Part shown: piece after piece, positions 1 through 46,328 of the stretch
Layout of the letters: each line of letters starts with the position of its first letter
How positions within the stretch are numbered: position 1 is the stretch's first letter
Source: Methylosinus sporium
Lineage (GTDB): Bacteria > Pseudomonadota > Alphaproteobacteria > Rhizobiales > Beijerinckiaceae
Assembly (NCBI RefSeq): GCF_003113265.1
Contig: NZ_PUIV01000030.1
Coordinates: forward strand, 1 to 46,328
Direction: 5' to 3'
Length of the DNA: 46,328 bases
The notes under the pieces: generated by a model
What the model saw: only the letters and a program-made list of their open reading frames with translations
Databases searched by the model: none
Told to the model about the DNA's origin: nothing
Translations under genes and position numbers: made by a program

Positions 1-75
1 GGCCCTCCGATCAGCCCATTGATCTTGCCGCTTGATCGGATATTCTCGATTGCCTCGGAGCTGCGTCAGCCAATT

Positions 76-1590
76 TCAACACGATCCGCGACGGCACCCC
101 TCGACCGCGCGCAGCGCCTCGATCGCATTGCGGACGAGATTGACGATCACCTGCTTCAGCTGAACGGCGTCTCCGATGATCGTGTCATGCTCGGCCTGTA
201 GGTCGAGGACGAGCCGGACGTCGGCGTGGCTCGCGGTCGCCGAGGTGAGCTCACATGCGGCCCCGATCAGAGCGTGGAGACGCTCGCGCGTCTTGTTCGG
301 CTCACTGCGCGCGATGAACTCACGCATATGCCGAATGATGCCGCCGGCGCGCAGGACCTGGCCGCAGGCCCGCTCCAGCGCCTCCTCCGCCGCTCTCGCG
401 CGGCTGTCGCTCATTCGCGCGATGGTGCGCCTCGCGGCGTTCAGATAGGCGGCCGTGGCGGTCAGCGGCTGGTTGATCTCGTGAGCCAGCGTCGTCGCCA
501 TGCCGCCCATGGCGAGCAGCCGGTCGCTGTGCAGCTGGCGAATTCGCGCTTCGGCTCGGCGGCGCTCCGTCAGATCTTGAACGCAGATCACGAAATGCCG
601 GCGAAGACGCTCGAGCCCGATCTCGCTGACCGCGCATTCGACCGGCACCGTCGAGCCGTCCTTGTGGCGCCAGCCGAATTCGCGCCGCCTTTCGAAATAG
701 CCGCGATCGGCGATCTTCAAGAGATCGACCGGCCGACGCCGGCGCGAGCCGCGACCGCGCTCGAGCAGCAGGCCGATGCTCTCGCCGAGCAGCTCCTCCA
801 GCTTATAGCCGAACATCGCCGCCGCGGCCGGATTGGCCAATGTCACCTCGCCGTTCTCGTCGACCGTGATGATTCCGTCGCTGGCGCTCCCGATCGTGGC
901 GCGAAGCCGGACCTCGCTCTCGCGAAGCGCCTGCTCGGCGCGCCGGCGGCCGTAGCTCTCGATCGCTCTCCAATGGCCGCCCCGCCGCACCAGCGCGCAG
1001 TCGTGACTGGACAAGACCTCGCAGGTCTTCGTCGTGTCGCAAGCCGTGACGGAATAAGTGCAGAGCGCGATGATGCGCGAGGAGCCGATGAGGGGATCGA
1101 CCTGATCCTCGTAATGGACGAAATCCTCCCATTCGTCCTCGTTCAGCCAGGACGTGTCGCCGGAGACGCGCATCCCTTCGAAGCCGCGCGCCAAGGCCGC
1201 CTCATATCTGCCGCTCCAACCGAGGCACACCCGGCCGGAGTCGAAATTGTCGGTGAGCTTGTACCAGTCGCGGAAGTCGAGAATTTGTACCCGCCCCTCG
1301 TCGAGAAGGACGGGCAACTGCGGAACCGCCTTCTGCAACGCCTCGATCGCTCGGCTCCGGCTGATGGTCTCCGAGGTGATCCACATGCAGAATTCGTTCG
1401 ACGCCAGGCCGGCGGCGAAATAGGGAACCAATATCTCCAGCAGCTCGGAATCGCTCTCGTAGAACTGACAGAGATGCGCCCCCCAGGGGACGTCCCCCAG
1501 CCCTTTGATTCCGGAGGGTCTCAGCTGTTCGCGGTTCGCTCCTGTCAGCGTGACGGTGGCCTTCAGTGCGCGTGCGGCGTGGAAGTTCAT
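76..1590 (-). pseudogene. MEDS-PAS sensor histidine kinase, truncated in the ATPase domain
   Basis: The 504-residue product starts with a MEDS domain (about residues 28-200, with the motif PWGAHLCQFYE). A PAS domain follows (about 230-345), then a HisKA domain whose phospho-acceptor is H370 in the motif HEINQPL. The reading frame reaches the N box of the HATPase domain (NLVRNAIEAL) and then runs into a short unrelated tail and a stop. The G1 and G2 ATP-lid motifs, present in the paralogue at 8247-10367, are missing. As it stands the protein should dimerise and sense but not autophosphorylate. The start ATG has AGGAAC four bases upstream. The break may be a real truncation, a frameshift or a rearrangement; neither other frame in the last 75 bases restores a recognisable ATPase. 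MEDS domains are known from methylotroph and methanogen regulators such as DcmR. No response regulator lies next to it. Confidence 0.7.
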
Positions 1591-1898
1591 CGTTGTTCCT
1601 GGAACTCGCCTGTATTTTTATGAAATATAACATTTGGTGCCCATTATGCGAGGGCTAACCACTAAGTATATACCGAAATTGTCACGAAATTGTCGAGTTT
1701 CAGCCGCAAGTTTCGCCCGTTTAGCCCTAGCTTTATTTCTTTCCTCTCGCGACGCCCGACCGACCAACGATAAGCGACGCTCCCGCAGAAAGCTTGAAAC
1801 GAACCGATAAGACGTTAATTGCCGGGCGAGCCGCGGCGGTTCTGCTCGCCGCCACACGTCGGCTCCGGCCGCTCGCTCCAGCCGACGAATCTCGAGGC
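1591..1898. promoter_or_regulatory. 308-bp intergenic region between divergent genes
   Basis: This stretch is much richer in A and T than its flanks, especially 1610-1740, and should hold the promoters of the truncated kinase (minus) and the OmpA-like gene (plus). It contains two direct copies of CGAAATTGTC at 1674-1683 and 1685-1694. They are spaced 11 bp apart, one helical turn, as expected for a protein that binds as a tandem dimer on one DNA face. No gene or RNA was recognised in it. Confidence 0.5.
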
Positions 1899-3128
1899 AT
1901 GACCTATTTCCTTGGCTTTTACGGCGTGTGGCTCGCCAGCGCCTTCATCGTCGGCGCCCTCTCGGGCTTCGCCAGCCTGCGCCGCGAGGGCGACGACCCG
2001 GTCCTGCTGCGCGAGAGCGATTTCTTGTTCGGCATGGCGCTCTGCCTCATCGTGATCTTCGCGAAGGCGACGCTCGGACGGGCGGCTCTCTATTTCGAGG
2101 GCGCCTTCGCGCTCTTTGCGGCTTTTCTCGCCGGCGTCGGCGCCATCTGGCTGGCGTCGGGGCCGATCGCGCGCGGACGCATCGGCTGGCGGATCGGCGC
2201 GGGGGCGGTCGCGCTCATGGCGGTCGTCGCCAATGGCGAGGCGGCGGGCGGCCTCGAGGCCGCGCTCGGGCATCATCTCGGCTCGCTGGCGCAGCGCGAG
2301 GGCGGCGATCCGCTGAATTTGGAGGTGAGCGGCCGCGACGTCTTCCTGCCCGCCGACGCCTCCGGCCATAGGGCGCTGGCCGAGCGGCTGGCGGGCGCCG
2401 CCGGCGTGCGGACGGTCTGGCGGGTGGACTCGCTTTCGCCACAGGCCGCTCGACAGCGCGAGGGGACGCAGGCCGCGGCCGCCGCCGAAGAGGCCGCGCA
2501 TCATGCCGCCGAACGCGCCTGGACGCAGCGCGAGCAAGAGCGCGTCGCCGCTGCGCTCGCCGCCCGGCCGCGCGCCGCCGAGGCCGCGCCCGTCCCCGCC
2601 AAAAAGGGCCGCAAGGAGAAGATCGCGGAGGGCCGCTCGGCCGAGCGTCCGGCGCCCGTCGCCGTGGAGCCGCCCGCTGCGCTGGCCTGGAACATCCCGA
2701 AGGATCCGACGCTGCCCGAGCCGGCAGGGCCGAGCCTGCCGCAGCCAGGAGCCGAGGCCGAGGAGTCCTCGCCCTGCCGCGCGGCGCTCACGGCGCTGGC
2801 GGCCTCGGAGAAAATCCGCTTTTCGGCCAAGAGCGCGGCGCTGGGCGCGGGCGCGGAGAAATTTCTCGCCCGCCTCGCCGCCTCGCTGAAGCAATGTCCG
2901 GATGCGGTCCTCGACCTACGCGGCCATTCGGATTCGGTCGGCTCGTCCGAGGACAAAAACGTCTTGTCGCAGCGCCGCGCGCGCGCGGTCTTCGATCATC
3001 TGCGCCGCCTCGGCGTCGCGCCCGAGCGGTTGACGAACGCCGGCGTCGGCGATGAGCAGCCGATCCTCAGGGGCGAGGATGCGACGAGCCGGGCGGAGAA
3101 TCGGCGCGTGGAGATTCTGGTGCGCTGA
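1899..3128 (+). CDS. OmpA-family protein with N-terminal membrane segments
   Basis: The product is about 409 residues from the ATG at 1899. The frame is open further upstream to a TTG at 1794, but that extension has no hydrophobic or conserved character. The first 100 residues hold about three hydrophobic segments. An Ala/Glu/Arg-rich, probably coiled or disordered linker fills the middle. The C-terminal 110 residues form an OmpA-like peptidoglycan-binding domain (motifs LDLRGHSDSVGSSEDKN, LSQRRARAV and NRRVEILV). Its Asp and Arg residues typically contact diaminopimelate. The likely role is anchoring the inner membrane or envelope to peptidoglycan, as in MotB-like or Pal-like proteins, but no motor motif is visible. 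The membrane-spanning half is not a family I can name. The Shine-Dalgarno match is weak (GAGG very close to the ATG), so the start is uncertain. Confidence 0.75.
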   Translation: MTYFLGFYGVWLASAFIVGALSGFASLRREGDDPVLLRESDFLFGMALCLIVIFAKATLGRAALYFEGAFALFAAFLAGVGAIWLASGPIARGRIGWRIGAGAVALMAVVANGEAAGGLEAALGHHLGSLAQREGGDPLNLEVSGRDVFLPADASGHRALAERLAGAAGVRTVWRVDSLSPQAARQREGTQAAAAAEEAAHHAAERAWTQREQERVAAALAARPRAAEAAPVPAKKGRKEKIAEGRSAERPAPVAVEPPAALAWNIPKDPTLPEPAGPSLPQPGAEAEESSPCRAALTALAASEKIRFSAKSAALGAGAEKFLARLAASLKQCPDAVLDLRGHSDSVGSSEDKNVLSQRRARAVFDHLRRLGVAPERLTNAGVGDEQPILRGEDATSRAENRRVEILVR

Positions 3129-3336
3129 CGCGCGTCCCTCATGAGTTTCGCCACGAACCTGAGCATCGCCGCTTCGATCGAATCTTTGAAAAATATGACG
3201 GAGCCTCGCATCGACGCCGTTGTCGCCGGGGGGACAAAAGTAAGATGGAGCGTTCCGCGCCGAGAACCGAATCTTGGACCCATCTCTCGAGGAGGGTCGG
3301 ATCACGATCCTCGGCCGCCGGCGACTCGCTTGCGAG

Positions 3337-3963
3337 TCAGGCGAGGCAGGCGCGCGCCAGGGCCTGAAAGGCGCGCGCGCGATGCGACAGCGCACGCGAG
3401 CCATCGCCCGGCAGCGCGTGCTTTTCCGCCGACATCATCTCGCCGAAAGTGCGATCCAATCCGTCCGGCAGAAAGATCGGATCATAGCCGAAACCCTTCT
3501 CGCCGCGCGGCGGAAACACCAGCACGCCATCGACACGGCCCTCGAACTCTTCCACATGCCCGTCCGGCCAGACGATGGCGAGCGCACAGATGAAATGCGC
3601 CGTGAAAGGCGCCGTCGCGCCGCGCTCTTTCAGCTCGCGCTCGACGCGGCGGATGGCGGCGGCGAAGTCGCGATTATCGCCGCCCCAGCGCGCCGAATAG
3701 ACGCCCGGCGCGCCATCCAGCGCATCGACGCAGAGACCCGAGTCGTCGGCGAAGGCCGGCAGGCCGGTCGCCGCGCAGGAGGCGCGCGCTTTCAAGAGCG
3801 CATTGCCGGAGAAGCTCGTCTCCGTCTCCTCGGGCTCCGTCACGCCGAGTTCGCCGGCGGAGACGGCGTCGACGCCATGCGGCTCAAGCAGCTGGCGCAG
3901 CTCCCAGAGCTTGCCCGGATTATGCGTCGCGATGACGAGACGACCTTCGATTCTGCGCGTCAC
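3337..3963 (-). CDS. rdgB: XTP/dITP diphosphatase (RdgB/HAM1 family)
   Basis: This enzyme hydrolyses non-canonical purine triphosphates (XTP, dITP, ITP) to monophosphates in the cytoplasm, keeping them out of DNA and RNA. The 208-residue product has the N-terminal nucleotide-binding motif [10 protein letters not shown], then [12 protein letters not shown], the metal-binding motif [11 protein letters not shown], and GYDPIF near the C terminus. Length and motif order match the family. Its ATG overlaps the stop codon of rph by four bases (ATGA), so the two are translationally coupled. The rph-rdgB pair is a common bacterial arrangement. Small inverted repeats (GACTCGC/GCGAGTC, 3323-3338) lie at the 3' end and may help termination. 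Confidence 0.95.
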
Positions 3964-4673
3964 GCCAGCGCCGCCTTCTGCAATTGCACCAGCTTGTCGA
4001 TGCCGCCGCGCGCCAGCGTCAGCATGGAGCCGAGATTATCCTCGGAGAAAACGGCGACTTCTGCCGTCGCCTGCACCTCGACGAGCCCGCCCGCGCCGGT
4101 GATGACGAAATTGGCGTCGGTCTCGGCGGTCGAATCCTCCGCATAATCGAGATCGATGACCGCTTCGCCATTGCAGACGCCGCAGGAGACGGCGGCGACA
4201 TGATCGCGCAGCGGATTGTCCTTGATGATGGAACGCGAGCGCATCCATTGGAAGCAGTCATGCAGCGCCAGCCAGGCGCCGGTGATGGAGGCCGTGCGCG
4301 TGCCGCCATCGGCCTGGATGACATCGCAATCGACGACGATCTGACGCTCGCCCAGCGCCGGCAGATTGGTGACGGCGCGCAGCGAGCGGCCGATGAGGCG
4401 CTGAATCTCCTGTGTGCGGCCCGACGGCTTGCCGGAGCTCGACTCGCGGCGCGTGCGCGTATGGGTGGCGCGCGGCAGCATGGCGTATTCGGCCGTCACC
4501 CAGCCGCGCCCCTGCCCGCGCAGCCACGGCGGCGGCTTGTCCTCGAGCGTCGCGGCGCATAGGACATGCGTGTTGCCGAATTTGACGAGGCACGAGCCCT
4601 CGGCGTAGCGGGCGACGCCCCGTTCGAAGCTGACGGGACGCATTTCGTCTGGCGCGCGTTTGCTCGGCCGCAT
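3960..4673 (-). CDS. rph: Ribonuclease PH
   Basis: This is a phosphorolytic 3'-to-5' exoribonuclease that trims tRNA 3' ends. The 237-residue product matches the usual length. It starts with the conserved [19 protein letters not shown] segment and carries [20 protein letters not shown], the core [19 protein letters not shown], and a C-terminal segment [18 protein letters not shown]. The start ATG is preceded by AAGGAG at good spacing. It is the first gene of a two-gene operon with rdgB and diverges from the DUF2332 gene, with about 100 bp between them for both promoters. Confidence 0.97.
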
Positions 4674-4773
4674 GAAGGCTCCTTGCTAGAGAAGCGGCCT
4701 TACTAACGCGGTTCGGCCGCGAGTGGAAGCCGGGCGGCCTCCGTCCCGAAATTGCGAGAAAAAGCTTCGAGCG

Positions 4774-5856
4774 ATGACAAAACGCCACTCCCGCCTGCCC
4801 GACGAGATCGCCGACGCCTTTGATTTTCAAGCGAAGGCGTGCCGCGATCTCGCCTCGCCATTCACCGCCGCGCTCTGCGAGACGCTCGCCGCCAGGCTCG
4901 ACGAGCGCAGCGCCTTCGGCCGCAGAATTTCTTCCTGGGGTCCGCGCGCCAAGGCCGATGCGCTGGCGCTGCGCGCTTGCGGCGCGCTGCATTTTCTGGC
5001 GCGATCGGGAAAGGCGCCGGAGTTGGCCGCCGCTTACCCACCCGATGCGCTCGACGAAGCGCGGCTCGCGCGCGAGATCGCCCGCGCGATAGAGGCGCAT
5101 GACGATTTTCTCGCGGGCTTTCTCGATCGTCCGCCGCAGACCAATGAAACGGGCCGCTCCAGCGTCATTCTGGGGGGCGCGCTGATCGTCGCCGCGGCGA
5201 CGGGCCTGCCGCTGGAGACATTCGAGATCGGCGCCAGCGCCGGCCTCAATCTGCATTTCGATCGTTATGCCTATGATCTTGGCGTCGGCGCTTTCGGCGA
5301 TCCTTCCGCGCCGCTTCGCCTCGCCTGCGATTGGCGCGGCGCGGCGCCGTCGCTCGACGCGCCTTTGCAGATCGTCTCGCACGCCGGCTGCGACGTCGAT
5401 CCGCTCGATCCCGGCGAGGCCGAGCATCGCGCGCGACTGCTCGCCTATGTCTGGCCGGATCAGAGCGAGCGCCTCGCGCGCATGGAGACCGCGCTCGCTT
5501 GCGCCGCCGCACGGCCCGAGCGCGTCGAGCGCGCCGACGCCGGCGATTGGCTCGCGGCGCGGCTTGCGGCTCCACCCACGCGCAATGTCGCGCGCTTCGT
5601 CTATCACACGGTCGTCTGGCAATATTTGCCGCTCGAGACCAAACGCCGCGCCACTGCCGCGCTCGAGGCGGCGGGCGCCACAACGAGCCGCGAGACGCCG
5701 CTCGCACGGCTGCAAATGGAGGCTGACGGCGACACGCGCTCCGCCGCGCTCACGTTGACGCTCTGGCCGGGCGGCGAGAGCCTTGCGCTCGGCCGCGCGG
5801 ATTTTCACGGGCGCTGGGCCGAGTGGAGCGGCGTCGTTCCGCATCGGCTCGCATAG
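4774..5856 (+). CDS. DUF2332 domain-containing protein
   Basis: The 360-residue cytoplasmic protein matches the DUF2332 family throughout. It has an N-terminal FDFQAKACRDLASPFTAALCE region, the motif QTNETGRSS, the hallmark EIGASAGLNLHFDRYAYD, and later HTVVWQYLP. The glycine-rich ASAGLNL element resembles the SAM-binding loop of methyltransferases. No activity is established for the family that I know of. I chose the ATG at 4774 over an in-frame GTG at 4723 because the upstream part has no family similarity and the ATG has GAGAAA upstream. It is probably monocistronic; the EF-G-like gene follows after 134 bp. Confidence 0.85.
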   Translation: MTKRHSRLPDEIADAFDFQAKACRDLASPFTAALCETLAARLDERSAFGRRISSWGPRAKADALALRACGALHFLARSGKAPELAAAYPPDALDEARLAREIARAIEAHDDFLAGFLDRPPQTNETGRSSVILGGALIVAAATGLPLETFEIGASAGLNLHFDRYAYDLGVGAFGDPSAPLRLACDWRGAAPSLDAPLQIVSHAGCDVDPLDPGEAEHRARLLAYVWPDQSERLARMETALACAAARPERVERADAGDWLAARLAAPPTRNVARFVYHTVVWQYLPLETKRRATAALEAAGATTSRETPLARLQMEADGDTRSAALTLTLWPGGESLALGRADFHGRWAEWSGVVPHRLA

Positions 5857-5990
5857 CTCGCGGCTCCCGCGCATCCATGCGGCGGCGCATCGCTTTTCCA
5901 TACTTGCGCGCGCGCCAAACTGGTGGGAGCATCGACCTCGACGGAGCCGACAAGGTTTCCACTCGCCGGCGCCGGGAACGGGAGCGGGAC

Positions 5991-8057
5991 ATGAGTGAAA
6001 CGAGAACGTCCGGCGCGGCGCGAGCCGAAGGCGCGCGCATGATCGCGCTGGTCGGCCCTTTTCAGAGCGGCAAGACCAGCCTCTTCGAATGTCTGCTCGC
6101 GCGTTGCGGCGCCGTGCAACGACAGGGCTTCGTGCGCGACGGCGCGACGGTCGGCGACGCGTCGCCGGAAGCGCGCGCCCATGCGATGAGCGTCGAATGC
6201 AATATCGGCCGAGCCGATTATCTCGGCGACCGCTACACTTTCGTCGATTGTCCCGGCTCGGTGGAATTCGCCGATGAGCAGCGCCGTGCGCTCGCCGTCG
6301 CCGACGCCGCCATCGTCGTCGCCGAATCCGATCCGCGCAAGCTGCCGGCCTTGCAGCTCGTGCTGCGCGCGGTGGAGGAGGCGCGCGTTCCGCATTTTCT
6401 GTTCCTCAACAAGATCGACGCCGCCGCCGGCAATCTGCGAGAGTCTCTCGCTCTGCTGCAGACGGCCTCGCGCACGCCGCTGCTGTTGCGGCAGATCCCG
6501 CTGTGGAACAATGGCATCGCCGTCGGCTTCATCGATCTCGCGCTGGAGCGGGCCTATGTCTATCGCGAGCACGCGCCCTCGCAGGTCGTCGCCATGCCCG
6601 ATGGCGAAACCGTGCTGGAGAAGGAAGCGCGCTATTCCATGTTGGAGCGGCTCGCCGATTACGACGATGCGCTGATGGAAGAATTGCTCAGCGACATAGA
6701 GCCGCCGCGCGACCAGATTTTCGACGATCTCGCCAAAGAGCTTCGCTTCGGCCATGTCGCGCCCGTGTTCATCGGCGCGGCGGAGCGCGGCGCCGGCGTG
6801 ACGCGGCTGCTGAAAGCGCTGCGCCATGAGGCGCCCGGCGTCGCCGCGACGCGGGCGCGGCTCGGAATTGCGGACGCCGGACCGGCGCTCGCCCATGTGT
6901 TCCGCTCCATCCATACGCCGCATGGCGGCAAGCTGTCGCTGGCGCGCGTGCTGCGCGGCGCCTTCTCGGACGGACAGCAGGTGATCGGCTCCTCCGGCGC
7001 GGAGGAGAAGATCAGCGGCGTCTCCTCGCTGCTCGGCGCGATGACGATGCGTCAGCCGAAAGCGGAAGCGGGCGAGACCGTGGCTTTCGGCCGGCTCGAT
7101 GGGATCGCCGCCGGCGAAGCCGTGCAGGACGCCCGCGCCGGCGCCCCGCAGGCGCCGGCGCCGCTCGCGCCGCCGCGTCCGGTCTATGGGCTGGCGCTCT
7201 CGGTCGGCGACCGCAAGGACGAGATGCGTCTCGCCGCGGCGCTGGCCAAGCTCATCGACGAAGACCCGTCGCTGGTCTTCGTTCAGGATCAGGCGCTCGG
7301 CGAGATGAAGCTGCTCGGCCAGGGCGAGATGCATATTCGCGTCGCGCTGGAACGGCTCGCCACGCGCTATGGCGTGACCGTCGCCACGCACGCGCCCGCT
7401 GTCGGCTACAAGGAGACGATCCGCCATGCGGTGAGCGTGCGCGGGCGCCACAAGAAGCAGTCGGGCGGCCACGGCCAGTTCGGCGATGTGGTGCTGGAGG
7501 TGTCGCCCCGCAGGCGCGGCGAAGGCTTCGCTTTCGCCGAGCGCGTCCATGGCGGCACTGTGCCAAAACAATACTTCTCCTCGGTCGAAGCCGGCTGCCA
7601 GGACGCACTGGCGCGCGGGCCGCTCGGCTTCCCTGTGGTCGATGTGGAGGCGGTGCTGGTCGACGGCTCCTATCACAGCGTCGACTCCTCCGACATGGCC
7701 TTCCGCACGGCGGCGCGCATCGGCATGATCGAGGCGCTGGGCAGAGCGGAGCCAGTGCTGCTCGAGCCCATGCTCGCCGTGGCGATATTCGCGCCGAGCG
7801 AGGCGGTCTCCCGCGCCACCGGCATTGTTTCGGCTCGGCGCGGGCAGATTTTGGGCTTCGGGCCGCGCCCGGAATGGGACGGCTGGGACGCGCTCGACGC
7901 GCTCATTCCGGAGGCGGAGATCGGCGATCTCATCGTCGAGCTGCGCTCGGCCACCTCGGGCGCCGGATTTTTCGAGGCCCGCTTCGATCATCTGACCGAA
8001 ATGGTGGGCCGGCAGGCGCATGAGGTGGTCGCCGCCCGCAGCGCGGCGAGCCATTGA
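5991..8057 (+). CDS. Elongation factor G-like GTPase (EF-G paralogue)
   Basis: The 688-residue product has the five-domain layout of EF-G. The GTPase domain has its P-loop at residues 22-30 (GPFQSGKTS), a G3 motif DCPGS at 86-90 and G4 NKID at 140-143. Domain II follows, and a domain IV segment SGGHGQFGDV. It differs from canonical FusA at functional points. The switch-I RGITI motif is absent and the catalytic histidine of DTPGH is serine. This matches the known family of EF-G-like proteins separate from the housekeeping factor; its role in ribosome translocation, recycling or stress is unknown here. A strong GGGAGCGGG Shine-Dalgarno sequence supports the ATG at 5991. Longer in-frame starts from 5823 run through unconserved Arg-rich sequence. 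Confidence 0.88.
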   Translation: MSETRTSGAARAEGARMIALVGPFQSGKTSLFECLLARCGAVQRQGFVRDGATVGDASPEARAHAMSVECNIGRADYLGDRYTFVDCPGSVEFADEQRRALAVADAAIVVAESDPRKLPALQLVLRAVEEARVPHFLFLNKIDAAAGNLRESLALLQTASRTPLLLRQIPLWNNGIAVGFIDLALERAYVYREHAPSQVVAMPDGETVLEKEARYSMLERLADYDDALMEELLSDIEPPRDQIFDDLAKELRFGHVAPVFIGAAERGAGVTRLLKALRHEAPGVAATRARLGIADAGPALAHVFRSIHTPHGGKLSLARVLRGAFSDGQQVIGSSGAEEKISGVSSLLGAMTMRQPKAEAGETVAFGRLDGIAAGEAVQDARAGAPQAPAPLAPPRPVYGLALSVGDRKDEMRLAAALAKLIDEDPSLVFVQDQALGEMKLLGQGEMHIRVALERLATRYGVTVATHAPAVGYKETIRHAVSVRGRHKKQSGGHGQFGDVVLEVSPRRRGEGFAFAERVHGGTVPKQYFSSVEAGCQDALARGPLGFPVVDVEAVLVDGSYHSVDSSDMAFRTAARIGMIEALGRAEPVLLEPMLAVAIFAPSEAVSRATGIVSARRGQILGFGPRPEWDGWDALDALIPEAEIGDLIVELRSATSGAGFFEARFDHLTEMVGRQAHEVVAARSAASH

Positions 8058-8128
8058 AAGGCGCTCCTCCGCTTCACTCCGGGACAGGCGCCTTGTGGCG
8101 CGGTTCTTGATCGGCACAGGCGACGATG

Positions 8129-8155
8129 GAGCATTGTCCCATTTTGGCAATGCTC
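8129..8155. repeat. 8-bp inverted repeat upstream of the second MEDS kinase
   Basis: Perfect arms GAGCATTG (8129-8136) and CAATGCTC (8148-8155) enclose an 11-base spacer. They lie between the EF-G-like gene and the kinase start at 8247. The element could be a weak terminator or an operator; there is no T-run after it. Confidence 0.45.
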
Positions 8156-8246
8156 ATTTGGTCCCATCCGATTGGCGGATCGAAGGCGAGCGGGCTCGCG
8201 CCCTGCAGACCGGAGACGGCGGCGATCTCTACTGGAATGAATATAC

Positions 8247-10367
8247 ATGCAGGCTGAGACCGCTACGGAATTCGTGACTCTTCGGTCGCGGAGCGAGCGG
8301 CTGTCGCGCCCGTCCGGCATAGAGGGCGCGGGAGATTTGCCGTGGGGCACACATTTCTGCCAGTTCTACGAGGACGTCGACGATCTTCTCGACATCGTCG
8401 CTCCCTATTTCGCGGCCGGCATCGGCGCCAATGAGCGCTGCTTGTGGATCGCCGCGCCGCCATTGACGGTCGCCGCCGCAAAGGCGCGCCTGGCGACGCT
8501 CGTTCCCGATCTCGAGGCCGATATCGCTCGCGGCCGCATCGACATAGTGTCGAGCGACGAATGGTATCTTCGCACCGGCAAAATAGACTGCGATCGCGTG
8601 CTGAATGATTGGCGAGCGACCCATGATGCGGCGCTTCGCGACGGTTTCGACGGGTTGCGCGCCTGCGGCAACTCTTTCGAATTCGACCCCTCGCACTGGC
8701 CGCTCTTCATGGCCTATGAGAACGGGCTCGGAGACTTGCACGGCTCGTTCCGCATGATAACGCTCTGCGCCTATTCGCTGCGGCTGATCGGCGCTCCCGA
8801 AATCGTCGAGGTGATCGCCCGGCACGAATTCGCGCTGATCCGCCGCGGCGGCCGCTGGGAAACGATCAAGAGCCTCGACTATGAGCGCGCGCGCAAGGCG
8901 CTGCGGCAGAGCGAGGAGCATTTTCGGCTGCTCGCCGAGGGCGCGCCGTCCTCGGCGATCTTCTCGCTGGACCGGCAAGGCCTCATCGTCGCCTGGAGCG
9001 AGGCGGCCGAGCGCATCACCGGCTGGAGCCGCGACGAAATTCTGGGCCGCCGCCTGTCGATCCTGCATTCGGCCGACACGCAGGAGGAGTTGAGCGCTCT
9101 CGCGGAGCGCGGCGTCGTCAAGCGAATAGAACCGCGCCGGCGCCGGGACGGCTCGATCTTCCCGGCCGAGGAGCTGATCGCCCCGCTGCGCGACGATTCC
9201 GACAATCTCTACGGCTATGCGGTGATGATCAGCGATCTCAGCGAGAAATCGCGCGCCGAGCGGGAGCGACGGGCGAGCGAGGCGCGCCTGCGCGCGATCG
9301 TCGAAGGCGCAGTCGACGCAATCGTCATCATCGACGGCGACGGCGTCATTCACGCCGTCAACTCCGCGGCGACGCGGCTCTTCGGTTATGCGGCGGCGGA
9401 GGCGATCGGGCGATCGGTCGACATGCTGTTCCCGGAGCCGTTCCACGACCCGCGTTTCGCGACGCTGGGCGCCGATGGCGCGGCGCCCGCCGAGGCGGAG
9501 CCAGAGCGTATCGGCCGCCGCAAGGACGGCTCGCTGTTTCCGCTGGAGCTCTCCGTCAGCGAGGCGGCGCATGACGGCGAGCGGCTGCTGGCGCTGTTCC
9601 TGCGTGATCTCACCGACCGGCGTCGCGCCGAGGCGCAAATGCGCAAACTGCGTTCCGACCGCCTCGACCTGATGGCGCAGATGGCGGCGAGCGTCGCGCA
9701 TGAAATCAATCAGCCGCTATCGGCCATCGCCACCTATCTGAGCGCCGCGCGGCGCGTGCTGCGCCGCAACGCGGAGGCGGCGAGCGATCTCGACCCCATT
9801 CTCGACAGCGCCGTCGCGCAAGTGACCCGCGCGGCGCAGATCATCAGCCAATTGCGCGGCTTCGTCACCCGCGCCGAGCCGGACAAGACGCTGCAGCGGC
9901 TGCACGACATCATCCGCGACGTTTGCGCCTCCACCGACATGGCGCGCAGCAATGTCAAGGTGACGACGACGCTCGATCTCGACGCGGCGGACGACGCCGT
10001 CATCGTCGATCGCGCTCAGATTCGGCAGGCGCTGATCAATCTGAAGCGCAATGCGCTCGAGGCGATGCAGGGCGCCGAAAAGCGCGAGCTCGTGATCTCG
10101 ACGCGTCTCATCGAGGGCGGGATGATCCGCACGGACATCATCGACACGGGCGCCGGCCTCGCCGACGATTTGCTGAATGTGCTGTTCGAGCCCTTCACCA
10201 CGACCAAGATGCACGGGCTCGGCGTCGGCCTGCCCGTCTCACGCGCGATCGTCGAAGCGCATTACGGGAAGCTGTGGGCGGAGCAGAATCCCGGCGGCGG
10301 CGCGCGACTGAGCTTCACCCTGCCGCTCGCCGACGAGAGGTCGGAGGAGCCGGCCGAAGTAGTATGA
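8247..10367 (+). CDS. MEDS-PAS-PAS sensor histidine kinase (complete)
   Basis: The 706-residue product is a soluble kinase without membrane segments. It has an N-terminal MEDS domain (about residues 25-205, motif PWGTHFCQFYE), two PAS domains (about 220-340 and 345-465), and HisKA with phospho-acceptor H485 (HEINQPL). The HATPase domain is complete: N box NLKRNALEAM, G1 DTGAGLADD, F box FEPFTTTK and G2 GLGVGLPVS. The HEINQPL box and PAS layout resemble FixL/ThiB-type kinases. It parallels the truncated kinase at 76-1590 from its first residues onward, so the two are probably paralogues. No response regulator gene adjoins it; phospho-transfer must go to a distant partner. MEDS is associated with sensing of C1 or hydrocarbon-related signals, but the ligand is unknown. 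Confidence 0.9.
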   Translation: MQAETATEFVTLRSRSERLSRPSGIEGAGDLPWGTHFCQFYEDVDDLLDIVAPYFAAGIGANERCLWIAAPPLTVAAAKARLATLVPDLEADIARGRIDIVSSDEWYLRTGKIDCDRVLNDWRATHDAALRDGFDGLRACGNSFEFDPSHWPLFMAYENGLGDLHGSFRMITLCAYSLRLIGAPEIVEVIARHEFALIRRGGRWETIKSLDYERARKALRQSEEHFRLLAEGAPSSAIFSLDRQGLIVAWSEAAERITGWSRDEILGRRLSILHSADTQEELSALAERGVVKRIEPRRRRDGSIFPAEELIAPLRDDSDNLYGYAVMISDLSEKSRAERERRASEARLRAIVEGAVDAIVIIDGDGVIHAVNSAATRLFGYAAAEAIGRSVDMLFPEPFHDPRFATLGADGAAPAEAEPERIGRRKDGSLFPLELSVSEAAHDGERLLALFLRDLTDRRRAEAQMRKLRSDRLDLMAQMAASVAHEINQPLSAIATYLSAARRVLRRNAEAASDLDPILDSAVAQVTRAAQIISQLRGFVTRAEPDKTLQRLHDIIRDVCASTDMARSNVKVTTTLDLDAADDAVIVDRAQIRQALINLKRNALEAMQGAEKRELVISTRLIEGGMIRTDIIDTGAGLADDLLNVLFEPFTTTKMHGLGVGLPVSRAIVEAHYGKLWAEQNPGGGARLSFTLPLADERSEEPAEVV

Positions 10368-10433
10368 TTCTTTCGCCCGCAGGCGGAGCGAGGCGGCGCG
10401 CGGCGATCAGCGAGACGGCGCTCACAGAGGAAG

Positions 10434-10461
10434 CGCGCTCGAGCGGGGCCGCTCGAGCGCG
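10434..10461. terminator. Probable bidirectional terminator between kinase and phaB
   Basis: A perfect 13-bp inverted repeat (arm CGCGCTCGAGCGG, 10434-10446 and 10449-10461) sits between two convergent genes. The spacer is only two bases, so the hairpin would open to a larger loop. There is no clear T-run on either side. Confidence 0.5.
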
Positions 10462-10468
10462 AAGAGCG

Positions 10469-11194
10469 TCAGGCCAGATACTGGCCGCCATTGATGGTCA
10501 GCGTCGAGCCGGTGATGAAGCCGGCGTCGTCCGAAGCCAGGAACACCACGGCGCGCGCGATCTCCTCCGGCTCGCCGAGGCGGCCGACGGCGATATAGGG
10601 GATGATGTGCTTGTCGAGCACGTCCTGCGGCACGGCCTTCACCATCTCCGTGGCGATATAGCCAGGCGCGATGGCGTTGACGGTGATGCCCTTGGAGGCG
10701 CTCTCCTGCGCCAGCGCCTTGACGAAGCCGATGTCGCCGGCCTTGGAGGCGGAATAGTTCGTCTGGCCGGCCTGGCCCTTCTGGCCGTTGATCGACGAGA
10801 TGACGATGATGCGGCCGAAGCCACGGTCACGCATGCCGTTGATGACCGGGCGGGTGACGTTGAACAGCGAGTTGAGGTTGGTGTTGATCACCGCCTGCCA
10901 CTGCGCCAGCTCCATCTTATGGAACAGACGGTCCTTGGTGATACCGGCGTTGTTCACGAGCACATCGACCGCGCCCAGATCCTTCTCGATCTGCGCGATG
11001 GCGGCGGCGCTGGCGTCATAGTCCGACACGTCGAACTTATAGACCGGAATGCCGGTCTCCGCCTTGAACTTGTTCGCCGCCTCGTCATTGCCGGCGTAGG
11101 TCGCGGCGACATTATAGCCAGCGGCCTTCAACGCCTTGGAAATCGCCTCGCCAATGCCGCGCGTGCCGCCCGTCACAACCGCTGTTCTGCCCAC
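10469..11194 (-). CDS. phaB: Acetoacetyl-CoA reductase (NADPH)
   Basis: This enzyme reduces acetoacetyl-CoA to (R)-3-hydroxybutyryl-CoA for polyhydroxybutyrate synthesis. It is an SDR-family protein with the Rossmann motif GGTRGIG (residues 9-15), NNAG (81-84) and the catalytic triad S134, Y147, K151. The start is decided by the ribosome binding site. A perfect AAGGAGG at 11200-11206 lies five bases before GTG at 11194 and gives 241 residues, the standard length. The upstream in-frame ATG at 11209 would place this site inside the coding sequence. The gene follows phaA on the same strand after a 16-bp-stem hairpin, which may set its level relative to phaA. Confidence 0.95.
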   Translation of the reverse strand: MGRTAVVTGGTRGIGEAISKALKAAGYNVAATYAGNDEAANKFKAETGIPVYKFDVSDYDASAAAIAQIEKDLGAVDVLVNNAGITKDRLFHKMELAQWQAVINTNLNSLFNVTRPVINGMRDRGFGRIIVISSINGQKGQAGQTNYSASKAGDIGFVKALAQESASKGITVNAIAPGYIATEMVKAVPQDVLDKHIIPYIAVGRLGEPEEIARAVVFLASDDAGFITGSTLTINGGQYLA

Positions 11195-11222
11195 CTCGTC
11201 CTCCTTCATCGAATTTTCGAAG

Positions 11223-11259
11223 AATTGGACCGCGAGCCTGTGAGGCTCGCGGTCCAATT
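11223..11259 (-). terminator. Strong intercistronic hairpin between phaA and phaB
   Basis: Arms of 16 perfectly paired bases (AATTGGACCGCGAGCC at 11223-11238 and its complement at 11244-11259) enclose a five-base loop. On the minus strand the hairpin lies 7 bases after the phaA stop and 17 bases before the phaB ribosome binding site. It lacks a good T-run in that direction, so partial termination or mRNA stabilisation is more likely than full termination. Confidence 0.6.
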
Positions 11260-11266
11260 TATATAT

Positions 11267-12442
11267 TTAGCGCTCGATCGTCAGAGCGATGCCCATGCCG
11301 CCGCCGATGCAGAGCGTGGCGAGGCCGCGCTTGCCGCCGCGACGGCCGAGCTCGTAGAGCAGCGTCGTCAGAATGCGCGCGCCCGAGGCGCCGATCGGAT
11401 GGCCGATGGCGATGGCGCCGCCATTGACGTTGACGATCGCCGGATCCCAGCCGAGATCCTTGTTCACGGCCAGAGCCTGCGCGGCGAAAGCCTCATTGGC
11501 CTCGACGAGATCGAGGTCGGAGATCTTCCAGCCCGCCTTCTCCAGCGCCTTGCGCGAGGCCGGGATCGGGCCGGAGCCCATGATCGACGGATCGACGCCG
11601 GCGGTCGCCCAGGAGGCGATGCGGGCGAGCGGCGTGAGGCCGCGCTTGGCCGCTTCCGCCGCCGTCATGATGACGAGCGCCGCCGCGCCGTCATTGAGGC
11701 CGGAGGCGTTGGCCGCCGTCACCGTGCCGTCCTTGGTGAAGGCCGGCTTCAGCTTGGCGACGCCCTCGAGCGTCACGCCATGCTTGATGTATTCGTCCTG
11801 ATCGACGATCACATCGCCCTTGCGGGAGGAGACGGTGAAGGGGACGATCTCGTCCTTGAACTTGCCGGCCTTCTGCGCCGCCTCGGCCTTGTTCTGCGAG
11901 GCGACGGCGAAAGCGTCCTGCTCGGCGCGGCTGATCTGCCACTTGGCCGCGACATTCTCCGCCGTGATGCCCATGTGGTAATTGTTGAAGGCGTCGGTGA
12001 GGCCGTCGACGATCATTGTGTCGACGAACTTCACATCGCCCATCTTGGTGCCGGCGCGCATGTGAGCCGAATGCTGCGACAGCGACATGGACTCCTGGCC
12101 GCCGGCGACGATGATGCTCGCGTCGCCCGACTGAATCTGCTGAGCGGCGAGCGCCACAGCGCGCAGGCCCGAGCCGCACACCTGATTGATGCCGAAAGCG
12201 GTCTTGTCCTGCGGCACGCCCGCCTTGATGGCGGCCTGACGCGCGGGGTTCTGTCCCTGCGCCGCGCCGAGGACCTGACCCAGGATGACCTCGTCGACGT
12301 CGGTGGCCTCCAATTTGGCGCGCTCGATAGCGGCCTTGACAGCGACCGCGCCCAATTCATGGGCGGGCGTTGAACCGAAAGCTCCGTTGAACGATCCCAC
12401 AGCAGTGCGCGCCGCGGAAACGATCACGATCTCCGTCGTCAT
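11267..12442 (-). CDS. phaA: Acetyl-CoA acetyltransferase (beta-ketothiolase)
   Basis: This enzyme condenses two acetyl-CoA into acetoacetyl-CoA, the first step of polyhydroxybutyrate synthesis. The 391-residue product has the classical thiolase catalytic residues: C89 in [11 protein letters not shown]348 in [13 protein letters not shown] and C378 in [10 protein letters not shown]. Length and residue numbering match well-studied PhaA enzymes. The ATG has AGGAGA five bases upstream. It is the first gene of phaA-phaB; the polymer synthase phaC is not in the window. A TetR regulator lies just upstream on the same strand. Confidence 0.97.
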
Positions 12443-12540
12443 ATCGTTCTCCTGATTGGTCGGGCTGGCGCCGGCGGACGCCGCTCGCGCACGTTGAGCA
12501 TTTTGAGTCGCGGCTCGTCAAGCGCCGGACGCGGGCATCG

Positions 12541-12557
12541 TTGACGCGGCGCGTCAA
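12541..12557. promoter_or_regulatory. 17-bp palindrome upstream of phaA
   Basis: TTGACGCG, one base, CGCGTCAA: a perfect 8+1+8 palindrome that overlaps the stop codon of the TetR gene and lies about 100 bp before the phaA start. It could be an operator for phaAB or a small terminator for the TetR gene; there is no T-run. Confidence 0.4.
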
Positions 12558-13087
12558 TTCTTCGGGCGGCGGAGGCCGAATTCGGCGGCGAGCCGCTCCA
12601 ATTCACCCGTCTCGATCTCTGCGAGGCCAGGCTCGAGCAGCGCCCGCAGGCCGAGGCCACGCAGCCGATCGACGAAGCCGGCCGCCGCAGGATCATCCGC
12701 CTCTCGCCCGAAATAGGCGGCGACGCGGCGCGTCAACCCCTGCGCATGGGCGGCGAGGATCGGCCGCAGCTCTTCCTCCTCGCTCGCCCCCAGAACGATG
12801 GCGAGAAAGAAGCGCATCCGCCCGCGTCCGAGCATGAGATTGCGCAGCGTGTCGAAAAGCTCATCGGCCTCCTCGGCTGCGCCCGCGCGCTCGGCGCGAT
12901 CATGCGAGGCCTGCAGCAGAGCGACGAAGAGATCGGCCTTGCGCGGGAAATAATAAGTGAGATGCGACTGCCGCACGCCCGCAGCCTTGGCGACGCGCGG
13001 CTGGGTCAGCGCCTCGACGCCGTCTTTTTCGACGATATCGAGCGCGGCGTTCAATATCCGCTGTCTGACGCTGATTTCCGCCGTCAC
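12554..13087 (-). CDS. TetR-family transcriptional regulator
   Basis: The 177-residue protein has an N-terminal TetR helix-turn-helix (residues about 8-55: RQRILNAALDIVEKDG, then the recognition part VAKAAGVRQSHLTYYFPRK). An all-helical ligand domain of usual length follows and matches no subfamily I can name. It starts at GTG 13087 with GGAAAG upstream. It is divergent from the metal cluster gene at 13264 and lies upstream of phaA on the same strand. Either context could hold its targets. The 17-bp palindrome at 13218-13234, between this gene and the divergent one, is the typical size and position of a TetR operator. That link is inference. Confidence 0.85.
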   Translation of the reverse strand: MTAEISVRQRILNAALDIVEKDGVEALTQPRVAKAAGVRQSHLTYYFPRKADLFVALLQASHDRAERAGAAEEADELFDTLRNLMLGRGRMRFFLAIVLGASEEEELRPILAAHAQGLTRRVAAYFGREADDPAAAGFVDRLRGLGLRALLEPGLAEIETGELERLAAEFGLRRPKN

Positions 13088-13204
13088 TGCCGATCTTTCC
13101 GAGCCCGATGCCGGCTCCCTACCAAAAACCTGCTCGTCTGGGCAATGCGGCGGCGCGCCCTCGCCATCCCTTTCGCATGGGGCCGAGCTTTGGTCGTAGG
13201 ACGC

Positions 13205-13234
13205 TTGCCAAACTTGTATTGGTAACTTACCAAT
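13205..13234 (+). promoter_or_regulatory. Promoter with embedded palindromic operator (site 1)
   Basis: TTGCCA at 13205-13210 is a likely -35 element. Seventeen bases later TACCAA (13228-13233) is a possible -10. The perfect palindrome ATTGGTAA-C-TTACCAAT covers 13218-13234, so a bound repressor would block the promoter. The first gene starts at 13264. The same arrangement recurs at 14691-14720. Confidence 0.65.
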
Positions 13235-13263
13235 AATTTCCGGCGATCGAAATGGGGGGCGAG

Positions 13264-13737
13264 ATGAGTTTTTTTCGGAGAGCCGGATGCGGCGCGGCGC
13301 TTTTTTCTCTCCTGCTCGGCGCGAAGGTCGCCGTCGCGGCGGCCGGCGATGACGAAGCAGCCGTAAAACATCTCCTCATGCAGACATTCGACCGTCCCGA
13401 CTCGCCGCTCGCCGTCGAGCCGATCGTCGTCGACGGCGACGTCGCCATCGCCGATTGGGCGCAGGGCGAGCAAGGCGGCCGCGCGCTGCTGCGTCGCAAG
13501 GACGGCAAATGGGAGATTTCGCTCTGCGCCGGCGACGCGCTGAAGCAGAGCGCCTCGCTCGAAAAGCTCGGCCTCGCGCGGCACCGCGCGGAGGCGCTCG
13601 CCGCTTCGCTGGCGACGGCGGAGCGCCGGCTCTCCCCCGCCCTGCTCGAGCGCATGTCGCGATTCGACGGCGTGGTCGCCGTGGACGCCGCCGGCGGCCA
13701 TACGCCGCTCGACCCGCATCATCGCCCGATTCCATGA
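13264..13737 (+). CDS. Copper uptake system-associated periplasmic protein
   Basis: The small protein (157 residues) has a signal peptide (MSFFRRAG, a hydrophobic stretch to about residue 22, then AVA). Its body matches what I recognise as the copper uptake system-associated family of Rhizobiales: AVKHLLMQTFDRPDSPLAV, GDVAIADWAQGEQGGRALLRRKDGKWEI and LCAGDALKQ. The molecular role is not established; it is probably a periplasmic accessory for metal acquisition. An alternative ATG lies four codons upstream at 13252, but only the 13264 start has a purine-rich GGGGGGCGAG upstream. Its stop codon overlaps the ATG of the alpha/beta hydrolase (ATGA), so the two are coupled. Confidence 0.7.
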   Translation: MSFFRRAGCGAALFSLLLGAKVAVAAAGDDEAAVKHLLMQTFDRPDSPLAVEPIVVDGDVAIADWAQGEQGGRALLRRKDGKWEISLCAGDALKQSASLEKLGLARHRAEALAASLATAERRLSPALLERMSRFDGVVAVDAAGGHTPLDPHHRPIP

Positions 13738-14624
13738 CCACGCTCAGCCGACGCGCGCTGCTCGCCGGAACGAGCCTTCTCGCCGCAGCGCCCGCTCTCG
13801 CCGGCGCCGCGACTCAATTCGGCGTTCTCTCGATAGAGCAGAGCGGCGCCGGCGAGCCTCTTGTGCTGATCCCAGGCCTCGCCTGCGGCGCTTGGGCGCT
13901 GGAGGAGATCGCCCTCCGACTTTCCCCGCGCTTCTCGATTCACGCTCTGACGCTGCCCGGCTTCGACGGCCGCGCGCCGATCGAGGCGCCGATGATCCCG
14001 CGCATTTGCGCCGATATCGCGGCCTATGTGGCCGCTCTGAAGCGGCCGCTCCTCGTCGGCCATAGCCTCGGCGCCTTCATCGCGCTGAAGACCACAGCGG
14101 CGCATCCCGAGCTGTTCGGTGGAATTGTCACTCTGGACGGCTATCCGGTCTTCCCCGCCCTCGCCCGCGCGACGGCCGAGGAGCGCGCAGGCACAGCGCA
14201 GCGCCTCGCCGCGCAATTTTCCGCCGGCGCCGGCGATCCTGTCCGCTTTCGAGAGACGCTGCGCGGCTTTCTCGCCGCGCGCATGAACGATTCGCGGCAG
14301 GCCGAGCGTTTCGCCGAGCGCGCCGCACGCAGCGATCCCGCCACGACCGCCGCTTATGTCGTCGAGATGCTGTCGGCCGATCTGCGGCCGGAGCTCGCGC
14401 GGCTCGACGCGCCTCTGCTCGCTCTGGCGGCGACCGATTCCTACCTCGCCGGCCGCAGCGAAGAAGAGATATCGGCCTTTTACGCCAATCTTCTCGCCAA
14501 GGCGCCGAAAGCCTCCGTCCTGCTCTTGCGCGAGGCCCGCCATTTCGTCGCCGTCGATCGGCCGGACGTCGTCGCCGCGGCGATCGAATCCTTCGCCGCC
14601 GGCCTGCGCCTCGGACGCGCATGA
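13734..14624 (+). CDS. Exported alpha/beta hydrolase
   Basis: The 296-residue protein has an N-terminal export signal with twin arginines (TLSRRALLAG, hydrophobic run, ALAGA), consistent with Tat or Sec export. The alpha/beta-hydrolase fold follows, with nucleophile S111 in GHSLG, probable acid D235 in AATDSY and catalytic H270 in ARHF. A lid-like helical insert lies between S111 and D235. The substrate is unknown. It overlaps the preceding gene by four bases and is followed by the second metal-cluster promoter. This places an exported esterase or lipase-like enzyme in a metal uptake unit, recalling periplasmic siderophore esterases; that comparison is inference only. Confidence 0.85.
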   Translation: MTTLSRRALLAGTSLLAAAPALAGAATQFGVLSIEQSGAGEPLVLIPGLACGAWALEEIALRLSPRFSIHALTLPGFDGRAPIEAPMIPRICADIAAYVAALKRPLLVGHSLGAFIALKTTAAHPELFGGIVTLDGYPVFPALARATAEERAGTAQRLAAQFSAGAGDPVRFRETLRGFLAARMNDSRQAERFAERAARSDPATTAAYVVEMLSADLRPELARLDAPLLALAATDSYLAGRSEEEISAFYANLLAKAPKASVLLLREARHFVAVDRPDVVAAAIESFAAGLRLGRA

Positions 14625-14690
14625 CTGTGTCCTCGCGGTCACAACCCTCGGAAATCTCCGTAGCGAGCAGCAGCAGGCGGCCGCTTCGGC

Positions 14691-14720
14691 TTGCCTCGCG
14701 ACTATTGGTCAGTTACCAAG
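14691..14720 (+). promoter_or_regulatory. Promoter with embedded palindromic operator (site 2)
   Basis: TTGCCT at 14691-14696, seventeen bases, then TACCAA at 14714-14719. The palindrome ATTGGT-CAGTT-ACCAAG covers 14704-14720. The distance from the -35-like element to the palindrome is the same as in site 1 (13 bp from start to start). It precedes the DUF2946-like gene at 14768. Confidence 0.6.
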
Positions 14721-14767
14721 AAAACGAAAGCGGAACCGAGCGACGGCTCGCGCGGCGCGAGAGGCGA

Positions 14768-15175
14768 ATGAAACAGGCGAAGCGGATGATCGAAGCAGGC
14801 CGAGGAGCGGCGCGCCGCTCGCACGCGCTCGCCACGATCCTCGCCGTTCTTCCGCTCCTGCTGCAATTGCTGTTCGCCGCGGCGCCTTTCGCCCACGCGA
14901 CGAATGCGCGGGCGGAAATCGCGCTCGCCGCGCCCGATTGCGCGACGCAGGATCATCGCCAGGCGCCCGCCGGCGAAGGCGCGCATTCGCATTGCTGCCT
15001 GCTCTGCGAATGGAGCCTGCGCGATGGCGTCGCCGTCATCGGCTCCTTCATCGTCACGGCTCTGGGCGCCGACGCGCATGCGACGCCGATCCGCGCGACC
15101 GCAGATCGCCCAAGACCTGCGCCGATCGGCTGGACGACATCCTGGTCGTCACGGGCGCCGCCGCTTTTCTCCTGA
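14768..15175 (+). CDS. DUF2946-like His/Cys-rich secreted or membrane protein
   Basis: The 135-residue protein has one strong hydrophobic segment (about residues 21-45), possibly an uncleaved signal. After it comes a cluster of potential metal ligands: C58, H63, H73, H75, C76, C77 and C80 (motif HSHCCLLCEW). This resembles the small DUF2946 proteins often found next to TonB-dependent copper receptors. A longer frame begins at ATG 14621, overlapping the hydrolase stop, but the shared promoter/operator at 14691-14720 would then be inside the gene. The ATG at 14768 has GAGAGG upstream, so I prefer it. A role in binding or handing over metal is inferred. Confidence 0.6.
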   Translation: MKQAKRMIEAGRGAARRSHALATILAVLPLLLQLLFAAAPFAHATNARAEIALAAPDCATQDHRQAPAGEGAHSHCCLLCEWSLRDGVAVIGSFIVTALGADAHATPIRATADRPRPAPIGWTTSWSSRAPPLFS

Positions 15176-15249
15176 CAGCAACGCCATGCGGCGAAAGCCG
15201 CGTTCCGACTTCGCTTCGAACGGCGCGACGCCGTCTCAGGAGACATTCC

Positions 15250-17529
15250 ATGTATCGCAGCCTTCTTTCGCGCGGCGTCGCCGCCGGCGCGCTTCTCCTC
15301 GCGACTCCCGCAGCCTTTGCGCAATCGGCGCTGCCGCCGATCGACATCGGCTCGGACGCGCGCTCCGCCAATGCGGCGCCGCAGACGGGCTCGCTCACTG
15401 TTCCCTCGGTCGCGGAGCAAAGGCGCCGCATCGAGCAGACTGTCGGCTCTGTCGCTTTCGTCGACGCCGCCTCGCCGGAAATGCAGACGCGCCATATCGC
15501 CGATTTGCGCGACGCCTTGAAGGATGTTCCCGGCGTCTTCGTCGATACACGCTACGGGCAAGAGCTGCGCCTCTCCATGCGCGGCTCGAACCTCACGCGC
15601 GATTATCATCTGCGCGGCTTCGAGTTGCTGCAGGACGGCATACCGATGAACTATGCCGACGGCGGCGGCGATTTCTACGAGATCGACCCCAAATATTTCC
15701 GCTCGATCGATGTCTATAAGGGCGGCAATGCGCTCTCCTTCGGCTCCTCGACATTGGGCGGCGCGATCAATTTCGTCTCGCCCACGGCGCACACGGCGCT
15801 CGCGCCCAATATGCTCGCGATCGACGGCGGCAGCTTCGGCTCCATTCGCGGACAGGCCCAGGTCTCGCGCGTCATCGGCGACTTCGATTTCCTCGTCAAC
15901 GGAACCTTCTCGCATTCGGACGGGTTTCGCACCCATTCGCAATCCGATTATGTGCAGATCAACGGCAATATCGGCTATCGCTTCTCCGACAATATCGAGA
16001 CGCGCTTCTACTTCGGCGTCTATGACACGAATCAGCAATTGCCCGGCACGCTGACGCTCGATAATGCGCGCAGCAATCCGATGCTCACGACCCTGCCCTA
16101 TATCGCCGGCTTCGGCGCGGATGGCTTCGGCGCCGATCAGGCGCGCAATGTCCGCAACCAGCGCATCTCCAACAAGACGACATTCGAAACGGACATAGGC
16201 CGCATCGACGTCGACAGCTGGTTCATTCACAATTACCTCTATCATCCGATCTTCGTCGTGATCGAGCAGGAAGGCGAGAGCTGGGGCTTCGCGCCGAAGC
16301 TGACGACGAAATTCGAGATCGTCGGCCACAGAAACGAGCTGACGGTCGGCGGGCGCGTCTGGGGCGGCGGCTCCACCGATAATTGGTATTCCAATTACAA
16401 TGGCGCGAAGTTCAATCCCTATGGCGCGATACCGGCCAATTTCGCCAATGCGGCCTATTCCTTCCCGCCCTATTCCTTCAATGGCCTCGCGCAATTCGGC
16501 GCCGCGGGCTCCTGCTTCGGCTTCTGCGGAACCTTCATCAATCCGGGGCTGAGCGCGCAGATCCGCAACAATCGCATGGCGGCGCTCAATCTCGAGGCCT
16601 ATTTCGAGGATCGCTTCTATATCGCGCCGCAGCTCGCTCTGATGTTCGGCGCGAAAATCTTCAGCGACGATCGCCGCTATTCCGTGCTCGGCGGCATTCC
16701 CTATGAGCCGCTCGCCAATCACACGGAGAAGAATTATCGCGGCATAGTCCCCAAGGTCGGGCTGATGTTCCAGCCGACGCCGGAGATTCAATTCTTCGCC
16801 GATATGACCGGCAGCCGCGACGTTCCCGATTTCGTCGATCTGACGCAGGGCTTCTTTCCGCCGACGCCCGGCGCCTCCTTCACGCCGCTCGCATCGCAAA
16901 AGGCCTGGACCGGCGAGATCGGCTCGCGCGGCAAATGGGATCGCTTCGCCTGGGACGTGACTTTCTATCACACAGAGCTGCAGGACGAATTGCTGAAGTT
17001 CAGCACAAATCCCGGCGCGGGCGTGCCGGCGACGACCTTCAACGCCAAGCGCACCATGCATCAGGGCGTCGAGCTCGCCGCCAGCGTCGATCTGTGGCGC
17101 AACCTCAACGCGCCCGATGATGTGCTGAAGCTGAGCCAAGTCTGGACATGGAGCGACTTCCGCTTCGTCGGCGACGCCAATTACGGAAACAATCCGCTGG
17201 CCGGCGTTCCGCGCCATGTGCTGCGCACGACGCTCTCCTACAGCCGTCCCGACGGATTCTATGTCGCGCCCTCGATCGATTGGGTTCCGGAAGGTTCTTA
17301 CGTCGATTACATGCACACGCTGCAGACGCCCGGCTATGTGCTGCTCGGCGTTCAGGCGGGCATGAAGCTGCCCTATGGGCTCACCTTCTATGTCGATGCG
17401 CGCAATCTCGCCGATCGCCGCTACATCAGCGATGTGACGACGATCATCGACGCGCGCGCGTCCAATCCGGCCGCCTTTTATCCGGGCTATGGCCGCGCGG
17501 TCTACGCCGGGATGAAATGGGCGTTTTGA
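15250..17529 (+). CDS. TonB-dependent outer membrane receptor, probably for a metal (copper)
   Basis: The 759-residue product has a signal peptide (MYRSLLSRG, hydrophobic core, AFAQ), a possible TonB box (PPIDIG) near residue 33, and a plug domain (DALKDVPGVFVDTRYG, LRLSMRGS, DGIPMNYADGGG, GSSTLGGAINFVSP). A 22-strand-type barrel follows and ends in the aromatic motif GMKWAF, as expected for outer membrane insertion. C422 and C426 (CFGFC) lie in a probable extracellular loop. ATG 15250 has AGGAG upstream; the frame is open much further upstream but without signal or similarity. The substrate is inferred from the neighbours (copper-associated protein and DUF2946-like protein), not from the receptor itself. 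A siderophore or another metal complex is possible. Confidence 0.85.
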   Translation: MYRSLLSRGVAAGALLLATPAAFAQSALPPIDIGSDARSANAAPQTGSLTVPSVAEQRRRIEQTVGSVAFVDAASPEMQTRHIADLRDALKDVPGVFVDTRYGQELRLSMRGSNLTRDYHLRGFELLQDGIPMNYADGGGDFYEIDPKYFRSIDVYKGGNALSFGSSTLGGAINFVSPTAHTALAPNMLAIDGGSFGSIRGQAQVSRVIGDFDFLVNGTFSHSDGFRTHSQSDYVQINGNIGYRFSDNIETRFYFGVYDTNQQLPGTLTLDNARSNPMLTTLPYIAGFGADGFGADQARNVRNQRISNKTTFETDIGRIDVDSWFIHNYLYHPIFVVIEQEGESWGFAPKLTTKFEIVGHRNELTVGGRVWGGGSTDNWYSNYNGAKFNPYGAIPANFANAAYSFPPYSFNGLAQFGAAGSCFGFCGTFINPGLSAQIRNNRMAALNLEAYFEDRFYIAPQLALMFGAKIFSDDRRYSVLGGIPYEPLANHTEKNYRGIVPKVGLMFQPTPEIQFFADMTGSRDVPDFVDLTQGFFPPTPGASFTPLASQKAWTGEIGSRGKWDRFAWDVTFYHTELQDELLKFSTNPGAGVPATTFNAKRTMHQGVELAASVDLWRNLNAPDDVLKLSQVWTWSDFRFVGDANYGNNPLAGVPRHVLRTTLSYSRPDGFYVAPSIDWVPEGSYVDYMHTLQTPGYVLLGVQAGMKLPYGLTFYVDARNLADRRYISDVTTIIDARASNPAAFYPGYGRAVYAGMKWAF

Positions 17530-17540
17530 GTCTCGATGCG

Positions 17541-17566
17541 CGAAGCGATCCCGCGGGATCGCTTCG
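17541..17566. terminator. 26-bp perfect palindrome after the TonB receptor
   Basis: The half-site CGAAGCGATCCCG is followed at once by its complement, 11 bases after the receptor stop. It can form a strong hairpin and probably ends the metal-cluster transcript, though no T-run follows. It could also be a binding site for a dimeric protein. Confidence 0.5.
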
Positions 17567-17608
17567 TCGCGACGCATACGCCATTCCATTTCAAATGCCG
17601 CGCCCTAG

Positions 17609-17642
17609 ATGAGAAGCAGCCCAATTTGGGATTGCTCCTCAT
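17609..17642 (+). promoter_or_regulatory. Inverted repeat that includes the SulP start codon
   Basis: The left arm ATGAGAAGCAGCCCAA (17609-17624) pairs, with one mismatch and one bulge, with the right arm at 17626-17642, which contains the A and T of the start codon at 17641. The folded mRNA would hide the start. No Shine-Dalgarno sequence is visible otherwise. Confidence 0.45.
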
Positions 17643-19383
17643 GCCGCAGCAACGCTCCTGGCCGTTCTTCCCCTCCCTGCCGCAGGCCATGCTGCGCTAC
17701 GACATAGCGGCCGGGCTGACGCTGGCGGCCATCGCCATACCGGAACAGATGGCGACGGCGCGGCTCGCGGGCTTTCCGCCGCAGATCGGCTTTTTCGCTT
17801 TTCTCGCCGGCTCCTTCTCCTTCGCGGCTTTCGGCTCCAACCGCTTCCTCTCCTCCGGCGCGGATTCGACGATCGCGCCGATCTTCGCCGGCGCTCTCGC
17901 TTTGCTGGCGACGCGCGGCACGCCGCAATTCATGGCGCTCGCCTCCTTTCTCGCTCTGCTGGTGGGCGGCATTCTCGTTCTCGGCTTTCTGCTGCGCGCC
18001 GGCTGGGTCGCCGATCTCCTCTCCGTTCCGGTGACGACGGGCTTTCTCACCGGGATCTCGATTCACATCTTCATCTCGCAGCTTCCCGCGCTCATCGGCC
18101 TGCCGAGCGTCGAGGGCAGCGAATTCTATCGCGTCGCCGAAATGGCGAAGCATTGGCGCGAGGCGAATCCCGCGGCCATCGCCATCGGTCTCGGCTCGCT
18201 CGCGACCATTATCATCGGCGAAAAGATCAGCCCCAAGCTGCCGGCCGCGCTGATCGCTCTGGCCGGCGCCGCTTTCGCTGTGCGCTATTTTCATCTCGAG
18301 GAGCGCGGCGTCGCTGTGCTCGGCAAGGTCTCGACGGAATTTCCGCATCCGCGCTTTCCCGAGATCGCGCCCGCCGATATTCCGCAAATCGTCGGTCTCG
18401 CCATCATCATCGCCATGGTGATCATGGTGCAGACGGCGGCGACCTCGCGCTCCTTTCCCGATGAGGAAGGTCGCGCGCCGGATGTCGATCGCGATTATCT
18501 CGGCGTCGGCGCCGGCTGTGTAATGGCAGGCCTCGTCGGCGCTTTCGCCGTCGACGCCTCGCCGCCGCGCACGGCCATCGTTACGGCGACCGGCGGGCGC
18601 TCGCAGCTCTCGTCGATCGTCGCGGCGCTGGTCATCGCGGCGCTGCTGCTGTTCGGCGCCTCACTACTCGAGCATGTGCCCAACGCCGCGCTCGCCGGCG
18701 TATTGATGTTCATCGCGGCGCGCATTTTCCGGCTGCATGTGATGCGCGACATTTTTGCGAAGACGCGCGGCGAATTCGCGCTGGTCGCGCTGACCATGGC
18801 GGCCGTCGTCGCGCTGCCCGTGCAGAATGGCGTGTCGCTCTCCATTCTGGCGTCGCTGCTGCATGGAGTCTGGACGACGACGCGCTCGCGCCTCATCACA
18901 TTCGCGCGCCTGCCGGGAAGCTCGGTGTGGTGGCCTTGCGCATCCAGCGGCGCCGAGCCTTATGGCGAGCGCCTCGAGGGCGTGCTGGTGGCGGCCTTTC
19001 AGGCGCCGCTGTCTTTCCTCAACGCCTATGGTTTCCAGAGCGATTTGCGCGAGGCGATAGAGGAAAAGCCGAAGCTCGTCGTGCTGGAGGCGAGCAATAT
19101 CGTCGAGATCGATTATACGGCGGCGGGCATATTGCGGCAGGCGATCGAGGATTGCCGCGCCGCAGGCGCGGATTTCGCCATAGCGCGGTTCGAATCCGTG
19201 CGCGCGCACGAAGCGCTGACGCGCTTCGGCGTGATGAAAACGCTCGGCGAAGGGCGGTTGTTTCGCAGCGTCGACGAGGCGACGAAAGCGCTCGCGCCCG
19301 ACGCCGTCGCCTCGAAGATAACTGCTCCCACTCTCCTCGCGCGCAAGAGCCGCGCGTTCAGGCCGCCTTCTGCTTCGGCGTGA
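17641..19383 (+). CDS. SulP-family inorganic anion transporter with STAS domain
   Basis: The 580-residue inner-membrane protein has about 10-12 hydrophobic segments, starting with the SulP signature region (AGLTLAAIAIPEQMATARLAGF). It ends in a cytoplasmic STAS domain (about residues 455-560, VVLEASNIVEIDYTAAGILRQ). Family members carry sulfate, bicarbonate or other anions by proton or sodium coupling; the substrate cannot be told from sequence. The ATG at 17641 precedes the conserved N terminus; the frame opens earlier at 17536 without similarity. The 3' end overlaps the convergent asd gene by 26 bp. Confidence 0.9.
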   Translation: MPQQRSWPFFPSLPQAMLRYDIAAGLTLAAIAIPEQMATARLAGFPPQIGFFAFLAGSFSFAAFGSNRFLSSGADSTIAPIFAGALALLATRGTPQFMALASFLALLVGGILVLGFLLRAGWVADLLSVPVTTGFLTGISIHIFISQLPALIGLPSVEGSEFYRVAEMAKHWREANPAAIAIGLGSLATIIIGEKISPKLPAALIALAGAAFAVRYFHLEERGVAVLGKVSTEFPHPRFPEIAPADIPQIVGLAIIIAMVIMVQTAATSRSFPDEEGRAPDVDRDYLGVGAGCVMAGLVGAFAVDASPPRTAIVTATGGRSQLSSIVAALVIAALLLFGASLLEHVPNAALAGVLMFIAARIFRLHVMRDIFAKTRGEFALVALTMAAVVALPVQNGVSLSILASLLHGVWTTTRSRLITFARLPGSSVWWPCASSGAEPYGERLEGVLVAAFQAPLSFLNAYGFQSDLREAIEEKPKLVVLEASNIVEIDYTAAGILRQAIEDCRAAGADFAIARFESVRAHEALTRFGVMKTLGEGRLFRSVDEATKALAPDAVASKITAPTLLARKSRAFRPPSASA

Positions 19384-20392
19384 TGAGCTTGCGGTTCGCC
19401 AGCACTTCCGCGATCTGCACCGCATTCAGCGCCGCGCCTTTGCGCAGATTGTCGGAGACGCACCACAGAACGAGGCCGTTCTCGACGGTCGGATCGTCGC
19501 GAATGCGCGAAATATAGGTCGCGTCCTCGCCCGCCGCCTCGTGCGGCGTGATGTAGCCGCCGGGCTCGTGCTTATCGATGACGAGCACGCCGGGAGCCTC
19601 GCGCAGAATATCGCGCGCCTCGTCCGGCGACAGCGGATTCTCGAACTCGATGTTGATCGCCTCGCTATGGCCGATGAACACCGGCACGCGCACGCAAGTG
19701 GCGACGAGCTTGATCTTGGGATCCAAAATCTTCTTCGTCTCCACCACCATCTTCCACTCTTCCTTGGTGAAGCCGTCTTCCATGAAGACGTCGATCTGCG
19801 GAATGAGGTTGAAGGCGATGCGCTTGGGGAATTTCTTCGATTCCAGAGGATCGGAGACGAAGACGGAGCGCGTCTGTGAGAACAGCTCGTCCATGCCCTC
19901 CTTGCCCGCGCCGGAGACGGATTGATAGGTGGAGACGACGACGCGCTTGATCTTGGCGGCGTCATGCAGCGGCTTCAGCGCCACGACCAGCTGCGCCGTG
20001 GAACAATTGGGATTGGCGATGATGTGCTTTTTCGTGAAGCCAGCCGCGGCGTCGGCGTTGACCTCCGGCACCACCAGCGGGACATCCGGGTCCATGCGCC
20101 AGGCGGAGCTATTGTCGATGACGACGCAGCCCGTGGCGCCGATGCGCGGCGCCCATTCACGCGCGACGTCTCCGCCCGCCGACATGAGGCAGATGTCGGT
20201 GTCGGAGAAATCATAAGTGTCGAGATGGCGGCATTTGAGAATCTTGTCGCCGAACGACACTTCCGTCCCGATGGAGCGGGACGAAGCCAGCGCGACCACT
20301 TCCGAGACCGGAAAGCGGCGCTCCGCCAGAATGTCGAGCATCTCGCGGCCCACATTGCCCGTGGCGCCCGCGACGGCGACCTTGTAACCCAT
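19358..20392 (-). CDS. asd: Aspartate-semialdehyde dehydrogenase
   Basis: This enzyme reduces beta-aspartyl phosphate to aspartate semialdehyde with NADPH, feeding lysine/diaminopimelate, threonine and methionine synthesis. The 344-residue product starts with the dinucleotide-binding motif VAVAGATGNVGREML. It contains SAGGDVAREW, the catalytic cysteine C130 in ANPNCSTAQL, and GHSEAINIEFE. Length is typical. It is probably monocistronic. Its 3' end overlaps the convergent SulP gene, which could allow antisense interference between the two transcripts. Confidence 0.97.
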   Translation of the reverse strand: MGYKVAVAGATGNVGREMLDILAERRFPVSEVVALASSRSIGTEVSFGDKILKCRHLDTYDFSDTDICLMSAGGDVAREWAPRIGATGCVVIDNSSAWRMDPDVPLVVPEVNADAAAGFTKKHIIANPNCSTAQLVVALKPLHDAAKIKRVVVSTYQSVSGAGKEGMDELFSQTRSVFVSDPLESKKFPKRIAFNLIPQIDVFMEDGFTKEEWKMVVETKKILDPKIKLVATCVRVPVFIGHSEAINIEFENPLSPDEARDILREAPGVLVIDKHEPGGYITPHEAAGEDATYISRIRDDPTVENGLVLWCVSDNLRKGAALNAVQIAEVLANRKLITPKQKAA

Positions 20393-20551
20393 GGATGCGC
20401 ACTCCTTTTGCCCGCTTATGGCGACGGGCGCGCCTTTTGTCGAGGGTATGGGCGAGAATAGCGAAGCAACCCCGCAGGCCCTCTAGGCCACGGAGCGGCT
20501 TCGCATCGATCTCACAGCAGGGCCGCGGCGATCGCGCCGAGGCCGACGGGC

Positions 20552-20911
20552 TCAGAAAGGCATGCCGACCGACATATTGCCATTATTGCCCATGCTCACC
20601 GGCGCCTTGCCGAAACGCGAGCCTTCGTCCTCTTTTTCTTTTTTCTTGGGCGGGGATTTGCCGGGCGACCAGCCTTCCAGCTCGCCGAATTGGCGGTTCT
20701 CGGCCTTGGCCGGCGGCTTGCCGGGCGCGGCCGGCTGACCAGCCGTAGCCTGTTGCTGCTGTTTGTTTTTCTTCGGTTTCGCCTTGGCGGTTCCAGCGGC
20801 GGACGTGTCCAGCCGGCTGGGGTCGAGCGCATCCTCCGCCCCCGCGGACAGCGGCAGCGCGGACGAAAAGGCGAAAATAGCGGCGACCAGAAGAAGCGGG
20901 CGCGATCGCAT
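20552..20911 (-). CDS. Small secreted Lys/Pro/Gln-rich protein of unknown function
   Basis: About 119 residues from the ATG at 20911, which has GAGGAG eight bases upstream; a longer frame to 20983 has no support. A clear signal peptide (MRSRPLLLVAAIFAFSSALPLSAGA) is followed by a low-complexity, strongly charged region (KAKPKKNKQQQQ and KSPPKKKEKEDE) and a short Gly/Asn/Met-rich end (GNNGNMSVGMPF). The mature part is likely disordered and periplasmic. I do not recognise the family. It lies about 120 bp downstream of sdhB on the same strand and could be co-transcribed. Confidence 0.6.
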   Translation of the reverse strand: MRSRPLLLVAAIFAFSSALPLSAGAEDALDPSRLDTSAAGTAKAKPKKNKQQQQATAGQPAAPGKPPAKAENRQFGELEGWSPGKSPPKKKEKEDEGSRFGKAPVSMGNNGNMSVGMPF

Positions 20912-21032
20912 GGCGGCTACTCCTCGAGCATCAGCTCCAAAATGCTCCCAGGCCGGAAAAAAGACAAGTTCCGGCGATTCCACGGGCGAGATTGCGCGGC
21001 GATCGGGGCGCCATTGCGGCGCCGGCCCCGCT

Positions 21033-21818
21033 TCACTCGCCCGTCGTCTGCGCTATCGCCAGATTTTTGAGCTCGGCGATGGCCGTGCCGGGCAGCAGGC
21101 TCTTGGGGCAGGCGTTGGAGCAGTTCAGAATCGTGTGGCAGCGATAGAGGCGGAAGGTGTCGTCGATATAGGCGACGCGTTCGCTGGTCGACTCGTCGCG
21201 GCTGTCCACCACCCAGCGATAGGCCTGCAGCAGCGCCGCCGGGCCCAGGAAGCGATCCCGATTCCACCAATAGCTCGGGCAGGATGTGGAGCAGCAGGCG
21301 CAAAGAATGCACTCATAGAGCCCGTCGAGCTTGCGGCGATCATCCGGCGCCTGCAGCCATTCCTTCTCCGGCTCCGGCGTCACCGTCTGCAACCAGGGCT
21401 CGATGGCCGCGTGCTGGGCGTAGAAATCGGCGAGATCGGGCACGAGATCCTTCACCACCGGCATATGCGGCAGCGGATAGAGCTTTATCGCGCCATCGAT
21501 CTCGTCCATGCCCTTGGTGCAGGCGAGCGTGTTGAGCCCGTCGATATTCATCGCGCAGGAGCCGCAAATGCCCTCGCGGCAGGAGCGGCGGAAGGTCAGC
21601 GTCGGATCGATCTTGTTCTTGATCCAGATGATCGCGTCGAGAACCATCGGCCCGCAATCGTCGAGATCGACGTAATAAGTATCGATGCGCGGGTTCGACG
21701 CCTCGTCCGGATCGAAGCGATAGATGCGGAATTCCCTCAGCCGGCTCGCGCCCTCGGGCCGAGGCCAGACCTTGCCCTCGACGGGGCGGGAGGATTTGGG
21801 AAGGACGAATTCGACCAT
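21033..21818 (-). CDS. sdhB: Succinate dehydrogenase iron-sulfur subunit
   Basis: The 261-residue subunit passes electrons from FAD in SdhA to ubiquinone at the membrane anchor. Cysteine motifs for all three clusters are present: CREGICGSC for 2Fe-2[12 protein letters not shown] for 4Fe-4S and [11 protein letters not shown] for 3Fe-4S. Length is typical. It is the last recognised gene of sdhC-sdhD-sdhA-sdhB, 53 bp after sdhA. The Shine-Dalgarno sequence before the ATG is weak. Confidence 0.97.
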
Positions 21819-21871
21819 GATTTGTCCACTCGCGTTCTATGCCGCTTCGAAGCCGACGCCCGCGCCGCCCC

Positions 21872-23701
21872 TCAATAAACCCGCGCCTTCGGCTCGATAT
21901 AAGCCACTTCATTGGACAGCGTGTAGCTGTGCACCGGGCGATAATCGATCGCGACGCTCTTGCCCGCCTCGTCGATCGTCGAAAGCGTGTGCTTCATCCA
22001 ATCGGTGTCGTCGCGGTTGGGAAAATCCTCGCGGGCGTGAGCGCCGCGGGATTCGGTGCGGTTCTTCGCCGAATCCATCGTCACCACCGCCTGCACGATG
22101 AGGTTGTCATATTCCAGCGTCTCGACGAGATCGGAGTTCCAGATCAGCGAGCGGTCCGTGACCTTGACGTCGTCGCTCTTCTTCCACACCGCATGGATCG
22201 CCTGCGATCCCTCCTCCAGCACCTCACCGGCGCGATAGACGGCGCAATGCGACTGCATCACGCGCTGCATCTCGAGCCGCAGATCGGCGGTCGCAATCGA
22301 GCCGGAGGCGAAGCGACGTGCATCGAGACGCGACAGAGAGAGCTCGGCGGAATCGGCGGGCAACTCCGGCTGCGTCTGACCGGGCTTCACCAGCTCGGCG
22401 GCGCGCAGTCCCGCGGCGCGGCCGAAGACGACGAGGTCGACCAGCGAATTGGAGCCGAGACGATTGGCGCCATGCACGGAGACGCAGGCCGCCTCGCCGA
22501 TCGCCATCAGGCCCGGCACGACGACATCAGGATTGTCGCCGATGCGGCGCAGCGCCTCGCCGTGAAAATTCGTCGGTATGCCGCCCATATTGTAATGCAC
22601 GGTCGGCAGCACAGGAATAGGCTCGCGCGTCACATCGACGCCAGCGAAAATCTTCGCGCTCTCGGAAATGCCCGGCAGGCGCTCATGCAGGATCGCAGGA
22701 TCCAAATGCTCGAGATGCAGATGGATGTGATCGTTCAATTTGCCGACGCCGCGGCCCTCGCGAATCTCCACTGTCATCGCGCGCGAGACCATGTCGCGCG
22801 GCGCGAGATCTTTCACCGAAGGCGCATAGCGCTCCATGAAGCGCTCGCCCTCGCTATTGGTGAGATATCCGCCCTCGCCGCGCGCGCCCTCGGTGATGAG
22901 GCAGCCCGCGCCATAAATGCCGGTCGGATGGAATTGCACGAATTCCATATCCTGCAAGGGAAGCCCGGCGCGCAGCGCCATGCCGCCGCCATCGCCCGTG
23001 CATGTGTGCGCCGACGTCGCGGAGAGATAGGCGCGGCCATAGCCGCCCGTCGCCAGCACGGTGAGCGCGGCGCGGAAACGATGGATCGTGCCGTCGTCGA
23101 GCTTGAGGCACACGACGCCGCGCACGGCGCCCTCCGCATCGACGATGAGGTCGATGGCGAAATATTCGACGAAGAACTCCGTGTCGTGACGCAGCGCCTG
23201 GCCGTAGAGCGTATGCAGCATCGCATGGCCGGTACGGTCGGCGGCGGCGCAAGTGCGCTGCGCCGGCGGGCCTCTTCCGTAATCCGTCGTCATGCCGCCG
23301 AAGGGGCGCTGATAGATGCGGCCATCCTCGGTGCGCGAGAAGGGCACGCCCCAATGCTCGAGCTCATAGACGGCTTGCGGAGCGTTGCGGCAGAGATATT
23401 CGATCGCGTCCTGGTCTCCGAGCCAGTCGGAGCCCTTGACGGTGTCGTACATGTGCCATTTCCAATCGTCCGGCCCCATATTGGCCAGCGCTGCGGCGAC
23501 GCCGCCCTGCGCCGCCACCGTATGCGAACGAGTGGGAAACACTTTTGTGATGCAGGCGGCTTTCAGCCCCGCCTTGGCGCAGCCGACGACGGCGCGCAGT
23601 CCCGCGCCGCCGGCGCCGACGACGACGACGTCGAATGTATGATCGACGATCGGATAGGCCCTGCCCCCGATATTCACCGTCGTCTTGCCGTTCCCAGCCA
23701 T
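21872..23701 (-). CDS. sdhA: Succinate dehydrogenase flavoprotein subunit
   Basis: This is the catalytic subunit of complex II: it oxidises succinate to fumarate with covalently bound FAD at the cytoplasmic face of the inner membrane. The 609-residue product has the FAD-binding motif [14 protein letters not shown], the flavinylation-site region [10 protein letters not shown], and the active-site segments [21 protein letters not shown] and [11 protein letters not shown]. The ATG at 23701 has GAGGA six bases upstream and begins MAGNGK, typical of the family; the longer frame to 23842 is spurious. A hairpin lies between this gene and sdhD. Confidence 0.97.
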
Positions 23702-23737
23702 TCCAAATCCTCGTCGAAAGAGCGCCCTTGCCGCTTT

Positions 23738-23778
23738 TAGAGTCTTTCCATGTCTCAAAGAAACACGGAAAGACTCTA
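23738..23778 (-). repeat. Hairpin between sdhD and sdhA
   Basis: Perfect 12-bp arms TAGAGTCTTTCC and GGAAAGACTCTA flank a 17-base loop. The minus-strand left arm includes the TAG stop of sdhD, and the structure ends 37 bases before the sdhA start. It could stabilise or process the mRNA, or adjust subunit ratio. It lacks a T-run. Confidence 0.55.
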
Positions 23779-24168
23779 GCGCGGCGCGGCGATGATCATG
23801 ATGGCGAGCGTCCAGACCGCGGCGATCGCGATCGCCGTCCATTTGTTGACGATGAGCGCCGTCGTCTTGAGCGATTTGTCGTGGACATAGTCCTCGATGA
23901 TGTTCTCCATGCCGAGCCGCGCATGATAGGCGACGACGACGATGAAGGCGATCAGCGCGATGGCCGGCAGCGGCCGTCCGATCTCGGCGCGCGCGGCCTC
24001 ATAAGATTTGCCGACCAATCCGACGAGATGCCAGATCGAGAGCAGCGCCAGCGGCGCCAGCGCTCTGGCGCTGTGACGCATGGCCAGCGCATGAAGCGAG
24101 CCTGCGCGATCGGAGACGAAGGCGTCTCCCTTGCCGCTGCGGCCGCTCTGGAACGTCGAGCGCGACAT
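23776..24168 (-). CDS. sdhD: Succinate dehydrogenase membrane anchor subunit
   Basis: The 130-residue inner-membrane protein has three hydrophobic helices after a 25-residue polar N terminus. The segment [17 protein letters not shown] carries the conserved histidine for heme b and the Asp/Tyr residues near the quinone site, as in alphaproteobacterial and mitochondrial SdhD. The ATG is preceded by GGAGAA. The gene follows sdhC after 42 bp and its stop lies in the hairpin before sdhA. Confidence 0.93.
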
Positions 24169-24210
24169 ATTGCTTCTCCATTGACCCTATACGAGACGGC
24201 CCGAGCGCCC

Positions 24211-24624
24211 TCAGCCCAAGAGCGAGGATGCGATCCACAAAAGCGCGGTCAAAACCAATCCGCCGCCCAATGTCGCTTTGGCGAGCAGCTCGCGCCCCTC
24301 GCGATCGAGATAGAGCCCACGGTCCCATATCGCATGGCGCACGCCGCCGAGAAGATGATGAAACAGCGCCCAGCTGAACAGCAGCATGAACAGCCGCCCG
24401 ACGAAAGAATCGACGATCCAGGATACGGCGCCGAAGGCGGACGGCCCGAGCGCGAGCCCCAAAAGATAGACGGCGAGCAGCAGCGCGCCCGCATAGAGCG
24501 CCGCCCCGGTGATGCGATGCGCGATCGACATCATCATGGTGAAGATCAGCTTATAGACCGATAGATGCGGGGAGAGCGGCCGCGCGGCGGCGAGGCTCTC
24601 GCTCATGGGATCGGCGTCGGCCAT
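24211..24624 (-). CDS. sdhC: Succinate dehydrogenase cytochrome b556 subunit
   Basis: The 137-residue membrane protein has the family signature RPLSPHLSVYKLIF followed by SIAHRITG, three transmembrane helices, and FHHLLGGVRHAIWD with the heme-ligating histidine. The start is ATG 24624 (MADADPMSES) with GGAGAA upstream; a second ATG six codons later is possible. It is the first gene of the sdh operon; its promoter must lie in the long region between 24625 and the divergent regulator gene. Confidence 0.93.
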   Translation of the reverse strand: MADADPMSESLAAARPLSPHLSVYKLIFTMMMSIAHRITGAALYAGALLLAVYLLGLALGPSAFGAVSWIVDSFVGRLFMLLFSWALFHHLLGGVRHAIWDRGLYLDREGRELLAKATLGGGLVLTALLWIASSLLG

Positions 24625-25100
24625 GATATTTTTTTCTCCGCTCGAGGCTCGGCTCGACTGATAATTCAATCGCGTCGCGGCCGCAACCAGCGTTCCGAGC
24701 CTCGGTAGACAGCGCTGCGCGGGGCGGCGGCGGCGCGGCGAAAGGACGCGAGACTTAAGTAACGCGCAGAGACGCCCTGCGCAATCGAAGCGTCGATGCG
24801 TAGGTTTCGAGTCGAAAATCGTGGCGCGAGCGATACGATCTGTTAACATGCGCTCGCCGACGTTGCCCGGGACCAGCCGGCGCATCGTCGTTCGCAGCCG
24901 GCTTTTTCTCCACCGGCGGCGAACGCGTCGAGTAGCGTGAGCGTCGAGGTTCGTCTGTGTCTTTTGCGTCCTTGTCGCGTCGGTTCTCGCAGTAAGCGTC
25001 GATTTCGTCGTAACGTCGGACCGCCGATCATTTTGTCGGCGGCGGGAATATGCTGGTCTCGTCGAATGACTTTTTCGTCAACTCATCTCGCGAGCGATCT
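24625..25100. other. 476-bp intergenic region between sdhC and a FixJ-like gene
   Basis: I recognise no protein gene in this divergent spacer. It should contain the sdh promoter on the minus strand and the regulator's promoter on the plus strand. It also holds a plus-strand intrinsic terminator at 24875-24907 with no plus-strand gene in front of it, and an inverted repeat CCGCCGA/TCGGCGG at 25021-25042 near the regulator start. A small RNA or a regulatory leader is therefore possible. Confidence 0.5.
24875..24907 (+). terminator. Orphan intrinsic terminator in the sdh-regulator spacer
   Basis: The 7-bp stem AGCCGGC/GCCGGCT (24875-24881 and 24897-24903) with a 15-base loop runs straight into five T residues (24903-24907). 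The T-run is on the plus strand only, and the nearest plus-strand gene upstream ends at 19383. Confidence 0.6.
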
Positions 25101-25823
25101 ATGAATTACAGTGAAACCATCCATATCTTGAACATCGACCCGATCATTCGTTCGTCTTTGACGAGCGCGCTGGACAGGGCGGATTATCACCTTCGCCTGC
25201 ATGAGGACGCGGGACGCTTCTTCGAAGCCGTCGAAACCGACAGCCGCGGCTGCGTCATCATCTATGTCGACATGCCCGAGATGATCGGGATCGAATTATT
25301 GAGAGACGCCAAGGCGCGGCGGATCGAATTGCCGATCATCGTCATCACCGCCCAGGCCAATGTCCGGGGCGCGATCCAAGTGATGAAGGAAGGGGCGTTC
25401 GATCTGCTCGAATTGCCCGTCAACGAGGCCAAGCTCCTCGCCTCCGTGCAGCAGGCGCTGACCCGCCGCGTGGATCATCGCGCCTATCGCGGCCGCACGC
25501 GGACCACGCCCGGCCGGCTCGCGACGCTCACCAATCGTGAGAACGACGTGCTCGCCGGGCTCGTCGAGGGCAAGCTCAACAAGGTCATCGCCCATGAGCT
25601 CGGCATCAGCGCCCGCACGGTCGAGACCCATCGCTCCCACATCATGACCAAGATGCGCGTGAAGAGCGTCGCCGATCTCGTACGTATCTCGCTCGGCGCG
25701 CCGCGGCCCGATCCGGCCGTTCGCCTCGGGGCGCCGCGACCGCCCGTCGATCCGGCCGCCCGCATGGGAACGCCGGCCCCGCGGGCGCTGGCGGAGCCGG
25801 GAGCGGCCGCGACCCGCCGGTGA
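25101..25823 (+). CDS. FixJ/LuxR-type regulator with degenerate receiver domain
   Basis: The 240-residue protein has a receiver domain (about residues 5-120), a LuxR/FixJ helix-turn-helix (about 138-198: LTNRENDVLAGLVEGKLNKVIA and SARTVETHRSHI) and a Pro/Arg-rich tail. Compared with FixJ, the receiver has lost its phosphorylation residues. The acidic pocket is N11-I12-D13, the phospho-Asp position is Y55 (IIYVDMPEM) and the conserved Lys of EKPF is Leu (ELPV). It probably works without phosphorylation. I chose ATG 25101, matching the domain start; ATG 25050 (MLVSSN) is also possible. The gene is divergent from sdhC. Its targets are unknown. Confidence 0.85.
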   Translation: MNYSETIHILNIDPIIRSSLTSALDRADYHLRLHEDAGRFFEAVETDSRGCVIIYVDMPEMIGIELLRDAKARRIELPIIVITAQANVRGAIQVMKEGAFDLLELPVNEAKLLASVQQALTRRVDHRAYRGRTRTTPGRLATLTNRENDVLAGLVEGKLNKVIAHELGISARTVETHRSHIMTKMRVKSVADLVRISLGAPRPDPAVRLGAPRPPVDPAARMGTPAPRALAEPGAAATRR

Positions 25824-25832
25824 AATTAATGA

Positions 25833-25882
25833 CGCCGGAGCATTGCGCATTCGAATAGCCATGCGAACGCCATGCTCCGGCG
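25833..25882 (+). terminator. Long hairpin between the regulator and alr
   Basis: Outer arms CGCCGGAGCAT (25833-25843) and ATGCTCCGGCG (25872-25882) pair perfectly, with an inner CGCAT/ATGCG stem in between. It starts 10 bases after the regulator stop and ends 15 bases before the alr start, and probably terminates the regulator transcript or acts as a leader for alr. Confidence 0.55.
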
Positions 25883-25897
25883 CTAGAATAATCCGTC

Positions 25898-27043
25898 ATG
25901 AGATTCGACCGATCGGCCCGAGCGCCCCTGAACGAGACCGCCCCCGCCGAGGCGCGCGCGGGGGCGATTCTCACCATTGATCTCACCGCCCTCGTCGCCA
26001 ATTGGCGACGCCTCGCCGCGCGCGCCAGCGCGAGCGAATGCGCCGCCGTGGTCAAGGCCGACGCCTATGGCCTCGGCGCCGAGGCTTCCGTGCGGGCCCT
26101 GGCCGCCGTCGGCTGCCGCACATTTTTTGTCGCCACCGCCGGGGAAGGCGAGCGCATTCGCGCCGTCGCGCCGCGCGCCATCGTCTATGTGCTCGAGGGC
26201 CTGCCGCGCGGAGGCGCCCGCGCTCTGGCCGCCGCGCGGCTGCGCCCGGTTCTGGCCTCGCTCGAGGAAATCCGCGAATGGGGGGCTTTCGGCCGCTCCA
26301 TCGGCCGCCGTCTGCCCGCGGCGCTGCAATTCGACACCGGCATGAATCGGCTGGGACTCGCGCTGCGCGACGCCGAGGCCGCAGCCATAGCGGCGCAGGA
26401 TGTGGACCTCACGCTGACGATGAGCCATTTCGTCTGCGCCCAATGGACGGACGACCCGCGCAACGCGCGGCAGATCGCCGCTTTCGAGGAGGCGCGGCGC
26501 GCCTTCCCCGGCGCGCCGGCCTCGCTCTGCAACTCATCCGGGATTTTTCTGGCGCAGCAGCCGCATTATGATGTGCTGCGTCCCGGCTACGCCCTTTATG
26601 GCGGCAATCCGACGCCCTCCGCGCCCAATCCGATGCTGAGCGTCGCCCGGCTCGAGGCGCCGATTCTGGCGACGCGCTGGATCGAGGCCGGCGAGAGCGT
26701 CGGCTATGACGGCGTGTGGACGGCGGCGCGGCCGACAAGGCTGGCGACGCTCGGCCTCGGTTATGGCGATGGCTTTCCGGCCGCCGTCGGCGGGGCGGGC
26801 CGCCCCGCTCCCGAGGCGATCGTGGCCGGACGGCGCTGCCCGATCGTCGGCCGCGTGTCGATGGATTTCGTCATGCTCGATGTGACCGACGTCCCCGAGG
26901 GCGCGGTCTATCGCGGCCAGACGGTGGAGCTGTTGGGCGAGACGATCGGCGTCGACGAGCTAGCGCTGCGCTGCGGCACGATCGGCTATGAGATTTTGAC
27001 CCGGCTCGGGCGACGCTATGAGCGGGTCTATATCGGCGGGTGA
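25898..27043 (+). CDS. alr: Alanine racemase
   Basis: This PLP enzyme interconverts L- and D-alanine to supply D-alanine for peptidoglycan. The 381-residue product has the PLP-binding lysine K53 in AAVVKADAYGLGA, the TIM-barrel motif LQFDTGMNRLG, the second catalytic base Y270 in GYDGVW, and RVSMDFVMLDVTD in the C-terminal beta domain. Length is typical. It ends four bases before the end of the convergent maf gene. In Rhizobiales alr often lies near dnaB or radA; here it is separated from radA by about 18 kb. Confidence 0.96.
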   Translation: MRFDRSARAPLNETAPAEARAGAILTIDLTALVANWRRLAARASASECAAVVKADAYGLGAEASVRALAAVGCRTFFVATAGEGERIRAVAPRAIVYVLEGLPRGGARALAAARLRPVLASLEEIREWGAFGRSIGRRLPAALQFDTGMNRLGLALRDAEAAAIAAQDVDLTLTMSHFVCAQWTDDPRNARQIAAFEEARRAFPGAPASLCNSSGIFLAQQPHYDVLRPGYALYGGNPTPSAPNPMLSVARLEAPILATRWIEAGESVGYDGVWTAARPTRLATLGLGYGDGFPAAVGGAGRPAPEAIVAGRRCPIVGRVSMDFVMLDVTDVPEGAVYRGQTVELLGETIGVDELALRCGTIGYEILTRLGRRYERVYIGG

Positions 27044-27047
27044 ACGC

Positions 27048-27704
27048 TCACGCCCCCTCGAACCAGGGCGTCAGCACCGGATAGCCCTCGCCGGCCAGCA
27101 GCGCCGCGGTCTCATAGAGCGGCAGGCCGACGACACCCGAATAAGAGCCGATGAGCCGCACCGCGAAAGCGCCCGCGAGCCCCTGAATCGCATAGCCGCC
27201 CGCCTTGCCGCGCCATTCGCCGGAGGCGAGATAGGCGTCGATCTCGGTCGCGCCAAGGCGCTTGAAGCGCAGCCGCGATTCGACCAGGCGGCGGCGCTCG
27301 GCCCCTCGCGGCGTGATCAGCGTGACGCCGGTAAAAACCCTATGCTGGCGGCCCGAGAGCAGGCGCAGGCAATCCTCGGCCTGCTCTATGTCCTCGCATT
27401 TGGGCAGAATTCTCCGGCCGACCGCCACCACAGTGTCGGCGGCGAGCACATAGCTCCCCTCGAGCCGAGGCTGATAGCCCATGGTCTTCACGGCCGCCGC
27501 GGCCTTCTCGCCGGAAAGACGCTGGGCGAGGCTGCGCGGCAGCTCGTTGCGCTGCGGAGTCTCGTCTATGTCGGTCGGCAGCAGCGCATCGACGTCGAGG
27601 CCGATCTGCTGGAGCAGCTCGAGCCTGCGCGGCGAGGCGGAGGCCAGCACCAGCTTGGGCCGCGTATCGGTCGGGTGGGACGTCAAGACGATCGGCTCCG
27701 CCAT
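27048..27704 (-). CDS. maf: Maf family nucleoside triphosphate pyrophosphatase
   Basis: The 218-residue protein hydrolyses non-standard or modified nucleotides (dTTP/UTP or m7GTP type) and is linked to septum control. It has the family motifs [14 protein letters not shown] near residue 18, [14 protein letters not shown] in the middle, and the C-terminal [28 protein letters not shown]. It lies nine bases after infA on the same strand, an order common in Alphaproteobacteria, and must be in the same operon. There is no clear Shine-Dalgarno sequence before the ATG, so translation may depend on coupling to infA. Confidence 0.93.
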
Positions 27705-27713
27705 AAATCGAAA

Positions 27714-27932
27714 TTATTTGAAACGATAGGTAATCCGCCCTTTGGTGAGGTCATAGGGCGTCATCTCCACGAGAACCTTGTCCCCGGTGAGCACGCGGAT
27801 GCGGTTCTTGCGCATCTTTCCGGCCGTATGGGCGATGATCTCGTGCTCGTTCTCGAGCTTGACCCGAAACATCGCGCTGGGCAGCAGCTCGGTGACGACT
27901 CCGGGAAACTCCAACAGTTCTTCCTTGGCCAT
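27714..27932 (-). CDS. infA: Translation initiation factor IF-1
   Basis: The 72-residue OB-fold protein binds the ribosomal A site during initiation. It begins [11 protein letters not shown], contains [31 protein letters not shown] and ends ITYRFK, matching IF-1 over its full length. The ATG is preceded by AAGGAA. It forms an operon with maf. Confidence 0.98.
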
Positions 27933-27977
27933 GTGGTTCCTTCTTCAGAGGCCGTAGCGGACCTCGGATAGCGAAAG

Positions 27978-27996
27978 GCCCGCTTGCGAAGCGGGC
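27978..27996 (-). terminator. Terminator hairpin between the AI-2E permease and infA
   Basis: Arms GCCCGCTT (27978-27985) and AAGCGGGC (27989-27996) around a three-base loop; on the minus strand a CTTTC tract follows. It probably ends the AI-2E permease transcript, whose gene stops at 28098. Confidence 0.6.
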
Positions 27997-28097
27997 GCTC
28001 ATCAATATGGGATCGAAGCCGGGACGCGCAAATCCGCGCCGGACCCTAATCGAGTACGGCCGATTTGTGAACCTCGGCTTTCGCCCTGTCGCGCCGT

Positions 28098-29276
28098 TCA
28101 GCGCTCGGGCGCGGAAGCGGTCGACGCGGGCGGCTCGAGCGCGCGCGGCTCGGGAGCGGTCGGCTCGGGAGCGGCCGGCTCCGGCGTCGCGACGAGGACG
28201 CCGCTCTTGCCCTCCCCCGCCCAGGCGCTCAGCAGCTCCCAGGCGACGGCCAGCACCACCGGACCGACGAAGAGGCCGATGATTCCATGCACCAACACGC
28301 CGCCGATGACGCCGACGATGATGACGAGCAAGGGCGTCGTGAGCCCGCGCGCGATGACGATGGGCTTCAGCACATTGTCGACCAGCGTCACCGTCAACAT
28401 GCAGCAGGTGAAGAGCAACGCCGGCAGCGTGCGCATCTCGGTCCAGGCCCAGAGAATCGAGGGCACCACGACGAGCAGCGGCCCGATCTGGACGATCGCC
28501 AGCACCAGAATGCACAAGGTCAGCAGGCTGGCGCCGGGCGCGCCGGCGAGCTGCAAGCCGAGCCCGCCGATCGCCGCCTGCAGCAGCGACACGCCGATGA
28601 CGCCGCGCGAGACCGTGCGGATCGTCGAGCCCGCGAGCTCCACGAAATGCTCGGCGCGTTTCGAATCGATTCGCGTCACCGCCGTCTTTATGGCGCGCAC
28701 CAGCGCCGGCCCGGGCGCGAACAGGAAGCCGGCGATGATCACCGAAATCAGAAATTTGAACACGCCTGCGCCGGCGTTTTTGGTGGCGTCGAGCGCGATC
28801 TCGCCATAGGGCTTGAGCTGCGGCAGCGCCTGGGCGAGCGCACTGCGCAGATTGGTGGAGGCGAGCTCCCAGAATTCGTAGGCCGATTCGCCGACGAAGG
28901 GCCAGCTGCGCAGCGCCTCGGGCGGCGGCGGCACCCAGACGCCGCCGGCGTCTATGCGCTCGGAGAGGACGCGCAAGCCGTCGACGACCCCGAGGCCGAG
29001 CCAGGTCGCCGGCCCGATGACGAAGAGCAGGCCGAGGAGCGTGATGACGACGGCCGCCAGCCGTCGCCGCCCGCCGAGCCGGACCGCCGTCCACTCGAAC
29101 ACGGGATAGAGCGCCACGGCGAGAATGGCGCTCCAGGTCACGATGGTGACGAAGGGCCTCACCAGCAGGAAAGACCAATAGGCGAGCGCGCCGAGCGCGC
29201 CGAGCCGGATGATCAGGTCGATGAGTGTCGCGTTCAGCCGCCTCCGGCCGGACGCTTCGCGCTGGTCCTCGATCAC
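28098..29276 (-). CDS. AI-2E family transporter
   Basis: The 392-residue inner-membrane protein belongs to the AI-2E (PerM/TqsA-like) exporter family. It has two N-terminal hydrophobic helices, a soluble middle stretch with an amphipathic helix (about 130-200), and five to six further helices including LVDNVLKPIVIARGLTTPLLVI and GIIGLFVGPVVLAVAWELL. Members export small molecules or act as sodium/proton antiporters, so the name does not prove quorum-signal transport. The C-terminal 40 residues are a Pro/Glu/Ala repeat (PEPAAPEPTAPEP). It starts at GTG 29276 with GGGGATAG upstream. Confidence 0.88.
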   Translation of the reverse strand: MIEDQREASGRRRLNATLIDLIIRLGALGALAYWSFLLVRPFVTIVTWSAILAVALYPVFEWTAVRLGGRRRLAAVVITLLGLLFVIGPATWLGLGVVDGLRVLSERIDAGGVWVPPPPEALRSWPFVGESAYEFWELASTNLRSALAQALPQLKPYGEIALDATKNAGAGVFKFLISVIIAGFLFAPGPALVRAIKTAVTRIDSKRAEHFVELAGSTIRTVSRGVIGVSLLQAAIGGLGLQLAGAPGASLLTLCILVLAIVQIGPLLVVVPSILWAWTEMRTLPALLFTCCMLTVTLVDNVLKPIVIARGLTTPLLVIIVGVIGGVLVHGIIGLFVGPVVLAVAWELLSAWAGEGKSGVLVATPEPAAPEPTAPEPRALEPPASTASAPER

Positions 29277-29379
29277 CGAGCTATCCCCAATTTCTTTCGC
29301 GCCCCGCCCTGCGGCGCGCCTCCCCCGGACAACATAGCGCGGATCGGCAATGGTTTCACGCCCGCTGCTGCGTTTCCGC

Positions 29380-29883
29380 CTATCGCCCGAAGGCCATGGC
29401 GAGCCGCGCCCCGATCAGCCGTCCGAAGAGCCGCAGCGGAAAGCCACGGAAAGCCGGCGCATCCTGCGGCAGCGGCAGCGCCGAGCGCCGGCGCGCGACC
29501 TTTGTCCGCATCTCGATCGGCGGCAGATCGCCGGCGTAGCGCAGCCGATAGGTGGAAACCCAGAAACCGGGATCGAATTTCAGGAACATGCCCGTGCTGC
29601 AGCAGGAGGCGACCACCCTGCGGGTCGGCGAATCGGGCTTCAGCCGGTGGTCCTCGAGCAGCTCCGCGCCCGCGACGCAGCGAAAACGGTCGTCACGAAA
29701 CGTGAGATAAGGCGTGCCGCCGTCGGGATCGCGGAGGAGATGCGCATGGGGCAGAGCCTCGATCCTGCGGCCGCCCTCCTGGCAATCGGAGCAATAGCAG
29801 ACGGCGCTGACGATCGGCTCGCCGACCGCCTCGCAGCGCACACGCCCGCAGGCGCAGGTAAAATCTCGGATGAGGGAAGCCAT
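29380..29883 (-). CDS. GFA/CENP-V-like zinc-binding protein
   Basis: The 167-residue protein has the zinc-ligand pattern of the glutathione-dependent formaldehyde-activating (GFA) fold: CACG near residue 10, CYCSDCQ near 29-35 and a CC pair near residue 94. GFA itself adds formaldehyde to glutathione, which would suit a methylotroph, but many members of the fold have no known activity. Its length and the extended C terminus suggest a divergent subgroup. The ATG has GAGGAT upstream. It lies 54 bp downstream of the TAXI protein gene on the same strand and may share its transcript. Confidence 0.72.
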   Translation of the reverse strand: MASLIRDFTCACGRVRCEAVGEPIVSAVCYCSDCQEGGRRIEALPHAHLLRDPDGGTPYLTFRDDRFRCVAGAELLEDHRLKPDSPTRRVVASCCSTGMFLKFDPGFWVSTYRLRYAGDLPPIEMRTKVARRRSALPLPQDAPAFRGFPLRLFGRLIGARLAMAFGR

Positions 29884-29937
29884 GTCGGAAATCCTCTGCT
29901 CGAAACCGACGACATTATAGCGACCCCGGCGCGAGCG

Positions 29938-31242
29938 TCATGCGGCGCGCAAACCGTCCTTCCTGCGCTCGATCGAACGCCGCGCATGGTCGATGGCGAG
30001 CGAGGACACGGGATATTGATCCGCCGCGGTCTCGCCATCCGCGAGCTTGTTGACGCAATCGGCGACGAGCCCGCGAAACTCCGTCTCGATTCGCTCGAGG
30101 CCCGCGCTGTCGGCCGTCAGCGCCTCGTCCGCGAGGGTCAGCAGGCGGAAGACGCGATTTTGGTCCTGCACGAGGCGCCGATTGTTCCATAGGCCGAGCA
30201 GCACGGCGACGAGCGAGCCCAAAAGGCTCAGCGGAATGCCGATAATGTAGAGATATTGCTGGAACGAATCGAAAAAGCTCTGATCGCCGCTCGCGAGATA
30301 GGCGGCGACGCCAGGGTGGACCGGCAGCAGCGGGTTCTGCGCGTCGAGATCGGGCGCCTCGATCTGGGTCCCGCCCGGCGAGAGGGCGGCGAGCTTGGCC
30401 TTGGTCTTGAAAATGGAGCGGCCGATCGCCCCGGCCACCACATTGAGCATCGAAAAAGGCGCGACCAGCCGATAGGTGACGGCGAGGCCCTTCACCGTAT
30501 CGTCGGGCACGGGCGGATGCGCCTTGAAGGTGCCTTCGGGGATATCCACAGATTCGAAGCCCGGAAAGCGCTTCACCAGCGCGTCGGCCTGATCCATCGG
30601 CAGGAGCTGGGGCGGGCTCTTCATCGCCTTGGCGATGGAGGCGACGACATCGACCGCCTGCCCCGGCCCGATCGGCCCGACCGCCAACGCCGCCGCCACG
30701 CGGCCCGCGCGCATGGCCGGGCCGATCTCGCCGAGCGGCAGGACGAGGCGCTTCACGCTCGCCGCGGGGACGTCGAAATAGGCGAGAATATCATCGAGCG
30801 CATGCTGATTTTCCGTCTGCAGCGCGCCCTCCGGCACGGCGATGGTCTTGCGGGCGAGGCCGGCGGCGTCCTTGATCGGCGAGCCATGCGGCAGCACGAT
30901 CGCCACCACGTCGCGGCGCAGAATGGCGATGGTCTGGCCATTGGAGGGCGGCGCGACATCGGTACGCACGATGGCGAGATTGACCTTGCGGTCCTCGAGC
31001 GCCTTGGCGCTGGCCGAAAGATCGGCGACCGGGACCTCCTCTATGCGGATGAAGGGGTGCGACCCCGACACGACATGAATGAAGGTGGAGATGGTGCGCT
31101 GAGCCGGCGACATCGCCGGGCCTGTGGTGATGCGCAAGGTCGCCCGCGGCGACAGGTAATAAAAGAGCGACAGCGCCGCCGCGAGCGCGAACAGCAGAAC
31201 CGCGACCCAGAAGACGAGACGCGGCGCATGGCCTTTGGGCAT
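29938..31242 (-). CDS. TAXI-family solute-binding protein with two membrane anchors
   Basis: The 434-residue product has an N-terminal transmembrane helix (LVFWVAVLLFALAAALSLFYYL). A periplasmic TAXI-type binding domain follows (about 35-320: LRITTGPAMSPAQRT, KVNLAIVRTD and DAAGLARKTIAVPEG). A second transmembrane helix lies at about 330-352, then roughly 80 charged, helical residues facing the cytoplasm. Typical TAXI proteins are free periplasmic subunits of TRAP transporters, but no TRAP permease gene is in this window. A sensor-like or scaffold role is conceivable. The ATG has GGAGGAGG upstream. Confidence 0.82.
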   Translation of the reverse strand: MPKGHAPRLVFWVAVLLFALAAALSLFYYLSPRATLRITTGPAMSPAQRTISTFIHVVSGSHPFIRIEEVPVADLSASAKALEDRKVNLAIVRTDVAPPSNGQTIAILRRDVVAIVLPHGSPIKDAAGLARKTIAVPEGALQTENQHALDDILAYFDVPAASVKRLVLPLGEIGPAMRAGRVAAALAVGPIGPGQAVDVVASIAKAMKSPPQLLPMDQADALVKRFPGFESVDIPEGTFKAHPPVPDDTVKGLAVTYRLVAPFSMLNVVAGAIGRSIFKTKAKLAALSPGGTQIEAPDLDAQNPLLPVHPGVAAYLASGDQSFFDSFQQYLYIIGIPLSLLGSLVAVLLGLWNNRRLVQDQNRVFRLLTLADEALTADSAGLERIETEFRGLVADCVNKLADGETAADQYPVSSLAIDHARRSIERRKDGLRAA

Positions 31243-31347
31243 GGGGCCTCCTCCCTATGCGCGGAGAAATAGGCCGCCGCGCGCCAGAGCCCACGGCCTT
31301 GTCACGCGCTCTTCCCATTCGCGCGCGCCGGGCATAAATCTCGCCGC

Positions 31348-33318
31348 ATGAGCGATACGCCCGACCTTCCCGAAACCCTCGATGAGGAAGAAGACCTCAC
31401 GGAAGAGGCCGAGGGCGCCGCTCCGCCAGAGCTCGCGGCCGATACGCCGGAGAGCGTCAAGCGCGGCGTCTCGGTCATCAAATCCTACTGGAAGAACGCG
31501 CCCAACGGGCCGGGCGTCTATCGCATGATCGCCGAGAATGGCGAGGTTCTCTATGTCGGCAAGGCCAAGAACGTCAGAAAGCGCATAGCGAGCTACACGC
31601 GCCTCGCCGGCCATGTGAATCGCATTGCGCGCATGATCTCGGCGACCGCCTCGATGATGTTCATCTCGGTCGAGACCGAGACCGAGGCGCTGCTGCTCGA
31701 GACCAATCTCATCAAGCAGATGAAGCCGCGCTTCAACGTGCTGATGCGCGACGACAAGAGCTTTCCCTATATTCTCATCGCGCGCGATCACGACGCGCCG
31801 CAGATCGCCAAGCATCGCGGCGCGCGCTCGCGCAAGGGCGATTATTTCGGCCCCTTCGCCAACGCCGGCGCGGTGGGGCGCGCTCTCAATGCGCTGCAGC
31901 GGGCGTTTCTGCTGCGCTCCTGCACCGATTCGTTTTACGAGAATCGCACGCGGCCCTGCCTGCTCTATCAGATCAAGCGCTGCGCCGGCCCCTGCACGGG
32001 CGAAATCTCGATCGCGGATTATTCCGTGCTGGTGCAGGAGGCGCATGACTTCCTCACCGGTAAGAGCCGCTCCGTGCGCGAGCAGCTCGCTACGGAGATG
32101 ACCGCGGCGGCGGAGCGCCTGGAATTCGAGCGCGCCGCGCGGCTGCGCGACCGCATCTCCGCGCTGTCGCTGATCCAGGGGACTCAAGGCGTCAATCCGC
32201 ACAGCGTCGAGGAGGCCGACGTCTTCGCCATCGCCAAAGAGGCCGGGCGCTTCTGCATCGAGGCCTTCTTCTTCCGCGCCTATCAGAATTGGGGCGACCG
32301 CGCCTATTTCCCGCGCGCCGATCAGAGCCTTTCGGAAGAGGAAGTGCTCGGCTCCTTCCTCGCGCAATTTTATGGCGAGCATCCGCCGGCGCCGCTGGTG
32401 CTGCTCTCCCATGTGATCGAAGATCGCGAGCTATTGGCGCAGGCTCTGTCCGACAAGCTCGGCCGCAAGGTGGAGATCGCGACGCCGCAGCGCGGCGAGA
32501 AGCGCGAGCTGGTCGAGCATGCGCAGACCAACGCCAAGCAGACGCTGACGCGCAAGCTCACCGAGGACGCCAGCCAGGAGAAGCTGCTCATCGCGCTCGG
32601 CGAGATGTTCGGCATGGAGAAGCCCCCGCGCCGCGTCGAGGTCTATGACAATTCCCATACGGGCGGCCAACAGGCGATCGGCGCGATGATCGTCGCCGGG
32701 CCGACGGGCTTCATGAAGACGCATTACCGCACCTTCAACATAAAGCGCGCCGAGATCACGCCCGGCGACGATTACGGCATGATGCGCGAGGTGCTGGCGC
32801 GCCGCTTCGCCCGCATTGCGAAAGACGCGGAAAAGCCCGAGGAGGAAGCGCCGGACGCGTTTCCGTCGAAGCCCGATCTCGTGATTATCGACGGCGGCCG
32901 CGGGCAATTCGACGCCGCGCGCGCCGTGGCGGCGGAGATCGGCCTCGAGGGCGTGACCATCGCCTCCATCGCCAAGGGCGCCGACCGCAACGCCGGCCGC
33001 GAGATGTTTTTCGTCGAGGGCCGCGAGCCCTTCCGCCTGCCGCCGCATGATCCGGCGCTCTATTTCGTCCAGCGCCTGCGCGACGAGGCGCATCGCTTCG
33101 CCATCGGCACGCATCGCGCGCGGCGCAAGAAGGAATTCGCCAAGAACCCGCTGGACGAGATCGCGGGAATAGGGCCGGCGCGTAAACGGGCGCTGCTGCT
33201 CGCCTTCGGCACCGCCAAGGCGGTGGCCGGCGCCGCGCTCTGCGACCTCGAGAATGTGCCGGGCGTGAACAAGGCGACGGCGCGGCTCGTCTTCGATCAT
33301 TTCCAGCGCGGCGGCTGA
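31348..33318 (+). CDS. uvrC: Excinuclease ABC subunit C
   Basis: UvrC makes the two incisions of nucleotide excision repair with UvrAB. The 656-residue product has, after an acidic 40-residue N terminus, a GIY-YIG nuclease ([26 protein letters not shown]), the UVR/UvrB-binding motif ([17 protein letters not shown], about 255-285), an RNase H-like nuclease domain ([22 protein letters not shown]) and C-terminal helix-hairpin-helix repeats ([20 protein letters not shown]). Length is typical. It is followed by pgsA on the same strand, a widespread uvrC-pgsA order. Confidence 0.97.
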
Positions 33319-33380
33319 TCGGCGGCCAGCGGCTAAAATTTGTGCGCGGCTCGGCGACGTTCCCGCCGGCGCGCCTCGAG

Positions 33381-33402
33381 CGGCAAAATGCCGGTTTTGC
33401 CG
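33381..33402. repeat. Inverted repeat between uvrC and pgsA
   Basis: Perfect arms CGGCAAAA (33381-33388) and TTTTGCCG (33395-33402) with a six-base spacer. It lies 63 bases after uvrC and 98 before pgsA. It could be a terminator or an operator for pgsA. Confidence 0.45.
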
Positions 33403-33499
33403 AAGCTTCCCGCTGTTGCGCGGGAGATCGGACCGGCGGCGGAGGAGCGCGGCGCCGTCGAGGCGCCCGTCTCTTCTATTGACAAGAGAGGCGCTGGGC

Positions 33500-34120
33500 A
33501 TGTTCCTTCGCGGCATGACATCGACGGCCATTCCGCCGCGCCGCGGGCGCGCGCTCTCCCTGCCCAATATTCTGACCTATGGCCGGCTCGTCGCCGTGCC
33601 GGTCGTCGCGGGCCTCCTGCAATGGCCGGACGAGCATTGGATGCGCTGGACGGCGCTCGGCGTCTTCACCGCCGCCGGCATCACCGATTTCTTCGATGGC
33701 TATCTCGCCCGCGCCTGGGCGCAGCAATCGACGCTCGGCGCCATGCTCGACCCCATCGCCGACAAGCTGCTCGTCGCCGCCACTCTGCTGATGGTGGTCG
33801 CCGATCAGACCATCGCCGGCGTCACAATATGGGCGGCGCTCATCATCCTGTGCCGCGAGATTCTGGTCTCCGGCCTGCGCGAATATCTCGCCGAGCTGAA
33901 AGTGCCGCTGCCAGTCAGCGCCATCGCCAAATGGAAGACGACGCTACAGCTCTTCGCGCTCGGCTTCTTCATCGCCGGCCGCGCCGGCGAGCTGGTGCTG
34001 CCCGGCACGGTCAATATCGGCAGCGTGCTGCTGTGGATCGCCGCGCTGCTGACGCTCTATACCGGCTATGACTATATGAGAGCCGGCTGGGCGCATTTCG
34101 GAACGGATGAGGCGCGATGA
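33500..34120 (+). CDS. pgsA: CDP-diacylglycerol-glycerol-3-phosphate 3-phosphatidyltransferase
   Basis: This inner-membrane enzyme makes phosphatidylglycerol phosphate, the first step towards phosphatidylglycerol and cardiolipin. The 206-residue product carries the CDP-alcohol phosphotransferase signature (DGYLAR, eight residues, G, three, D, three, D) in DFFDGYLARAWAQQSTLG and AMLDPIADK, plus about five hydrophobic helices. The ATG at 33500 has AGAGAGG upstream; a second ATG five codons later is also possible. Its stop overlaps the start of moaD (ATGA). Confidence 0.95.
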   Translation: MFLRGMTSTAIPPRRGRALSLPNILTYGRLVAVPVVAGLLQWPDEHWMRWTALGVFTAAGITDFFDGYLARAWAQQSTLGAMLDPIADKLLVAATLLMVVADQTIAGVTIWAALIILCREILVSGLREYLAELKVPLPVSAIAKWKTTLQLFALGFFIAGRAGELVLPGTVNIGSVLLWIAALLTLYTGYDYMRAGWAHFGTDEAR

Positions 34121-34368
34121 AGGCCCTCTATTTCGCCTGGGTGCGCGAGCGCATCGGCCGCGCGGAGGAGGAGCTCTCCCCTCCCCCGGAGGTGGCGACG
34201 GTCGGCGAGCTGATCGCCTGGCTGAAGTCGCGCGACGAAGCCTATGCTCTGGCTTTCGAGAACGCCGCCGTCATTCGCACGGCGGTCGACAAGGCCCATG
34301 TGCGCCATGAGACGCCCATCGCCGGAGCGCGGGAGATCGCCTTTTTCCCGCCGATGACCGGAGGGTGA
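34117..34368 (+). CDS. moaD: Molybdopterin synthase sulfur carrier subunit
   Basis: The 83-residue ubiquitin-like protein carries a thiocarboxylate on its C-terminal Gly-Gly (ends PPMTGG) and donates sulfur for the molybdopterin dithiolene. It begins MKALYFAWVRERIGRAEEEL and shows the expected FENAAVIRTAVD segment. It overlaps pgsA by four bases and is followed by its partner moaE after 52 bp, so molybdenum cofactor genes here are transcribed with phospholipid synthesis, an order common in Rhizobiales. Confidence 0.95.
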   Translation: MKALYFAWVRERIGRAEEELSPPPEVATVGELIAWLKSRDEAYALAFENAAVIRTAVDKAHVRHETPIAGAREIAFFPPMTGG

Positions 34369-34420
34369 GGCGCGACGGACAAGAGCGAGCCTTCATGCTC
34401 GCATCGAACCCCACACTTCC

Positions 34421-34879
34421 ATGACCCCCACCATCCGCATCCAATCCGCCCCCTTCGATCCGGCCCATGAGGCCGCGCTGATCGAGGAGGGCCGCCGCGA
34501 CATTGGTGCGATCGTCTCCTTCACCGGCCTCTGCCGCGACGAGGACGGCGCGCTCTCGGCGCTGGAGCTCGAGCATTATCCCGGCATGGCCGAGGCGGAG
34601 ATCGCCCGCGTCGCCGAGGAGGCGCTCGCCCGCTGGCCGCTCTGCGGCCTCACCGTCATCCATCGCCATGGGCGCATTCTGCCCGGCGAGAAGATCGTGC
34701 TGGTCGTCACGGCCGCGCGCCATCGCGGCGAGGCCTTCGCCGCGGCAGAATTTCTGATGGATTATCTGAAGACCAGAGCCCCCTTCTGGAAGAAGGAGCA
34801 TCGCGCCGACGGCGACGTCGGCGACTGGGTCGAGGCCAAGGCCAAGGACGACGCCGCCGCCGAACGCTGGAGCAAGTAG
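34421..34879 (+). CDS. moaE: Molybdopterin synthase catalytic subunit
   Basis: MoaE forms a heterotetramer with MoaD and converts precursor Z (cPMP) to molybdopterin. The 152-residue product has GAIVSFTGLCRD, LELEHYPGMAE, IHRHGRILPGEKIVLV and the catalytic segment YLKTRAPFWKKEH with its conserved lysines. Its TAG stop lies directly against the stop of the convergent DUF3047 gene, with no spacer for a terminator. Confidence 0.96.
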   Translation: MTPTIRIQSAPFDPAHEAALIEEGRRDIGAIVSFTGLCRDEDGALSALELEHYPGMAEAEIARVAEEALARWPLCGLTVIHRHGRILPGEKIVLVVTAARHRGEAFAAAEFLMDYLKTRAPFWKKEHRADGDVGDWVEAKAKDDAAAERWSK

Positions 34880-36076
34880 CTAGAGCCTCGTCACCGCCCC
34901 GTCCGCCGTCGCGACGCGAATGTCGGCGTAGCGACAGGCGCCGCGACGACGCTGGAAGGGCGTGATCGCCAGCAGCCAAATATGGCTGATCGCCTTGGCC
35001 GGCCCGCCGATATGGGCGGCGTAATCGGCGGCCACGTCGCGCTCCAGCGCCCGCCACTCTCCGAGCCCCGCCGCGCCCGAATCGACGACCATATGAGTCT
35101 CGACCGCGCTCCAGCCGGCGAGCGGGCAGCGGAAGACTTTTCCGGTCGGCAGGCCGGCGCTCCAGAAATAGGTGAGGTCCTGCCCGTCCTCGAATTTCAC
35201 GCCGATCGAGAGATAATCGTGGAAGGGCGCGACATCCTCCGCTTTCGCTGAAGGAAGCTGGTCGATCTTCCAGCGCCAGCCGAGCTTGGGCCGCGACGCG
35301 AAGGCGAGCGGCAGCGGGCGCTCGATGATGGAGGCGGAGCCGGCGCTCTCGCAGACGATCTCGCCATTCGCTTCGCGGCCGAACACCTCGGCGCCGCCGC
35401 CGAGGCTGAAGAGATCGTTCCAGCCCTCCGGCAATTTGTGGCCGGCTTTCAGCCGCGCGATCTCCGCCGCGACGAGACCATTCACGTCCCCCGCCGCGGC
35501 GAGGCTCTCGAGGCCGGAGAGCGCCTCGCCCTTCCAGACCAGCGCGACGCCGACGATCTTCACCTCCTGTTTGCGATACTCCGCCTCGGGCGTCCACAGC
35601 CTGCCGTCGGCGTCGGCGAATTGCGCCGCAGAGCGCGCGATCTCCAGCGGGCCGTCATGGGCGGCGATCATCGTGCCGGTGTCGACGCCCGGGCTGTAGA
35701 TCGGCCTTTTGCCGCGCGTGCGCGCATGGAAGACGAGGCCCGGCTTGAACCAGAGGTCATAGGGCCGAGCGATCCACATGCGCCCGGCGACGAGAAAGCT
35801 GACCTGCTGGCCCTTCGCCGCCGCGAGGCCGAGATCGATCCACGGCAGATCGTCGCCATCGATCTCGAACAGGCGATAGGAGACGAGCGCGCCCGAACGG
35901 GCGCGCGCGATCAGCGCCTCCATATCGCGTTTGAAATCGTCGCGCACGAGATCGGCGCTCTCGGCCGTCGCGGGCGAGGCGACGAAAGGCAGAGCCGCGG
36001 CGCCGAGCGCGCCCATCCGCAACATGTCGCGCCGAGACAATGCGGCCGAGGCGCGCGCGAGACAATAGAGGCACAT
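34880..36076 (-). CDS. Tat-exported DUF3047 protein
   Basis: The 398-residue product begins with a short Cys-containing N terminus (MCLYC) and a twin-arginine signal (SRRDMLRMGALGAAALPFVASPATA), so it should be folded before export to the periplasm. The C-terminal half matches DUF3047 (LGWRWKIDQLP, FHDYLSIGVKFEDGQDLTYFWS, HMVVDSG), a domain of unknown function. The middle (about 50-190) has no family I recognise. The ATG at 36076 has GGGAGGA eight bases upstream; the frame is open to 36223, but that part lacks similarity. It diverges from the AraC-type regulator, which may control it. Confidence 0.82.
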   Translation of the reverse strand: MCLYCLARASAALSRRDMLRMGALGAAALPFVASPATAESADLVRDDFKRDMEALIARARSGALVSYRLFEIDGDDLPWIDLGLAAAKGQQVSFLVAGRMWIARPYDLWFKPGLVFHARTRGKRPIYSPGVDTGTMIAAHDGPLEIARSAAQFADADGRLWTPEAEYRKQEVKIVGVALVWKGEALSGLESLAAAGDVNGLVAAEIARLKAGHKLPEGWNDLFSLGGGAEVFGREANGEIVCESAGSASIIERPLPLAFASRPKLGWRWKIDQLPSAKAEDVAPFHDYLSIGVKFEDGQDLTYFWSAGLPTGKVFRCPLAGWSAVETHMVVDSGAAGLGEWRALERDVAADYAAHIGGPAKAISHIWLLAITPFQRRRGACRYADIRVATADGAVTRL

Positions 36077-36214
36077 GTCCAAAATCCTCCCCGAACTCGG
36101 GCAAATCCCCCGATGGATCGGCCTTTGTGAGCCGATAGGGAATGCTATCGTCCGGCCGCTGGCGGCGCTTGCCAGGACATGCCGAAAACGCCGGACGATG
36201 GCGCGCGAGGGCAG

Positions 36215-37234
36215 ATGCGACAAACGGGCTACACACGCGCGAGCACGCTGGGGCCGATCGCCGAGGTCGTCGGCGGCGCCGGCGGCTCGATCGAGCGCGC
36301 GTTTCGCCGCGCGGAGCTGCCGCTCGGCCTGCTCGAATCGCCGGACACGCTGCTGCCGCTACGCGATCATTTTCGCCTGCTCGCCGCCGCCTCGCGCGAG
36401 CTGGCCGACGAGGCTTTCGCCGCCCGTCTCGGCCGCCGGACGTCGATCGCCGGCCTCGGCGTCTATGGCAAATGGGTGACGCGGGCGCCGACGCTGCTCG
36501 ACGCCATCCATCGCGCCGGAGCCAGCCTGCCGCATATGCTGCAGAGCGCGACGCGGCTGGTCCTGCGGCGACAGGGCGAGGAGGCGATCTGGTCCTATGA
36601 GCTGGACGACCCCGCGACGGAAGGCCGGCCGCAGAACGAGATGCTGGCCGTCTGGTATATGATCGCCCTCGTGCGGCATTTCGCCGGCGCTCACTGGCTG
36701 CCGCGCCGCGTGATGTTCGGCGGACTGCCGACGAGCGCGCGACGATCGATCGGCGAGCAGATGGGCGCCGACATCGTGCTCTGCGACGGCCCGGGCTCGA
36801 TCGTCTTCGATCAGCGGCTGCTGATGGCCGTCAATCCGCGACTGGGCGAAGGCGATGGACTGGGCGCCCACGAAATCGCCCGCATCTTCGACATTCCGGC
36901 GCCGGACGATCTTCCCCGCAAGATCGCCGTGCTGATCGAGCTGGAGCTGCTCGGCGGCCGCCCCACGCTCGAGACGATCGTGCGGCGCGCCGGATTGTCG
37001 AAGCGCACGCTCCAGCGTCGGCTCGGCGATCTCGGACTGAGCTACGCCGATCTCCTGCGCGACACGCTCCAGCGCCGGGCGATCGGTCTGCTACGCCGGC
37101 CGGAGCTCTCGATCACCGAGATCGCCGCCCGGCTCGGCTATAGCGATCCGGCGCATTTCACCCGCGCTTTCGAGCAATGGAGCGGCCTCGCGCCCAGCCG
37201 CTGGCGGGAATTGGCGCGAGCCGCGGAGCGATAG
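36215..37234 (+). CDS. AraC-family regulator with arabinose-binding-type N-terminal domain
   Basis: The 339-residue protein has an N-terminal effector domain of the kind found in OruR/ArgR-like AraC regulators (YTRASTLGPIAEVV, about residues 5-190). A C-terminal double helix-turn-helix (about 240-335) includes SKRTLQRRLGDLGLSY and the signature SITEIAARLGYSDPAHFTRAFEQWSGLAPSRWR. The effector is unknown. ATG 36215 has GAGGG upstream and begins just before the conserved segment; ATG 36179 would add 12 residues. It is divergent from the DUF3047 gene with about 140 bp between, and a strong terminator follows. Confidence 0.88.
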   Translation: MRQTGYTRASTLGPIAEVVGGAGGSIERAFRRAELPLGLLESPDTLLPLRDHFRLLAAASRELADEAFAARLGRRTSIAGLGVYGKWVTRAPTLLDAIHRAGASLPHMLQSATRLVLRRQGEEAIWSYELDDPATEGRPQNEMLAVWYMIALVRHFAGAHWLPRRVMFGGLPTSARRSIGEQMGADIVLCDGPGSIVFDQRLLMAVNPRLGEGDGLGAHEIARIFDIPAPDDLPRKIAVLIELELLGGRPTLETIVRRAGLSKRTLQRRLGDLGLSYADLLRDTLQRRAIGLLRRPELSITEIAARLGYSDPAHFTRAFEQWSGLAPSRWRELARAAER

Positions 37235-37246
37235 ACCAGAGACGAA

Positions 37247-37271
37247 AAAGGCGGCCCGCGAGGCCGCCTTT
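37247..37271. terminator. Bidirectional intrinsic terminator
   Basis: The arms AAAGGCGGCC (37247-37256) and GGCCGCCTTT (37262-37271) around a five-base loop are flanked by an A-run on the left and a T-rich tract on the right. It therefore serves both the AraC gene (plus) and the convergent lytic transglycosylase gene (minus). Confidence 0.85.
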
Positions 37272-37292
37272 CTCATTTTCTTCGAACGAAGC

Positions 37293-38378
37293 TCACTCCG
37301 TATAGGCGAGCGCCGCGGCTGGGAGCTGCCGCTCCACGCCTTTGTAGCGATCGGAGCGCTTGCCCATCATCGTCTCGAAGGCCTCGTGCACCTCGCCGAC
37401 CGACTTCGGCTTCATCTTCTTGCCTTCGCGGGCGAAGAAGATGGGCTTATTGGCGCGGGCGGGCCGCGGCAGCAGCTTGGCGGCCGGCGTGTTCGGCGCC
37501 TCCTCCACCTTCGCCATGAAGCGGGCTGCGTCGTCCGGCCCCAGGAAGTGGATCAGATAGGTCTCGCCCGCCGTCAGCGGACGGCCGATGCGCTCGGCGA
37601 TGCGCTCGCCGTCATGCTTCAGCATCTCGGCCGCGAACACGGCGGAGAGATACGGATCATTGCGCATGGCGAGGATTTCGGAGCGCTTCTGCGGCGCGAC
37701 CCGATAATCGCCGCCGATCGCCTGCGCCGCCGCCTCCTGGCCATGGCTGCGGCCGAACATGCGCACAGCCTTGAGCCAGGTCGAATCGATGAACTGGAAC
37801 AATCCGCTCGCCGAGGAGGTGCCGGCCTTGGCCTTGGGCGCGAAGCTCGACTCCTTGTCGGCGATGGCCATCAGCAAGGCAGGATCGGATCCCGTGGTGC
37901 GGGCGGCCTGCACGACGTGCTCGACAATGGCGCGGGCGACGCGCACAGGGCCGAACTGCAGCACCGCCGGAGCGGCGCCGGCCATGTTTTTGTCGGCTTC
38001 GGCGTCGGCGGAGCCGGACCAAGCCTTCACCGCCTCGCCTATCGCCTCGGCGGCGTCGGCGTCGAGCGGCTGATCGGTGAGGCCGCGATTGGTCAGAAAG
38101 AACAAGGGCGGCGGCGCCGGGCGGCTCCGCGCGCCGGCTCGCGACGCCTCCGACAATCTGAACCGGCCCCAGCCATCCGGCATAGAGAGCAACGCGGCCA
38201 CCAGAGCGAAGGCGAGAGCCGTCGCTATGGCGAAAGCGCGAAGGAGCATGTGAACGGATCCGTCGGCCCCCGCGAGGGGGCGGTCCGCGTCTGCGCGGTC
38301 GAACACGGGCAGAAAGCGCGACCATTTCGGCGCCGACGCTTCGCCGCGAACGGCAGGAGCTATCGCTTCGAAAGACAC
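37293..38378 (-). CDS. Membrane-anchored lytic transglycosylase (SLT domain)
   Basis: The 361-residue product has one N-terminal transmembrane helix (about residues 44-66) and a polar linker. A lytic-transglycosylase-like domain lies at about 160-260: LLMAIADKESSFAPKAKAGTS contains the catalytic glutamate in KESSF, followed by SASGLFQFIDSTWL. Such enzymes cleave the glycan strand of peptidoglycan between MurNAc and GlcNAc. A basic C-terminal region follows. The frame starts at GTG 38378; an internal ATG at 38252, just before the membrane helix, is an alternative start. Confidence 0.85.
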   Translation of the reverse strand: MSFEAIAPAVRGEASAPKWSRFLPVFDRADADRPLAGADGSVHMLLRAFAIATALAFALVAALLSMPDGWGRFRLSEASRAGARSRPAPPPLFFLTNRGLTDQPLDADAAEAIGEAVKAWSGSADAEADKNMAGAAPAVLQFGPVRVARAIVEHVVQAARTTGSDPALLMAIADKESSFAPKAKAGTSSASGLFQFIDSTWLKAVRMFGRSHGQEAAAQAIGGDYRVAPQKRSEILAMRNDPYLSAVFAAEMLKHDGERIAERIGRPLTAGETYLIHFLGPDDAARFMAKVEEAPNTPAAKLLPRPARANKPIFFAREGKKMKPKSVGEVHEAFETMMGKRSDRYKGVERQLPAAALAYTE

Positions 38379-38619
38379 TCTGTTTCATTCCTCGCTGTTG
38401 TTTGGACGAGACAGAGGCTAGCAACCGCGAGGGGCGAAAAATCGACTGAGCGCGTCACGCACGCGTCACATTCGGCCGGGGCTCCGTATTTCCCACAAGC
38501 CCTTAAAAATGAAGCGATCAGCTACGTACGGAGCCGGCCGGCCGATTCGGCCGCCACATTTGCGCCAAATCGACACAGCCATGCTTCCGATTGAAAAAGC
38601 TCGGATTTTTCTCGAATCC

Positions 38620-39075
38620 TCAGAAGCTGGTCAGCTTCGCCAGCATATTGCGGATGAAATTGAACTCGGCCCCGGCCGTGGGCGTGGTGCGGCTGAGGAA
38701 GTCGACGACCTTGCCGTCCTTCAGCCCATAGTCGGCGATGCGCTGGACTTTTTTCGTCTTGTCGAAATAGACCGCGAGAATGTGCTGGTCGGCGACCTCG
38801 GGCGGCAGGAAGGCGAGCTGGCGCTGGATGCGCTGGCTCACATAGTACCAGGCGTCGCCGCCGATCGTCGATGTCGTCGAGGGCGTGCCGAGAAGAGCGA
38901 GAACCTGCGGGGCCGGCATTCCCACCTTCACCTGCGCGACCTTGCGCTCCTCGATGATGGCGCCGCGGTTGATGACGCCGTCATAGCCGAGGCACCCGGC
39001 GAGCGGCGCCGCGAGCAGAGCGAGAGCGGCGAGGCTGCGGGCCTGCCGCGAAACGACGACGAGCGAAAACCCCAT
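38620..39075 (-). CDS. bamE: BamE/SmpA-type outer membrane lipoprotein
   Basis: The 151-residue product has a lipoprotein signal (basic start, hydrophobic core, lipobox LAGC at residues 25-28). A SmpA/OmlA domain follows (VKVGMPAPQVLALLGTPSTTSTIGGDAWYYV, VYFDKTKKVQRIADYGL). BamE helps assemble outer membrane beta-barrels with BamA and BamD. Divergent from the DUF177 gene, a neighbourhood common in Alphaproteobacteria (bamE, yceD, plsX, fabH), which supports the assignment. Confidence 0.9.
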   Translation of the reverse strand: MGFSLVVVSRQARSLAALALLAAPLAGCLGYDGVINRGAIIEERKVAQVKVGMPAPQVLALLGTPSTTSTIGGDAWYYVSQRIQRQLAFLPPEVADQHILAVYFDKTKKVQRIADYGLKDGKVVDFLSRTTPTAGAEFNFIRNMLAKLTSF

Positions 39076-39173
39076 GTTTCTCTCCGCGCTGGGCCTCCAT
39101 GAGGCCGACCTCTATCGCGACAATGTTCGAAGCGTTTGCCTAACTCTCGGCTGGCGCGAAAGCAAGCGGCGCC

Positions 39174-39195
39174 GCCTCCGGCGCGACCCGGAGGC
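39174..39195. repeat. Inverted repeat in the bamE-DUF177 spacer
   Basis: Arms GCCTCCGG (39174-39181) and CCGGAGGC (39188-39195) with a six-base spacer, in the divergent promoter region. Function unclear. Confidence 0.4.
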
Positions 39196-39252
39196 TGGCG
39201 TCGGCGCGTCTTCGACCGTATCAATGGCCGGAAAATGGCGAAGCTTCCCCCA

Positions 39253-39269
39253 ATGGGCGCGGCGCCCAT
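39253..39269. promoter_or_regulatory. 17-bp palindrome upstream of the DUF177 gene
   Basis: ATGGGCGC, one base, GCGCCCAT: a perfect 8+1+8 palindrome that ends one base before TATATT (39271-39276), a plausible -10 element for the DUF177-plsX-fabH transcript. No good -35 was seen. Confidence 0.4.
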
Positions 39270-39327
39270 CTATATTTCACCGTGGCCGGCCGAAGCGGCG
39301 ACGTCGAAAAGAGTCGAGGAGCGGCGA

Positions 39328-39969
39328 ATGAGCGACGATCTGCAATTGCCCGAAAACCCTTTCGCGCGTCCGCTCGCCGCCGTCGACGTCCCCGAGGACG
39401 GGCTCGAGCTGACCATCGCCGCCGACGCCGCCGAACGCGCGGCGCTCGCCGACATGGATGATCTCGCCGCGCTGAATCGCCTCGAGGCGAAGCTGAAAGT
39501 GACGCGGGCGGGCCGCGGCGGATTGCGCGTCGAGGGCGAGCTCACCGCCGATGTGCGCCAGACCTGCGTGGTGACGCTGGAAGAATTCGACGCCCGCATC
39601 GTCGAGCCGATCGACGTCTCCTTCGCGCCCGAGCCGACGCCGACCGCCCCGCCCCCGGCGGAGCGCATGTCGCGGCGCCGGCGCGAGGCGGAGCCTGTCG
39701 AGCAGAAGGAGGAGCCGAGAGCGAGCCGCCATATCGCCGATCTCGACGCGGATGCGCCGGACCCGCTGGTCGACGGCCGAATCGATCTCGGCGCCATTGT
39801 CGCGGAATTTCTAGCGCTGGCGCTCGACCCCTATCCGCGCAAGCCGGGCGCGCGCTTCGCCCTGCCCGACGAGACCGAGCCGCCAGAGGAGGCGCCGGCG
39901 AAAGTCTCGCCTTTTGCTCGCCTGCGCGACGAGTTCGGCGAAGACTCCGGCAAGCGACGCCGAAAGTAG
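39328..39969 (+). CDS. DUF177 (YceD-like) protein
   Basis: The 213-residue cytoplasmic protein belongs to the YceD/DUF177 family. It has the central motif [22 protein letters not shown] with the conserved cysteine, and the C-terminal [31 protein letters not shown]. The family accompanies rpmF and fatty acid synthesis genes and has been linked to 23S rRNA processing or ribosome assembly in plants and bacteria. rpmF is not next to it here, as usual in Alphaproteobacteria. ATG 39328 has GAGGAG upstream. plsX follows after 259 bp. Confidence 0.9.
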
Positions 39970-40182
39970 GGAAGCGAAAGCTCCGGCAGGAATTGCTCTT
40001 GCGCTGGAGCGGCGCAAATGGCAATTCGTCAGCCGCTGGCGCCTTGGGCCGGCGGCGAATTCGGTCCGCGACGAGCGATCGCGCGGAACCGAGAAACGAG
40101 CGGGCGCCTGGCCGCTCCGCTTCGCTGCATCTTTCGCGCGACCGGCGGCCCCGTGGGGCGGAACAATACGGGCCGCGCGGAT

Positions 40183-40204
40183 CGTCATTCGTACGTCATT
40201 CGTA
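40183..40204 (+). repeat. Two tandem copies of an 11-bp repeat before plsX
   Basis: CGTCATTCGTA occurs twice head to tail at 40183-40193 and 40194-40204, 24 bases before the plsX start. The period of 11 bp puts both copies on the same DNA face. Confidence 0.6.
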
Positions 40205-40228
40205 AACAATGTCGGGAGACGAGGCAGA

Positions 40229-41278
40229 ATGGCGCAGCCCATTCGCATAGCGTTGGACGCCATGGGCGGCGATCATGGTCCGAAGATCACCATCGCCGGC
40301 GCCGCCATCGCTCACGACCGCCACCCCGACAGCAGCTTCCTGCTGTTCGGCGACGAGGCTTCGATTCGCGTCGAGCTCGCCGCGCATCCGCGCCTCGCCC
40401 GCGTCGCGACCGTCCGCCATTGCGACGTCGCCGTCCGCATGGACGACAAGCCGAGCCAGGCGCTGCGCTCTGGGCGCCGCGTTTCCTCCATGTGGCAGGC
40501 GATCGAGGCGGTGAAGAAGAACGAGGCCGATGTCGCCGTCTCGGCCGGCAACACCGGCGCGCTGATGGCCATGGCCAAAGTCTGCCTGCGCACAATGGCC
40601 AAGATCGAGCGCCCGGCGCTGGCCTGCCTTTGGCCGGCGCCGACGGCGCGCGGCTATTCCATCGTGCTCGACGTCGGCGCCTCCATCGGCGCGGACGCCC
40701 GCCATCTCGTCGATCTCGCCGTCATGGGCGCGGCGATGGCGCGCTCGCTCTTCGACATGGAGCGGCCGAGCGTCGGCCTGCTCAATGTCGGCGTCGAGGA
40801 GATAAAGGGCGTCGAGGAGGTCAAGACGGCCTCTCGCCTGCTCCGGGAGGCGGACCTTCCCGATCTCGACTATCACGGCTTCGTCGAGGGCGATGAGATC
40901 GGCAAGGGCGTCGTCGACGTGGTGGTAGTGGAAGGCTTCTCCGGCAATATCGCGCTGAAGACCGCCGAAGGCACAGCGACTCAGATCACCAATTATCTGC
41001 GCGAGGCAATCGGCCGCAGCTGGCTCGCCAAGATCGGCTATCTGCTGGCGCGCGGCGCCTTTCGCGAGCTGCGCGACAAGATCGACGTTCGCAACATCAA
41101 CGGCGGCGTGTTTCTCGGCCTCGAGGGGATCGTCATCAAGAGCCATGGCAGCGCCGACGCGCTGGCCTTCGCCCGCGCGGTCGAGATCGGCTATGAGATG
41201 GCGCATCAAGGCCTGCTCTCCAAGATCCGCGACATGCTGGCCTCGAGCCGCCGCGACGACCAGGAAGCCGCTCAGTGA
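40229..41278 (+). CDS. plsX: Phosphate acyltransferase PlsX
   Basis: PlsX converts acyl-ACP and phosphate to acyl-phosphate for phospholipid synthesis at the membrane surface. The 349-residue product begins with [13 protein letters not shown]. It contains [46 protein letters not shown] and [21 protein letters not shown] 40229 has GAGACGAGG upstream; the frame is open back to 39914 without similarity. fabH starts within its stop codon (GTGA). Confidence 0.97.
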
Positions 41279-42264
41279 CTCTTTCTCCGCACCCTCTGCG
41301 CTCTGTCGTCGTCGGTCTCGGCAGCTATCTGCCGAGCCGCATCCTCACCAATGAGGAGCTCGCCGCCACTGTCGACACCAGCGACGAATGGATCACCCAG
41401 CGCACCGGCATAAAGGAGCGCCACATCGCCGCGCCCGGCGAGACCACCTCCATGCTGGGGGAGAAGGCCGCGCGCGCCGCCCTCGCCGACGCCGGCCTCG
41501 GGCCGGAGGACATCGATCTCGTCATCGTCGGCACGTCCACGCCGGATTATACTTTCCCCTCGACGGCGACGCAGATTCAGGCTGCGCTCGGCATGACGCG
41601 CGGCGCCGCCTTCGATCTTCAGGCCGTGTGCTCGGGTTTCGTCTTCGCCCTGGCGACGGCGGAGAAATTTCTGCGCTCCGGCTCGCACAAGCGCGCGCTG
41701 GTCATCGGCGCGGAGACTTTCTCGCGCATTCTCGACTGGAACGACCGCACCACCTGCGTGCTGTTCGGCGACGGCGCCGGCGCCATGGTGCTGGAGGCGC
41801 GCGAGAGCGAAGGCTCGCTCGCCGAACGCGGCATATTGACGACGCATTTGCGCTCGGACGGACGCCATCGCGCCAAATTGCATGTAGACGGCGGCCCTTC
41901 TTCGACCGGAACGGTCGGCCATTTGCGCATGGAGGGCAAGGAAGTCTTCCGCTTCGCCGTCGGAATGGTCACGGATGTCGTGACGGACGCCTTTGCGGCG
42001 ACCGGATTCACGGCGGCCGATCTCTCCTGGTTCGTGCCGCATCAGGCCAATCGCCGCATCATCGACATGTCGGCCGCAAAGCTCGGCATAGCGCCGGAAA
42101 AAGTCGTCGCCACAGTGCACTTGCACGGCAATACTTCTGCGGCCTCCATCCCCCTCGCTCTGTCGGTCGCGCGCGACGACGGCCGCATCAAACGTGACAA
42201 TCTCGTGATGCTCGAGGCGGTAGGCGGCGGATTCACCTGGGGTTCGGCGCTCATCCGCTGGTGA
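41275..42264 (+). CDS. fabH: 3-oxoacyl-ACP synthase III (KAS III)
   Basis: FabH condenses acetyl-CoA with malonyl-ACP to start fatty acid synthesis. The 329-residue product has the catalytic triad C119 ([11 protein letters not shown]), H256 ([11 protein letters not shown]) and N286 ([11 protein letters not shown]), and the start region [16 protein letters not shown]. It starts at GTG 41275, which overlaps the plsX stop by four bases, so it is coupled to plsX. Length is typical. Confidence 0.97.
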
Positions 42265-42487
42265 GGCGCCACGAAATCCCGGCCGTGAAAGTGCAACCTG
42301 CGCTTGATTTTCGCCGTAGTTTCTGAAAAATAATCAAATTGAGTTTTTCGCGCCTCGCGATGAGGGCCCGCTATGGCCTGTCGCGATGCTTTGCGACGAA
42401 CCCTTCTCCCGCGAGAGTTGTCACAGACCAGAAAAAGAAGTCGAACTCGACGATGTTAGTTTTCGTTTTGAATCGATAAGGCCGATC

Positions 42488-42898
42488 ATGTCACAAAATG
42501 TTTCAGAAAAAGCCCTGCCGGCAGTCGAAGATCTTTCCCGCGACGAGGGCGCCATTTCCACGAATTCGACCTCCACGACGCGGACCGCTTCGGCGCATCA
42601 CACGGTGACGCGCGCCGATCTCGCCGACGCCGTCCATCGCCGCATCGGCCTCTCCCGCGCCGAGTCGGGCGAGTTCGTGGAAGCCGTGCTGTCGGAAATT
42701 TTCAACGCCATCGTTTCCGGCGACGACGTCAAGCTCTCCTCTTTCGGCTCCTTTCACATTCGCTCCAAGGGCGAGCGCGTCGGCCGCAATCCCAAGACCG
42801 GCGCCTCGGCGCCGATCACCGCGCGCCGCGTCGTGATGTTCAAGGCATCCAATGTGCTGCGCGCGCGCATCAACGGACAACGCGCGATCGAAGATTAG
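42488..42898 (+). CDS. ihfA: Integration host factor alpha subunit with N-terminal extension
   Basis: IHF bends DNA sharply and shapes promoters and recombination sites. The last ~97 residues of this 136-residue protein are a standard Ihf[53 protein letters not shown] (with the intercalating proline) and [21 protein letters not shown]. About 38 residues rich in Ser, Thr, Glu and Asp precede it, which the usual family lacks. The ATG at 42488 has AAGG upstream. The order plsX-fabH-ihfA is typical of Alphaproteobacteria; the 223-bp spacer before it is A/T-rich and probably contains its own promoter. Confidence 0.92.
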
Positions 42899-43007
42899 AG
42901 CGCTGTTCGACCCGACGCGCTGAAAGCGCGCCTCGGAGCGCGGCCTGATCGATCGAGGGCGTCCGTTCGAAAAATCCGAGCGCTTTTCGCTTTCGCTTGC
43001 CGAGGCG

Positions 43008-44252
43008 ATGATCGGCGACATACAAGCGCGCATGAGCGAGCGAGCCCCCGCCTCCGCGACGACGATTCGCGCGGCCGCGTCCATGCCCTCCGCGGTCTGG
43101 GCGCTGGGCGTGACTTCGCTGTTCATGGATTTCTCCTCCGAGATGATCCATGCGCTGCTGCCGGTCTATCTCGCCGGAACGCTCGGCGTCGCCATCGCCG
43201 AGATCGGCTGGATCGAAGGCGCGGCGGAAGCGACGGCGCTCGCCGTGAAAGTCGTCTCCGGCCGCGTCTCCGACATGATCGGCCGGCGCAAGGGGCTGGC
43301 GCTGTTCGGCTATGCCCTCGCCGCGGCGACCAAGCCGATCTTTCCGCTCGCCGGCGGCGCGGCGGAGGTGATCGCGGCGCGCGTTCTCGACCGTGTGGGC
43401 AAGGGATTGCGCGGGGCGCCGCGCGACGCGCTGATCGCCGACGTCACCACGCCGGAGCAGCGCGGCGCCGCCTACGGCCTGCGCCAGACGCTCGACACGG
43501 TCGGCGCCGTGATCGGCCCGCTGGCGGCGATCGGATTGATGCTGGCGACGCATGACGACACGCGCTTCGTCTTCTGGATCGCCTGCCTGCCGGCGCTGAT
43601 CTGCGTGCTGGTTCTCGCAGTCTTCGTTCACGAGCCGGAGGAGACGCGCCCGCCCGCCACGGGGCGCAAAGCGCTGCTCGCCGGATTTTCCGAGCTGCCG
43701 CGCGCCTTCTGGCTGCTGCTCGCCTTCGGCGCGCTGCTCGCCGCCGCCCGCGTGGGCGAAGCCTTTCTCGTGCTGCGGGCGACGGGCGCCGGCTTACGCA
43801 TCGCCTTCGCGCCGCTGACGCTGGTGGCGATGTCCTTCGTCGCAATGCTCGCCGCCTATCCGGCCGGCAAACTCGTCGATCGCTGGAGCGAGCGCCGGCT
43901 GCTCGTCGCCGCGAGCGTGACGCTGGCGATTTCGGAGGCCGCGCTCGCGGCGGCGTCGGACCTTTCTTTCGTCTTTGTCGGGATCGCGCTGTGGGGCCTG
44001 CATATAGCGCTGGCGCAAGTGGCCTTCTCGGCGCTGATCGCCCGCGCCGCGCCGGCGCATTTGCGCGCCACCGGCTTCGGCGTTTTCGGCCTCGCCAACG
44101 CGGTGGCCGTAATCGTCGGCAATGTCGCCTTCGGCGCGCTGGCCGAGGCGAGCGGCCAAGGCTTCGCCTATGGCTGCGCCGCCGCCGCCGCGCTGGCGCC
44201 GCTGGCGCTTTTGCCAGCCATGTCGGGAGAGGGCGAAGCGCGCCATGGCTAA
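43008..44252 (+). CDS. Major facilitator superfamily permease
   Basis: The 414-residue inner-membrane protein has 12 predicted helices. The MFS motif-A region SGRVSDMIGRRKGL lies after the second helix and is echoed in the second half (AGKLVDRWSERR). Segments such as LDRVGKGLRGAPRDALIADVTTP resemble a group of MFS proteins of unknown substrate sometimes called YfcJ/YajR-like or drug-resistance-like. The substrate is unknown. The frame starts at ATG 43008 (GAGGCG upstream); ATG 43032 is equally possible. It overlaps the start of radA by eight bases. Confidence 0.88.
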   Translation: MIGDIQARMSERAPASATTIRAAASMPSAVWALGVTSLFMDFSSEMIHALLPVYLAGTLGVAIAEIGWIEGAAEATALAVKVVSGRVSDMIGRRKGLALFGYALAAATKPIFPLAGGAAEVIAARVLDRVGKGLRGAPRDALIADVTTPEQRGAAYGLRQTLDTVGAVIGPLAAIGLMLATHDDTRFVFWIACLPALICVLVLAVFVHEPEETRPPATGRKALLAGFSELPRAFWLLLAFGALLAAARVGEAFLVLRATGAGLRIAFAPLTLVAMSFVAMLAAYPAGKLVDRWSERRLLVAASVTLAISEAALAAASDLSFVFVGIALWGLHIALAQVAFSALIARAAPAHLRATGFGVFGLANAVAVIVGNVAFGALAEASGQGFAYGCAAAAALAPLALLPAMSGEGEARHG

Positions 44253-45663
44253 AGCCCGCCAGAGCTTCGTCTGCCAGAGCTGCGGGGCGGTGACGAACCG
44301 CTGGCAGGGCCGCTGCGAGTCCTGCAACGAGTGGAACACGATCGTCGAGGAGAATGGCGGCGCCGGCGGCGGCTTCGGTCCGACGGCGCGCGTCGGGCGC
44401 GGCCGGCCTTTCGCGCTCGAGGCGCTGGCCGGCGACGCGCGCCCTGCCCCGCGCATCGCCACCGGAATTGAAGAATTCGACCGCGTGACCGGCGGCGGCT
44501 TCGTGCCCGGCTCGGTGGCGCTGCTCGGCGGCGAGCCCGGCATCGGCAAATCGACGCTGCTGATCCAGGCCTGCGCGGCGCTGGCGCGGCGTGGCGAGCG
44601 GGTGATCTACATTTCGGGCGAGGAGGCTGCGGCCCAGGTGCGGCTGCGCGCCGAGCGGCTCGGCCTTTCCGACGCCCCGGTCGAGCTCGCCGGGGCGACG
44701 CAGGTGGAGGATATTCTCGCCACCTGCGCCAGCGGCAAGCGCGCGGCGCTGATCGTCATCGACTCCATACAGACGATGCATACGGAGGCCGCCGAATCGG
44801 CGCCCGGCACGGTGACTCAGGTGCGCGCCAGCGCCCAGGCGCTGCTGCGCCACGCCAAGCTCAGCGGATCGACGGTGATTCTCGTCGGCCATGTGACCAA
44901 GGACGGCCAGGTCGCCGGCCCGCGCGTCGTCGAGCATATGGTCGACGCCGTGCTCTCCTTCGAGGGCGACAGCGCGCATCATTTCCGCATGTTGCGCGCC
45001 TCGAAGAATCGTTTCGGCGCGACCGGCGAGATCGGCGTCTTCGAGATGACCGGCGCCGGCCTCGCCGAGGTCGCCAATCCCTCCGCCCTGTTTCTCGCCG
45101 GCCGCGACGCCGCCGCGCCGGGCGCCGCCGTGCTCGCCGGCATGGAGGGCCAGCGCCCCATGCTGGTGGAGATTCAGGCGCTGGTCGCGCCCAGCTCGCT
45201 CGGCACGCCGCGACGCGCCGTGGTCGGCTTCGATTCGAATCGGCTGTCGATGATTCTCGCCGTGCTGGAAGCTCATGCCGGGCTCAAGCTCGGAATGCAC
45301 GACGTCTATCTCAATGTCGCCGGCGGACTGCGCGCGGATGAGCCGGCCGCCGATCTCGCCGCGGCGGCGGCGCTGGTCTCCTCGCTGACCGGCGCGACCC
45401 TGCCCGCCGAGCTGCTGTTTTTCGGCGAGATCGCGCTCTCGGGCTCGGTCCGCCCCGTGATCCACGCCGGCGCGCGGCTGAAGGAGGCCGGCAAGCTCGG
45501 CTTTCGCCGCGCCGTGCTGCCGCAGGCCCAGCAGACGAACGAAGACGACAAAATGTCGGGAGTCGCTTTGTCGCATTGCGGCCATGTCGCCTCGCTGGTC
45601 GCCGACATTGCGAAAGATTCGGTCGGCGGGCGCGAGCGGGGCCGCGCGCCGCGGCGCGATTGA
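44245..45663 (+). CDS. radA: DNA repair protein RadA (Sms)
   Basis: RadA is a RecA-like branch-migration ATPase that helps process recombination intermediates. The 472-residue product has a four-cysteine zinc finger (C10, C13, C24, C27), Walker A GGEPGIGKST at 95-104, the RadA-specific KNRFG motif at 254-258 and a C-terminal Lon-like domain (about 290-450). ATG 44245 has GGGAGAGGG upstream and begins inside the end of the MFS gene. No cvpA or purF follows, unlike many genomes. Confidence 0.97.
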   Translation: MAKARQSFVCQSCGAVTNRWQGRCESCNEWNTIVEENGGAGGGFGPTARVGRGRPFALEALAGDARPAPRIATGIEEFDRVTGGGFVPGSVALLGGEPGIGKSTLLIQACAALARRGERVIYISGEEAAAQVRLRAERLGLSDAPVELAGATQVEDILATCASGKRAALIVIDSIQTMHTEAAESAPGTVTQVRASAQALLRHAKLSGSTVILVGHVTKDGQVAGPRVVEHMVDAVLSFEGDSAHHFRMLRASKNRFGATGEIGVFEMTGAGLAEVANPSALFLAGRDAAAPGAAVLAGMEGQRPMLVEIQALVAPSSLGTPRRAVVGFDSNRLSMILAVLEAHAGLKLGMHDVYLNVAGGLRADEPAADLAAAAALVSSLTGATLPAELLFFGEIALSGSVRPVIHAGARLKEAGKLGFRRAVLPQAQQTNEDDKMSGVALSHCGHVASLVADIAKDSVGGRERGRAPRRD

Positions 45664-45916
45664 CTCGCCGCGAGCCGCGTTCTGGCCGCTCGCGCCGCGC
45701 CGAAGCGCTCTCTCGTCGAACAAAGAACACGTAGTCATAGCCCGGATGAATACGCATTTTTGCTTGGCGCCCTCAACATTCACCACAGGAATGACGACGT
45801 AGAGGCAGAATAAACGGTGCAGCGTCCGGCTCGGATGGTTGCAGAAAATTAACCATGGGCAATAATGATTTCATTCAACGAATCACGCGTTTTACAGGTT
45901 TCCACGAGGCCAGACG

Positions 45917-46306
45917 ATGCAATCTCGGGAATTTGCGGAGACGAGCAGAGAAATCGCCCGTTGGAGTGAACCACTAGTGGCGGACCGAATATTCAGCGTC
46001 TACGAGGCCTGGTTTCGCGGTCGTCGACAGATGTGGGATGCGCTCGGACGGCAGCATTGCCGCATGTGGCGCAGCCTGCTCGAGGGTGAGCCGCTGCTAG
46101 CGCGCGACGCTCGCAACGATCTCGTGCTGCTCGCCCGCCGCGCAAACATAGAAGAGCGCTCGCTCGAAGCCATAGACGAGACGGTGATGGACGAGCTCTT
46201 CCGCGTGATTCTGCGCCGCTGGCAGGGCCGCGACGAGGCCCGCCTGCACGGCATGGCGCTGATGATCGCCGCCTCCACTCTGGGCGAGATTCGCCGAGCC
46301 GCCTGA
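45917..46306 (+). CDS. Uncharacterised small helical protein
   Basis: The 129-residue cytoplasmic protein is rich in Arg, Glu and Ala and predicted mostly helical. It has no signal, membrane segment or cysteine motif beyond a single HCRMWRSLLEGE stretch. I do not recognise a family. It starts at ATG 45917 after a 253-bp spacer that is clearly A/T-rich at 45770-45900 and should hold its own promoter; no strong Shine-Dalgarno sequence is seen (CGAGG lies further upstream). It is not obviously part of the radA transcript. Confidence 0.6.
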   Translation: MQSREFAETSREIARWSEPLVADRIFSVYEAWFRGRRQMWDALGRQHCRMWRSLLEGEPLLARDARNDLVLLARRANIEERSLEAIDETVMDELFRVILRRWQGRDEARLHGMALMIAASTLGEIRRAA

Positions 46307-46328
46307 GCGCCGTTGCGGCGGTCGCCCC

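Follow-up and report, generated by a model that had tools for sequence, protein, structure and literature searches.

A palindromic box at two putative promoters and a divergent TetR gene beside CopU and probable CruR-type genes of Methylosinus sporium

The locus and its two boxes

We analyzed a 46,328-nucleotide stretch of Methylosinus sporium DNA (NCBI RefSeq assembly GCF_003113265.1, contig NZ_PUIV01000030.1; hereafter, the window). It carries a TetR-family gene positioned divergently to the gene of CopU, a copper uptake system-associated protein (Table 1). The start of an alpha/beta hydrolase gene overlaps the copU stop, and further downstream a short DUF2946-like ORF heads a unit with the gene of a TonB-dependent receptor (TBDR), which starts 74 nt behind it. 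Two matching palindromic boxes lie within putative promoters, one in front of each unit.

Table 1. Features of the TetR-CopU-TBDR locus in the M. sporium window
Feature	Position	Strand	Basis or remark
TetR-family regulator, 177 aa, GTG start	12554..13087	-	PF00440, 38.8 bits (cut-off 24)
-35-like TTGCCA, putative CopU promoter	13205..13210	+	TTG[CT] 14-15 nt before TTGGT in 32/35 sites
Box 1, perfect palindrome ATTGGTAA-C-TTACCAAT	13218..13234	+	Conserved in 6/6 genomes
CopU, copper uptake system-associated protein	13264..13737	+	NF033672, 136.9 bits (cut-off 50)
Alpha/beta hydrolase	13734..14624	+	PF12697, 69.7 bits
-35-like TTGCCT, putative CruR-receptor promoter	14691..14696	+	Direct reading and geometry count
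Box 2, imperfect palindrome ATTGGT-CAGTT-ACCAAG	14704..14720	+	Conserved in 5/5 sequenced regions, one with a mismatch
Probable CruR-type (DUF2946) leader ORF, 135 aa	14768..15175	+	CLLC-48 residues-RAPP-3 residues-stop
TonB-dependent receptor, 759 aa	15250..17529	+	PF00593 and PF07715

The regulator scores above the PF00440 cut-off, and its AF2 model (mean pLDDT 85.7) is all-helical and matches TetR-family structures in the PDB, with EbrR as the nearest solved chain (TM 0.67). Another of these matches, 9i1x, we take to be CecR of the CecR-YbhGFSR-type systems. The recognition helix region reads VRQSHLTYYF, and the protein finds only itself in its own genome at E<=0.01. For CopU, the AF2 model (pLDDT 79.2; best PDB match E 0.078) points at most to an NTF2- or cystatin-like fold, while the N-terminus of the hydrolase, judged by eye on the translation, looks Tat-like. 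The receptor has YncD and PqqU as nearest solved structures, and a Pfam search detected no signalling domain in it. Its score against TIGR01778, the copper-receptor model, is below the cut-off (20.5 vs. 472.45 bits), and its nearest profiles include siderophore-receptor models, below their cut-offs. No CrtA/BfrG chain appeared among its matches in the PDB copy searched, which may lack CrtA. We also observed a gene for a SulP-type anion transporter (17644-19383) after the receptor gene on the same strand, as in another Methylosinus genome (G002, L014), and this gene might be part of the receptor unit.

The initial annotation described the ORF in front of the receptor as a DUF2946-like gene. Rather than an ordinary first gene, this is, judging from its sequence motifs, probably a copper-sensing leader of the CruR type. 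Its match to PF11162 is full-length but weak (13.3 bits against a gathering cut-off of 23.7; E 0.15), and all seven of its aligned homologues match the same model at E<=10, the best at 4.8e-5. The distance between CXXC and RAPP is 48 residues in Methylosinus and 50 in Methylocystis. Both values are above that of the characterized CruR, which has 45 residues between the motifs, published with a variation of one or two, and three after RAPP (PMC9426467), and this counts against the assignment. In Bordetella pertussis, copper is sensed through CXXC, translation stalls at RAPP and Rho termination is thereby controlled before a TonB receptor gene (PMC9426467). The B. pertussis cruR-bfrG (crtA) system shares with ours the DUF2946 leader, the CXXC motif, RAPP placed three residues before the stop and a TonB-receptor gene as the next one; it differs in the spacing of the motifs (45 vs. 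48 residues in Methylosinus) and in the gap between leader and receptor (162 vs. 74 nt), and the Methylosinus receptor is followed by the SulP gene and not by a PepSY_TM gene (PMC9426467; PMC12914433). A further difference is the TetR-type box upstream of the Methylosinus leader. Among the 78 TetR loci described below, 13 contain CXXC...RAPP ORFs, against 0/78 in reversed sequence; the CruR-like ORF of one locus (L038) is without RAPP in the alignment.

Direct reading gives ATTGGTAACTTACCAAT for box 1 and ATTGGTCAGTTACCAAG for box 2, in agreement with the coordinates and sequences first annotated. The shared geometry holds as well: at both places TACCAA follows the TTGCC hexamer after 17 nt (starting at 13228 and 14714), and the boxes end 29 nt before the copU ATG (with a further in-frame ATG at 13252) and 47 nt before that of the leader. 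When the consensus ATTGGTNANTTACCAA was searched with up to three mismatches, only the two boxes matched in the window, giving four strand hits; shuffled sequence gave a mean of 0.20, with none of 100 shuffles reaching four. Both the lack of a third copy in the window and the improbability of a chance match, as put forward in the initial annotation, are thus borne out. In the whole genome (3,785,845 bases, 55 contigs) TTGGTN5ACCAA occurs at box 1 and box 2 only, and with no third site a wide regulon can be dismissed. Since the reversed control pattern also occurs twice in this genome, uniqueness alone is weak proof, and the argument rests on conservation.

The promoter setting recurs. Of the 35 sites in front of CopU or CruR genes in Methylosinus and Methylocystis, many of them from closely related genomes, 32 have TTG[CT] at a distance of 14 or 15 nt upstream of TTGGT. 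The box covers the promoter spacer and the place of the -10 element, which fits the expectation for a repressor site. TACCAA itself is a poor -10 hexamer, and this counts against the repressor reading.

Distribution of the box and of its TetR gene

We found copU in six of ten Methylosinus genomes and the TetR gene in the same six, always divergent to copU; the other four, among them G007 (86% complete), have no TetR match at E<=1e-15. Box 1 is kept in all six clusters, and box 2 in all five regions that are sequenced (with one mismatch in G004), the contig of the sixth, G009, ending just behind copU. The boxes are thus conserved upstream of the orthologous clusters, a point on which the initial annotation had made its proposal depend. 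The hydrolase gene is missing from one cluster (G003). The loose pattern TTGGTN5ACCAA has 25 sites in the ten genomes, ten at the cluster and 15 elsewhere, as compared to 17 for the reversed control; the arms alone are therefore not special, but their location is. None of the 15 off-locus sites has the inner A..T pair.

Of 60 relatives searched for CopU, nine gave a match. TetR homologues (E<=1e-20) are patchily distributed, with 6 positive genomes out of 149 in the family and 6 out of 397 in the order. Where CopU homologues occur without the TetR gene (G045 and G058), neither version of the palindrome, with a 5-bp or a 6-bp spacer, was detected in the 18 kb around copU. Two loci from other families of the order (L018 and L019) have CopU homologues near CruR-like ORFs, without the TetR gene and without the box. 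The stricter TTGGTAN3TACCAA was found in 31 of 385 genomes of the class, against about 44 for the reversed control, and none of 29 such loci (from 29 of the 30 genomes other than our own) has the TetR gene within 1.5 kb. We thus rejected the palindrome as a class-wide signature.

While the TetR gene and the box stay together, their targets change from genome to genome. The box-CopU-hydrolase and box-CruR-TBDR units of Methylosinus have counterparts in Methylocystis (box-CopU and box-CruR-TBDR), the second box not being seen in L069 and L072. In Hyphomicrobium, Xanthobacter, Metarhizobium, Reyranella and another Rhizobiales MAG the organization is box-TBDR-MFS-methyltransferase-TetR. Ensifer and a Rhizobiales isolate have box-methyltransferase-NAD(P)-binding dehydrogenase-like gene-TetR, Rhizobium box-dehydrogenase-like-TetR, Nitratireductor box-MFS-methyltransferase-dehydrogenase-like-TetR and Devosia box-methyltransferase-TetR. 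Burkholderia paludis possesses box-methyltransferase-(hydrolase fused to CopU)-TetR, and in this box-headed operon the fusion of alpha/beta hydrolase and CopU forms a single ORF (L054:5640-6962). Methylocystis sp. ND1_Bin_1_1 carries two copies of the TetR system (L055 and L072), one with an altered box, TTGGTAGAGTAACAA. Adjoining the Hyphomicrobium operon (L045:1605-7644) we noted two CruR-like ORFs, a CRP-like regulator, a 946-aa ORF with no Pfam match and a di-haem peroxidase.

To survey the spacer, TTGGT-Nx-ACCAA (x = 0 to 12) was scanned at 78 TetR loci from named genomes. These had been found with motifs that include the recognition helix, so that they sample TetR proteins with this helix and not all TetR proteins, and QS[HN]LTYYF is, as expected from this, encoded at 78/78. 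They were divided, post hoc, at a gap in E-value between 2e-35 and 4e-24. In the close group (30 loci, E 2e-35 or better) the exact 5-bp spacer (N5, TTGGT-N5-ACCAA, with the inner pair TTGGTA-N3-TACCAA) is prevalent (27/30), the exceptions being single mismatches in L055 (Methylocystis) and L056 (an unclassified alphaproteobacterial MAG) and a 6-bp spacer (N6, TTGGT-N6-ACCAA, with the inner pair TTGGTA-N4-TACCAA) in L076 (Stappia). The distant group (48 loci, E 4e-24 or worse; L078 and L080-L127 without L081) shows the reverse, with N5 in none and N6 in 46, and in 44 of the 48 loci the N6 box is located either at the start estimated for the TetR gene or no more than 90 bp upstream of it. All other spacers gave 0-4 sites per group. 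In 17 whole genomes with relatives we counted 40 sites of TTGGTN5ACCAA, among them 20 at the TetR locus, against 31 of the reversed control; as counted from the listing, the inner A..T pair is present at 15 of the 20 TetR-locus sites and at none of the other 20. The off-locus sites of the loose pattern, 15 in Methylosinus and 20 in these genomes (controls 17 and 31), are background. Together with the shuffles and the conservation within the genus, the scans of TetR loci lead us to reject a chance origin of the boxes, and both behave like real operators in genome comparison.

The spacer follows the phylogeny of the regulator. Our quick tree of 85 TetR proteins (32 with N5, 49 with N6, two with a mismatched N5 and two without a box) requires a minimum of two changes between N5 and N6, an approximate figure as the program warns of long branches. 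All N5 rows fall in one clade of 38 rows (SH-aLRT 99), in which L078, L049, L048 and L076 have N6. Many alignment columns differ between N5 and N6 proteins, including several in the helix 133-151, His62 and residue 49, which follows the recognition helix; since the history of the clade is inseparable from spacer choice, no cause can be assigned to them. In N6 proteins a hydrophobic residue mostly takes the place of His62. Near the N6-type TetR genes, often downstream of them, we commonly observed genes for HlyD (27 of 48 loci), ABC ATPases (29/48) and permeases of the ABC-2 type (23/48), labels for which one member per cluster was checked in Pfam.

Candidate repressor, ligand and cargo

The divergent TetR gene had been proposed as the nearest candidate for the repressor, and its co-occurrence with the box across genomes speaks strongly in favor of this. 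Judging from these comparisons, the neighboring TetR very probably binds both boxes. We consider it likely that the boxes are its operators, by which it would repress the CopU-hydrolase and CruR-TonB receptor units until released by a ligand, with CruR as a second check. What sequence comparison supports is the conservation of the boxes, the promoter geometry, the linkage of box and TetR gene and the CruR motifs; from here we infer binding, repression, the ligand, the copper cargo and the action of CruR at this locus. A TetR dimer would sit on TTGGTA-N3-TACCAA, of which box 2 has one weaker half-site. There it would cover the spacer and the -10 region of a promoter of the TTGCC type and thereby block RNA polymerase at both units. 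The releasing ligand would probably be an imported metal chelate, a metallophore or its product, and less likely copper itself. As the leader is probably CruR, the receptor may have two layers of control: at low cytoplasmic copper the nascent CruR would stall at RAPP and transcription would continue into the receptor gene, while at high copper the stall would be relieved and Rho would terminate. This copper check would apply to the receptor only.

A regulator encoded elsewhere could in principle bind the boxes with the TetR gene as a mere neighbor, given that divergent or adjacent placement is by itself no proof of binding and that off-locus palindromes exist in several genomes. Yet, the TetR gene and the box remain constant while the targets vary, the palindrome adjoins the start of the TetR gene in 44/48 distant loci and the spacer length tracks the TetR tree with two changes, which makes such a regulator highly improbable. 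It is also unlikely, though less so, that the TetR protein is an activator or a repressor that binds with copper at high copper. Copper-uptake genes would be expected to be off under such conditions, and among 30 aligned TetR proteins His114 is invariant and His62 nearly so; however, they have no conserved cysteine ligands, the fold matches are drug- and metabolite-binding regulators, e.g., EbrR and KstR, and CruR already provides the receptor with a copper shut-off. The overlap of the box with the promoter core speaks against activation.

More weight is due to the nature of the cargo. The locus was initially described as a metal-uptake regulon; it is from the neighbors (CopU by NF033672, CruR) that metal uptake is deduced, and copper is assigned because of CopU and CruR, not because of the TetR protein. 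With binding by TetR granted, the regulon might instead import an organic compound or a metal other than copper, for example by way of an ester-type siderophore or a PQQ-like cofactor; copper would then play a part in the CruR check only, or none. The receptor has YncD/PqqU and, below their cut-offs, models of siderophore receptors as its nearest matches, the hydrolase, methyltransferase and MFS partners resemble small-molecule handling, and the TetR protein lacks a conserved cysteine. On the other hand, CopU and CruR-type leaders recur with the TetR gene in Methylosinus and Methylocystis, CopU does so again in B. paludis, and CruR-like ORFs and a di-haem peroxidase adjoin the Hyphomicrobium operon. 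On balance, we regard a cargo other than copper as less likely than not.

Known systems and implications

Two described systems resemble parts of the proposed regulon. Escherichia coli ComR (YcfQ)-comC likewise combines a TetR-family repressor with an outer-membrane gene tied to copper permeability; however, copper reportedly releases ComR, whose target is a protein that lowers permeability, while the Methylosinus TetR gene stands by an uptake receptor and CopU, and the two are likened by function alone (PMC10141476). MbnT2-MbnI2R2 of Methylosinus trichosporium OB3b, a member of the same genus, includes a TonB receptor that serves copper supply, but there the receptor is reported to be under an ECF sigma/anti-sigma pair acting through its signalling domain (PMC9601215). 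Our receptor has no Pfam match to such a domain, and its neighbors are TetR, CopU, the hydrolase, CruR and SulP; by these neighbors and the missing domain we ruled out a methanobactin receptor system.

The CecR-YbhGFSR-type systems resemble the N6 group, where the TetR gene stands first in front of genes for HlyD and ABC transporters, while the clade of the M. sporium protein appears to have switched to uptake genes. One evolutionary reading, for now tentative and somewhat short of an even chance, starts from a TetR lineage whose recognition helix is invariant and whose distant members probably use TTGGTA-N4-TACCAA to autoregulate ABC operons of the efflux type. This lineage would have been recruited to genes for the uptake of copper or a metallophore, its operator losing one bp between the arms. 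Stacked on CruR in Methylosinus and Methylocystis, it would result in a 'ligand present AND copper low' logic for a single receptor. As helix and arms are unchanged and the spacer is one bp shorter, the change would lie in the geometry of the dimer.

We found no description of the TetR-box pair in the literature on TetR, copper, TonB and CruR, covered mainly through titles and abstracts, and no paper containing the N5 or N6 palindrome strings or the recognition-helix peptides, most subscription papers lying outside these searches; 'copper uptake system-associated' likewise led to no paper. The regulator is of an ordinary type, but it combines an apparently undescribed operator code with a one-bp spacer change inside its subfamily and a position stacked on a probable CruR leader.

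The choice of methane monooxygenase in methane-eating bacteria depends on copper, and to our knowledge little is known about the control of their copper uptake beyond methanobactin. A named regulator with its proposed operator and a small putative regulon provides a testable handle on copper uptake by methanotrophs. As the TetR subfamily keeps its helix and half-sites while the spacing shifts by one bp, it also offers a set of natural variants for testing what structurally determines the choice of spacer, and a likely operator can, by sequence, be assigned to many unnamed TetR genes of Proteobacteria.
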